Assembly (NCBI GenBank): GCA_022181065.1
Contig: BQMY01000101.1
Location: forward strand, 1 to 47,075
Source of the DNA: Melioribacteraceae bacterium
GTDB lineage: Bacteria > Bacteroidota > Ignavibacteria > Ignavibacteriales > Melioribacteraceae
Direction of reading: 5' to 3'
Length of the DNA: 47,075 bases
The notes under the pieces are model-generated. The model saw only the letters and a program-made list of their open reading frames with translations. It was not told the DNA's origin and made no database searches. Below are positions 1 to 47,075 of the stretch, piece by piece (positions within the stretch are counted from its first letter, which is position 1; each line of letters begins with the position of its first letter). The position numbers and the translations under genes were made by a program.

Positions 1-87
1 TGTTTTAGCATGAAAACCACTAAGTTGACGCCATTGCCTTCAAAGGAGGACTTTGTAACGAAACGACTTTGTCAACAGTCTGACCGG
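1..87 (+). repeat. Right end of composite dispersed repeat (copy A)
   Basis: The stretch from about base 36 (CTTCAAAGGAGGACTTTGTAA) through ACTTTGTCAACA to CCGG at 84-87 matches the right end of the element at 45395-45774, in the same orientation. The conserved arm ACTTTGTCA followed by CCGG marks the putative boundary. The left part of the element is either outside the window or missing: bases 1-35 do not match the other copies clearly. Confidence 0.6.
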
Positions 88-108
88 ATTTTCATCCGGG
101 TTTTTTTT
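84..108 (+). terminator. Rho-independent terminator candidate
   Basis: CCGGAT (84-89) pairs with ATCCGG (94-99) around a TTTC loop and is followed by a run of T. It would end transcription of a gene left of the window. The stem shares its CCGG with the end of repeat copy A, so the element may carry or have landed beside a terminator. Confidence 0.55.
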
Positions 109-156
109 CTTCTATTTTTGATTTAATTTAAACTATTTATAATTGACAGAATTTGC

Positions 157-185
157 TTGACCTGTGGTTTTATGATTATTATATT
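157..185 (+). promoter_or_regulatory. Possible sigma-70-like promoter for the CheB-CheR gene
   Basis: TTGACC (157-162) and TATATT (180-185) are 17 bp apart, about 40 bp before the start codon at 226. This is a pattern match only. AT-rich DNA yields many such matches, and promoter consensus in this group may differ. Confidence 0.3.
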
Positions 186-225
186 GAAAATTAGATAAAG
201 ACATCTATAATTCTATTGAGTAGTT

Positions 226-3200
226 ATGAGTAAGTCAAAAGAAGATTTGACAAGGGTTGTAGCGATTGGTGCTTCAGCCGGCGGACTTGAAGCTCTACAG
301 GAATTTTTCAAAAACATGCCGATTGACAGCGGTTTATCCTTCGTCATTATCCAGCACCTTTCCCCCGATTATAAAAGTTTAATGGATGAGTTATTAGCTC
401 GTCAAACGGTTATGGACATTACCATAATTGAAGATGGTATCAAACTGGTTCCCAACCATGTGTATCTCATCCCCCCGAGAAAAAATCTTAAAATATTAAA
501 AGATCAGCTTTTTTTGGAAGACCAGGATATGCATCGGGGTCTTAATCTGCCTATAGACCTTTTCTTCAGATCACTTGCTGAAGATCGTGGTAAAGATGCC
601 ATTGGTATTATACTATCCGGGACAGGAAGTGATGGTACAATGGGAACGAAAGCGATAAAAGAAGTTGGCGGTATGATCATGGCGCAGGATGAAAAAAGCG
701 CCAAGTTTTCCGGTATGCCGGCTAATTCGATTTCTACAGGTTTGGTTGATTACGTTTTGCCACCTGCCAAAATGCCCGAGGAATTACTGGATTATCTAAA
801 ACATCCATTTGTTAAAAAAAATAAATCCCTTGGCACATACGAATTCAAGCATGCGGATAATCTCTCCAAAGCGATATTAATTCTGAGAGAATATACCGGA
901 ATTGATTTCTCAAATTATAAAGAGAACACAATCATCCGCCGACTTGAAAGAAGAGTCAGTATTAACAGGTTTCAGGAGATCGATCAGTACATAAGTTTCT
1001 TACAAGTCTCTGATAAAGAAAAAGAGGTTCTTTCACGCGAAGTTTTAATAGGCGTCACTCAATTTTTCAGAGATCCTGATGCGTTTAGCTCATTAAGGGA
1101 AAAAGTTATCAAATCCCTTATGACCAATAAAAAGAAAGTCATAAGAGTGTGGTCTGCCGGTTGCTCAACCGGAGAAGAAGTTTATTCTCTCGCGATTTTA
1201 TTGCAGGAGATGAAACATTTATTAAACCTCGACATACAAATTAAAATTTTTGCTACCGATGTTGATAAATCCGCTATCGATATTGCCAGTCTGGGTATTT
1301 ATCCTGAAAGTGGAGTAGCGGATCTCGATCCTGAATATTTTACAAAATATTTTCATAAGGTTGAAAACGGTTACAAGGTAGTTGAAGATATCAGAAATAT
1401 GATAGTTTTCGCGACGCACAATATTCTGAAGGATCCACCATTTTCTAAATTGGATCTTCTGGTTTGTCGTAATTTATTTATTTATCTTAAACCGGATGTG
1501 CAGTCCCGCATATTATCAATGTTTTATTACAGCTTGAATTCACAGGGTTTTTTATTTCTCGGCAGCAGTGAGACCCTGGGTGGATTAAGCGAAGCTTTCG
1601 ATATAATTGACAGCAAATACAAAATTTATAAATATTCTGAAAATTATTCACCTGTTAAAGGTATGGAAATTCCCGCATTGGAGTTCAGAAGGGATAAGAT
1701 GCCCACTCAAACTATCTCAAGAAACAGTTTCAAGTCTGACATAAAAATCGATACGGTTCTTGACGCGGTTATTGCGGAAATGATTCCTCCATCTATCATT
1801 GTCGATTCAAATTTCTCTATCGTAAGTGTATTGAATGATGTAAACAAGTTCACACAAATTCAATCCGGTCGATACAATAATGAGCTTTTCTCAATTCTCC
1901 CTAAAGAAATTGGTTTATTGCTTCACAATATGCTGAGGCAAATGAAAAAAAGCGAAGAGCGGCTAATGCTTAAGTCGTATAAATCGGGAAAAAATTCGAT
2001 AAAAGAACTTTGGTTAGAGGTTCGTAAAGTTTTAATACGTGATAAAACACATTTTATAGTGAGCTTCAAATCTAAAACTGAACTGGAAAATAGTGAAAAC
2101 TCTCCTTTACCGGGAGTGGAGTTAAGTTCGAAGGATACATATTCTGATGATAAAATACTTGATCTGGAAATAGAACTGCAGGCGGTTAAGGAAAACCTGA
2201 ATGCTACTGTTGAAGAACTGGAAACATCGAACGAAGAACTTCAATCATCAAATGAGGAACTGATAGCCTCCAATGAAGAGTTGCAGAGTACAAATGAGGA
2301 ACTTCAGTCGGTAAATGAAGAGTTATATACTGTCAACTCTGAATATCAATCCAAAATTGAAGAATTAACAAATCTCAATAATGATATCAATAACTTGTTA
2401 AAAAATATTGAGGTAGGGGCGATTTATCTCGATTCCAAATTGAATATCAGAAAACTTACACCCGAGATTTATACCATCTCCAATCTGCGAAAAAATGATA
2501 TTGGACGCCCAATCGCTCATATATCTATAATGGAATTTTATCCTGATCTTTTGAGTGATGTTAATACTGTCATGGAAACTCTTCAAGCTATTGATAAAGA
2601 AATTAATGATTATGACGGAAAATCATATTTTTCCAGGATAAGACCATATAGAACCGAGAGCAATTCAGTGGAAGGTGTTCTTATAACAATTGTTAATATT
2701 TCTGAACTTAAGAAGATGAAGGATCAGTATCATCTTGTATCTAGCAGGCTGGATGATGCATTGCACATTGGAAAAATAGCATGGTGGGAATATGTGCCAA
2801 CCGGAGATACCTTTTATTTTGACTCCGGTTTACCAAAAATGCTTGGTTACAGAATCGCCGAATTTCCCCGCAATCTTGAAAGTTTACTGGAGAAAGTACA
2901 TTCTGATGACAGAAAATTATTCAAGGAAAATATTAAAAAACTCTCAGCGAGTAAGCAGGCTGACATATCAATCTCCATCAGGTTATTAAATAAAAATCAA
3001 AACTATTCATGGTTTCATCTTGAAGGAACCGTAAGTTCGAAAGCTTCAGATGGCGTTCCGCAAAAATTAACAGGTTCTCTCATTGATGTTTCAAAAATTA
3101 TCTCATTGAGTGAAGACCTTGAAAAAAATAAAAAACTTTTGAGTTTAGTTCTTGAAAACGCTCCAATGGCTACTACGATGGTTGATGAGAAAGGAGAAAT

Positions 3201-3492
3201 AACCTACGTTAACAAAATGGGTGCTGAAGTTTTAGGTTTTTCGAAAGAAGATATAATTAAAAGAACATTCAACTCAAAAAAATGGAAGATAACTGATCTC
3301 GGTGGAAAAAGTATTCCAAAATCAAAGTTACCTTTCTCAATTATTAAAAAGGAAAAGCGAACTCTGCTAAATTATGAACATTTTATTGTTGCTGAAGATG
3401 GTGAGAGGAAACACCTTTCCATAGATGGCTCGCCTGTTTGGTCGGAAGAAAACAGATTTATAGGAGTAGTATTTACAATCAGGGAATTGTGA
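226..3492 (+). CDS. CheB-CheR-PAS fusion signalling protein
   Basis: This 1088-residue protein fuses a chemotaxis-type methylesterase, a methyltransferase and sensory domains. The CheB domain (about 10-190) shows the catalytic triad Ser17 (GASAGG), His44 (QHLSPD) and Asp136 (GTGSDGTMG). The CheR domain (about 215-470) has the SAM-binding stretch WSAGCSTGEE at 309-318 and LLVCRN near 411-416. A long coiled coil (about 641-728) is built from the seven-residue unit (S/T)NEELQS. PAS-like domains follow at about 725-835, 850-965 and 970-1088. There is no kinase domain, but the next gene, which overlaps by one base in an ATGA junction, encodes a kinase, so the two are probably co-translated partners. 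No receptor (MCP) or CheA is nearby, so the methylated target is unknown. This architecture is known across bacteria and is often annotated as a PAS-containing chemotaxis protein. Function in adaptation or gene control is inferred. Confidence 0.93.
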   Translation: MSKSKEDLTRVVAIGASAGGLEALQEFFKNMPIDSGLSFVIIQHLSPDYKSLMDELLARQTVMDITIIEDGIKLVPNHVYLIPPRKNLKILKDQLFLEDQDMHRGLNLPIDLFFRSLAEDRGKDAIGIILSGTGSDGTMGTKAIKEVGGMIMAQDEKSAKFSGMPANSISTGLVDYVLPPAKMPEELLDYLKHPFVKKNKSLGTYEFKHADNLSKAILILREYTGIDFSNYKENTIIRRLERRVSINRFQEIDQYISFLQVSDKEKEVLSREVLIGVTQFFRDPDAFSSLREKVIKSLMTNKKKVIRVWSAGCSTGEEVYSLAILLQEMKHLLNLDIQIKIFATDVDKSAIDIASLGIYPESGVADLDPEYFTKYFHKVENGYKVVEDIRNMIVFATHNILKDPPFSKLDLLVCRNLFIYLKPDVQSRILSMFYYSLNSQGFLFLGSSETLGGLSEAFDIIDSKYKIYKYSENYSPVKGMEIPALEFRRDKMPTQTISRNSFKSDIKIDTVLDAVIAEMIPPSIIVDSNFSIVSVLNDVNKFTQIQSGRYNNELFSILPKEIGLLLHNMLRQMKKSEERLMLKSYKSGKNSIKELWLEVRKVLIRDKTHFIVSFKSKTELENSENSPLPGVELSSKDTYSDDKILDLEIELQAVKENLNATVEELETSNEELQSSNEELIASNEELQSTNEELQSVNEELYTVNSEYQSKIEELTNLNNDINNLLKNIEVGAIYLDSKLNIRKLTPEIYTISNLRKNDIGRPIAHISIMEFYPDLLSDVNTVMETLQAIDKEINDYDGKSYFSRIRPYRTESNSVEGVLITIVNISELKKMKDQYHLVSSRLDDALHIGKIAWWEYVPTGDTFYFDSGLPKMLGYRIAEFPRNLESLLEKVHSDDRKLFKENIKKLSASKQADISISIRLLNKNQNYSWFHLEGTVSSKASDGVPQKLTGSLIDVSKIISLSEDLEKNKKLLSLVLENAPMATTMVDEKGEITYVNKMGAEVLGFSKEDIIKRTFNSKKWKITDLGGKSIPKSKLPFSIIKKEKRTLLNYEHFIVAEDGERKHLSIDGSPVWSEENRFIGVVFTIREL

Positions 3493-6400
3493 TGAGTAAC
3501 CTCAAAAAAGATAATGATGAATTAAAACAAAAAATAAAAAATATTCTTGAGGGTGATGAAGCGAACCAAAACTGGGATGATAAAACTGTTGAAGAACTGG
3601 TCTCCCAGATAAGTATATATCATCAGGAACTTGAATATCAGAATGATGAGCTGAAAAGAGTTGGTTTTGAGCTCGAAACCTCCAGAAAACATTATTTCGA
3701 TTTATTTGAATACGCACCTGTCGGTTATGTTATTTACGATACCGATTTAAATTTGGTTTCCGTGAATAATAAAATTTGTGAATACCTCCATTTAACCAAA
3801 AACGATTTTATTGATCGAAAGTTTACCGATTTTATTGATCCGGAAAGTCAGGATTTATTCTATTTCCATACACGCCGATTATTATCAATTGGCACATCCA
3901 CCAGGAATGAAATAAAACTGAAATATAAAGGTCATTTTATATCGGCGAGTATAGAAAGTAAATTATTTGAGCAAGCAGATAAAAAACTGATTCAGACTGC
4001 TATCTTAGATCAGACTGCGGAGAAAGAAGCGAAGCATAAGATTGCTCAGAACGACGCGATGTACCGCGCATTGTTTGAAAACTCGAATGACGCGATTTAT
4101 ATCCTCTACAACAGGAAGTTTGATCTGGTAAATGACAAATTTTGCGAAATGATGGAAATAAGCAGAGTTGAACTTACAAAACCAGATTTCGATTTTATGG
4201 AACTCGTCGCGCCTAAAAGCAGACAATTTGTCATTGAGAGGGGAGAGAAAGAAAAACAGGGCGAATCGATTCCGGACAGGTATCAATTTACAGCTTTAAC
4301 ACGTAAAGGTGAGGAAATTGAGCTTGATGTTTCCGTTAAGAAGTTAAAATATAAAGATGGCTATGCAACACAGGGTATTGTAAGAGATATAACTCAACAA
4401 AAACACGCGGAAAAGCAGCTTCGGGAAAGTGAGGCGAGGTTCAGGGCTATTTTTGACAACGCGAATAATATTGCCGTTCAAGGTTACTCAGAGGAAGGAA
4501 TAGTTCACTATTGGAATAACGCGAGTGAGAAATTATATGGGTATAAGCGAGAAGAAGCAATAGGGAAATCCTTGTACGATCTGATTATTCCCGAGAAAAT
4601 GAGAGAGTTGGTTAAACTTGATGTCGCGAAAATGTTTAAATCGGAAACTCCAATTCCCTCGAGTGAGTTAATACTCAAGCATAAAGATGGTTACGATGTA
4701 CATGTTTATTCAAATCATACTATAGTCAACATTTTGGGTAAGACGAAAGAACTTTATTGTGTAGATATTGATCTTTCTGAAAGAAAAGAGGCAGAGAAAC
4801 AAATAAAGATACACTCCAGGATACTGGATGAGATTGGTGAAGCTGTTATAGCGACCGATATGGAGGGGTCAGTTACCTACTGGAATCATGCCGCTGAAAA
4901 ATTATACGGTTGGACTAAAGAAGAGGTTTATGGTAAAACTATAACCGAGTTGACCCCCGCTGTTGAAACCAGGGAAAGCGCGAATGAGATTATGGCAACC
5001 TTGGCTAAAGGTAAAAGATGGTCGGGTGAGTTCAAACTTAGAAGAAAAGACGGGACTGATTTTTATGCTCTGGTAACAGATGCACCACTCTATGATGAAA
5101 CCGGAGTCCAATTAGGAATAGTTGGCGTTTCAACAGATATATCTTCACTTAAAGATGTGGAATCTGAATTAAGACAGAAAAACGAATTTATTCAGGAAGT
5201 ACTTGATAATCTGCCGATTGGAATAGCGTTAAATCGAATTAGGGATGGTTATGTGGAATATATGAATAATAAGTTTGAGGAAATTTATGGGTGGCCTAAA
5301 TCTGAGCTACAATCTGTGGAAGATTTTTTTGAAAAAATTTTCCCTGATGAAACATATCGTATATCTATGAAATCTCAGATTATGGAAGACATTTATTCAC
5401 TAGATATTAATAGAATGTATTGGAGTGATCTTAAAGTTACCGGTTCCTCGGGTGAGGAAAAAATAGTTATCGCTCAGAATATACCATTGATAAAACAGGA
5501 TATTATGGTATCTACAGTAGTAGATATTACAAATCAAAAAGAAGCCGAAAAAGCCTTACTGGAGACCCGCAGTTTAAATACAATAGGTGAAATGTCTTCC
5601 GCAATAGCCCATGATTTTAATAACTCTCTCCAATCAATATTGGGAAATCTCGATCTCGTTGAATTAAAATTACCGGGAGACCACCCTACGAGAAAATATC
5701 TTGAAATTATAAGAAAAGCCGCGAATGATTCAGCATCCAGAATTAAAATTCTGCAAAGATTCGCCGGAAATAAGCAATCAACCACCAACTTTAAGACTCT
5801 CTCATTATTCCATGTGCTTGAGGATGTTAAAAACCAGGCGCGCCCTCTTTGGAAGGATATGGCGAATCGAAATGGAATTAATATTAATTACATAATGGAA
5901 GTTGACGAACAGATTTATATTGAAGGAGATGAAGCAGAATTAAGATCAACCTTTTACAATCTGGTAAAAAATAGTATCGACGCGCTACAGAGAGGAGGGG
6001 AGATTAAAATCTCTGCTGAAATCTTTAATGAGAAAGTAGCAGTCTATATTACGGATACCGGCGATGGGATGGATGATGAAACAATTTCAAAAGTTTTTCA
6101 ACCTTTCTTCTCAACAAAAGATATAGGAAAGGGAAGAGGGTTGGGAATGAGCAGCTCATTGCATGTTATGAATTCGCATAAAGGTGATATAAGAGTTGAA
6201 TTTTCGAGACCGGGTGAAGGCACTGTGATAAGAGTCGAACTTCCGTTAAGTGAAAAGACACCAGATTATGAACTAAATGACTCCCTGGATGAACCCGACA
6301 AATCTGTTAATGCTGATATAAATATTCTTTGGGTAGATGATGATGAACAAATCCGAAGTATAGCAAACGATATCCTGAACATTCTGAATTTTGAAGGTGA

Positions 6401-6680
6401 TGTCGTTTCCAGCGCGAAGGAAGCATTAACATTCCTGGACGCAAAAAGTTACTCGGTGGTTCTTACTGATCTGGGAATGCCGGAAATGAATGGCTGGGAA
6501 CTGGTATCAATAATACGAAATAGATATAAAGAATCGATTAAAGTTGCTGTACTTACGGGATGGGGTGAGGAAATCGGAACTGCCGAAAAGGAGCGATACA
6601 AAATCGATTATGTTCTCAGTAAGCCATTTAAAATTAGTCAGATCAATGACATGATAGTGAAAATAAACAAATCTAGGTAA
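3492..6680 (+). CDS. Multi-PAS hybrid sensor histidine kinase with receiver domain
   Basis: A soluble-looking sensor kinase of 1062 residues. About five PAS domains (roughly 65-180, 185-305, 310-435, 440-555, 560-685) precede a HisKA domain with phospho-acceptor His707 (AIAHDFNN). The ATPase domain has an N box near 823-832 (NLVKNSIDAL), DTGDGMD at 855-861 and GRGLGMS near 881. A receiver domain (about 943-1060) carries acidic residues in VDDDE, phospho-Asp993 (LTDLGMP) and Lys1044 (SKPF). I chose the ATG at 3492 because it overlaps the TGA of the upstream gene; an in-frame start 54 bp earlier would lie inside that gene. I see no signal peptide or membrane segment. The likely circuit is PAS input, autophosphorylation and transfer to the attached receiver. 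The output partner is not visible. Its 3' end overlaps the convergent kinase gene by 8 bp. Confidence 0.93.
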   Translation: MSNLKKDNDELKQKIKNILEGDEANQNWDDKTVEELVSQISIYHQELEYQNDELKRVGFELETSRKHYFDLFEYAPVGYVIYDTDLNLVSVNNKICEYLHLTKNDFIDRKFTDFIDPESQDLFYFHTRRLLSIGTSTRNEIKLKYKGHFISASIESKLFEQADKKLIQTAILDQTAEKEAKHKIAQNDAMYRALFENSNDAIYILYNRKFDLVNDKFCEMMEISRVELTKPDFDFMELVAPKSRQFVIERGEKEKQGESIPDRYQFTALTRKGEEIELDVSVKKLKYKDGYATQGIVRDITQQKHAEKQLRESEARFRAIFDNANNIAVQGYSEEGIVHYWNNASEKLYGYKREEAIGKSLYDLIIPEKMRELVKLDVAKMFKSETPIPSSELILKHKDGYDVHVYSNHTIVNILGKTKELYCVDIDLSERKEAEKQIKIHSRILDEIGEAVIATDMEGSVTYWNHAAEKLYGWTKEEVYGKTITELTPAVETRESANEIMATLAKGKRWSGEFKLRRKDGTDFYALVTDAPLYDETGVQLGIVGVSTDISSLKDVESELRQKNEFIQEVLDNLPIGIALNRIRDGYVEYMNNKFEEIYGWPKSELQSVEDFFEKIFPDETYRISMKSQIMEDIYSLDINRMYWSDLKVTGSSGEEKIVIAQNIPLIKQDIMVSTVVDITNQKEAEKALLETRSLNTIGEMSSAIAHDFNNSLQSILGNLDLVELKLPGDHPTRKYLEIIRKAANDSASRIKILQRFAGNKQSTTNFKTLSLFHVLEDVKNQARPLWKDMANRNGININYIMEVDEQIYIEGDEAELRSTFYNLVKNSIDALQRGGEIKISAEIFNEKVAVYITDTGDGMDDETISKVFQPFFSTKDIGKGRGLGMSSSLHVMNSHKGDIRVEFSRPGEGTVIRVELPLSEKTPDYELNDSLDEPDKSVNADINILWVDDDEQIRSIANDILNILNFEGDVVSSAKEALTFLDAKSYSVVLTDLGMPEMNGWELVSIIRNRYKESIKVAVLTGWGEEIGTAEKERYKIDYVLSKPFKISQINDMIVKINKSR

Positions 6681-8895
6681 CAGGGATCTCTACACTGAAT
6701 ACTGAACCATTATTTACTTCGCTATCGACGCTTATTTTTCCACCAAGTATATCTGCCAGCTCTTGACAAATTATAAGACCCAATCCGGTACCTTTTTCCA
6801 TGTTGGTGCCTCTGGTTTCACCCGATTTTGAGTGCGAAAAGAGTGTTTTGATAACCTCGGGTTTCATGCCCACGCCGTTATCTTTAACGATGAAAGTAAC
6901 AAGTTTGTCTGATACGTTAATATCCAGTTCAACAGTCCCGCCGGAATTAGTGAATTTTATTCCATTTGTGAGGAGGTTATTCAATATTGTTTCAATAAAA
7001 AATCTGTCAGAATTTATTATTGAATTGTTCCGGGAAATTATCAATTCTATTTTTTTCTCTTCAGCCAGATGAGTGAGATTGTACTCTAATTTCGCTAAAA
7101 CTTCTGATATGTCGAATTTCTCAATCTGAGCCTCAATTAATCCCCTCTGACTTCGAGCCCATGTTAGCAGGTTCTCAAGAATATCGAGAACAACCTTGAT
7201 GGAAGTATATATACCTGTCATACTCTCCATTCTCTCTGCATCAGTCATGTCGTTATAATCGTGCATCATCATCTGCGAATAACTTTGCACGGTGCCCATC
7301 GGGTTTTTAAGGTCATGAGCTATTACAGATAGAATTTTATCTTTGGTAGCGTTGAGTTCATTCAACAATTCAGTCTTTATATTTAATTCCTGGTAAGCTT
7401 TATTTCGGGATTTGTAAAGTCGGTAAATAAATATAATAACAATCAAAAGAATTACAAGAAAGCCGGAAAGGATGTACAGAAACATTACTCTGTTTGCTAG
7501 CTGATATTCGGTTTCTTCCAGTTTTTGCTTTGCTTCAAGAGTTTCAAGTCGGGTTTGAAATTCAAGCAGGCGGTTGCTCGAATTTTCGTTCTGGATTTTA
7601 ACTTTAGTATCATAAAATAATTCCAGAGACCTGGTGAATTCCTTTGTGTTTTTTGCTGATTTGTGGGCATCCGCCAAAGCTTCATATGTGTCTCTAAGTA
7701 GAATAAGCGCGTTTATTTCCTTGGCGATAGAAAGAGCGGTATCAAATGCTGCAAAACTTTTATCGAAATTTCCCAAGCCGGCATAAGCCGTTCCCAAATT
7801 GCGACAGGCGATTCCTTTATGATTTTTATTTTCTTTTCGGATAGAAATTTGGAGTGCGTCATTCGCATACTGAATTGCTTCGGTATATCTGCCGAGTTTG
7901 TTAAGACAGAGCGATATATCGTTATAGCTTAAAGATACACCATCAGAATTTTCTAAAAATTTGTATTCTTCAAGACTTTCTTCATAATAGTTAAGCGCTT
8001 CTAAATATTTACCTCTTTCAAAGGATGTCCTGCCAAGGTTGTTGTATGAATAACCGATCGTGTTATGCTCAGTAATTGTCGTGGAAATTTGAAGTCCCGT
8101 TCGGAAATATTCTTCAGCGAGTGGGTAATTTTTATGTTCGAGATACGCCAGACCGATATTATTGTAGAGTTTCGCCATTCCGGAGGAATCCTGAAGTTCT
8201 TTCCTTATGTTGAGAGACTCGGAATAATACTCAATTGCTTTGTCGTGAATGCCCCACTGCCAATAGATTACACCAATATTATTGTTAACGGCTGCAATTC
8301 GCTTTTTTCCTCCAAGTAATTCAGCAAGTTCTTTCGCTTTCCGATAATAAGTAATCGCGCTATCATAAGCACTGGTTCGCCAGTAAATCAAACCTAGATT
8401 ATTCGCTGAAAAGTAATAATCCAGTTCTCTCCCTTCATAGTTCTGTTCCCAGTAGTTTATAGCTAATTTGAAATAATACTTCGCACTATCGTTTTTACTT
8501 ATTTTCTGATAGCTATTCCCCAAACGGTGATTATTCACGGCAATAAGGTGGTTATTCTCAACTTCCACCGCTTTTTGCAAGGCAGTTGTGAAATAGTTGA
8601 TCGCTGTGTTGTAATCTCTCCGGAAATAATAGGAATAGGCAATATTGGCAGCCCCTTCAATGTACCCGAAGGGATAATCTATAATTACTGACTGTTCAAA
8701 AGCGCGGCTGGCATAGTAGAGTCGGTTTTCATAATCACGTCCATAAGCAACAGCGATATCGAGCATAACGTTTATTTTTTCTTCACCATCCAAATCCCTG
8801 AGTAAATTCTCCATTGAATCGATCCGGGTGGTTTGAGCCAATAGATACACAGAATTGAGGCAAAAAAGTATTATGAAGAATAAGCGGAAATACAA
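6673..8895 (-). CDS. TPR-containing membrane sensor histidine kinase
   Basis: The 740-residue protein starts with a signal peptide or anchor (1-20, ending LLAQ). About eight tetratricopeptide repeats (82-430) follow, then a coiled linker and a strong membrane helix (about 471-492). A HisKA domain has His527 (SVIAHDLKNP), and the ATPase domain (about 610-740) has an N box in NNLLTNGIKF and glycines in DNGVGM and GTGLGL. The order periplasmic TPR, membrane helix, kinase is common in Bacteroidetes and relatives. There is no receiver, so a separate regulator is expected. It converges on the hybrid kinase gene with an 8-bp overlap of 3' ends and no terminator between them, so the transcripts could be mutually antisense at their ends. 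The stimulus is unknown. Confidence 0.9.
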   Translation of the reverse strand: MYFRLFFIILFCLNSVYLLAQTTRIDSMENLLRDLDGEEKINVMLDIAVAYGRDYENRLYYASRAFEQSVIIDYPFGYIEGAANIAYSYYFRRDYNTAINYFTTALQKAVEVENNHLIAVNNHRLGNSYQKISKNDSAKYYFKLAINYWEQNYEGRELDYYFSANNLGLIYWRTSAYDSAITYYRKAKELAELLGGKKRIAAVNNNIGVIYWQWGIHDKAIEYYSESLNIRKELQDSSGMAKLYNNIGLAYLEHKNYPLAEEYFRTGLQISTTITEHNTIGYSYNNLGRTSFERGKYLEALNYYEESLEEYKFLENSDGVSLSYNDISLCLNKLGRYTEAIQYANDALQISIRKENKNHKGIACRNLGTAYAGLGNFDKSFAAFDTALSIAKEINALILLRDTYEALADAHKSAKNTKEFTRSLELFYDTKVKIQNENSSNRLLEFQTRLETLEAKQKLEETEYQLANRVMFLYILSGFLVILLIVIIFIYRLYKSRNKAYQELNIKTELLNELNATKDKILSVIAHDLKNPMGTVQSYSQMMMHDYNDMTDAERMESMTGIYTSIKVVLDILENLLTWARSQRGLIEAQIEKFDISEVLAKLEYNLTHLAEEKKIELIISRNNSIINSDRFFIETILNNLLTNGIKFTNSGGTVELDINVSDKLVTFIVKDNGVGMKPEVIKTLFSHSKSGETRGTNMEKGTGLGLIICQELADILGGKISVDSEVNNGSVFSVEIPVT

Positions 8896-8967
8896 ATTAT
8901 TTTCTCTCGCTGAAAGACTTACATTCTATCTTAAGATAAAAAAAGGAAGCGCAAAAGTAAATCAAAT

Positions 8968-11124
8968 TTAAACTATAGCACTCTCTTTTCCCGAATCTTT
9001 GACAAATAAACAGGATGACAGGGATATTTCTCCTATTTTTCTGGCAAAATCAAAATCGGGTTCTTCAGCCATTCCAAAAATGTTCACATCTGCGCGGGGT
9101 GCTGATTTAACAGCATCGAAAAAGTTACCGCAAATCACATGAAATTCTGTCATGGAAGGAAGTCGTGTCTGATCACTCAGCCTTTGCAGAAATTCCTGCA
9201 TATTAGATCTATCATCTTCGGTGTCACAGACCGTAACAAGATTGATCTTCCCTTCCCAGTTTAGTTGTAATTGTAATGCAAGAAGCACGGCCAGATGCCA
9301 GTTAGGGGATTTGTCGCGTAACCACAGATTGATCGTCTTTTGCATTCCGAAAGCCATCCTCGGGTGCTGCCGAAGAATAATTATACCCAATTCGAAACGG
9401 ACGCAGTTTCCAATCAACTCTCTCATTTGTTCATCAGATTTATCCGATGACCCAAGCGTAAGAAACAGAGTGTTTGGGCGAAGTGCTCCACCACGCAAGG
9501 TTTGAATAACCATTTTGCTGCCATGTACAAAATTGCTTTCTTCAATGACGGTGGAATTGATCATGATTTTTTGTTTTTTGAGGGGTAGTAGTAATTCTTC
9601 GAGATCGTTAAGTGTGTTGTCAACATCCGTATCGCGAACAGTGAAAGCGTAAATGCTACCTGAAGGATTCACGAGATTTTTGATGAAAAGCAGTGAACCG
9701 TGCCAAAGTTTTGGGTCTTCTATCGGAAGCAGAATATCCGGTTTCCAGGCGACCTGGTGACGAGGAAATTTTTGTGCGATTCTTGACGCGTACTCTGCGA
9801 GTACAACAAACATTCCACCCCGTATATCTCCCCATTCAGCCTTTAAACCTTTGCGGGTCAACCACACGTATATTGAAATAATAAGTACGAGCGCTATAAC
9901 AGAAAAAACAGGATCAATCAGCAGCATCACGAAGATACATCCCAAAGCCCCGGTAAATGAAACAAATCGCGGTACTTTGAACGTGGGTCGAAAACTGATG
10001 ATTTTCATACTTTGCTGTAGAAAAACAACCAGGTTAAGCATACCATATGTGATCAAAAAGAAAAGAGTAATCAGACTCGCAAGCGCATCAAGATTTCCCA
10101 TAATAAGTGCTGTAAGGATCACACCTCCGGTAAATACGACGGCATTTCTCGGTTCGTTTGACGCTGTTTTTACAGCAAAAAATTTATGTCCCGGAATAGA
10201 TTTATTTTCCGCGAGAGCTTGCAGGATCCGGGGTGCACCAATTATACTTCCAAGCGCGGATGAAAAGGTCGCGGCAAGGATACCCAATAAGACAATTTCC
10301 TCGATAAGGGCGTAATCGACCATTACCATCTGATTAGAGCGTAGTTCAGATGGTGCAATGAAATAGGCAATGAACACAGCGAGTGAAATATAGACCAGCA
10401 TCGTCACACCAATGGCACTGAGTGTACCAAGCGGAATTGATTTTCGTGGTTCTTTCAGGTCTCCGGAAAGGTTAGCTCCTGCCATAATACCGGTAACAGC
10501 CGGGAAAAATATCGCGAATACTCTCCAGAAATCGGCATCTTCAAATTTTCCGATGAGTTCCACCTTTGGAACCGGTTCTGTATCGGAGAATAGAAAGGAT
10601 AAGATTGAAATTCCGATCACTGCCAGAATAACATATTGAATTTTTATAGCAAAAGCTGTGCTGATATAAGAAATAAGCATCAGCATAACCCAAATGACAA
10701 CAGAAATTGTTACAGGGTCATGAGTAGGGAAGATTCTTATCCAGCCTTCAGTAAATCCAATAATGTACAGTGCGGCGGAAAAAGTCTGAGCAAAATAGAA
10801 CGGAATGCCTATTGAGCCGCCAGCTTCAAGTCCGAGCGATTTTGAAATTATAGAATATGCTCCTCCGGCACCAATTTTTATATTTGTGGTGATAGAGGAC
10901 ATTGAGAGTCCGGTTGCTATTGTAATGAGTTTCGCGAGTATAATTATACCAATAGCGCCGAGAAGCCCGGCATTACCAACTACCCAGCCGAGTCGCAAGT
11001 ACATGATTACACCGAGGATAGTAAGTACGTCGGGGGTAAAAACTCCGCCAAACGTACCAAACTTTTTTATCCCGGGTTCCCCGGAGAATAAACTTTTTAA
11101 TGTATTTGTAAGTTTATGTAGCAT
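8968..11124 (-). CDS. SLC12-family cation-chloride cotransporter-like permease
   Basis: A membrane transporter of 718 residues in the APC superfamily. The N-terminus (GTFGGVFTPDVLTILGVIMY, about 22-41) and the following LRLGWVVG closely resemble eukaryotic and bacterial SLC12 proteins (Na-K-Cl and K-Cl symporters). About twelve hydrophobic helices span residues 30-430. The roughly 280-residue cytoplasmic tail resembles the SLC12 C-terminal domain, with a universal-stress-like fold suggested by alternating strands and by NWEGKINLVTVCD. It could move chloride with cations, or amino acids; the ions cannot be told from sequence. It stands alone, divergent from the Asp-box protein gene, with 161 bp between start codons for both promoters. 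Confidence 0.82.
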   Translation of the reverse strand: MLHKLTNTLKSLFSGEPGIKKFGTFGGVFTPDVLTILGVIMYLRLGWVVGNAGLLGAIGIIILAKLITIATGLSMSSITTNIKIGAGGAYSIISKSLGLEAGGSIGIPFYFAQTFSAALYIIGFTEGWIRIFPTHDPVTISVVIWVMLMLISYISTAFAIKIQYVILAVIGISILSFLFSDTEPVPKVELIGKFEDADFWRVFAIFFPAVTGIMAGANLSGDLKEPRKSIPLGTLSAIGVTMLVYISLAVFIAYFIAPSELRSNQMVMVDYALIEEIVLLGILAATFSSALGSIIGAPRILQALAENKSIPGHKFFAVKTASNEPRNAVVFTGGVILTALIMGNLDALASLITLFFLITYGMLNLVVFLQQSMKIISFRPTFKVPRFVSFTGALGCIFVMLLIDPVFSVIALVLIISIYVWLTRKGLKAEWGDIRGGMFVVLAEYASRIAQKFPRHQVAWKPDILLPIEDPKLWHGSLLFIKNLVNPSGSIYAFTVRDTDVDNTLNDLEELLLPLKKQKIMINSTVIEESNFVHGSKMVIQTLRGGALRPNTLFLTLGSSDKSDEQMRELIGNCVRFELGIIILRQHPRMAFGMQKTINLWLRDKSPNWHLAVLLALQLQLNWEGKINLVTVCDTEDDRSNMQEFLQRLSDQTRLPSMTEFHVICGNFFDAVKSAPRADVNIFGMAEEPDFDFARKIGEISLSSCLFVKDSGKESAIV

Positions 11125-11285
11125 ATACTTCCGAATGATAAATTTTCACTGAATTTTTGGAAATATCGAAAAAATAATAATCAAATATATACAGATTTAG
11201 TTCAATAACTAATTATATTAGGTAAATTTTCATTTTGAAACGTCTAATATTCCTTATCAATTTTCAATATAATACAGGAGAAAGA

Positions 11286-14200
11286 ATGATCAAAAAATCT
11301 GCCTTGTTCCTGACCTTTATATTATTGGTCAGTTCTATTATAGTGGCACAGGATGAATCTAAGTCAAAATTGAATTCATCTACATTATCCGGACTTAAAT
11401 TCCGTTCTATTGGTCCGGCGCTTACATCAGGAAGAATTAGTGATTTTGCTGTGAATGAATCCAATCCGGCAGAGTATTTTACCGCGGTTGCGAGTGGTGG
11501 TGTGTGGAAAACTACAAATTACGGCGCAACCTGGACACCCGTGTTTGATAGTCAGGGTTCATATTCTATCGGTTGTGTTACGATGGATCAGAGCAATACA
11601 AATGTAGTTTGGGTTGGAACCGGTGAAAATAACAGTCAGAGAAGTGTGGCTTACGGGGATGGTGTTTACCTTTCTCTTGACGGTGGCAAAAGCTGGAAAA
11701 ACAAAGGATTGAAAGAATCGGAGCATATTGCCAAAATTGTTATTCATCCGGAAGATTCAAGAGTTGTCTATGTCGCGGCTCAAGGTCCATTGTGGGGTCC
11801 GGGTGGAGACAGAGGATTGTATAAAACTACAGATATGGGAGAAACCTGGGAAAAAGTACTTGAAATTAGTGAGCATACCGGTGTTACCGATATTGTGATG
11901 GATCCGAGAGACCCGGATGTAATTTACGCCGCGGCTTATCAGAGAAGAAGACATGTCTTTACGTTAATAAATGGTGGTCCTGAATCCGCGATTTATAAAA
12001 CTACAAATGGTGGTGAATCATGGGATAAATTGAAATCGGGGTTACCTTCAACTGATCTCGGTAGAGTAGGATTGGCTATATCACCCGTTAATCCCGATTA
12101 TGTTTACGCGATTGTTGAAGCAGCAGAAGGTAAAGGTGGATTTTTCCGCACTACCAATCGCGGGGCTACATGGGAAAAACGAGATGATTATGTTGCGAGA
12201 AGTCCGCAATATTATCAGGAAATAGTTTGCGATCCTGTGAATGTTGATAAAGTTTACTCACTCGATACCTATTCAAAATACACACTTGACGGCGGTAAAA
12301 CCTGGACGAATATCGGAAACAGATACCGTCATGTTGATGACCACGCCTTTTGGGTCAATCCAAAAAATACAGATCAGGTATTAATTGGTGGTGACGGTGG
12401 TGTTTATTATTCTTTTGACGGAATGAAAAACTGGGAGTTCATCGACAATTTGCCAATCGTGCAGTATTACAAGGTTGCTGTCGATAATTCGCTGCCATTC
12501 TATTACGTTTACGGCGGTACTCAGGACAATAACTCAATGGGTGGACCTTCGCGTACAACAAGCGCGTCAGGTATTATAAACACTGACTGGTTCATTACCA
12601 ATGGTGGTGATGGTTTTGAAGCAGCCGTTGACCCCGAAGACCCGAATATTGTTTATACACAGTCGCAGTATGGCTGGCTTACAAGATTTAATCGCGCGAC
12701 CGGTGAAAAAGTAGGTATTAAACCTCACGAAGGTATGGGAGAAGAACCATATCGCTGGAATTGGGATGCACCTCTTATTATAAGTCCGCATAAAAATACA
12801 CGTCTATATTTCGCGGCAAATAAACTTTTCAAAAGTGAGGACAGAGGTGACAGTTGGGAAGTGATATCCCCCGATTTAACTCAGCAGATAGACCGTAACA
12901 AACTTGAAGTTATGGGTAAAGTCTGGAGTATGGATGCAGTATCGAAAAACGCTTCAACCTCATTGTTCGGAAATATTGTCGCTTTAGCTGAATCCCCTGT
13001 AAAAGAAGGTGTTTTATTTGTTGGTACAGATGACGGATTGCTCCACATTTCGGAAGATGGTGGTCAAAACTGGCGCAAGATCAGCAGTATTGAAGGTATT
13101 CCGGATATGTCATACGTAAACGATATAATACCTTCGCATCACAACGCGAACAGAGTTTATGTTGCGTTTAATCATCACAAATATGCTGATTTCAAACCTT
13201 ATGTGGTTGTAAGTGAGGATTTAGGTAAAAGCTGGAAAAAAATCGTTTCTGATTTGCCGGAAAGAGGTTCTGTTTACGCACTGGATGAAGATCATGTGAA
13301 CGAGAATCTTTTATTTGCGGGCACAGAGTTCGGGTTTTATTACAGTCCCGATAGAGGCGAAAAATGGATAAAACTAAGCGCCGGTCTGCCTACAATCTCA
13401 ATAAGAGATATAGAAATTCAGAGAAGAGAAAATGATATAGTTTTAGCATCATTCGGACGCAGCTTTTATATCATGGATGACTATACTCCACTTCGTGAAA
13501 TATCAGAAAGCAAACTGGAAGAAGAGTTTGTGATTTTCCCGATTAAAGACGCTCCTGTATATGTTGTAACCTATCCTCTTGGTGGAAGAAAACAAGGATC
13601 TCAGGGAGATGGATATTACACCGCGGATAATCCGCCTTACGGGGCAACCTTTACATATTATATGAAGGAGTCGATCTCGACTATCAAAAAGGATCGAAAA
13701 AAGAAAGAAAAAGACCTGATAAAAAATGAAAAACCGGTTCCATTCCCTTCAAATAACGAATTGGTAGCTGAGGATAATGAAGAAAAACCGTTTTTAATAT
13801 TTACGGTTAAAGACGCTTCGGGCAATGTTGTTAGAAGACTAAAAGCATCAGCCTCTTCCGGGTTGCATCGTTTAACATGGGATTTGCGTTATATGCCTAC
13901 ATATCCGCTTGGTGAACAAAAAGGTTACCTGAATAATGACCGTTCAGGAATACTTGCTATGACTGGTAAATATACTGTTGAAGTATCACAAAGTGTTAAT
14001 GGCGATATTTCGGCTTTACACGAACCGGTCGAATTTAATCTTTATCCGTTGGGTATCCGCAAATATTCTGAACCTGAAAGAAAAGAGATGCTCGATTTCC
14101 AAATGCAGGTTGCCGAATTGGGTAGAGCGGCGTATGGTACACAGCGATTAATCCGTGAATTGGATTCAAAAATTCAGGAAATTCGCACTGCGCTGAAGTT

Positions 14201-14546
14201 TACTCCGGATGCGACAGAAGCCATGATGGAAAAAGCGAATATGGTTGAAGATTCACTTCGTGCATTGAGTTTTGTGATGAATGGTAATTCTTCATTCTCA
14301 AAGCGAAACATGAACCAATATCCTTCAATTATGGATAGAATAGGTGTTATGGGTTGGGAAATGTCGCGTTCACTTACAAAACCAACAAAAACCCATCGTG
14401 ATGTTTACGCAGTTGCTAAAGCGGAATTAGCACCTGTGATATCACAAGTTGAATCGTTAGTAAATAAAGAAATAAAAGAACTGGAAGATTCTCTTGAGGC
14501 ACTCGGTGCTCCCTGGACGAAGGGAAGAATTCCCAAAATGAAATAA
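11286..14546 (+). CDS. Secreted Asp-box (BNR/VPS10-like) repeat protein
   Basis: An exported protein of 1086 residues whose N-terminus (IKKSALFLTFILLVSSII, ending VAQ) is a clear signal peptide. Many Asp-box motifs (pattern S/T-x-D/N-x-G-x-x-W) appear, such as TTNYGATW, TTDMGETW, TTNGGESW, TTNRGATW, SEDGGQNW, SEDLGKSW and SPDRGEKW. They imply one or two beta-propellers across about residues 30-730. The C-terminal third is charged and helical. Such proteins are often annotated as glycosyl hydrolase or sortilin-like, but no catalytic residues can be assigned, so enzymatic activity is unproven. I chose the ATG at 11286, preceded by AGGAGAAAG, over an upstream TTG at 11235 that would put 17 residues before the signal peptide. 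No type IX tail is visible. A terminator follows at once. Confidence 0.85.
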   Translation: MIKKSALFLTFILLVSSIIVAQDESKSKLNSSTLSGLKFRSIGPALTSGRISDFAVNESNPAEYFTAVASGGVWKTTNYGATWTPVFDSQGSYSIGCVTMDQSNTNVVWVGTGENNSQRSVAYGDGVYLSLDGGKSWKNKGLKESEHIAKIVIHPEDSRVVYVAAQGPLWGPGGDRGLYKTTDMGETWEKVLEISEHTGVTDIVMDPRDPDVIYAAAYQRRRHVFTLINGGPESAIYKTTNGGESWDKLKSGLPSTDLGRVGLAISPVNPDYVYAIVEAAEGKGGFFRTTNRGATWEKRDDYVARSPQYYQEIVCDPVNVDKVYSLDTYSKYTLDGGKTWTNIGNRYRHVDDHAFWVNPKNTDQVLIGGDGGVYYSFDGMKNWEFIDNLPIVQYYKVAVDNSLPFYYVYGGTQDNNSMGGPSRTTSASGIINTDWFITNGGDGFEAAVDPEDPNIVYTQSQYGWLTRFNRATGEKVGIKPHEGMGEEPYRWNWDAPLIISPHKNTRLYFAANKLFKSEDRGDSWEVISPDLTQQIDRNKLEVMGKVWSMDAVSKNASTSLFGNIVALAESPVKEGVLFVGTDDGLLHISEDGGQNWRKISSIEGIPDMSYVNDIIPSHHNANRVYVAFNHHKYADFKPYVVVSEDLGKSWKKIVSDLPERGSVYALDEDHVNENLLFAGTEFGFYYSPDRGEKWIKLSAGLPTISIRDIEIQRRENDIVLASFGRSFYIMDDYTPLREISESKLEEEFVIFPIKDAPVYVVTYPLGGRKQGSQGDGYYTADNPPYGATFTYYMKESISTIKKDRKKKEKDLIKNEKPVPFPSNNELVAEDNEEKPFLIFTVKDASGNVVRRLKASASSGLHRLTWDLRYMPTYPLGEQKGYLNNDRSGILAMTGKYTVEVSQSVNGDISALHEPVEFNLYPLGIRKYSEPERKEMLDFQMQVAELGRAAYGTQRLIRELDSKIQEIRTALKFTPDATEAMMEKANMVEDSLRALSFVMNGNSSFSKRNMNQYPSIMDRIGVMGWEMSRSLTKPTKTHRDVYAVAKAELAPVISQVESLVNKEIKELEDSLEALGAPWTKGRIPKMK

Positions 14547-14557
14547 TATTCTTTTTA

Positions 14558-14590
14558 AAAAGGTGAGTGTAAGCTCACCTTTTCTGTTTT
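14558..14590 (+). terminator. Rho-independent terminator
   Basis: AAAAGGTGAG (14558-14567) pairs perfectly with CTCACCTTTT (14574-14583) around a 6-nt loop, followed by a T-rich stretch. It lies 12 bp after the Asp-box protein's stop codon. Confidence 0.85.
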
Positions 14591-14676
14591 AAATAGGGCA
14601 TTTGTCGTATTCATATTCCATTCAAAAATAGATAAAATATCCTCTATAGAAATCTAATACTAATAATGGAGTAAAA

Positions 14677-15948
14677 ATGCGACTACTGCTAATAATTTTG
14701 ATGGTTTTAACCGGATTGGTTTCAGCGCAATGGTCAAAGATTTCGGATATTGATGTTGGCCCTAATGGAAAAATGGCTGCAATCAACGGTGTTGTTTACG
14801 TCTATGGTGATGATGTTTTAAGAAGCACTGATAATGGAGATACCTGGGTTGAAATCAACTCGGAATTTTCTGATGATTTATATTATCTGCATGCTCATAA
14901 TAACAAACTTTTCGCCATTATCGGGATTAACAATGTTTATCTTTCCGAAGATAACGGCTATACCTGGACTCAAAAAGGTAGTGTTACACTAACAGGTGGG
15001 AATGGCGCTATTCTTTCCCTTTATTCGGATGGCGATCTATTATACGCGCTCTCTAACCGGGCGAGTATATTTAAGTCAGCTAATGAAGGTGCGGATTGGG
15101 AAGAAATTCTTATAAATGCTGACGGTATTACAAATCCGATTCCTGTTGATCTTGCTGTGGCAGGTGACCTTATGGTCGCCGCGATAGCAACCACAGGAAT
15201 TGTTATGTCAACAGATGGCGGTAGCACATGGAACGTAAAAAACCCGGCTATAGCATTGAGCCAGGTAGCGAAGTTTAATAACGAAATTTATGGTTCCGGT
15301 TTGGGGTTATTCAAACTGGATTCTTCCAACGAGTGGCTAGACTGGAATGCAGGGATTCCTGTCGTGGGAGGATTTTCCTACACCGTAAAAAGTGTTACAG
15401 TTGTCGAAAACAAAATGTACGCTGCGGTAAATTCACTTTTTAACGGCTACATCTATAATTCTGATGTGAATGGAGAAAACTGGGCGGAGACGACAACCGG
15501 ACTTCCTGATTACATCACAAGTACATCGCTTCAATTTATTACATATTCTGATGGCGAGCTTTTTACCTACATGTATGGCATTGAATCATTCGCTCCCGGT
15601 TTTACGGGCATATATAAAACTCAGATTGGTGCATCAACTTCTGTAGAGAGTGATTTGTCAGGTCTTCCTCAAAAATATTCGCTGGAGCAAAATTACCCTA
15701 ATCCTTTTAACCCGGCAACAAAAATCAGATTTAATCTTCCGATGAAAAGTGATATAAGGCTGACAGTATTTGATATGCTCGGCAGAGTCGTGGACGTTAT
15801 TGCCTCGGGAGAATATCAGGCGGGTTACCATGAAGTAGATTTCAGCGGTGAGCAGTTAAGTTCGGGATTATACATTTACAATCTAAGCGGAAAAGGTGAT
15901 GATGGAGAAATAATAAACATCTCCGCAAAGATGATTTTGATGAAATAA
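14677..15948 (+). CDS. Secreted Asp-box protein with type IX secretion sorting tail
   Basis: A 423-residue exported protein. A signal peptide (1-17, ending VSAQ) is followed by one propeller-like region with Asp boxes (STDNGDTW, SEDNGYTW, SANEGADW, STDGGSTW). The C-terminal 85 residues are a textbook type A type IX sorting domain: SLEQNYPNPFNPATKIRF near 338-355, then LTVFDMLGRVV, a YQAGYHEVDF turn and SGLYIYNL. The protein should cross the outer membrane through PorU/V-type machinery and stay on the surface or be released. The start is backed by GGAG upstream. It is related in motif, not by obvious duplication, to the preceding gene, but has its own terminator and promoter space. The ligand is unknown. 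Confidence 0.88.
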   Translation: MRLLLIILMVLTGLVSAQWSKISDIDVGPNGKMAAINGVVYVYGDDVLRSTDNGDTWVEINSEFSDDLYYLHAHNNKLFAIIGINNVYLSEDNGYTWTQKGSVTLTGGNGAILSLYSDGDLLYALSNRASIFKSANEGADWEEILINADGITNPIPVDLAVAGDLMVAAIATTGIVMSTDGGSTWNVKNPAIALSQVAKFNNEIYGSGLGLFKLDSSNEWLDWNAGIPVVGGFSYTVKSVTVVENKMYAAVNSLFNGYIYNSDVNGENWAETTTGLPDYITSTSLQFITYSDGELFTYMYGIESFAPGFTGIYKTQIGASTSVESDLSGLPQKYSLEQNYPNPFNPATKIRFNLPMKSDIRLTVFDMLGRVVDVIASGEYQAGYHEVDFSGEQLSSGLYIYNLSGKGDDGEIINISAKMILMK

Positions 15949-15949
15949 A

Positions 15950-15976
15950 AAAAGGCGGGTAAACCCGCCTTTTCTA
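15950..15976. terminator. Bidirectional terminator
   Basis: AAAAGGCGGG (15950-15959) pairs with CCCGCCTTTT (15964-15973) around TAAA. A-rich and T-rich flanks let it serve both the plus-strand type IX protein gene and the minus-strand ahcY gene, which converge here. Confidence 0.85.
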
Positions 15977-15995
15977 ATCTCATTATATTCAGCTT

Positions 15996-17273
15996 TTATG
16001 TTCCGGCTGAATAATCATCCATGTAAGTTTTTTGTTCTTTGGTAAGCTTGTCAATTTTATAACTCATGGTTCTTAATTTGATACCGGCAATTTCCTGGTC
16101 CTGCTCTTCAGGAATGTCGATAACTTCCGGATTAAGCAGAATACCTTGTTTGTCATATTCAGCCAAACGAAGTTGGGACATAAACTGGTTAGCGAATGAC
16201 ATATCCATTACTTCTGATGGATGTCCTTCCGCTGCGGCAAGATTCACAAGGCGACCCTGTGCAAGAACATAGATTCTTCTTCCATCAGCAAGTGTGTATT
16301 CTTCGTTATTCGGACGAATAGTACGTTTGCTAACCGCAAGTTCTTCAAGGTCAGGAAGGTTTAATTCACAATCGTAGTGACCGGTATTACAAACAATAGC
16401 ACCATCTTTCATTTTTTCGAAATGTTTTTTGGTGATTACATCTTTTACACCGGTCGCTGTGATGAAAATATCACCAACTTTGGCAGCCTGATCCATTGTC
16501 ATAACCTGGTGCCCTTCAAGAGTAGCTTTAAGAGCGGCTGTTGCTTTTACTTCTGTAACAACAACGTTTGAACCTAGTCCGGCAGCTCTCATAGCACAAC
16601 CTTTACCACAGTGACCATAACCGGCAACTACAAAGTTTTTACCAGCCATAAGTACTGATGTAGCTCTGAGGATACCATCGATTGATGACTGACCTGTGCC
16701 ATAAACGTTGTCAAAATCCCATTTTGTTTCGGCGTCGTTAACCGCGACTACAGGATAAAGAAGTTTACCATCTTTTGCCATAGCTCTAAGACGATGAACA
16801 CCTGTTGTGGTTTCTTCTGTACCACCGATAATTTCAGTTGCCAATTCAGGATATTTGTTATGAACTGTAAAAATAAGATCTGCGCCATCATCAAGAGTGA
16901 GGTTGGGTTTCATATCAAGAGTACGATCGATTGACCAGTAAAAATCTTCAACCGACTGACCGTGCCATGCGTAAATTTCCTGACCACCTTCCGCAAGCGC
17001 AGCGGCAATATCATCCTGAGTGGATAGCGGGTTACATCCACTCCATGAAATTTGTGCGCCTGCAGCGGATAAAGTTTCAATTAAAACAGCTGTTTCTTTG
17101 GTAACGTGCAAACAACCAGCGATTCTGTAACCTTTCAAAGGTTTGGTTTCGCTGTATTTTTTGCGTAATTCCATCATTACCGGCATACGTGACTCTGCCC
17201 ACTCGATTTTTTTTCTACCTTCGGGCGCCAGACTTATATCTCTTACTTTATAATGTCCTTCTTTGTAATCCAT
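15996..17273 (-). CDS. ahcY: S-adenosylhomocysteine hydrolase
   Basis: Splits S-adenosylhomocysteine into adenosine and homocysteine, removing the product inhibitor of methyltransferases. The 425-residue protein has CLHVT with substrate-site His56, STQDD near 84-88 and the NAD-binding GYGHCGKG at 218-225. The end differs from the usual C-terminal Lys/Tyr (DHYRY) tail, reading YMDDYSAGT. Its length fits the shorter class of this family, without the roughly 40-residue insertion of many bacterial and eukaryotic forms. It lies 20 bp downstream of metK on the same strand, so both methyl-cycle steps are probably cotranscribed. Confidence 0.96.
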   Translation of the reverse strand: MDYKEGHYKVRDISLAPEGRKKIEWAESRMPVMMELRKKYSETKPLKGYRIAGCLHVTKETAVLIETLSAAGAQISWSGCNPLSTQDDIAAALAEGGQEIYAWHGQSVEDFYWSIDRTLDMKPNLTLDDGADLIFTVHNKYPELATEIIGGTEETTTGVHRLRAMAKDGKLLYPVVAVNDAETKWDFDNVYGTGQSSIDGILRATSVLMAGKNFVVAGYGHCGKGCAMRAAGLGSNVVVTEVKATAALKATLEGHQVMTMDQAAKVGDIFITATGVKDVITKKHFEKMKDGAIVCNTGHYDCELNLPDLEELAVSKRTIRPNNEEYTLADGRRIYVLAQGRLVNLAAAEGHPSEVMDMSFANQFMSQLRLAEYDKQGILLNPEVIDIPEEQDQEIAGIKLRTMSYKIDKLTKEQKTYMDDYSAGT

Positions 17274-17293
17274 CTTAGTTTAAAGCTCCTGTT

Positions 17294-18436
17294 CTATTTA
17301 TATTTTTTAAGTATATCTACCAAATCAAGTTTTTCCCAGGAAAAGTTCTCTAATTCGCGTCCAAAATGACCATATGCAGAAGTTTCTGAATAAATAGGAC
17401 GTTTAAGCTGTAATCTTTCAATGATTCCTTTTGGTGTGAGGTCAACTTCTTTTGAGATTATCTTCGCGATTTCGGAATCGGGAATAACGCCTGTTCCTTT
17501 TGTATCCACAAAGATTGATACAGGATCAACAACACCAATGGCGTAAGAAACCTGCACAAGGCACTCTTTTGCCAGTTCCGCGCCGACAATATTTTTAGCT
17601 ATATGTCTTGCAGCATAAGTAGCGCTTCTGTCAACTTTTGAAGGATCTTTTCCTGAAAACGCGCCGCCTCCATGTGGTGCCCAGCCGCCATATGTATCAA
17701 CAATAATTTTTCTTCCTGTAAGACCGCTGTCACCATGAGGTCCACCTATTTCAAATCTTCCTGTAGGGTTAACATGATATACAGTTTTCGTGTCGAGAAG
17801 ATTTGCAGGAATCACAGTTTTAATTACGTTATTAATTACATCTTCTTTAATCTTTTCCTGTGTAACATCAGGGTCATGCTGAGTTGATATTACAACTGCG
17901 TCAACTCTGACAGGATTATGATTATCATCATACTCAACAGTAACCTGAGATTTACTGTCAGGTCGAAGATATGGCATCAATTCGAGATTTTCTTTTCTGA
18001 TTTCTGCCAGTTTTTCAACAAGTTTATGAGCCAGCATAATAGGTAATGGCATTAGTTCGGCAGTTTGATCACAAGCATAACCAAACATTATACCCTGGTC
18101 ACCAGCTCCACCGGTATCAACACCCATCGCAATATCACCTGATTGTGCATGAACGGCATTCAAAACTGAACATGAATCTGCGTCAAATTTATAATCTGCT
18201 TTTGTGTACCCAATTCTTCTAACTGTTTCTCTGACTATCTCCGGAATTTCCACATAAGCGTTTGTTGAAATTTCGCCACCAACGAGCACAAGACCGGTAG
18301 TTACAAAAGTTTCACACGCAACTCTCGATTCGGGGTCATCTTTGAGTAAAGCATCCAAAATACTGTCGGATATAGCATCACATATTTTATCCGGGTGACC
18401 TTCGGATACTGACTCTGAAGTAAATAAGTATGACAT
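17294..18436 (-). CDS. metK: S-adenosylmethionine synthetase
   Basis: Makes S-adenosylmethionine from methionine and ATP in the cytoplasm. The 380-residue protein has all family signatures: GHPDKICD at 13-20 with His14, [12 protein letters not shown] from 110, and the phosphate-binding loop [16 protein letters not shown]. The length is normal for bacteria. It is the first gene of a metK-ahcY operon. The 163-bp space to the divergent SDR gene must hold both promoters. I found no SAM riboswitch in this leader. Confidence 0.97.
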
Positions 18437-18599
18437 CTAAAACCTGCTTCTTAATTAAACTCTATGTTGAATTGTTTATGTATGTTTTAAATTAAAAACA
18501 AAGAATAAATTTAGACAATTTTGTATCTATAATCAACGAATTACGATTTGGGAATTATTTGAACCGTTTTTGTGGTTAGCATAAAAAAAAGGAGATGCA

Positions 18600-19337
18600 A
18601 TGAAATTTAAAGATAAAAATGTATTGATCGTGGGTTCAACCGGCGGTATTGGTAAAAAGGTTACTGAAATGTTTCATAATGAGGGCGCGAATCTGATTCT
18701 CTTTTCGCGGAATACTGATTTGCTGAGTGAACAAAAAAAGAAGTATGGTGAAAGAGCTTTGATTGTCTCAGGAGATGCGTTGTCTGAGGAGGATTTGACA
18801 AATGCGGTTGGTCTTGGGAATCAGCAATTTGGCGAAATAAGTATATTATTTCATGCTGTTGGCTCAATTGTGTTGAAACCAACAAATAATCTGACTCCAG
18901 ACATATTCAGGCAAACACTTGAACTAAATCTTGTCTCACCTTTTATATCGATAAAAGCAGTTCTTCCGGATATGTTAAAAAATGGTGGTTCAATAGTTGT
19001 GACCTCTTCTGTAGCGGGATCGAAAGGACTCACAAATCATGAAGCAATCGCAGCTGCAAAAGGTGGACTTGAGTCTTTTGTGAAAAGTTTTGCAATTACA
19101 TACGCTAAGAAGAATATCAGAATTAACGCGGTTGCATTAGGATTAGTTGACACACCACTTGCATCATTTCTCACACAGAATAAAATGTCTTTGAAAGCAT
19201 CAGAAAATATGCATCCGATGGGGAGAATAGGTCAGCCTGGTGATGTTGTCGGGGCAGTGTCATTTTTAGCTTCGGATGAAGCCGAATGGATTACAGGAAG
19301 TGTATTATCTGTTGATGGTGGAATGGCAGCCGGATAA
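18600..19337 (+). CDS. SDR-family oxidoreductase with non-canonical active site
   Basis: A Rossmann-fold protein of 245 residues with cofactor motif GSTGGIG at 12-18, Asn110 (LELNLVSP), the serine pair at 136-137 and a C-terminal ITGSVLSVDGGMAAG typical of FabG-like enzymes. At the usual YxxxK site the sequence is NHEAIAAAKGG: Lys154 is present, but the catalytic tyrosine position is Ile150. His147 lies nearby. From memory, an NHEAIAAAK version recurs in some SDRs, so this may be a subfamily trait rather than decay. Substrate unknown. It is preceded by a strong AAGGAG ribosome site, divergent from metK, and ends at a strong terminator. Confidence 0.85.
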   Translation: MKFKDKNVLIVGSTGGIGKKVTEMFHNEGANLILFSRNTDLLSEQKKKYGERALIVSGDALSEEDLTNAVGLGNQQFGEISILFHAVGSIVLKPTNNLTPDIFRQTLELNLVSPFISIKAVLPDMLKNGGSIVVTSSVAGSKGLTNHEAIAAAKGGLESFVKSFAITYAKKNIRINAVALGLVDTPLASFLTQNKMSLKASENMHPMGRIGQPGDVVGAVSFLASDEAEWITGSVLSVDGGMAAG

Positions 19338-19360
19338 AAAAAACTTTAAGGTTTTTACTA

Positions 19361-19390
19361 AAAAGCCCCCTGAAATCAGGGGGCTTTTTT
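19361..19390. terminator. Bidirectional terminator
   Basis: AAAAGCCCCCTGA (19361-19373) pairs with TCAGGGGGCTTTT (19376-19388), with T-tracts on both strands. It separates the converging SDR and phosphate transporter genes and touches the latter's stop codon at 19392. Confidence 0.9.
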
Positions 19391-19391
19391 A

Positions 19392-21629
19392 TTAAGAATT
19401 TATACTTGCGTAGATTTTTTTCGTTTGCTTAACGAGATCTTCCATGTGAGTAGAAATCTTTTCAATGTCGTTCAACAACTCAATAAAGAGAATGCTGTTC
19501 CTCGGAGTTGATTTGCTATCCTTGATTCTTTCAACCTGATGGAGATCAATTTCTTCCAGATAGGCATCGAATTCTTTTGTTATAGCATCAAGATTTTCAT
19601 ATTCATCGAAGTTCTTTTCATTGAACATTTTAGCTGTGACTTCGGTCTGTCGAATAAGGAATGAGTGAATTTTCTTCAGTTCATTAATTTGTATTTCAAC
19701 AGGAGCCGCGTGGTTGTTATTGATATGATCATAACATCTCGAAGCTATACTTCTGTTGTTATAGGCGATACCCTGAATAGATGCAATGAGTTTACCAAAA
19801 CGTTTTATCTTTTTAGCATCAGTTTTATCAATTCTCTTTATAGTTCTGAATAGTTCTGAAACCATCCTTTGAGCATCCTGACTTAATACTTTTGCTTCTT
19901 TCTTTACATCTTTCAAGTTAGTCAGTTCTTCTTCGGCAAGATTGTCAAACACCTTGCTGATATTTTCATTTACTCTATTTATGTATAAGAATGAATTTCC
20001 CATTAAACTTTCAATTGCACCAAGACCGGTTTTTTGCTCGGAAATTGACTGCCTTTCACTTTCTTCTTCATCAGCAGAACGGTTTTTGTGAATTATATGA
20101 GTCCGGTAAATAAAAAATCCGGCAATTGCAACAAGCCCGAGTATTGCGATGATACCTCCAAAAGAGATAATCATAGCAAAAGTAAAAGCAACAGTAAAGG
20201 CACTAAGTGCTGTAAAGAACCAACCGCCAATAACGGTTAAAACACCGTTTACACGATAGACCGCACTTTCCCTTCCCCACGCGCGATCTGCGAGAGAAGT
20301 ACCCATAGCAACCATAAATGTTACATATGTAGTTGACAGGGGTAATTTAAGCGAGGTCGCGAATGAAATCAGTATACTTGCCATCATAAGGTTTACAGAT
20401 GCACGCAGCATATCAAACGCAGGGATTTCACCGTCAAAACCTGCCTTGGGAGCAACAGCATGAAATCTGTTGTTTATGCCGTTTTGAATACTTTTTGGAG
20501 TGATTTTCTTTATTCCTTCAAGTATTCCTCGGCTGCTTCTAACCACCTGACGCGCAAGAACCGAAGATTCAAATCTTTCAAACCCTTCACTTTGTCTTCC
20601 CAGGTTTACCTCGGTTTTTGTAACGCTCCGAGCTTTCTTGCTAATAAACAATGTTATAACCATAACAATACCGGCGAGCACGAGAATAAAAGTATTCGAT
20701 TTAACCGGTTCAGTAAGGGCAACCATCAAAAGCTCAGCCGGGTTATCAGCCTGCAAACTAGCTGTATAACTGCTCAATCCCGCAAGGGGAACACCGATAA
20801 AGTTGACCAGATCATTTGCGGCAAACGCCAACGCCAGCGCGAAAGTACCAACAAGAACAATTATTTTAAGAATGTTAATTTTGAATAACATCATAAGGAT
20901 TTGAAGAACGACTGCCCAGAAGAAGAAACTGTAAAGAATGATTAATTGTCCGTTTTCTATAATCCACTTTTGTGTATCTTTTGTAAGGAAGGATGAACCT
21001 TTCGCACCTTTAACTAAAATAAAAAACGTTATCGCGGTAAGTGCGATGCCACCCCAGATAGCGCCATATCGTTTTATCTTTTTCTCAAAGTCAAAACTGA
21101 ATATGAGTCTGGTTATCCACTGTATTAAGGCACCTGCGGTAAAAGAAATCACAACTGAAAGTAATATTCCGGAGATAATTGCCAGAGCCTTACTCGTATT
21201 GATATAGTTGGTAAGTGCGTTAAGTCCCTCACCGTTTTCAGTGATCTTCAATATTGAAACAGCAACTGCAGCGCCTAAAAGTTCGAACACTATTGAAACA
21301 GTTGTGGAAGTAGGGAGCGCGAAAGTATTAAATAAATCGAGTAGTAAAACATCGGTAAGCATAACCGCAAGAAATACGGTCATAATTTCGTAATAATAAA
21401 ACTGGTCAGGATGAAAAATACCTTTCCTTGCTACTTCCATTAGTCCGCTTGAGAAAGTAGTTCCGACCAGAATACCAAGGCTGGCAATGATCATAATTAT
21501 GTGCCGTGGGGCTACTTTTGAACCGATGGCTGAGTTAAGGAAGTTTACCGCGTCATTGCTAACCCCAACGATAAGGTCGGAAATCGCAAGAGCAAATAAT
21601 ATTACTACAATAATAAAATAGATATCCAT
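19392..21629 (-). CDS. PiT-family phosphate transporter with PhoU-like tail
   Basis: An inner-membrane symporter of 745 residues. The two PiT repeats show signatures GVSNDAVNFLNSAIGSK (about 22-38) and AANDLVNFIGVPLAGLSSY in the second half. About ten to twelve hydrophobic helices end near residue 510. The last 200 residues are soluble and helical (SLMGNSFLYINRVNENISKV onward) and look like the PhoU/DUF47 family, which in other bacteria is a separate gene next to pit. The fusion suggests built-in control of transport by a PhoU-like partner, which is an inference. Phosphate is the likely substrate; sulfate or metal phosphate cannot be excluded. It is a single gene with an AT-rich upstream region. 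Confidence 0.9.
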   Translation of the reverse strand: MDIYFIIVVILFALAISDLIVGVSNDAVNFLNSAIGSKVAPRHIIMIIASLGILVGTTFSSGLMEVARKGIFHPDQFYYYEIMTVFLAVMLTDVLLLDLFNTFALPTSTTVSIVFELLGAAVAVSILKITENGEGLNALTNYINTSKALAIISGILLSVVISFTAGALIQWITRLIFSFDFEKKIKRYGAIWGGIALTAITFFILVKGAKGSSFLTKDTQKWIIENGQLIILYSFFFWAVVLQILMMLFKINILKIIVLVGTFALALAFAANDLVNFIGVPLAGLSSYTASLQADNPAELLMVALTEPVKSNTFILVLAGIVMVITLFISKKARSVTKTEVNLGRQSEGFERFESSVLARQVVRSSRGILEGIKKITPKSIQNGINNRFHAVAPKAGFDGEIPAFDMLRASVNLMMASILISFATSLKLPLSTTYVTFMVAMGTSLADRAWGRESAVYRVNGVLTVIGGWFFTALSAFTVAFTFAMIISFGGIIAILGLVAIAGFFIYRTHIIHKNRSADEEESERQSISEQKTGLGAIESLMGNSFLYINRVNENISKVFDNLAEEELTNLKDVKKEAKVLSQDAQRMVSELFRTIKRIDKTDAKKIKRFGKLIASIQGIAYNNRSIASRCYDHINNNHAAPVEIQINELKKIHSFLIRQTEVTAKMFNEKNFDEYENLDAITKEFDAYLEEIDLHQVERIKDSKSTPRNSILFIELLNDIEKISTHMEDLVKQTKKIYASINS

Positions 21630-21707
21630 ATTATTCTAATTGTTTTAAAATTAATCGTAATCTGTAAAGTTACGTTATTAATGAGATTTTAATGTGTTAA
21701 ATTAATG

Positions 21708-21729
21708 TTAACAATTAATTTATTGTTAA
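21708..21729. promoter_or_regulatory. Inverted repeat in AT-rich divergent region
   Basis: TTAACAAT (21708-21715) and ATTGTTAA (21722-21729) form an 8-bp inverted repeat with a 6-bp spacer. A third TGTTAA lies at 21695-21700. It sits between the divergent phosphate transporter and hexosaminidase genes, so it could be an operator. In DNA this AT-rich chance remains a real alternative. Confidence 0.25.
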
Positions 21730-21894
21730 ATTTTGATTGTATAGGATTACAACAATTGAATGTTAGATAGAACGAAAAGTTTTAATAGAGTATTAAAGCA
21801 CAAAAATAAATATACTAATAAAATTTAGTACTCCAATGCTGGATTTTATATTTTAAACTCATGAAATAAAACTTCTCATCCGGAGACCGTCCAA

Positions 21895-24306
21895 ATGAAA
21901 AAAATCTTATGTTTTCTTATTATTCTCGCATACGGAGGCATTATGCTTGCTCAAGAATTACCCGTTGTACCTTATCCACAGAAAGTTGAATTCAAATCAG
22001 ATAATCTTTCGCTTGGGAATGAAGTTAATTTCAGCGTAAGTGAAAGCGAAAAATCTGATTTTATTTACAATAAATTTGCGGGATTTCTTGCCGAAAATAA
22101 TGTAAAGATTGATGATAATGCCAAGATAAACGTAAATGTAAAAATTGAAAAAACCGAATTACCGGAAGTTCAGGAAGAGTTTAAGGTAAATGAAGGGTAT
22201 GTTCTCTCAATTAGCGAAACGGGAATCGAACTATCCTCCTCAACCGCGAAAGGTGCATTCAATGGTATCATGACTCTTATTCAGATTTTGGAGAATTACG
22301 GATTTGAACAAGTTCCTTCTCTGAAAATTGTTGATTATCCCGATCTTGAAGTGAGGGGAATATCTGATGATATCAGCAGGGGACAGGTATCAACTCTCGA
22401 AAACTTCAAACGGATTATTGATTTCATGGCGAAGTATAAGTTAAACACATACATGCCGTATATGGAAGATGTAATTGAACTAAAGTCTTATCCACAAATT
22501 GGTAAAAACAGGGGCGCGCTCACCCGCGAAGAAATAAAAGAGATTTTGACTTATGCCGAATCAAACTTTATTGATGTAATACCGATTTTTCAGACACTCG
22601 GGCATTACGAAAATATTTTGCTTGATGAAGATTTCCTCGAATACGCTGAATTTCCCGGAGCTGCTTCATTAAATGTATCAAATCCGAAAACTTATGAATT
22701 TCTCGAAAATATGCTTGTTGAGGTATTTGAACTATTCCCGTCGGAATATTTTCACATGGGCGCGGATGAAAGTTTTGATGTCGGGTTGGGAGAAAGTAAA
22801 CACCTTGTGGATGAATCCTCAATCGCCATGGTTCACGCCGATCACTATCAGAAAATCTATGACATATGTAAAAAACATGGCAAAAAAGTGATTATGTACG
22901 GTGATATAATCCTTCGCCATCCTGAAATTCTTGAGCGTCTTCCAAAGGATATTATCATTGTTGACTGGCATTACAGAGCAAAGTACGATTATTCTTCAAC
23001 TGAAACTTTCAACTCTTACGGACATAAATATTATGTGTCACCTTCGGTATGGAATTTTCTCACTACATTTCCCACAAATGTTAACGCGATGCCGAACATT
23101 GAGTATATTATTAAAGACGGAATGAAAAACGGTACATCCGGAATGATAAATTCCAACTGGGGAGATTACGGCGCTGAAACAATTAAGGAATTGATCTATT
23201 TCGGATACGCCTGGTCTTCACAATGCAGCTGGAATATCAGCAGCAGCGACCCGGGTAAATTTTCAGGAGATTTCACAAAATCTTTTTATGGAATAAATAA
23301 CTATTCCGCTGACAGAATATATCGTGAATTCAGTAACACTCTCAACCAGATGATGTGGCACGAAGTATGGCGCCATCCATTGCTTGATTTCAGAGCACCT
23401 GTTTGGTGGACACCTCCAACAACATTCAGTGAAGTTGGGAAAATAAACTGGTTACAATGGTCACTCCCCGCAATAAAACGTGATATCGAAAAATTTAGTA
23501 GTACAGCGGGTAAATTTGCCGACCACAATAAAATATTCAGTATGCTCGCTGACATGAACGACTGGTACGCGGATAAAGTAACAAATCAGTTATTGTTACA
23601 GGAACTTCGTGAGGGTGCTTCAACTGATTTCGCCAAAGCAGTGTCGCAAGTTGAGAATCTGGTAATAAAACTTGAGGATTTAAAAACTCAGTATAAGAAT
23701 GTTTGGTTAAGTTATTACAAACCTGATAATCTTAACATGATTGAGGATAAGTTCGACAGACTTATATCTTACTTTGATGAGATAAAAGTTGCTCTGAATC
23801 AACAAAAGTTGTATGATCCAACTATTTCCTCAGAATTTATCTACCACCCCGATGATGGTGATGAAAAAATAAAGGAAGCGGAATTCCGGAAAGTATTTGA
23901 CTTGAACGAAAAACCTGAATCGGTCAAATTGCAGATTCTTGCTGATACTTACGCCGAGCTTTACATCAATGGCGAATTTGTCCAAAAACTTTTCGCTCGT
24001 CGTTCACTCTCACTTCTCGTTGATTACGGCAGAATAAAATATATTGACGTAACAAAATACCTTAAAAAAGGTGAAAATATCATAGAAGTGAAAACTGTAA
24101 ATTACAACAGATCGGGCAGAGCAGGTGTGAATATTATATCTGAAATTAAATCAGGCGGCAATAAAATAATGCTTGAAACAAACACCGGCTGGCAGGTAAG
24201 GCAACCAAATTCCGACAAATGGACATTTGCTGTGAGTTTTGATTACCCGTATACCGTCATCGCTCCTGATTTTGCACGTGACAGACAGAGCTGGATTGAA
24301 AGATAA
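21895..24306 (+). CDS. GH20 beta-N-acetylhexosaminidase
   Basis: A secreted enzyme of 803 residues that removes terminal N-acetylhexosamine from chitin, peptidoglycan fragments or glycans. A signal peptide (1-20, ending LAQ) is followed by the GH20 N-terminal domain (about 22-150; LPVVPYPQKVEF is its usual opening). The TIM-barrel catalytic domain (about 155-480) holds the acid-base pair Asp291-Glu292 in HMGADESFD. A long helical region and a C-terminal beta domain (about 655-803) follow, perhaps for binding. No type IX tail is visible, so periplasm is the likely site. It is the first of three same-strand genes separated by 1 and 9 bp. Which sugar it removes is not clear. Confidence 0.9.
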   Translation: MKKILCFLIILAYGGIMLAQELPVVPYPQKVEFKSDNLSLGNEVNFSVSESEKSDFIYNKFAGFLAENNVKIDDNAKINVNVKIEKTELPEVQEEFKVNEGYVLSISETGIELSSSTAKGAFNGIMTLIQILENYGFEQVPSLKIVDYPDLEVRGISDDISRGQVSTLENFKRIIDFMAKYKLNTYMPYMEDVIELKSYPQIGKNRGALTREEIKEILTYAESNFIDVIPIFQTLGHYENILLDEDFLEYAEFPGAASLNVSNPKTYEFLENMLVEVFELFPSEYFHMGADESFDVGLGESKHLVDESSIAMVHADHYQKIYDICKKHGKKVIMYGDIILRHPEILERLPKDIIIVDWHYRAKYDYSSTETFNSYGHKYYVSPSVWNFLTTFPTNVNAMPNIEYIIKDGMKNGTSGMINSNWGDYGAETIKELIYFGYAWSSQCSWNISSSDPGKFSGDFTKSFYGINNYSADRIYREFSNTLNQMMWHEVWRHPLLDFRAPVWWTPPTTFSEVGKINWLQWSLPAIKRDIEKFSSTAGKFADHNKIFSMLADMNDWYADKVTNQLLLQELREGASTDFAKAVSQVENLVIKLEDLKTQYKNVWLSYYKPDNLNMIEDKFDRLISYFDEIKVALNQQKLYDPTISSEFIYHPDDGDEKIKEAEFRKVFDLNEKPESVKLQILADTYAELYINGEFVQKLFARRSLSLLVDYGRIKYIDVTKYLKKGENIIEVKTVNYNRSGRAGVNIISEIKSGGNKIMLETNTGWQVRQPNSDKWTFAVSFDYPYTVIAPDFARDRQSWIER

Positions 24307-24307
24307 G

Positions 24308-24841
24308 ATGAAAGTCGGCAGTGAAGTAAAAAATAAACAATCGGTTATTCTTGGTACAGCACTGGGGATTGTGTTTATCCTGGTTGGAATTGAAGCGCTT
24401 CAATTATTGGTGGCAACCCTTGGCGGTGCTGAGTATGCTGCATTGAAGTTTAATAATTTCTATTTTATGGCCGACATAAGTTATATGGAGGGAAGTTCAA
24501 GGGTTATGTCGGCATTTACTTTTATTTTCCCGCTTTTACTGGCGTTGTTCTTAATTGAGATCAGTACTCGTGTGATCTCCATGAGCAAACCGGGTTCAGT
24601 TAGATATACCTCAATTATTTTTCAGTTATTTATTGTGGGATATTCACTCTCCAAAATATTCTACTCCGCTTTTCTCATGGTTTTAGCGCCGGAATATAAT
24701 ACTGACTGGAATAATTTTCTGAATTATGGTGAAATTTTCGGTGTGGTGAGATATCTTACAACGCTGATAGTGCTTATTATGGTTGTGGGTTATCTTGGAA
24801 ACACCACAGCCAGGATAAAAAAATATATTGATGTACGTTAA
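24308..24841 (+). CDS. Small four-helix membrane protein, unknown function
   Basis: I do not recognise this 177-residue protein. It has four hydrophobic segments at about 11-35, 70-92, 100-125 and 145-167, with short loops. I chose the ATG one base after the hexosaminidase stop because the upstream in-frame start would overlap that gene by 68 bp. It is followed 9 bp later by an SDR gene. Tight spacing implies a three-gene transcript. A role in handling the hexosaminidase product is possible but unsupported. Confidence 0.75.
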   Translation: MKVGSEVKNKQSVILGTALGIVFILVGIEALQLLVATLGGAEYAALKFNNFYFMADISYMEGSSRVMSAFTFIFPLLLALFLIEISTRVISMSKPGSVRYTSIIFQLFIVGYSLSKIFYSAFLMVLAPEYNTDWNNFLNYGEIFGVVRYLTTLIVLIMVVGYLGNTTARIKKYIDVR

Positions 24842-24850
24842 GGAGTTAAT

Positions 24851-25621
24851 ATGTTGTCATTAAAAAACAAAATTGTCTTTATTACAGGCGCTTCCGCAGG
24901 AATCGGAGCGGCTTGCGCTACAGAATTCGCCAAAGTAGGGGCGAACCTTATACTTTCAGCGAGAAGAAAGGAAAAAGTTGATGAACTAGCGGATAAACTT
25001 CGTGCTGAATATGGAATTAAAACTCTTGCTTTCAAACTTGATGTAAAAGATAAAGCCGAAATTAAAGCTGTGATTGATGCTATTCCGGTAGAGTGGAAAA
25101 GTATTGATATACTGCTGAACAATGCCGGACTTGGCAGAGGCTTAAATAAGGTCTATGAAGATGATCCCGAAAACTGGGAAGAGATGATAGAGACAAATGT
25201 TAAAGGTCTGCTTCATGTTACAAGAAATATCGTTCCAGGAATGGTTTTACGCGGTACCGGACATGTAATAAATCTTGGTTCTATCGCGGGACATATGGCA
25301 TATCCCGGTGGTGGTGTGTATTGCGCTACCAAACACGCGGTAAAGGCTATCAGTGATTCAATGCGTATGGAGCTTGTGGATAAAAATGTGCGTGTGAGTT
25401 CCGTTGACCCCGGTATGGTTGAGACAGAGTTCAGTGTTGTTCGTTTTGGTGGTGATGAGGAACGCGCCAAAAATGTTTACAAGGGCGTTGATCCGTTAAC
25501 CGCGGAGGATATAGCGGATGCTGTTATGTTCGTAGCGACCCGCAAACCGCATGTTAACATCAACGAGATGATAATTATGCCATCGGTGCAGGCAAACGCG
25601 TTTGTAACGCATAGGCGGTAA
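24851..25621 (+). CDS. SDR-family NADP-dependent oxidoreductase (YdfG-like)
   Basis: A classical short-chain dehydrogenase of 256 residues with cofactor motif GASAGIG near 13-19, NNAG near 88-91, catalytic Ser in NLGSIAGH and an intact YCATK active site. The order of motifs and VSSVDPGMVETEFS match the YdfG / 3-hydroxy acid dehydrogenase group, which reduces malonic semialdehyde or oxidises serine and related hydroxy acids. Substrate is inferred from similarity only. AAGGAG precedes the ATG. It is the last gene of the hexosaminidase operon, followed by repeats, with no clear terminator. Confidence 0.88.
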   Translation: MLSLKNKIVFITGASAGIGAACATEFAKVGANLILSARRKEKVDELADKLRAEYGIKTLAFKLDVKDKAEIKAVIDAIPVEWKSIDILLNNAGLGRGLNKVYEDDPENWEEMIETNVKGLLHVTRNIVPGMVLRGTGHVINLGSIAGHMAYPGGGVYCATKHAVKAISDSMRMELVDKNVRVSSVDPGMVETEFSVVRFGGDEERAKNVYKGVDPLTAEDIADAVMFVATRKPHVNINEMIIMPSVQANAFVTHRR

Positions 25622-25670
25622 ACTATTACCTGCATTGCCCGGCTCCCTGGTTCATCATTCAGTAACTTTG

Positions 25671-25815
25671 TTCGAGAGGTGGGTGAGGTTCTCAAACCCC
25701 GGCAATGGCCCTTCGAGAGCCTCAGGGATCATTGTTCGAGAGGTGGGTGAAGTTCTCAAACCCCGGCAATGACCCTTCGAGTGCCTCAGGGACCATTGTT
25801 TTAGAGGCGGGTGAG
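25671..25815 (+). repeat. 64-bp tandem repeat, about 2.3 units
   Basis: Units at 25671-25734 and 25735-25798 agree at 60 of 64 positions. A third partial unit begins at 25799 (TTTTAGAGGCGGGTGAG). Each unit starts TTCGAGAGGTGGGTGA and holds CCCCGGCAATG and CCTCAGGGA. Units are directly adjacent with no spacers, so it is not a CRISPR array. Confidence 0.9.
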
Positions 25816-25858
25816 TTTATCGTTTATCCCGCAAAGCGGGGAAGCACCGTCAATGTTC

Positions 25859-25901
25859 GACCCTTTTCCGCTTCGCGGGACAGGCGTGCGCTCAGAGGCC
25901 C
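25859..25901 (+). repeat. Dispersed CCGC-hairpin repeat, copy 1
   Basis: GACCCTTTTCCGCTTCGCGG and the following GACAGGC...GCTCAGAGGCC align with 27837-27880. The core is a short hairpin CCGC-TTC-GCGG. The first part also echoes GACCCTTCGAG in the 64-bp tandem units, so these blocks may be one repeat family. Confidence 0.6.
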
Positions 25902-26088
25902 ATAATAAGTTTTGTCATGCCCGAGCCCCATCGGGTATCCAGTTTTTGAGCGATGGAATGGGAACCCATCCTAAACCTGTGCGCCTCAGGAGCATCCTTC
26001 CCTTTAGTAAATGGAAGGACTTTTAAAGCATTTAGTGATAGGCTTCATTTGCCATAGTTTATCCCGCGAACCAGGTGATGACTTTTTG

Positions 26089-26204
26089 ACCTCAACCCCC
26101 TGCGCCGCGGCGCACCCTTCTCCTCTTAACAGGAGAAGGGGAGCAGAATAGAAATCCGAATATTATTTTCCCTCTCCTAAGTTAGGAGAGAGTAAGGGTG
26201 AGGT
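26089..26204. repeat. Structured palindrome array
   Basis: Four nested pairings: outer ACCTCAACCC (26089-26098) with GGGTGAGGT (26196-26204), one bulge; a perfect 14-bp palindrome TGCGCCGCGGCGCA (26101-26114); CCCTTCTCCT with AGGAGAAGGG (26115-26124/26131-26140); and CTCTCCTA with TAGGAGAG (26172-26179/26183-26190). Similar intergenic palindromes are common in many bacteria. It sits 15 bp from the stop codon of the minus-strand YciO gene and may act as its transcript end. Confidence 0.7.
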
Positions 26205-26218
26205 AGTTGTATAATTTT

Positions 26219-26830
26219 TTACAGAAATACACTTACATCGCCGGCTCCTTCGCGGATGATTTCCACTTCTTCACCGGAAAGATCAATTATACTGGACGGT
26301 TTACCTTCGAGGTGTCCCGCAGAGAGCATAAGATCAACGCTTGCATTAAAGATTGTGCGTATTTCAAGAGGATCGAAAAGGTTTTCCCCTTTGCGATTGG
26401 TAACGCTTGTACTGACAATCGGGTGTCCCAATTCAGTGGCAAGTTCCAGCACAACAGGGTGATCCGGAATACGTATTCCCACCTGCTTACGTTTTGTCCA
26501 CAATTTTTTAGGTACTTCTTTCGCTGCCGGTAACACAAAAGTATAAGGCCCGGGGAGGAGTTTGCGCATATGTCTGTATGCAAAATCGGATACTTTCGCG
26601 TATGTGGCGATATCCTTAAAATCGGGTATAATAAAGCTGTAAAGTTTGGAGAAAGCTTCATTCTTTATTGTATAAATTCGTTCGAGGGCTTCCTTGTTAT
26701 AGATATCACAGCCAAAACCATACACAGTATCGGTTGGATAGATAATTACACCTCCATCTCGCATCACATTAATGGCTTTATTGATGAAACGTTTCTGTGG
26801 ATTGTCCGGGTGAAGTTCATAATATTCCAT
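26219..26830 (-). CDS. YciO/Sua5/YrdC-family protein
   Basis: The 203-residue protein has the YrdC fold of threonylcarbamoyl-AMP synthases, with GGVIIYPTDTVYGFGCD near 26-42, LLPGPYTFVL and STSVTNRKGE. It follows E. coli YciO along its whole length (opening YELHPDNPQKRFINKA, ending REGAGDVSVFL) more closely than TsaC. TsaC/Sua5 make the t6A modification of tRNA; YciO's role is less settled. If this is the only family member in the genome it should do the TsaC job. It is divergent from queC with 255 bp between, and I saw no riboswitch there. Confidence 0.88.
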   Translation of the reverse strand: MEYYELHPDNPQKRFINKAINVMRDGGVIIYPTDTVYGFGCDIYNKEALERIYTIKNEAFSKLYSFIIPDFKDIATYAKVSDFAYRHMRKLLPGPYTFVLPAAKEVPKKLWTKRKQVGIRIPDHPVVLELATELGHPIVSTSVTNRKGENLFDPLEIRTIFNASVDLMLSAGHLEGKPSSIIDLSGEEVEIIREGAGDVSVFL

Positions 26831-27085
26831 ACAACTACCTTTCGTTTGTTATCGACGGGGTGAATTCCGGTTAAGTAAATTTAAAGATATAATAACGGAG
26901 ATAATTGTCAATAATAATCGGCATGGTGTAATTTATTTTAAGCCATTATTACAAATTCTTGTGCTTTATGATTCATTTTTCGTTTTTTTGATAAAAAAAG
27001 TATAACGTTTATATTTGCATCCTTGTTTAATTTTCACTTATTAAATCCCTTTTACTAAATTATAAATCAGATTTACAGGTATTTC

Positions 27086-27772
27086 ATGAAACACAAAAAG
27101 TTGGCGGTTGTTGCTGTATCCGGCGGGTTGGATAGCTGTGTGACTGCGGGAATCGCTTCTGAAGATTACGAGCTTGCTTTTGCTCATTTTAATTACGGTC
27201 AGCGTACCGAAAAAAGAGAGTTGAAAGCTTTTAATGATATAGCTGATTTTTATAATGTGAAACACAGACTCGTTGTAAGTCTTGAGCATCTTGCTCAAAT
27301 TGGCGGTTCTTCTTTGACAGATTATTCGATGGATGTTACTCCCGCAGATTTGGAGAATAAAGAGATTCCAACGTCCTATGTGCCGTTCAGAAACGCGAAT
27401 ATACTTACCGCGTGTGTTAGCTGGGCAGAAGTTATAGGTGCGGAAGCCATTTTTATCGGCGCCGTGTTTGAGGATTCCTCCGGCTACCCCGATTGCCGAC
27501 CCGATTTTTTCGAAGCTTTCGAACAGGTTGCGAACCGCGGTACAAAGCCGGACACAAAAATTAAAATTGTAACACCGATCATTCAGTTGAGTAAGGCAGA
27601 AATTGTTAAAAAGGGTATGGAGATAAATGCTCCGCTTGAATTAACTTGGTCCTGCTACCAGAGTGAGGACGAGGCATGCGGAACATGCGATAGTTGCGCG
27701 TTAAGATTGCGCGGCTTTGAGTTAGCCGGGCAGATTGACCCGATAGATTACAAGATTAGACCGAAATATTAA
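27086..27772 (+). CDS. queC: 7-cyano-7-deazaguanine (preQ0) synthase
   Basis: Converts 7-carboxy-7-deazaguanine to preQ0 with ATP and ammonia, a step toward queuosine in tRNA. The 228-residue protein has the PP-loop SGGLDS at 12-17 and the C-terminal zinc cysteines 190, 198, 201 and 204 (CYQSEDEACGTCDSC). The SYVPFRNANIL motif near 97-107 is also family-typical. queF follows 141 bp downstream; the gap holds a dispersed repeat, so cotranscription is uncertain. QueD and QueE are not in the window. Confidence 0.95.
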   Translation: MKHKKLAVVAVSGGLDSCVTAGIASEDYELAFAHFNYGQRTEKRELKAFNDIADFYNVKHRLVVSLEHLAQIGGSSLTDYSMDVTPADLENKEIPTSYVPFRNANILTACVSWAEVIGAEAIFIGAVFEDSSGYPDCRPDFFEAFEQVANRGTKPDTKIKIVTPIIQLSKAEIVKKGMEINAPLELTWSCYQSEDEACGTCDSCALRLRGFELAGQIDPIDYKIRPKY

Positions 27773-27836
27773 TTAGTTTTTGGTTACTTAGTTAATTATT
27801 TGTCACACTCTCGGTCTAATCTAAAAAAACATTCCC

Positions 27837-27880
27837 GGCCCTTTCCCGCTTTGCGGGACAGGCAACTGGCTCAGGGATCT
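27837..27880 (+). repeat. Dispersed CCGC-hairpin repeat, copy 2
   Basis: GGCCCTTTCCCGCTTTGCGG followed by GACAGGC and GGCTCAGGGATC aligns with 25859-25901. The hairpin is CCCGC-TTT-GCGGG. It separates queC from queF. Confidence 0.6.
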
Positions 27881-27913
27881 TTAGTAGAAAAATAAAATAA
27901 TTGGAGATATAAA

Positions 27914-28309
27914 ATGTCAGATAAGTTAGAAATATTAGAAACCTTTGAAAATGAATTTCAGGACAGAGATTACGTGATTGAGCATACCGCTCCCGAATTT
28001 ACAAGCTTGTGTCCAAAAACCGGACAGCCTGATTTCGCTAACATGAATCTGGAGTACATTCCGGATGAAAAGTGTATTGAACTGAAATCACTCAAACTTT
28101 ATTACAATTCCTATCGTAATGAAGGTGTGTTTTATGAAAGTCTTACTAACAAAATTCTTGATGATCTTGTAGAAAAATGTGCGCCGAGATGGATGAAATT
28201 AACAGCTGATTTTAATGTAAGAGGCGGTATCGGTTCCAGAGTAACTGTTGAACATATTAGCGACGATTTCATTGACGTGGAAAATTTCGATCTGGATGAT
28301 GAATTCTAA
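27914..28309 (+). CDS. queF: NADPH-dependent preQ0 reductase, type I
   Basis: Reduces the nitrile of preQ0 to the amine preQ1, the base inserted in tRNA. At 131 residues it is the short unimodular type. Cys33 in TSLCPKTGQPD forms the thioimide with substrate, and Asp40 is the likely acid. The strand ELKSLKLYYNSYRNEG holds the family's Glu and NADPH-binding pattern. GGAG precedes the ATG. With queC it supplies two consecutive steps. Confidence 0.95.
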   Translation: MSDKLEILETFENEFQDRDYVIEHTAPEFTSLCPKTGQPDFANMNLEYIPDEKCIELKSLKLYYNSYRNEGVFYESLTNKILDDLVEKCAPRWMKLTADFNVRGGIGSRVTVEHISDDFIDVENFDLDDEF

Positions 28310-28353
28310 TTTAATATAAATTGTGTTGAGAAAATAAATACGGAGACGTTATT

Positions 28354-29739
28354 GTGAAAAAACTTGAAAAAAGAAGTTGGGCGGAACCCTTCAAAATAAA
28401 AGTGGTCGAGCCTATCAAGATGACTTCAAAAGAACACAGACTTGAAGCTGTTAAAGAAGCGGGCTACAATACTTTTTTGTTAAAATCGGAAGATGTTTAC
28501 ATTGACTTGCTAACTGATAGCGGTACAAACGCCATGAGCGATTATCAGTGGGCCGGAATGATGATTGGTGACGAAGCTTACGCGGGAAGTAAAAACTTTT
28601 ATTATCTGTGGGATAATGTGAAAAAGTTTTACGGAATGCCATATTTTGTACCAACTCACCAGGGTCGCGCTGCCGAACATATGGTATCGCAGATATTGAT
28701 TAAAAAGGGTGACTACGTACCTGGTAACATGTATTTCACTACTACACGCTTACATCAGGAATTAGCAGGCGCGACATTTGTTGATGTTATCATAGATGAA
28801 GCGCATGATCCTGGCGATCCACATCCTTTCAAAGGTAACGTGGATGTAAATAAGCTTGATAAACTCGTTCAGGAAGTTGGCGCGGATAAAATTCCTTACG
28901 TATGTATCGCTGGTCCGGTAAACATGGCGGGCGGTCAGCCGTTTTCTATGGCTAACCTTAAAGAAGTAAAATCATATTGTGATACAAAAGGTATTGATCT
29001 TTGGTTTGACGCTACTCGCGCCGTTGAAAACGCTTACTTCATCAAAACTCGTGAAGAAGGTTACGCTGACAAAACTATCACAGAAATTCTTTTCGAGATA
29101 TGTTCTTATTTTGAAGGATTGTGGGTTTCCGCCAAGAAAGACCTTATGGTTAACATTGGCGGTATCTTCGCTACTAAAAACAAGGATGTTTTCGAGCAGG
29201 CTAGAAACCTTGTTGTAGTATATGAAGGTTTGCATACATATGGCGGTCTTGCCGGACGCGATATGGAAGCTATGGCTCGCGGTATGGAAGAAATGGTTCA
29301 GTATGACAACGTTCGCGCCAGAATTGGTCAGGTTGAATATTGCGGTAACAGATTGGAAGAATTTGGTATTCCATTTGTTAAACCGATTGGTGGTCACGCA
29401 ATCTTTCTTGACGCAAAGGCGTTTCTTGATCATCTTCCACAGGATCAATTCCCGGCTCAGACTCTTGCTGCGGAAATATATATCGATTCAGGTGTAAGAG
29501 GTATGGAAAGAGGTATTGTTTCCGCGGGTCGTGATCCTAAAACCGGTGATCACAGGTATCCAAAACTTGAGCTTGTACGTTTAACCTTCCCGAGAAGAGT
29601 TTACACACAGGCTCATATTGATGTTACTGTTGAATCTATTGCTTCTGTATATGAAAACAGAAAAAATATCAAAGGCTTGAAAATGGTTTATGAGCCAAAA
29701 TATTTAAGATTCTTTCAGGGACGCTTTGACAGATTATAA
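28354..29739 (+). CDS. Tyrosine phenol-lyase
   Basis: A PLP enzyme of 461 residues from the tyrosine phenol-lyase/tryptophanase family; it cleaves tyrosine to phenol, pyruvate and ammonia. Schiff-base lysine is Lys262 in VSAKKD. Three residues that separate the two enzymes all point to tyrosine phenol-lyase: Thr129 in YFTTTR (tryptophanases have Asp), Arg386 in GMERG (hydrophobic in tryptophanases) and Phe453 in LRFF (His in tryptophanases). They match Citrobacter Thr124, Arg381 and Phe448 with a constant offset of five. The start is GTG with GGAG 9 bp upstream. It lies 44 bp after queF but ends at its own terminator. Substrate should be tested, since no characterised relative from this phylum is known to me. 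Confidence 0.85.
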   Translation: MKKLEKRSWAEPFKIKVVEPIKMTSKEHRLEAVKEAGYNTFLLKSEDVYIDLLTDSGTNAMSDYQWAGMMIGDEAYAGSKNFYYLWDNVKKFYGMPYFVPTHQGRAAEHMVSQILIKKGDYVPGNMYFTTTRLHQELAGATFVDVIIDEAHDPGDPHPFKGNVDVNKLDKLVQEVGADKIPYVCIAGPVNMAGGQPFSMANLKEVKSYCDTKGIDLWFDATRAVENAYFIKTREEGYADKTITEILFEICSYFEGLWVSAKKDLMVNIGGIFATKNKDVFEQARNLVVVYEGLHTYGGLAGRDMEAMARGMEEMVQYDNVRARIGQVEYCGNRLEEFGIPFVKPIGGHAIFLDAKAFLDHLPQDQFPAQTLAAEIYIDSGVRGMERGIVSAGRDPKTGDHRYPKLELVRLTFPRRVYTQAHIDVTVESIASVYENRKNIKGLKMVYEPKYLRFFQGRFDRL

Positions 29740-29758
29740 TTAATTAGCTAAATTACGC

Positions 29759-29792
29759 AAGGGGTTCATATTGGTGTGAACCCCTTTTTTTG
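29759..29792 (+). terminator. Rho-independent terminator
   Basis: AAGGGGTTCA (29759-29768) pairs with TGAACCCCTT (29777-29786) around an 8-nt loop, followed by TTTTT. It ends the tyrosine phenol-lyase transcript. Confidence 0.9.
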
Positions 29793-29905
29793 TTTAAATA
29801 TTTTATTAGCGTATTGAACTATTCTCGTGTATTTTTATTTAATTGAAAAAATAGAGTTCTTCACCGATTTTATTGCGCAAAGTTTTCCACTAAAAAAGTG
29901 TTAGA

Positions 29906-32461
29906 ATGAAAAATCTGTTAGAAATAAAGAAAGAATTTTATAAATCGAGAGATACGCTTTTTTCAGATAAAGCCCTTCTTGAAGATCCTTTCAACTTTTG
30001 CGTTTCGTACTCACTTCTGGTCGAAGAAGTTATTATCAGAGTTATAGCGGGTAAAAAGTTGAGTTGCGCACTTGTCTCGTCAGGCAGTTTCAGCAGGAGG
30101 GAGTTAGCACCTTTTTCTGATATAGACGTAATGTTTTTAGTGGACGACGTGACTGCCGAATCTGATAACCTTAAAGAACTTGTTACTACCTTGTGGGATG
30201 CCGGTGTGGAAGTATCCCATACTGTTCGGGATTTTAGCGATATTCAGAAATTTCTGGATGAAGATTTACATGCCTTTACACAATTTTTTGAAACTCGTTT
30301 TATTTTTGGTGATGATAAAATTTATCATAAGTGGAATGAAAAACTAAGAAATTCTCTGGATGATAATTATCGTAAAACTCTTCTCAATGAGTTTTTTGAA
30401 GATATTAGAATGAGACACCAGCGTTATGGAGATTCAGCGAAAGTTCTTGAGCCTAATCTAAAATTTTCCGCAGGCGGGCTTCGTGATTTACATGCTGTTC
30501 AGTGGATGTACGCATTTAAAAATAATGAAATTATAAACGAACAGAATGAACTGACTACAACTCAGCATTTTATTAATAAACTTCGCCAAAACAAACTTAT
30601 CAATCCAAAGGCTGCAATCAGATTGAAAGACGCTTACAAAATGGTTCTTAATGTGAGAAATCGTCTTCATCTGATTACGGGAAGAAAAAATGACAGACTT
30701 GAGTTTTCGGCTCAGGAAAAGATTGCGAATGCTCTAAATTATCAAGGCGATGTGTGGCAGAGTTTTATGCATGAGTATTTCAGATCATCCAATATCCTGA
30801 ATCGTTTTTCCAAAACTATGATGAAAGGCTTCAGTGAACAATTAGCCGGACCAATATCTGACTATTTGCTTATTGCACTTGATGATGACTTTGTTAAAAA
30901 AGGGAATATAATTTCGCTTAAAAATGATAAAGAAATTTCCCTTTCGGATATATTGAGGGCATTTTGGTACAGAGGCATGGGTGACGCGAGGTTTGATGAA
31001 AACCTGCGCTCAAAGATCATTGAAACAGTTCATGATATTGAGGAATTAAATGGTGAAGACCATCTGAAATCTGTGTTTTTCAGGGAAATTCTAAAGTTGC
31101 CCAAAAATGTAGGTAAAACTCTCGATTCCATGAACGAAATGGGTGTATTAAGCGCATACCTGCCCGAATTTCGCGAGTTGGTGGGGTTCTTCCAGCCGGG
31201 GGTGTATCATTGTTATACTGCTGATGAGCATACAATAATCGCGATTAAAAATGTTGAACTTCTTGAAAGTAAAAACAATGAGCTGGGTAAAATCTACAAC
31301 TCATTAAAGAAAAAAGATTTGTTGTTTCTTGCATTATTATTTCACGATATAGCCAAGCCTATTGATGTTTCAGGGCATGAAATTCTTGGTGCCGAAATGG
31401 TTGCTACAGTAATGCCGGGGCTTGGTTATTCACAGGAAGAAGTTGAACTTGTTCAGTTTCTTGTAAGGTATCATCTTACGATGGAGCAGGTGGCTTTCAG
31501 GCGTAACCTGAATGATCCATCCACCCTTAATTCTTTTGCTTCAGTCTTCACTTCAATTCATGCACTGGACTTGCTGTATCTCGTAACGTACGCTGATTTA
31601 TCCGCGGTTAGTCCACAAGTTTGGACTAACTGGAAAAGCGAACTTTTGTATGAATTATATCGTAAAACGAGATCAATGCTGGAGGAAAATCTCTCTGGTA
31701 CGGAACTTATTGATACGGAAACACAGGAGATGATGGAGGGACAGGATAGTGATGATACAGCCCTGATTCAGCACATTGAATCGATTGATGATCCTTCTTA
31801 TTTACAGCATTTCACACAGGATGAGATCAACAGGCATAAAGAGGAAATTGAGAATGGTACCGAAACTCCAATCTTTTTCAGGCAGGAAGAAAGTTTTACC
31901 GTTATTTCGATGATATCCAAGGATTCTCCCTCTTTGCTCTCCCGTCTTTGTGGTACTTTAACAATAAATGATTTGAATATTCACTCAGCAAAGATATTCA
32001 CCCGTCAGGATGGTGTTGTTATCGATAGTTTTTCGGTTTCAGATTACAGAACGGGTAATCCGGTAATGGCTGAAAAATTTGATAAAATTAAGAGTGATAT
32101 CCGACTTGCGATAAAAAACAGACTCCCGATAACTACCGAAATGATCAAAACTCGAAAAAAATGGTGGCGAATTGAGAGCAAAATATTCAGGCGCAGAAGT
32201 AAAATAAAAATTGCCTTTGAAAATCATGAGAAATTCACAATTATTGATGTTTTCGCTCCTGATACACTTGGATTGCTATATAAAGTTACAAGTTCGCTTG
32301 CAGAACTGAATTTGTCAGTCTATTACGCGAAAATAGCCACCAGAGCCGATGATGTAGTTGATTCTTTTTATGTTCTCAATGAGCATAAAAAGAAAGTAAC
32401 GAAAGATGATGAAGAACTAATAAAAATTGAACTTGCTAACGCGATAAATGAAATTTTGTAG
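29906..32461 (+). CDS. glnD: Bifunctional PII uridylyltransferase / uridylyl-removing enzyme
   Basis: Senses glutamine and modifies the PII nitrogen regulator. The 851-residue protein has a nucleotidyltransferase site GSFSRRELAPFSDIDV at 60-75, with metal residues Asp72 and Asp74. A HD domain carries His480-Asp481 (LLFHDIAKP) and two ACT domains lie at about 665-740 and 775-850. All GlnD parts are present at nearly full length (E. coli 890). No glnB or amt gene is in the window. murI starts 8 bp after its stop, so the two are likely cotranscribed. Confidence 0.93.
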   Translation: MKNLLEIKKEFYKSRDTLFSDKALLEDPFNFCVSYSLLVEEVIIRVIAGKKLSCALVSSGSFSRRELAPFSDIDVMFLVDDVTAESDNLKELVTTLWDAGVEVSHTVRDFSDIQKFLDEDLHAFTQFFETRFIFGDDKIYHKWNEKLRNSLDDNYRKTLLNEFFEDIRMRHQRYGDSAKVLEPNLKFSAGGLRDLHAVQWMYAFKNNEIINEQNELTTTQHFINKLRQNKLINPKAAIRLKDAYKMVLNVRNRLHLITGRKNDRLEFSAQEKIANALNYQGDVWQSFMHEYFRSSNILNRFSKTMMKGFSEQLAGPISDYLLIALDDDFVKKGNIISLKNDKEISLSDILRAFWYRGMGDARFDENLRSKIIETVHDIEELNGEDHLKSVFFREILKLPKNVGKTLDSMNEMGVLSAYLPEFRELVGFFQPGVYHCYTADEHTIIAIKNVELLESKNNELGKIYNSLKKKDLLFLALLFHDIAKPIDVSGHEILGAEMVATVMPGLGYSQEEVELVQFLVRYHLTMEQVAFRRNLNDPSTLNSFASVFTSIHALDLLYLVTYADLSAVSPQVWTNWKSELLYELYRKTRSMLEENLSGTELIDTETQEMMEGQDSDDTALIQHIESIDDPSYLQHFTQDEINRHKEEIENGTETPIFFRQEESFTVISMISKDSPSLLSRLCGTLTINDLNIHSAKIFTRQDGVVIDSFSVSDYRTGNPVMAEKFDKIKSDIRLAIKNRLPITTEMIKTRKKWWRIESKIFRRRSKIKIAFENHEKFTIIDVFAPDTLGLLYKVTSSLAELNLSVYYAKIATRADDVVDSFYVLNEHKKKVTKDDEELIKIELANAINEIL

Positions 32462-32469
32462 GAAGTAGT

Positions 32470-33300
32470 ATGTACTTTATGGATAGAAGTAACCCGATTG
32501 GTGTTTTTGACTCAGGTATTGGTGGTTTGACTGTTGTAAAACGTATAAATTCTTTCCTTCCGAATGAAAATATCGTTTATTTCGGCGATACAGCGCGTGT
32601 ACCCTATGGCACCAAATCCAATGAAACGGTAACGGAATATGCACTCCAGGATGCTAATTTTCTGGTGAAGAAAAATGTCAAACTAATTGTTGTCGCGTGT
32701 AATACGGTTTCTTCAGTCGCGATGGATGTGCTTCGCAAGAAGTACGATATTCCGGTGATTGGAATGATAAAGCCTGGGGCGCTGAGTGCGGTGGAAGCAA
32801 CAAAGAACGGTAAAATAGGAGTTATTGGTACCAACGCAACAATAAATAATAAAGCTTATTCCACGGAACTAAAAAAACTCGATAAAAAACTTTCAGTCCT
32901 TGAAAAGGCTTGCCCGCTTTTTGTACCACTTGCGGAAGAAGGTTGGACAGATCACAAAGCCACCAGGCTTATCGCTCAAGAATACCTTCTTGAAATGAGA
33001 GAACAAGGTGTCGATACCTTAATTCTCGGTTGTACTCATTATCCTATATTGGCTGATGTTATTCAGGAAGTGATGGGAAGGAGTGTAACCCTGATTGATT
33101 CAGGTACGGCAGCGTCAACTATTGTAGAAACACATCTTCATGGTAAGGGTTTACGTAATATCTCAAATCATCTGGGCTTTGATGATTTTTATGTTTCCGA
33201 TTTACCCGGGAAATTCAGGGAAATAGCGGAAAGATTCCTCGGTAAGAAGGTTGAAAATATCTCAAAAGTAGATATCGATTATATCACCGGTTTAAAGTGA
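32470..33300 (+). CDS. murI: Glutamate racemase
   Basis: Makes D-glutamate for peptidoglycan. The 276-residue protein has FDSGIGGLTVVK near 13-24 and the two catalytic cysteines Cys77 (VACNTVSS) and Cys188 (GCTHYP). Asp14 and His190 are the usual helpers. AGGAAG precedes the ATG at 32470; an internal ATG at 32479 is possible. It follows glnD closely. A dispersed hairpin repeat sits just downstream. Confidence 0.95.
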   Translation: MYFMDRSNPIGVFDSGIGGLTVVKRINSFLPNENIVYFGDTARVPYGTKSNETVTEYALQDANFLVKKNVKLIVVACNTVSSVAMDVLRKKYDIPVIGMIKPGALSAVEATKNGKIGVIGTNATINNKAYSTELKKLDKKLSVLEKACPLFVPLAEEGWTDHKATRLIAQEYLLEMREQGVDTLILGCTHYPILADVIQEVMGRSVTLIDSGTAASTIVETHLHGKGLRNISNHLGFDDFYVSDLPGKFREIAERFLGKKVENISKVDIDYITGLK

Positions 33301-33344
33301 AATAATTAATAGAATTAGTTTAAAATTCAGAAAAATAGTAAATG

Positions 33345-33425
33345 TCATCCTCCGTCTTCCGACTTTGGTCGGAATCCACCTCCTAAGCCAGAGGCTTACA
33401 GGTTCAGAAGGAGGACTTTAGAAAC
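33345..33425 (+). repeat. Solo module of the composite repeat (copy B)
   Basis: TCATCCTCCGTCTTCCGAC, GTCGGAATCCACCTCCT and AGGAGGACTTTAGAAAC match the second module of the elements at 37268 and 45395. Hairpin 1 is TTCCGAC (33357-33363) with GTCGGAA (33368-33374). Hairpin 2 is CCTCCT (33379-33384) with AGGAGG (33409-33414), and its loop here holds an extra 24 bases containing the small hairpin AAGCC-AGA-GGCTT. No other part of the element is present. Confidence 0.8.
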
Positions 33426-33466
33426 GTGGAGACTATAGCATCAGTTTGGAATGATTCAAACATTTT

Positions 33467-33739
33467 TTATTTAAAAGCTTCTTCCAGTTTTTGAACTAAC
33501 AATTTGGTAAATGCTTCTTTTGCGATTCCTTCAAAATTTAATTTGGAAACCTTTACACTTACTTCGGGTGAATCGCCCGTCCCTTTTTTGAAATTTACGA
33601 GATTAAAAGCTAATCTGTTTCTGTCGTTTTCAAGTGGCAGATATTCTTTTAACTCTTCAACCACATTATAAACTTTCTTTTCTATAGTATCTGCGGCAAA
33701 TTCTTTAGTTCCTGGTCCTGTTGAAGTGCTCATAAGCAT
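33467..33739 (-). CDS. Small conserved-looking protein, unknown function
   Basis: I do not recognise this 90-residue acidic, helical protein. It has no membrane segment, signal peptide or metal motif. It probably begins at the second methionine (MSTSTGPG, start 33733). The sequence AADTIEKKVYNVVEELKEYL followed by LAFNLVNF and a C-terminal helix (EAFTKLLVQKLEEAFK) reads like a real folded protein. It is oriented against murI and divergent from the GT9 gene. Confidence 0.6.
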   Translation of the reverse strand: MLMSTSTGPGTKEFAADTIEKKVYNVVEELKEYLPLENDRNRLAFNLVNFKKGTGDSPEVSVKVSKLNFEGIAKEAFTKLLVQKLEEAFK

Positions 33740-33826
33740 TAATCCGTTAAATAAAGAGAATAATTTTTACCCAAATATCGGTAAATTTAATAAATTTGTA
33801 AAATGGAATAATACGGAACCGGCTTT

Positions 33827-34816
33827 TTGTTTGCAGATTTTCATCAAATAGAAAAAATATTGATCATACGTCTTTCATCACTTGGTGATATTATTTTGAC
33901 AACACCAGTGATCAGAGCGATCAAATTAAAATTTCCGCATCTGAAAATTGATTTTTTAGTTAAGGAGAGCTTTATAGAGACGGTAAAGTATAATAAGCAT
34001 ATTGACACGGTTCATACTTATGAAAAGGATATTGACGGATTATTAACCGGAAAATATGATTTGGTTCTCGATCTTCAAAATAATAGAAGAAGCAGAAAGA
34101 TTACCGAAAAATTGGGTGGTATGGTAGAGAAGTTTTCGAAACCACAGTTGAAAAAATTTCTGCTGGTTAATTTCAAAATAAATCTGTTCAATACAATTGT
34201 ACCAATTAGTGAAAGATACGCGGAAAACCTTGTTGGTATAAACGTCGAAGAACCGCCTGAAATATATACAGATAACTTAAAAATTTCTTTACCGGAAATA
34301 TTTAACAGTGGGAAGAAAGTCATTGGTATCTGCCCCGGGTCAAAACATTATACAAAGATGTGGCCGGAAGAATATTATAAAAATCTGGCGTTAAAGCTCA
34401 TTGATGTTGGATACAACGTTGTCATTTTCGGTGGAAATAGCGATATTGAAACCGGTGAAAGAATATCAGGAGCCGTATCGGGAGTTGTTAATCTGACAAA
34501 CGAAGACCGTTTGTCGGATACTGTTAATCTTATGCAATATTGTGAAGCTGTTGTTTGTAATGATTCGGGGATGATGCATACAGCGACTGCCGCAAGAGTA
34601 AACGTAGTGGCTATTTTTGGCTCGACTGTTCGAGAATTCGGATTTGCGCCTTTCTCTGAAAAAGCCGTAGTAATTGAAAATACGAGTTTGAGTTGCAGAC
34701 CATGTTCTCACATTGGGAAGTCTTTTTGCCCAAAAGGACATTTCCGGTGCATGCTTGATCTTACTCCCGAAGTGGTGTTTGAAAAATTAAAAAATCTACT
34801 GGAATCTCATGGTTAA
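33827..34816 (+). CDS. GT9-family glycosyltransferase (heptosyltransferase-like)
   Basis: Likely adds a heptose or related sugar to LPS inner core. Signatures of the 329-residue protein are ILIIRLSSLGDIILTTPV near 11-28, the nucleotide-sugar loop CPGSKHYTKMWPEEYY near 171-186 and CNDSGMMHTATA. There is no ATG in frame at the N-terminus. A TTG at 33827 is the best start, as an in-frame stop lies 24 bp upstream and the conserved part begins at residue 10. The KDO transferase gene overlaps its end by 8 bp, so the two LPS core steps are coupled. The exact sugar is not certain. Confidence 0.88.
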   Translation: MFADFHQIEKILIIRLSSLGDIILTTPVIRAIKLKFPHLKIDFLVKESFIETVKYNKHIDTVHTYEKDIDGLLTGKYDLVLDLQNNRRSRKITEKLGGMVEKFSKPQLKKFLLVNFKINLFNTIVPISERYAENLVGINVEEPPEIYTDNLKISLPEIFNSGKKVIGICPGSKHYTKMWPEEYYKNLALKLIDVGYNVVIFGGNSDIETGERISGAVSGVVNLTNEDRLSDTVNLMQYCEAVVCNDSGMMHTATAARVNVVAIFGSTVREFGFAPFSEKAVVIENTSLSCRPCSHIGKSFCPKGHFRCMLDLTPEVVFEKLKNLLESHG

Positions 34817-36089
34817 TATCTGGTACCTGTTTTATAATATATTTGTCATACCGCTTTTATTCGTTTTATTGAATCTCGGCGGATTATTTAATCGTAAGAT
34901 TAAAACCGGGATCAAAGACCGGAAAAAACTGTTTGAAAACCTGATAATTAATTTGCAGGGACTCGACCGTAAAAAGAAAATGGTGTGGTTTCATCAGTCT
35001 TCAATGGGTGAATTCGAACAGGCAAAACCTATTATCAGCAGATTGTACGAAACAGGTAAAGTAAATATCATCATTACGTTTTTTTCGCCTTCCGGATATG
35101 AAAACTCGAAAAATTATCCTTACGCACATATCATATCGTATATACCTTTCGATACACCTTATTTCGCGAACAAATTTTTGACAATAGTAAAGCCTCATCT
35201 TGCTGTTTTTATGCGATATGACATTTGGCCAAATTTTATATGGCAGTTAAAAAGGAGAAAGGTTCCGGCCTTTGTAGTTGACGCGACAATGCGATTCGAT
35301 TCTAAAAGGAAATTACCGATCGCAAAAAATTTCCATCATAAACTTTTTAATGATCTTACCTCAATTCTCGCGGTAAGTGAGGATGATGTTGATAACTTTA
35401 GAACATTTGGATTAAACAAAGTAAACATCAAGGCAGTTGGAGATACCCGATTTGATCGTGTAAGTGAAAAAAGTAAAACGGCAAAAGAAAGGAAACTTTT
35501 GAAGGAAGATTTTTTCAAAGGTAAAAAAGTTATTGTTGCCGGTAGTTCGTGGGAGGCTGATGAAAATGTAATCCTTCCGGCATTTATAAAATTGGCCAAG
35601 TATGACCCTGATGTAAGATTGATCCTGGTACCGCATGAACCGACGGTAATCCATCTCGAAAAGTTGGAGAATCTGCTTGCCGGTCAGCTCAAATCAATTC
35701 GATTTTCATATCTTTTAAATAATTATAATGATGAGAAGGTGATAATAGTTGATTCAATCGGGATACTGCTTACATTATATTATTATGCTGATATCGCGTA
35801 TGTAGGAGGAAGTTTCAAGCAGGGAGTTCATAATGTGCTTGAACCGGCGGTGTATGGTATCCCTGTGGTTTATGGGCCCAAACATCTTTCAAGCAGGGAA
35901 GCTATAGAAATGGCAAAAATCGGAAACGGTTTAGTGATCAAAAATAAACGAGACGCTTACAGAGTATTCAGAAAACTGACGAGTGACGAAGGACTGAGAA
36001 ATAAACTGGGGGAAATATCGAGCGCGTTTGTTGAAAAAAATCTGGGAGCCACTGAGGAGATACTAAAAGAAATAAACTCAACATTATAG
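34809..36089 (+). CDS. waaA: KDO transferase (3-deoxy-D-manno-octulosonate transferase)
   Basis: Adds KDO to lipid A in the inner membrane. The 426-residue protein has an N-terminal membrane anchor (about 5-25), then VWFHQSSMGEFEQAKP at 59-74, the family's HAASVGE motif. Glu68 matches the catalytic glutamate. The C-terminal GT-B half has VAGSSWEADE and AYVGGSFKQGVHNVLEPAVY, which is typical. It overlaps the GT9 gene. The next gene converges on it with two bases between stop codons and no hairpin. Confidence 0.93.
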   Translation: MVNIWYLFYNIFVIPLLFVLLNLGGLFNRKIKTGIKDRKKLFENLIINLQGLDRKKKMVWFHQSSMGEFEQAKPIISRLYETGKVNIIITFFSPSGYENSKNYPYAHIISYIPFDTPYFANKFLTIVKPHLAVFMRYDIWPNFIWQLKRRKVPAFVVDATMRFDSKRKLPIAKNFHHKLFNDLTSILAVSEDDVDNFRTFGLNKVNIKAVGDTRFDRVSEKSKTAKERKLLKEDFFKGKKVIVAGSSWEADENVILPAFIKLAKYDPDVRLILVPHEPTVIHLEKLENLLAGQLKSIRFSYLLNNYNDEKVIIVDSIGILLTLYYYADIAYVGGSFKQGVHNVLEPAVYGIPVVYGPKHLSSREAIEMAKIGNGLVIKNKRDAYRVFRKLTSDEGLRNKLGEISSAFVEKNLGATEEILKEINSTL

Positions 36090-36091
36090 TT

Positions 36092-37228
36092 TTAGAATTT
36101 TTTTCCAATATACTGCTCCGCTTTTTCATGGGAGTTTTTGTACTCCCTCATATCCAGTACTTCTTCATAATATTTAAGTGCCTTTTCTCTGGAGCCGATC
36201 CTGTCTTCAATATTTCCTGAATGCAGGGTGGAGTTAATGAAAAATCCGGTTTCCTCATCGCGATCGATTTCAAGGCTGATTGATAAATTACGACATTCTT
36301 CAAAGTAGCTTTTTGCTTCTTTATACTCTGCTTTTCTGTAATGTTTCATACCGATGTAGTAAAGGGCTTCACGTTTTATCCAGGATGAATATCCAGGCAT
36401 GCCGGAATCACATTTTGCGATGATATCCTCAAATACAACTGATGCCTGATTATAATTTCCCGCTTTTACATAAATCCTTCCGTAATATCTTTGAAACGCG
36501 GGATTGTCAGGGAAATCATTCACGAGTTGTTTGGCGAAAATCATTGCTTCCGCCGGTCGCTCCTCAAAGTTCAACAGGAGGGTAGTCAGTGTGTATCGTG
36601 CCTCGAATTTGGAATATTTTCCTTCTCTCGCTGCAAGCTTGAGCTGTTCAATCCCCTTTTCCTTATCTCCTTCCGGGAAGAAGATCATAAATGGTTCAAC
36701 AATTGGAAAGTGTTCCGGAATTGCTGCTGCGTAGTAATTGTAGATTCCGAAACCAAGCTGGACATCTTTGTTTGTTGGATCAACTTCATATGCTCTGTAA
36801 ACTAGTGGAAGCGCGTCTTTACCATCCATTGCCGCATCGAACCAGTTTTTCCTGAACGCGTACAATCTGCCACGGAATCCCAGAGCACCACCCTTAAAAA
36901 AAAGAGCGTCAAGATTATCAGGGTCTTCATCAAGTATCTCATCGCAATAATCAACAACTTCAGTTACCTGATCAATAAACGCCTCATCAAGTTGTGTATT
37001 ACTGAAATCGATTATGATTTTCCACCAGAGTATCATGGCTTCATAAAACTTCCCTGCCGGATGATCGGGGTATTCGGTTAAAACAGATTTGAAAGTTTCT
37101 TCAGCTTGCTCAAATTGTAATCCATAAATCTGATAAATACCTGAACTAACCAGTGAATCAAATCTGGCATCTTTCTGTGCTGATAGTACAGAAACAAGTA
37201 ATAGTAAAATCAGAATTATTTTTTTCAA
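36092..37228 (-). CDS. Exported TPR protein, unknown function
   Basis: The 378-residue protein has a signal peptide (1-17, KKIILILLLLVSVLSAQ). TPR-like helical pairs fill the rest, as in FEQAEETFKSVLTEYPDHPAG, AEYKEAKSYFEECRNL and SREKALKYYEEVLDMREY. The likely location is the periplasm. TPRs suggest binding to other proteins, but no partner is evident. It is alone on its strand, between the LPS genes and a repeat-rich gap. Confidence 0.82.
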   Translation of the reverse strand: MKKIILILLLLVSVLSAQKDARFDSLVSSGIYQIYGLQFEQAEETFKSVLTEYPDHPAGKFYEAMILWWKIIIDFSNTQLDEAFIDQVTEVVDYCDEILDEDPDNLDALFFKGGALGFRGRLYAFRKNWFDAAMDGKDALPLVYRAYEVDPTNKDVQLGFGIYNYYAAAIPEHFPIVEPFMIFFPEGDKEKGIEQLKLAAREGKYSKFEARYTLTTLLLNFEERPAEAMIFAKQLVNDFPDNPAFQRYYGRIYVKAGNYNQASVVFEDIIAKCDSGMPGYSSWIKREALYYIGMKHYRKAEYKEAKSYFEECRNLSISLEIDRDEETGFFINSTLHSGNIEDRIGSREKALKYYEEVLDMREYKNSHEKAEQYIGKKF

Positions 37229-37267
37229 TTTTTACCCTTAATGTGAATTGCTGATTACATAGCCAAG

Positions 37268-37590
37268 AATCAGACTTGTTGACAATTTATTAAAAATATT
37301 CCCGCTTTCGCGGGAATGACAGTAAAAATTAAGATGAAGGCAGGAAATATCGGTAAGTATTACGATATTTCATGACTATTCTAATATTTATCAGCCCGTT
37401 TTCACAGGCTGAGGTTGTTGAAAAACCTGGTAGTTGATTTTCAAGTCCCCCTTTGAAGGGGGAAATCACTCCGCCATAGGCGGATTTTGTGATGGGGGAT
37501 GACCAAAAGTCACGAAAAAAGTAAAAAATCATCCTCCGTATTTCGACTATCGTCGAAATCCACCTCCTTCAAAGGAGGACCTTGAAACAA
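37268..37590 (+). repeat. Composite MITE-like repeat element (copy C)
   Basis: Order of parts: left arm ATCAGACTTGTTGACAA (37269-37285); palindrome ATTCCC-N8-GGGAAT (37298-37317); module 1 with hairpins TCCCCCTT/AAGGGGGA (37446-37453/37456-37463) and ATCAC/GTGAT enclosing TCCGCC/GGCGGA (37465-37493); module 2 with hairpins TTTCGAC/GTCGAAA (37541-37547/37552-37558) and CCTCCTT/AAGGAGG (37563-37569/37572-37578). The same parts occur in the same order at 45395-45774. The right arm is not recognisable here. It fills most of the gap between the TPR gene and glyS. Confidence 0.75.
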
Positions 37591-37599
37591 AAACACCCA

Positions 37600-37631
37600 A
37601 TCAAAAATAATTAGCCCGTTTTTACGGGCTA
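37600..37631 (-). terminator. Terminator after glyS
   Basis: On the minus strand, TAGCCCGT and ACGGGCTA (plus coordinates 37624-37631 and 37612-37619) form an 8-bp stem with a 4-nt loop, followed by AATTATTTTT. It begins 4 bases after the glyS stop codon. Confidence 0.7.
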
Positions 37632-37635
37632 TAAA

Positions 37636-39114
37636 TTATCTCAACTTTTCGAGTAAATAGATCAACAGGTTATCAGCGTTTATACGTTCCTGATTCATCG
37701 AATCACGTTCGCGAACAGTTACAGTGTTATCTTCCAGAGACTGGGTGTCAACAGTGATGCAGAAAGGTGTACCTGCTTCGTCCATTCTGCGATAACGTCT
37801 TCCAACCGCGCCTTTATCATCGAAAAATACACGCAGATAAGGACGCAGATCGGCTTCTATTTTTCTCGCAAGTTCGGGCATTCCATCTTTATTAACAAGG
37901 GGGAAAATCGCTGCTTTGATTGGAGCCAGTTTCGGATGAAGCCCCAATACGGTTCTCGTTTCTCCCTTTACTTCTTCTTCACGATATGCGTCCACCAGAA
38001 ACGCCATAAATGAACGACTAGCGCCCGCCGAAGTTTCTATAATAAACGGAACGAACTTTTCTTTAGATTCTTCATCAAAATATTTCTGTGATTTACCGGA
38101 ATATTCCTGATGACGACCCAGATCAAAATCGGTTCGGTTATGAATACCTTCAATCTCGCCCCAGCCAAAAGGAAACTCATATTCGATATCAACTGCTTCT
38201 TTAGCGTAATGAGCAAGTTTGTCAGCCGGGTGGTCATGATATCTTAGTTTTTCAGGAGTCATTCCAAGATTATTATACCATTCAAGGCGCAATTCTTTCC
38301 AGTGATCATACCATTTTTTGTCGTCTTCGGGTTTGACAAAAAACTGCATTTCCATCTGCTCGAATTCACGCGTACGGAAAAGAAAGTTTTTGGTATTTAT
38401 CTCATTCCTGAAAGCTTTACCAATCTGAGCGATACCAAAAGGAAGTTTTTGTCTGCTTGCGCCCTGAACATTCAGGAAGTTAACAAAAATCCCCTGCGCT
38501 GTTTCAGGACGGAGATATATAACATTTCCTTCCTTGTCAACAGGACCAAGAAAAGTTTTAAACATGAGGTTAAAACTTCTGGGAGGAGTAAATTCACCTT
38601 TTGTTCCGCAGTTAGGGCAACTTAATTCTTTAAGCAATGCTTCTGAAACAACTTCATCTTCAAGGAGGGCTTCAAATTTTTCGCCGTTATCTTCAATATC
38701 GGCAGTGATTTTATCAATTTTTGTTTTGAGTTCCTCATTTTCCAGCAGAGCCATTACAGCTTTTTTACGCTTCTTATCGTTGATCTGCTCGCCAAGTGTA
38801 TCGAGGCGGTAACGCGCTTTACACTGTTTACAGTCAATCATCGGGTCGGTGAAGTTTTCAACGTGACCTGAAGCCTGCCAAACACGAGGGTGCATAAGGA
38901 TGGATGCGTCAAGACCTTCAACATCTTCACGGTAAGTCATGAACTTCCACCACTCTTCTTTAATATTTTTGAGGAGTTCAACTCCTAACGGACCGTAATC
39001 CCAGCAGCCGTTCAAGCCGCCGTATATTTCACTTGACTGAAATACAAAACCTTTTCTTTTCGCTAGTGATACTACTTTTTCAACTGTATCATTTTTCTTT
39101 TTCGGGGTACTGAT
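37636..39114 (-). CDS. glyS: Glycyl-tRNA synthetase (homodimer type), atypical start
   Basis: Charges tRNA-Gly. Class II motifs are visible: FRNEI (motif 2 region), RPETAQGIF and the C-terminal GASRSFMAFL. Two zinc knuckles, CKQCKARY and CPNCGTKG, fit the Thermus/Bacteroidetes type. The frame opens only with TTG at 39015 by standard rules, but that would delete the conserved N-terminus. Upstream codons in the same frame read STPKKKNDTVEKVVSLAKRK and GFVFQSSEIYGG, as the family expects. No ATG, GTG or TTG lies there; an ATC at 39114-39112 stands 8 nt after GGAGG, and a TGA in frame at 39120-39118 blocks the ATG at 39129. I extend the gene to the ATC (492 residues). Either ATC initiates or a base is misread. 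Confidence 0.9.
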   Translation of the reverse strand: MSTPKKKNDTVEKVVSLAKRKGFVFQSSEIYGGLNGCWDYGPLGVELLKNIKEEWWKFMTYREDVEGLDASILMHPRVWQASGHVENFTDPMIDCKQCKARYRLDTLGEQINDKKRKKAVMALLENEELKTKIDKITADIEDNGEKFEALLEDEVVSEALLKELSCPNCGTKGEFTPPRSFNLMFKTFLGPVDKEGNVIYLRPETAQGIFVNFLNVQGASRQKLPFGIAQIGKAFRNEINTKNFLFRTREFEQMEMQFFVKPEDDKKWYDHWKELRLEWYNNLGMTPEKLRYHDHPADKLAHYAKEAVDIEYEFPFGWGEIEGIHNRTDFDLGRHQEYSGKSQKYFDEESKEKFVPFIIETSAGASRSFMAFLVDAYREEEVKGETRTVLGLHPKLAPIKAAIFPLVNKDGMPELARKIEADLRPYLRVFFDDKGAVGRRYRRMDEAGTPFCITVDTQSLEDNTVTVRERDSMNQERINADNLLIYLLEKLR

Positions 39115-39187
39115 AGTTCAATCCTCCATGATTTTACATAAATGGCAAATATAATAAATTGGAATTATATCACGGAAACTAATTTTC

Positions 39188-40489
39188 CTAATCCTTGTCA
39201 ACTGATCTGGCAAAAATATGATCTACATTTTTTAACATCTTGTCATAATCAAATACTTCTTCTATTTCTTCTTTAGGGAGATATTTTAAGACTTCATCAT
39301 CCGCAAGGAGTTCGTCTTTGAGGTTTTTCTCCTTGTTCGCCCATACTTCCATAGCGTTTCTCTGAACAAATTTGTAAGCGTCTTCACGCGAAATACCGGA
39401 GTTAACTAGTTTAAGGAGAATAGTTTGTGAGAATACAAGTCCGCGAGTTATTTCCATGTTGCGGATCATATTTTCGGGATAAATGATTAGATTATCTACA
39501 AGTTTGATCATCAGGTCGAGAGCATAGTAAGTGATTATGCAGCTATCGGGCACAATTACTCTCTCAACGGATGAGTGTGAAATATCGCGTTCGTGCCACA
39601 AGGCTACGTTTTCCATAGCTGCCATTGCATTCCCACGCAACAATCGGGCTATACCCGTAACTCTTTCACTAACGATAGGGTTGCGTTTGTGAGGCATCGC
39701 GGACGAACCTTTCTGACCTTTTGAGAAGAACTCCTCAGCTTCAAGTACCTCTGTACGCTGCAGATGTCTTATCTCAACTGAAATCTTCTCGAGAGAAGCA
39801 CCGATTATCGCGAGAGTTGATAAAAACTCCGCGTGTCGGTCTCGTTGAATCACCTGAGTAGAAACTGAAGCAGGGGAGAGTCCCATTTTTTCACAAACAT
39901 ATTCTTCCACTTCAGGTGAGAGGTGTTCAAAAGTACCAACCGCGCCTGAAATCTGACCAACGCTTATTCTTTCGAGAGCGCCCTCAAGGCGTTCGATATT
40001 ACGTTTATTTTCCTCGTACCAGAGTGCGAACTTAAGTCCCATTGAAGTTGGCTCAGCATGAATACCGTGACTTCTTCCTACGCAGATTGTACGTTTATGC
40101 TCAACAGCACGTTTTTTAAGAATATCCTTAAACTGCTTTAGTTGAGTAAGGATAATTTCACCGGCGGTTTTCATCTGGTAGCTGAGGGTTGTATCAAGGA
40201 TATCGCTGGAGGTCATTCCGTAATGTATATGCCTTGATTCCGCTCCAACATACTCCGCGATATTTGTAAGGAAGGCGATAACATCGTGTTTGGTGGTTTC
40301 TTCAATTTCGAGAACGCGTTTTACGTCAAAGTTTGCTTTTTCCCTGATAACATCAACATCCGCCATGGGGATATCACCCATTTTAGCTCTCGCTTCACAG
40401 GCATAAATCTCAATATCGAGCCATGTTTGATATTTAAACTTATCTTCAAAAATATAACCTATTTCAGGTTTTGTATATCTGGTAATCAT
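39188..40489 (-). CDS. purB: Adenylosuccinate lyase
   Basis: Acts twice in purine synthesis, releasing fumarate from SAICAR and adenylosuccinate. The 433-residue protein has the fumarase-superfamily signature GSSAMPHKRNP near 262-272, the catalytic-serine loop, and His in SHGIHAEPTSMG near 139-150. Length is normal. Its start overlaps the stop of the HtrA gene by four bases (ATGA), so it is translationally linked to an otherwise unrelated protease. Confidence 0.96.
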   Translation of the reverse strand: MITRYTKPEIGYIFEDKFKYQTWLDIEIYACEARAKMGDIPMADVDVIREKANFDVKRVLEIEETTKHDVIAFLTNIAEYVGAESRHIHYGMTSSDILDTTLSYQMKTAGEIILTQLKQFKDILKKRAVEHKRTICVGRSHGIHAEPTSMGLKFALWYEENKRNIERLEGALERISVGQISGAVGTFEHLSPEVEEYVCEKMGLSPASVSTQVIQRDRHAEFLSTLAIIGASLEKISVEIRHLQRTEVLEAEEFFSKGQKGSSAMPHKRNPIVSERVTGIARLLRGNAMAAMENVALWHERDISHSSVERVIVPDSCIITYYALDLMIKLVDNLIIYPENMIRNMEITRGLVFSQTILLKLVNSGISREDAYKFVQRNAMEVWANKEKNLKDELLADDEVLKYLPKEEIEEVFDYDKMLKNVDHIFARSVDKD

Positions 40490-41679
40490 AATTTTTCCAA
40501 TTCCATCTCTTTAGTTAATGTATCGCCGTTTCTGAATACGGTTAATTCGATATTATCACCGGTTCTGAAATCCTGCAGAACACCAATGAGTGTTTCATCA
40601 TCGTTGATGACATATTTTTCAACTTTTAGAATTACATCGCCTACTTCAAGCCCTGCTTTATCAGCCGGAGAATCATTCCCGATATAGGTAACAATAACAC
40701 CGTGTGTATTTGGTAAACCGTAATACCGGGCAATTTCTTCATCAATAGATTGTATGCGCAAACCTGTCCAGAAATCGCGGGTTACTGAACCGTTCTGTTT
40801 AAGTTCATCAATTATCGATTTAACTTTGTTGATTGGTATCGCGAATCCAACCCCAACGTTGCCTGAAGAACCTTGTGCTGTGTAAATAAGTGTATTCATG
40901 CCTATCAGTTCACCGATTGCGTTAACGAGAGGTCCGCCGCTGTTTCCGCCATTGATCGCCGCGTCTGTCTGAATCATGGACAGGTAATACCTTTCATTTA
41001 CTTCACCCAGATTCATCCCGAGAGCACTGACCACGCCGACAGTTACTGTAGGTTTGTCATTAAGTGAGAATAACCCAAAGGGGTTACCAAGCGCGATTAC
41101 CCACTCACCAATTAAAATATCATCTGATTTACCAAGTTTTATGTAAGGTAAATCTTCAGCTTCAATTTTTAACAGACATATATCAGAAACCGGATCGGTG
41201 CCAACAAGTCTGGCATCGTATCTTGTTCCATCGGTCATGGTGACAATAATTTTAGTAGCGTTACCCGCAACATGATCGTTGGTTATTATATATCCATCGG
41301 GTGAAATAATGGAGCCTGAACCAAGTCCTTTAACTTTGCGGTTGTACACCCGATCACCAAAAAATCGTCTGAAAAACGGATCATTACTTAAAGGATCACG
41401 ATATTGTCTTATTTCTGTTACATTTATACCTACAACCGCAGGGGAAACGTTGGAGACCGTGCGTGTGATTACGTTGCTCCTTGAGCCGAAAATTTCATCA
41501 TTCGCGCTCTCTCTGGTATTTACAACCTTATAGTCATTTTTTTGTTCGGTAAAATCAACTACGTCACCTCCGGTTACCTGAGCCGAGACATCTTCTGATT
41601 TACTCAGATAGATAAAAATTCCGGACATCACGAGCATAGTAAATAAAGAGGAGATGAATGCCGTTCTAAGTTCTTTCAT
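40486..41679 (-). CDS. HtrA/DegQ-like serine protease with one PDZ domain
   Basis: A periplasmic quality-control protease of 397 residues anchored by an N-terminal helix (about 7-25). The trypsin-like domain has His136 (NDHVAGN), Asp166 (SDICLLK) and Ser247 (GGNSGGPL). A single PDZ domain covers about 300-395 (VIVTYIGNDSPADKAGLEVG). It is closer to DegS in layout (anchor, one PDZ) than to two-PDZ DegP, though DegS function is not implied. It overlaps plsY by 14 bp and purB by 4 bp, so plsY-htrA-purB is one operon. Confidence 0.93.
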   Translation of the reverse strand: MKELRTAFISSLFTMLVMSGIFIYLSKSEDVSAQVTGGDVVDFTEQKNDYKVVNTRESANDEIFGSRSNVITRTVSNVSPAVVGINVTEIRQYRDPLSNDPFFRRFFGDRVYNRKVKGLGSGSIISPDGYIITNDHVAGNATKIIVTMTDGTRYDARLVGTDPVSDICLLKIEAEDLPYIKLGKSDDILIGEWVIALGNPFGLFSLNDKPTVTVGVVSALGMNLGEVNERYYLSMIQTDAAINGGNSGGPLVNAIGELIGMNTLIYTAQGSSGNVGVGFAIPINKVKSIIDELKQNGSVTRDFWTGLRIQSIDEEIARYYGLPNTHGVIVTYIGNDSPADKAGLEVGDVILKVEKYVINDDETLIGVLQDFRTGDNIELTVFRNGDTLTKEMELEKL

Positions 41680-42313
41680 TTAAATCCTCAACTTTTGTTC
41701 TTTTATTCAATTTCAGCCAGTCCAGTATCGGACCAATATGTTTTACAATCACAATCAGCATTAAGATTCCGAAAAAAATTCCGAACAGCGTTTCATCCTG
41801 CGATGATGGAGATGTATATTTGTTAAGTATATCGGCTGATGTGTATGCCAGGATACCGGTAAGAAATGTTGCTGTTATATTCCCGAAATGAATACTTTTT
41901 TTGAAAATGTAACCGATAACCCAGAATATTCCCCATAAAAGCAAAATGAGCGGGGAAAAAATGGCGGTACTTCCGGCAGCGGATGCTAATCCTCGTCCAC
42001 CTCTGAATCCAAGCCATGGATTAAAGCAATGACCGAGAACTACAGCATTCATGCTTATAGCAGAAAAAATGAAATTTTCTTCAAACAAAAGAGATGTAAT
42101 AAAAACCGCGGTTAACCCTTTCAGGAAATCGACTATAAAAACAATCACACCAATCATTTTTGAACCGGAAACTTCGTAGCTGTTCATCGCCCCAACGTTA
42201 CCTGAACCTTCTTTTGTGATATCCATATTTCTGGCTTTTTTCATTACAAGCCAGGCTGTTGGGATTGTACCCAGCAAAAATGAATACAAAAAGATAATTA
42301 TATATTCTACCAT
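41666..42313 (-). CDS. plsY: Glycerol-3-phosphate acyltransferase PlsY
   Basis: Acylates glycerol-3-phosphate from acyl-phosphate, the first step of phospholipid synthesis. The 215-residue protein has several membrane helices and three conserved motifs: GTIPTAWLV near 15-23, GSGNVGAMNSYEVSG near 36-50 and GHCFNPWLGFRGGRGLA. I start at the ATG for MVEYIIIF because the longer frame opens only with a TTG. The gene's last 14 bases overlap the HtrA start. Confidence 0.93.
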   Translation of the reverse strand: MVEYIIIFLYSFLLGTIPTAWLVMKKARNMDITKEGSGNVGAMNSYEVSGSKMIGVIVFIVDFLKGLTAVFITSLLFEENFIFSAISMNAVVLGHCFNPWLGFRGGRGLASAAGSTAIFSPLILLLWGIFWVIGYIFKKSIHFGNITATFLTGILAYTSADILNKYTSPSSQDETLFGIFFGILMLIVIVKHIGPILDWLKLNKRTKVEDLNERT

Positions 42314-42387
42314 GAAAAATTCCGTGAAATGCAAAATAATAAATTAAGAAAAATTCTCTTAAAAGGGGATTGGGAGTTGATGTAAAA

Positions 42388-42588
42388 CTAATTTTGTGAA
42401 AAATCTACAATACCTTTTCGAAGGTTATGATTTTCCTTCTTGAGATTTTTCACCTCTTTTTCCAATAATTCTATTCTTTCATTTAGCCGCTTATTCTCCG
42501 AAATAATTAATGCTCCGTACTGGATGATTTTTTCATTCAGTTTTGTAAGCTGACTTATTAACTCAGCCGGGGATGTAGTATCAGCCAT
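42388..42588 (-). CDS. Small coiled-coil protein (ZapB-like appearance)
   Basis: A 66-residue protein almost entirely predicted as one coiled coil: leucines repeat through QLTKLNEKIIQYG and RIELLEKEVKNLKKENHNL. GGAA precedes the ATG. The size and heptad pattern resemble the cell-division factor ZapB and other short coiled coils, but shape similarity is weak evidence. It is 75 bp before plsY on the same strand and divergent from the phosphorylase gene. Confidence 0.7.
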   Translation of the reverse strand: MADTTSPAELISQLTKLNEKIIQYGALIISENKRLNERIELLEKEVKNLKKENHNLRKGIVDFSQN

Positions 42589-42783
42589 ATCAGTTCCGTT
42601 TTACGGATTTAACAATTATAAAATTAATTTTGTTCTTAAAAATAAACATTGATTTGAAAAGATGTAACACAATGGTATTAATTCTTTAATAATTCTCTCT
42701 TCCTCAAAGTTATCATATATTTGTAAATAATGGAGATTACATTATTTTAAATTGAATTTACAGAAAAAATTCTATCGGAGTTT

Positions 42784-45348
42784 ATGATGGTTAATTTCAT
42801 TGGTACATTCAGCGTGATACCTTCTCTTCCCAAAAAGTTGGAGACACTGCGTGAGATAGCATATAATCTGTATTGGACCTGGAATCATGACGCAAGAGAA
42901 CTATTCAGAAGAATGGATGGTCAGCTTTGGGAGGATACCAATCATAATCCGGTGCTGCTTCTCGGCAGGATAAGTCAGGATCGTCTGGGAGAACTGGAAA
43001 ATGACTACGGCTTCATTTCACACCTTAACCGTGTTTATGTTCAGCTCAATGTTTATCTGCAGGAAAAAACATGGTACTCCAAAAAATATGGAGATAACCA
43101 GGAGACTAATATCGCGTATTTTTCCGCTGAATTTGGTTTAACGGAATGTTTACAGATATACAGCGGTGGACTCGGGATTTTATCCGGCGATCATGTAAAA
43201 TCAGCGAGTGATCTGGGATTACCATTTGTGGCAGTGGGTTTGTGCTATAAGGAAGGTTATTTTCAGCAGTATCTTGCCTCCGACGGGTGGCAGCAGGAAA
43301 AATATACGCTTACCGACTTTTATAATCAGCCGATGGAACTCGTGACCGATGATACAGGAAGACCAATCAAAATTACGCTGGATTTTCCGGGTCGTGTAGT
43401 ATTTGTGCAGGTATGGCGAATTCTTGTAGGGAGAGTAACATTATACTTGCTTGATACGAATGTAGCTGAAAATAGTGATGGCGACAAGAAAATTACCCGC
43501 GCTCTTTATGGGGGTAACATGGAGACGAGAATCCAGCAAGAAATTTTGTTAGGTATTGGAGGAATAAGGGCACTCCACGCCCTGGGAATTAAGCCAAAAG
43601 TGTGTCATATGAACGAAGGGCATTCAGCATTTCTTGGATTGGAGCGAATCCGGTATCTGATGCAGTATGAAAAATTAAGCTACGAAGAAGCCAAGACCAT
43701 TAACTTTTACTCCAATATTTTTACCACACATACGCCTGTTCCCGCCGGGATTGACGTTTTTTCGAACGATCTTGTTGAAAAATATTTCGGCAAATATTAT
43801 CGGGAAGAGCTGAAAATAAGTGATACCGAATTCTATAAACTCGGCACTATTATCAGAGATGAAGAACCCGCGAATTTCAATATGGCTCATCTCGCTATGA
43901 ATACTGCCGGCTTTGTAAACGGAGTTAGTAAACTGCATGGTGAAGTTTCAAAAAAGCTTTGGGTTGATGGCTTTAAAAATATTCCATTTGATGAAATTCC
44001 TATAGATTATGTCACGAATGGCATTCATACACATTCACACATCTCAAATGAGATGCAGGATTTACTTTTGCGCTATCTTGGCGATAAAATCATCCAGGAC
44101 CCTTCAGACATAAGAGCATGGAGCCGCATAGATGAGATCCCTGATGAAGAATTGTGGCGAACCCATGAAAGAAGACGCGAAAGACTGGTTGCTTTTGCGA
44201 GACGCAGATTACGCAATCAAATAGAAAACAGAGGTGGATCGCCTTCCGATATTGAAGCGGCAAAAGAAGTTCTGAATGCATCCGCGCTTACAATCGGTTT
44301 TGCCCGACGCTTTGCGACGTACAAACGCGCCAACCTGATATTCAAAGATCTGGAAAGACTGGTGGATTTAATGATGAATCCCGAGATGCCTTTGCAGCTT
44401 ATTATCGCAGGGAAAGCACATCCCCGTGACGAAGAAGGGAAAAAGCTCATTCAGGAAATATACAGCATCGCTCAGGAAGAAAACATGCGCAAGCGAATTG
44501 TTTTTCTCGAAAATTACGATATGAATATTGCGCGCTACATGGTTGAAGGCTGCGATGTATGGCTGAATAACCCGCGAAGACCACTTGAAGCATCAGGTAC
44601 TTCCGGTATGAAAATTATAGCTAACGGAGGCTTAAATTTCAGTGTGCTCGATGGCTGGTGGGATGAAGGTTACGACAGGTACGCCGGGTGGAGGATAGGA
44701 AGTGGTGAAGAGTATGAGGACTCTGATTATCAGGATGAAATTGAAGCACGACAAATCTATGAAACTCTCGAAAAAGAGATAATCCCCCGATTTTATCAAC
44801 GAGGTGAAGATAAACTTCCTCGCGGCTGGATTGAGATGATGAAGGCCTCCATGATCAAACTGGGACCTGAGTTTAATACTAATCGCATGGTGCAGGAATA
44901 CACCGATAAATTTTATATTCCATCATATTCAAAACGGAAATATTTATCTTTGGATAATTATAAGGATGGAAAAGAATTAGCCTTGTGGAAAATAAAAATA
45001 TTCAAGAACTGGAGTGAAATAAAATTTTTGGATATTGCTTCCGAGACCAAACAATCGGAAGTTAAAGTTGGTGCTGAATTTAGTATTAAGGCAAAATTGC
45101 GTCTTGGTGGACTTTCACCGGAAGATGTCGATGTTCAAATCTATTACGGTAAGGCAGATGACAAAAACAAAGCTCACTCCAATGAATTTATTACGATGGA
45201 GCTTCAGGGAAAAACCGCGGATATATTTGATTATATCGGGGTGATCGACTGTGAAAAAACCGGGAATTTTGGGTTTACCCTGAGAGTATTACCCAAACAT
45301 GAGATGATGATCAATCCATTTGAAATGGGATTGATAGCCTGGGCGTAA
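42784..45348 (+). CDS. glgP: Alpha-glucan (glycogen) phosphorylase
   Basis: Releases glucose-1-phosphate from glycogen or maltodextrins. The 854-residue protein belongs to GT35, in the shorter family typical of bacteria and archaea. Lys610 in EASGTSGMKIIANG is the PLP lysine. EFGLTECLQIYSGGLGILSG near 116-135, FTTHTPVPAG and the glycine-rich YGGNMETRIQQE are all family signatures. GGAG lies 3 bases before the first ATG, 6 before a second. The last 100 residues form an extra beta-rich domain beyond the core. No other glycogen gene is adjacent, and it is probably monocistronic. Confidence 0.94.
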   Translation: MMVNFIGTFSVIPSLPKKLETLREIAYNLYWTWNHDARELFRRMDGQLWEDTNHNPVLLLGRISQDRLGELENDYGFISHLNRVYVQLNVYLQEKTWYSKKYGDNQETNIAYFSAEFGLTECLQIYSGGLGILSGDHVKSASDLGLPFVAVGLCYKEGYFQQYLASDGWQQEKYTLTDFYNQPMELVTDDTGRPIKITLDFPGRVVFVQVWRILVGRVTLYLLDTNVAENSDGDKKITRALYGGNMETRIQQEILLGIGGIRALHALGIKPKVCHMNEGHSAFLGLERIRYLMQYEKLSYEEAKTINFYSNIFTTHTPVPAGIDVFSNDLVEKYFGKYYREELKISDTEFYKLGTIIRDEEPANFNMAHLAMNTAGFVNGVSKLHGEVSKKLWVDGFKNIPFDEIPIDYVTNGIHTHSHISNEMQDLLLRYLGDKIIQDPSDIRAWSRIDEIPDEELWRTHERRRERLVAFARRRLRNQIENRGGSPSDIEAAKEVLNASALTIGFARRFATYKRANLIFKDLERLVDLMMNPEMPLQLIIAGKAHPRDEEGKKLIQEIYSIAQEENMRKRIVFLENYDMNIARYMVEGCDVWLNNPRRPLEASGTSGMKIIANGGLNFSVLDGWWDEGYDRYAGWRIGSGEEYEDSDYQDEIEARQIYETLEKEIIPRFYQRGEDKLPRGWIEMMKASMIKLGPEFNTNRMVQEYTDKFYIPSYSKRKYLSLDNYKDGKELALWKIKIFKNWSEIKFLDIASETKQSEVKVGAEFSIKAKLRLGGLSPEDVDVQIYYGKADDKNKAHSNEFITMELQGKTADIFDYIGVIDCEKTGNFGFTLRVLPKHEMMINPFEMGLIAWA

Positions 45349-45780
45349 CAAATTGATATTTACGTTTTTAAGATAAAAGGAGCAGATAAAAATTCCGGGG
45401 TTCAGACTGCTGACAAAGTTGCGTTTTAAGGTTCTCCCAAGGAGGACTAAAAATCCTTGTCATTCCCGCGGAGGCGGGAATCCAGAAAATATTTTTTGTC
45501 AAAAGATTGTTCGGTAACAGGTGAACCATACATGACAAATAAACTTTATTTAATAAGCAAATCTTCGGCTTTGCCCATTACATGGATAACACAACGGGGT
45601 TGTACTAGTCCACTTAAAAGGTGGAAATCACTTCGCCACAGCCGAATGTTGTGATGGGTGTAGACCAAGACTTATAATAAATGCAATAAATCATCCTCCG
45701 TCTTCCGACATTCGTCGGAATCCACCTACTTCGAAGGAGGACTTTGTAACAAAAGTACTTTGTCAACAAACCGGCTTGGA
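45349..45780. other. 432-bp intergenic region occupied by repeat copy D
   Basis: Between glgP and the zinc-ribbon frame there is only the composite element and about 45 bp before it. A short open frame at 45457-45654 translates the ATTCCC palindrome and is not a gene. Confidence 0.75.
45395..45774 (+). repeat. Composite MITE-like repeat element (copy D)
   Basis: Bounded by CCGG at 45395-45398 and 45771-45774. TGACAAAGT (45411-45419) and its complement ACTTTGTCA (45757-45765) are the clearest part of imperfect inverted arms about 35 bp long, which also include TCTCC.../...GGAGGA. Inside are ATTCCC-N8-GGGAAT (45462-45481), module 1 with TCCAC/GTGGA (45609-45613/45621-45625) and ATCAC/GTGAT (45627-45631/45651-45655), and module 2 with TTCCGAC/GTCGGAA (45703-45709/45714-45720). 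No transposase gene is inside. It ends 6 bp from the stop codon of the neighbouring zinc-ribbon frame. Confidence 0.75.
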
Positions 45781-45969
45781 TTATTTTTCCGCGCCTTCTT
45801 TTTGTGTTAGGTCTAAAACATTTAACAACTCTTCGAGAGGTAGAAACATATCGTCGTATGTACCGGAAATTCTTTTTAACTTATTCGCAAAGGAGCCGGG
45901 GTTATTTAATTTACTATCATAACCACAAAGATTACACCGCTTATCAAATGAGTTTTCCCTAATCCTTTT
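45781..45969 (-). pseudogene. In-frame C-terminal continuation of the zinc-ribbon membrane gene
   Basis: Directly after the TAA at 45970-45972, 62 sense codons follow in the same frame before the next stop. They encode KRIRENSFDKRCNLCGYDSK, then a helical tail rich in leucine and glutamate, ending QKEGAEK. CNLC supplies the second knuckle for the CPRC just before the TAA. There is no start codon near its beginning, so it is not an independent gene. It is either lost coding sequence, a readthrough product or evidence of a base error. Confidence 0.6.
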
Positions 45970-46473
45970 TTAGTATTTCCTGGAATTGCACCGGGGACAT
46001 TCTTTAGCTGTTGAGATATTCTGTATTTCAAATGTTGAGTAGTATTTTTTCACTAATTCCGCAGAGATATTTCGTTCTGCTATTTCTTTGATCGCTATAA
46101 CTCTGGTATCTTCCTGCAGATAATAATATTGATAGGTTAGAGCGATTACAAGCTCTCTGTTATCAAGAACCTTGAGAATTCTCAGGAAGTTAATATCAGG
46201 GCTTCTGTCTGCAAAAACTTTGTAGGCGTCATCAAAATCAGCGGATCGTTCCAGCGGAACATACCAGTTTTCAAGACCAATTTTCCAATCGATTCTTGCT
46301 GCAATCAAGAGTCCGGCGAACAGTCCAATTACTGCGGATAAATAGAAATAAATCTCAGGATTTTCCAGCTCGATAGTCCAAATGATGATTATACCGACAA
46401 TAATTCCAAACGCCAGTCCGCCCCCGATGAAGTTTATATAACCTCGCCAATAATTTGCCCTGTCTGCCGCCAT
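45970..46473 (-). CDS. Small membrane protein with half a zinc ribbon
   Basis: I do not recognise the family. The product (167 residues from the ATG at 46473, preceded by GAGGG) has two close membrane helices at about 10-31 and 39-58, then a soluble helical domain (about 70-155) and ends ECPRCNSRKY. One CxxC cannot make a zinc ribbon; the other, CNLC, lies in the same frame beyond the TAA. A GTG 33 bp upstream (46506) could also start it. It is probably a membrane sensor or scaffold. See the separate entry for its tail. Confidence 0.7.
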   Translation of the reverse strand: MAADRANYWRGYINFIGGGLAFGIIVGIIIIWTIELENPEIYFYLSAVIGLFAGLLIAARIDWKIGLENWYVPLERSADFDDAYKVFADRSPDINFLRILKVLDNRELVIALTYQYYYLQEDTRVIAIKEIAERNISAELVKKYYSTFEIQNISTAKECPRCNSRKY

Positions 46474-46570
46474 GCTGAATTTCCCTCGGATAATTTTGTA
46501 AGACACATCTTGCTCTCTGCAGAACAGCAGGGAGCTGATATTTTTAAAATATAAAAAATGTTATTAAATA

Positions 46571-47075
46571 TTATTTGTAAAAGGTATTAACCCACTCAAA
46601 TGTTCTTTTCATTCCATCTTCATAAGGTGTTCGGGGAATATTACCGAAAGTGCTTTTATACAAGGAACCATCGAGCAGCAACTCTTCGCGCTTTAGATAG
46701 AGCATCTCCTTAACCTCTTTTACCAGAGGATTAAATAAACCCATAATACCAAAGATTAAATCGGAATTCATGATTTGTTTCTTCGAGTTTTTGCCACCCA
46801 TATCGGCAATTTTCTGAACAAAATCACCGGTTTTGACAGGTTCGTATGCCGGTATGTTAAATTCAGCGTTTTTTCCGTTGTCTGAAAGTCCTGCTTCTGC
46901 CATCGCAATTCCTCCATCTTCAATAAAAATATATTCGGTTTTGACGGAAGGATCACCAATCCAGGTTAATGTTTTTCCCTTTAATGCATTTATAAACATC
47001 TGTTCTGAAAACCCGTTGACTACAAAAGGTCCATAAAAATCTGGCATACGGACTATCGTGTAATCAAACCCTTTT
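46571..47075 (-). CDS. NAD-dependent epimerase/reductase family protein, C-terminal part
   Basis: Runs off the window's right edge, so the N-terminal Rossmann motif is not seen. The visible part reads KGFDYTIVRMPDFYGPFVVN, typical of extended SDRs (sugar epimerases, NmrA-like proteins) after their YxxxK site. DGMKRTFEWVNTFYK is a usual C-terminal helix for the group. The frame stays open from 47075 inward, and the methionine at 47047 is internal. Substrate cannot be judged. Confidence 0.78.
   Translation of the reverse strand, partial: KGFDYTIVRMPDFYGPFVVNGFSEQMFINALKGKTLTWIGDPSVKTEYIFIEDGGIAMAEAGLSDNGKNAEFNIPAYEPVKTGDFVQKIADMGGKNSKKQIMNSDLIFGIMGLFNPLVKEVKEMLYLKREELLLDGSLYKSTFGNIPRTPYEDGMKRTFEWVNTFYK

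Follow-up and report, generated by a model that had tools for sequence, protein, structure and literature searches.

A gene-less mini-element of probable IS1182-type ancestry lies between duplicated terminator-like hairpins in a Melioribacteraceae genome

Introduction

What kind of repeat recurs four times between the genes of the 47,075-nucleotide stretch of Melioribacteraceae DNA analysed here (the window), and how might it have spread? A sequence-only reading had taken the two largest occurrences for copies of a five-part composite, consisting of a left arm, an ATTCCC-N8-GGGAAT palindrome, two modules of two hairpins each and, in one copy, a right arm complementary to the left, and had suspected a non-autonomous MITE-like element. 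Our analysis indicates that the dispersed repeats are probably copies of a small, gene-less mobile element with ancestry among IS1182-type insertion sequences (IS).

Results

Searched module by module, as had been proposed, the 4.9 Mb host genome contained 175 matches to module 2, compared with 1 for the control. Modules 1 and 2 form the palindrome-rich core of a dispersed mini-element. Genome-wide, the core gave 192 candidates, 40 of which, the loci most like copy D of the window, were scored in a first search. We parsed 113 copies out of about 175, the earliest loci being those most similar to copy D, and found the two modules paired in fixed order in 83 of the 113. The mini-element has two unlike ends, one reading CAG(A/T)CTGTTGACAAAG and the opposite one, read inward, GAG(A/G)TTGTTGAAAAACC; the A end is CAGWCTGTTGACAAAG and the B end GAGRTTGTTGAAAAACC. 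As ends were called by mismatch limits, decayed copies were lost, and 36-37 of the 113 copies had both ends inside these limits together with flanks of sufficient length. The 36 copies with both ends measured 190-225 bp end to end. The mini-element is thus short, multicopy and bounded by defined ends, as MITEs are. It was present in one of 58 genomes, the host's own, with no second genome of the genus among the relatives, and no empty site of the mini-element itself was seen. The end pattern AGNCTGTTGAMAAAGT was matched in 12 of 146 genomes, including the host's (G000); the 11 non-host loci were rejected, since inspection by eye showed no core and no hairpin duplication in them; several of the matches lay in long ORFs. 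Rfam gave no match at gathering thresholds in the 47-kb window.

The best preserved copy in the window is copy C (37411-37612, minus strand), a near-complete element that runs from A to B on the minus strand, with a decayed A end, an intact B end (GAGGTTGTTGAAAAACC) and 94% identity to a genomic copy in locus L044 (query 22-209). It contains module 1 at 37445-37503 (a GTCCCCC arm plus an ATCAC/TCCGCC hairpin) and module 2 at 37530-37580, both on the minus strand. Copy C lies between two near-identical hairpins, an outer target duplication at 37393-37410 (AGCCCGTTTTCACAGGCT) and an inner one at 37613-37630 (AGCCCGTTTTTACGGGCT), which agree at 16 of 18 positions. The span of 37268-37590 previously assigned to this copy has to be redrawn; because the boundaries are 37411 and 37612, the supposed left arm and palindrome at 37268-37317 fall outside. 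The inner hairpin sits at the stop of a class II tRNA-synthetase ORF (37636-39015, minus strand) and is likely its terminator; a terminator-like site is predicted at 37631-37612 on the minus strand.

The remaining window copies are less complete. Copy D (45403-45772, minus strand) is decayed or rearranged, with A-type ends at 45403-45418 and about 45757-45772, and neither a B end of standard form nor a target duplication was detected. Its modules 1 (45608-45665) and 2 (45692-45742), both on the minus strand, follow the same order as in copy C, as had been reported, and the two copies are 77% identical across a 160-nt stretch. A second, inverted A-type arm past module 1, earlier described as a right arm, is convincing in copy D alone (one mismatch); two other copies have one with three mismatches. 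Copy B (33346-33416, minus strand) is indeed a remnant made of module 2 by itself. Copy A (39-82, minus strand) is the A-end half of an element truncated by an insertion sequence, the terminal part of which occupies positions 1-38; this second IS is inserted in the CCTTC/GAAGG hairpin of the mini-element. Copy A had been placed at 1-87 and described as a right end with a CCGG boundary, and an element end does lie beside a CCGG hairpin, but bases 1-38 belong to the other IS. The CCGG boundary itself is a terminator-like hairpin, ACCGGATTTTCATCCGGG (83-100, plus strand), which abuts the A end and is followed by a T run at 101-108. All four occurrences lie between ORFs of at least 80 aa, in line with the intergenic placement first described.

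The five-part arrangement does not hold as a unit, the arm and palindrome being outside it. The ATTCCC-N8-GGGAAT palindrome, found near copy C (37298-37317) and within copy D (45462-45481), is a separate dispersed repeat with 33 places in the host genome. It lies within 420 nt of only five of the 113 copies parsed, two of which are C and D of the window; for 22 of the 113, the sequence available on one side was shorter than 420 nt. Formally, the palindrome equals the consensus of Neisseria dRS3. REP/BIME repeats with RAYT and dRS3 are likewise dispersed intergenic palindromes; here the palindrome is separate from the mini-element.

We then compared the flanks of the mini-element. Of the 36 copies with both ends, 27 had an end-anchored direct duplication that exceeded the 99% level set by 1260 cross-paired flanks, and 16 exceeded the maximum of these cross pairs; target-site duplications had been named as a check, and they are present as in MITEs. 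A looser first pass gave duplications in 30 of 54 copies, judged against 2862 cross pairs. Nine of the 36 copies had no significant duplication, some of which (L023, L158) still carry recognisable hairpins on both sides. Hairpins scoring at least 15 were found exactly at the boundary on the B side in 19 and on the A side in 22 of 37 copies, compared with 0.97% of 7350 random positions. The base following the B end was A, and the base preceding the A end T, each in 27 of 37 copies. When the frame was fixed, the duplication score was at least 9 in 24 of 37 copies, and in 14 of these 24 the length of the duplication equalled that of the hairpin exactly. The rank correlation of duplication with hairpin length was weak (0.35, p 0.07, n 27), and in the fixed frame it reached 0.44 (p 0.03, n 24), a value that includes six cases scored as length zero because the hairpin finder found none at the exact boundary. 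Hairpins were unlike between copies and alike within one copy. The mini-element has a hairpin on both sides, which differs from the IS1272 pattern of a removed stem-loop and no duplication. By a rough ORF rule, divergent gene pairs surrounded it in 2 of 27 cases.

The full-length, transposase-carrying relative that had been called for was found in another genus of the same family (L279, genome G002). It is a complete IS with a 481-aa DDE transposase of the IS1182 family (NF033551, 472 bits). One of its ends, CAGACTGTTGACAAAG, matches the A end of the mini-element at 16 of 16 positions, and the other, CAGGTTGTTGAAAAACC, matches the B end of copy C at 16 of 17; through these ends the mini-element carries terminal sequences of the IS1182 family. 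Its defined ends, its many copies and its target duplications, together with a relative that shares the ends and encodes a transposase, bear out the suggestion of a non-autonomous, MITE-like nature. Judged from these sequences, L279 likely represents the parent type. It is flanked on each side by a hairpin with the same 7-bp stem, the loops TCC and GGA being reverse complements of each other; scored as a direct duplication the flanks reach 8, where the null maximum is 9, and as an inverted one 18.

An autonomous element sharing the ends was also sought in the host, and no intact element of the parental clade was found in its assembly. The sole large IS1182-family match there (contig C95) is spread over more than one frame, groups on the opposite side of the tree and seems to end differently. 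The sequence TCAGATTGTTGCAAAACAGG at L274:1468 was considered as the end of the IS on C95 and rejected, since it reads as coding sequence, at the 3' end of the gene; the IS appears to end in GGCTGACTAAAAAGT, so C95 was dismissed as the parent. A PF01609 search of the host genome gave three matches, none of them an element with the right ends.

We wondered whether relatives of the likely parent share the flanking pattern. A direct duplication of 18-28 nt was present in 15 of 16 plasmid or viral-contig relatives of L279, with a lowest score of 18 versus a maximum of 6 in 240 cross pairs; the remaining member, L312, had no duplication. The sample comprised 11 of 15 listed plasmid records (without H5, H10, H11 and H14) and five of six viral loci (L315, a fragment, was left out), none of them picked by its flanks. 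In 14 of the 15 cases the whole duplication, from its first base to its last, made up a stem of 7-12 uninterrupted Watson-Crick pairs and a loop of 3-9 nt, and in the other one the outermost pair was G-T. The more distant members L349 and L351 showed the same stem-loop duplication. L350, an ISEfa7 copy, was left out of the count, as its ends were not found and an IS256 gene adjoins it. Comparison of L319 with five plasmids and of L323 with two gave seven empty sites, each of which holds one hairpin, with flanks identical at 40 of 40 positions on both sides except for one flank at 38 of 40. Two of at least six records among the matches listed were retrieved from one search of plasmid records, and from another five of seven, namely those not already listed with the IS. 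A phage collection searched with the L313 flank gave no match.

In the tree, duplicating elements are separated from splitting ones by a branch with 100/100 support; the label 'split' covers seven scored elements plus L301, assigned by eye, while L279 and L312 are unlabelled. Four more distant IS1182 elements (L352-L355), which serve as contrast only, reached a best direct-duplication score of 9. The clade, which includes ISBspe1 (a name from the annotation of the L318 record), shares terminus type, hairpin target and stem-loop duplication with the mini-element; its members carry a transposase gene and measure about 1520-1610 bp, whereas the mini-element has no transposase gene and spans 190-225 bp.

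Discussion

The ends, the hairpin context and the stem-loop-long duplications of the mini-element were observed directly, as were duplications and empty sites in the clade of its likely parent. The mini-element is very probably a miniature non-autonomous transposable element derived from this particular IS1182-family clade, which inserts at terminator-like hairpins and duplicates the stem-loop. DDE transposons as a rule generate target duplications that hardly vary in length, since the spacing of the two cuts is set by the enzyme. Here, insertion would occur at the foot of a gene-end hairpin and leave a whole copy of it on either side: the stagger would span the entire stem-loop, gap repair would produce one complete hairpin per side, and the gene-end signal would survive. 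The transposase may recognise the folded hairpin or a cruciform, and that of this clade may have mobilised the mini-element. We lean towards the wider reading that one clade of DDE enzymes recognises terminator hairpins in extruded form and joins at the 5' foot on each strand, so that the hairpin and not the enzyme would set the duplication length (16 to about 30 nt). On the same reading, the mini-element would have reached about 175 copies because its insertions duplicate rather than destroy the terminator; the flanking hairpins may function as terminators, and their retention may be the reason why so many copies are tolerated.

A different account of the duplications is that targeting is sequence-specific, the A-tract and T-tract borders of terminators being read and cut while the hairpin between the cuts is not recognised as a structure. 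Duplications start with A and finish with T in 14 of 15 clade cases, and such bounds are expected where the A run, stem and T run of a terminator join. We regard this as possible but rather unlikely, since cut spacing tracks the stem-loop over 16-30 nt with no fixed distance and some targets (L152, L233) show no clear A run. The flanking hairpins might also belong to the element itself, making it a mobile terminator cassette, as hairpins border most two-ended copies on either side and flank the parent-type IS too. However, the hairpins vary among copies and agree within a copy, cross pairings do not match, and for the IS clade the idea is refuted by empty sites that hold one hairpin; it is extremely improbable.

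Palindromic modules, copies of module 2 alone and further palindromic repeats in the genome would suit an origin as a patchwork of older REP-type repeats that a REP-associated tyrosine transposase had moved. Such an origin is highly improbable, given that the ends match those of an IS1182-family element encoding a DDE transposase and that 83 of 113 copies contain both modules in one set order; REP/RAYT elements are not known to have a terminal pair of ends with long target duplications. That the element replaces or splits its target hairpin, as published members of the IS1182 family do, is very unlikely as well, even though the transposase belongs to the same family, IS1272 removes hairpins (PMC4923244, PMC5678879) and 7 of 16 IS1182-family elements outside the clade (13 with callable ends) occupy split palindromes with scores beyond the null maximum, with L301 added by eye. 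Here a hairpin is present on both sides, the clade's empty sites have one, and the fully supported branch sets the duplicating elements apart from the splitting ones; for the duplicating clade, splitting is untenable.

Stem-loop duplication sets the mini-element apart from the systems closest to it. IS1272 and TnSha1 share the transposase family with the parent-type IS and also target stem-loops, several of them terminators, with no sequence consensus; in the relevant passages of PMC4923244 and PMC5678879 their target hairpin is deleted or replaced with no target duplication, whereas the mini-element duplicates it. ISCbo5 and ISBma2, also of the IS1182 family, insert at gene-end hairpins, as the mini-element does, and one report reads these as likely transcription stop signals, in passages silent on splitting versus duplication of the hairpin (PMC3098183). 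ISPse1 of Paracoccus has a transposase of the same family and 16-bp terminal repeats, and is listed with a 4-nt target duplication, unlike the stem-loop-long one described here (PMC3281130). Bacterial MITEs are short, non-autonomous, intergenic and multicopy with IS ends, like the mini-element, and the passages on terminators and target site duplication in PMC10969869 mention no hairpin-long duplication. Our full-text literature search, which covered mostly titles and the beginnings of abstracts and had ISfinder and most subscription papers outside its scope, found no description of hairpin-long duplications by IS1182 elements. ISfinder reportedly gives IS1182-family duplications as 0-60 bp, and single stem-loop cases may be recorded there.

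As far as the passages cited go, terminator targeting with deletion of the hairpin (IS1272) was already known for the IS1182 family, duplication having been a hypothetical branch: Wan et al. 2017 observed hairpin removal and drew a 'pathway b' in which a cruciform joined at its 5' foot would give a duplicated hairpin (PMC5678879). Duplication length in our data follows the target stem-loop, as that pathway predicts. Hairpin duplication would explain how elements may aim at terminators and still be harmless, and it offers an alternative source for the terminators just upstream of some IS1182-type transposase genes. The series of filled sites, together with filled and empty pairs on Bacillus subtilis plasmids, makes recognition of structure versus sequence directly testable.

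A dispersed mini-element with unlike ends

With window copy D (45403-45772) as query, a core of about 154 nt, comprising modules 1 and 2 together, recurred throughout the host genome (4.90 Mb in 164 contigs, the window being contig C101). The best 40 of 192 candidates were scored, and the majority of matches began at query position 224. The pattern GACGGAGGATGATTT (15 bases, up to two mismatches) gave 175 matches in this genome versus one with the reversed control. Mini-element DNA was present in one of 58 genomes searched, the host's own. Cores also stand in rows, with four matches 208-418 nt apart at C93:51853-52689 and three matches 434 nt apart at C142:6881-7763, which suggests local amplification.

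We parsed 113 unique copies in the fetched loci under loose limits. Using A and B for the ends and 1 and 2 for the modules, the layouts were A21B (50), A2-- (16), A21- (15), -21B (11), -2-- (10), -21- (7) and A2-B (4). Both ends and enough flank were present in 36 copies under stricter limits, and these measured 190-225 nt. The two ends read CAG(A/T)CTGTTGACAAAG (A) and, inward, GAG(A/G)TTGTTGAAAAACC (B).

The sequence-only reading had proposed a five-part composite that included an ATTCCC-N8-GGGAAT palindrome and an outer left arm. Neither belongs to the element. The palindrome is a separate dispersed repeat, found within 420 nt of 5 of the 113 copies; it has 33 genomic sites, versus none with the control, window positions 37298 and 45462 among them. 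Of the 15 palindrome loci listed, four had a core within 600 nt, in addition to the two window cases. Formally it equals the Neisseria dRS3 consensus, and one row of four was seen at 321-352 nt spacing (C93:42009-43051). The left arm at 37268 falls outside copy C (37411-37612). Copy D, a 370-nt stretch with an A-type end on either side, is read as an old copy, rearranged or fused.

Matching hairpins flank many mini-element copies

When 30 loci were aligned with one window copy, many copies proved to carry the same hairpin on both sides, and this hairpin differs between copies. Flanks were duplicated above the 99% level of 2862 cross-paired flanks in 30 of 54 loosely defined copies; for the strictly defined copies, 27 of 36 exceeded the 99% level of 1260 cross pairings and 16 exceeded their maximum. 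With the frame fixed, the duplication scored at least 9 in 24/37 copies, and in 14 of these 24 the duplication had the exact length of the hairpin starting at the boundary. The hairpin finder saw none at the exact boundary in six of the remaining ten. Hairpins scoring at least 15 started exactly at the boundary on the B side in 19/37 copies and on the A side in 22/37, versus 0.97% of 7350 random positions. The base following the B end was A in 27/37 copies, and the base preceding the A end was T, likewise in 27/37. A rough longest-ORF rule gave the gene context of 27 copies: both genes with the element's sense in 12, both against it in four, convergent in nine and divergent in two, as expected for terminators.

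Copy C is bordered by AGCCCGTTTTCACAGGCT (37393-37410) and AGCCCGTTTTTACGGGCT (37613-37630), which are identical at 16 of 18 positions. The latter is a terminator-like site directly behind a class II tRNA-synthetase gene (37636-39015) whose nearest matches are Ignavibacteriales/Melioribacteraceae metagenome-assembled genomes at 77% identity. The underlying scan yielded 8 sites in all versus 7.6 expected, so function cannot be argued from this site by itself. The end of copy A is followed by a hairpin and T run (83-108).

A probable parent-type insertion sequence and its clade

The host's own IS1182-family gene, on C95, is frame-split (294 bits) and falls on the other side of the transposase tree from the duplicating clade described below; the ends of this element look like ends other than A and B. 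Among relatives, 106 of 245 genomes had an IS1182-family match. A complete insertion sequence, L279, was found in a genome of another genus of the host's bacterial family. It encodes a 481-aa transposase (NF033551, 472 bits; domains DUF772 and DDE_Tnp_1_6). Its end upstream of the gene is CAGACTGTTGACAAAG and its downstream end CAGGTTGTTGAAAAACC, the same unlike pair, A and B, as in the mini-element. Two hairpins with an identical 7-bp stem flank it; their 3-nt loops are reverse complements of each other, so this is not a clean direct duplication (score 8 as direct, 18 as inverted). Besides this genome, one of 393 had a match at E 1e-60 (32% identity).

The nearest outside relatives of L279 (56-63% identity where listed) lie on plasmids and viral contigs, the plasmid hosts being Bacillus, Alkalihalophilus (ISBspe1), Acinetobacter, Salinivibrio, Rhizobium, Sphingobium and Klebsiella. 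Direct duplications of 18-28 nt flanked 15 of the 16 clade elements examined, L312 having none; the lowest of the 15 scores was 18 and the maximum over 240 cross pairs was 6. In fourteen of the duplications Watson-Crick pairing runs unbroken from the first base, an A, to the last, a T, giving a stem of 7-12 bp around a loop of 3-9 nt; the L326 duplication has G-T as its outermost pair. Two additional members, L349 (53% identity) and L351 (43.5% identity), also have a stem-loop duplication.

Outside the clade, 16 IS1182-family elements from relatives were compared, with ends callable in 13. Long direct duplications were absent from all 13, whose best score was 2. Seven (L283, L284, L286, L292, L294, L296, L299) split a palindrome with a score exceeding the null maximum, and L301 appears to do so by eye; all eight, more distant members of the family, are inserted at the palindrome centre, which is a second mode of targeting among IS1182-type elements. 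A single branch (support 100/100) parts the 15 duplicating from the 8 splitting elements in a maximum-likelihood tree built from 32 transposases, nine without label; none of 500 shuffles of the labels gave a value as low.

Empty sites were available for two clade members. Five related plasmids lack the insertion at the L319 site (B. subtilis plasmid) and two lack it at the L323 site (IncC plasmid), with flanks identical at 40/40 bases on both sides except for one at 38/40. Since each empty site holds one hairpin, the hairpin is the target in this clade and is duplicated upon insertion.

A possible route to hairpin duplication

The comparisons show the target, its duplication, the ends and the clade. 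Cut spacing tracks the stem-loop, which makes recognition of the fold itself by the transposase the best reading, but the A/T borders of terminators still compete with it as a cue. With joining at the 5' foot of the hairpin on each strand, insertion would leave a complete stem-loop as overhang, and its repair would double the hairpin. As a likely consequence the host gene would retain its own terminator, and the element would probably be shielded from read-through on both sides.

Targeting of terminators or hairpins by the IS1182 family is already described in PMC4923244, PMC5678879 and PMC3098183, and stem-loop doubling is drawn as possible pathway b by Wan et al., 2017 (PMC5678879). In their account of IS1272, however, the stem-loop is removed, and for IS1272/TnSha1 a hairpin deletion is reported (Furi et al., 2016; PMC4923244), whereas the mini-element and the clade duplicate it. 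We found no stem-loop-long duplications, clade defined by them or mini-element family using them in the open full-text literature searched. Terminators upstream of transposase genes in ISBma2 and other families are treated as parts of the insertion sequence where PMC2965389 describes them; for those of IS1182-type genes, duplication of a target terminator would be an alternative origin.

Other repeats in the window and host genome

A second insertion sequence, with outer end GGCAATGGCGTCAACTTAGTGG, is broken off at eight contig ends (C143, C86, C124, C103, C84, C90, C155 and C101, the last at window 1-38); no complete transposase gene of this element was encountered. It seems to favour palindromes too, since in all eight cases it interrupts a mini-element copy at the CCTTC/GAAGG hairpin. 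Another contig start, C125:1-32 (bases 1-32 of L027), carries what looks like Illumina adapter sequence, an assembly artefact. At window 25668-26200 and 27828-27863, other palindromic intergenic repeats, among them a 64-nt tandem pair and CCGC-TT-GCGG types, cluster around a Sua5/YrdC-like gene.
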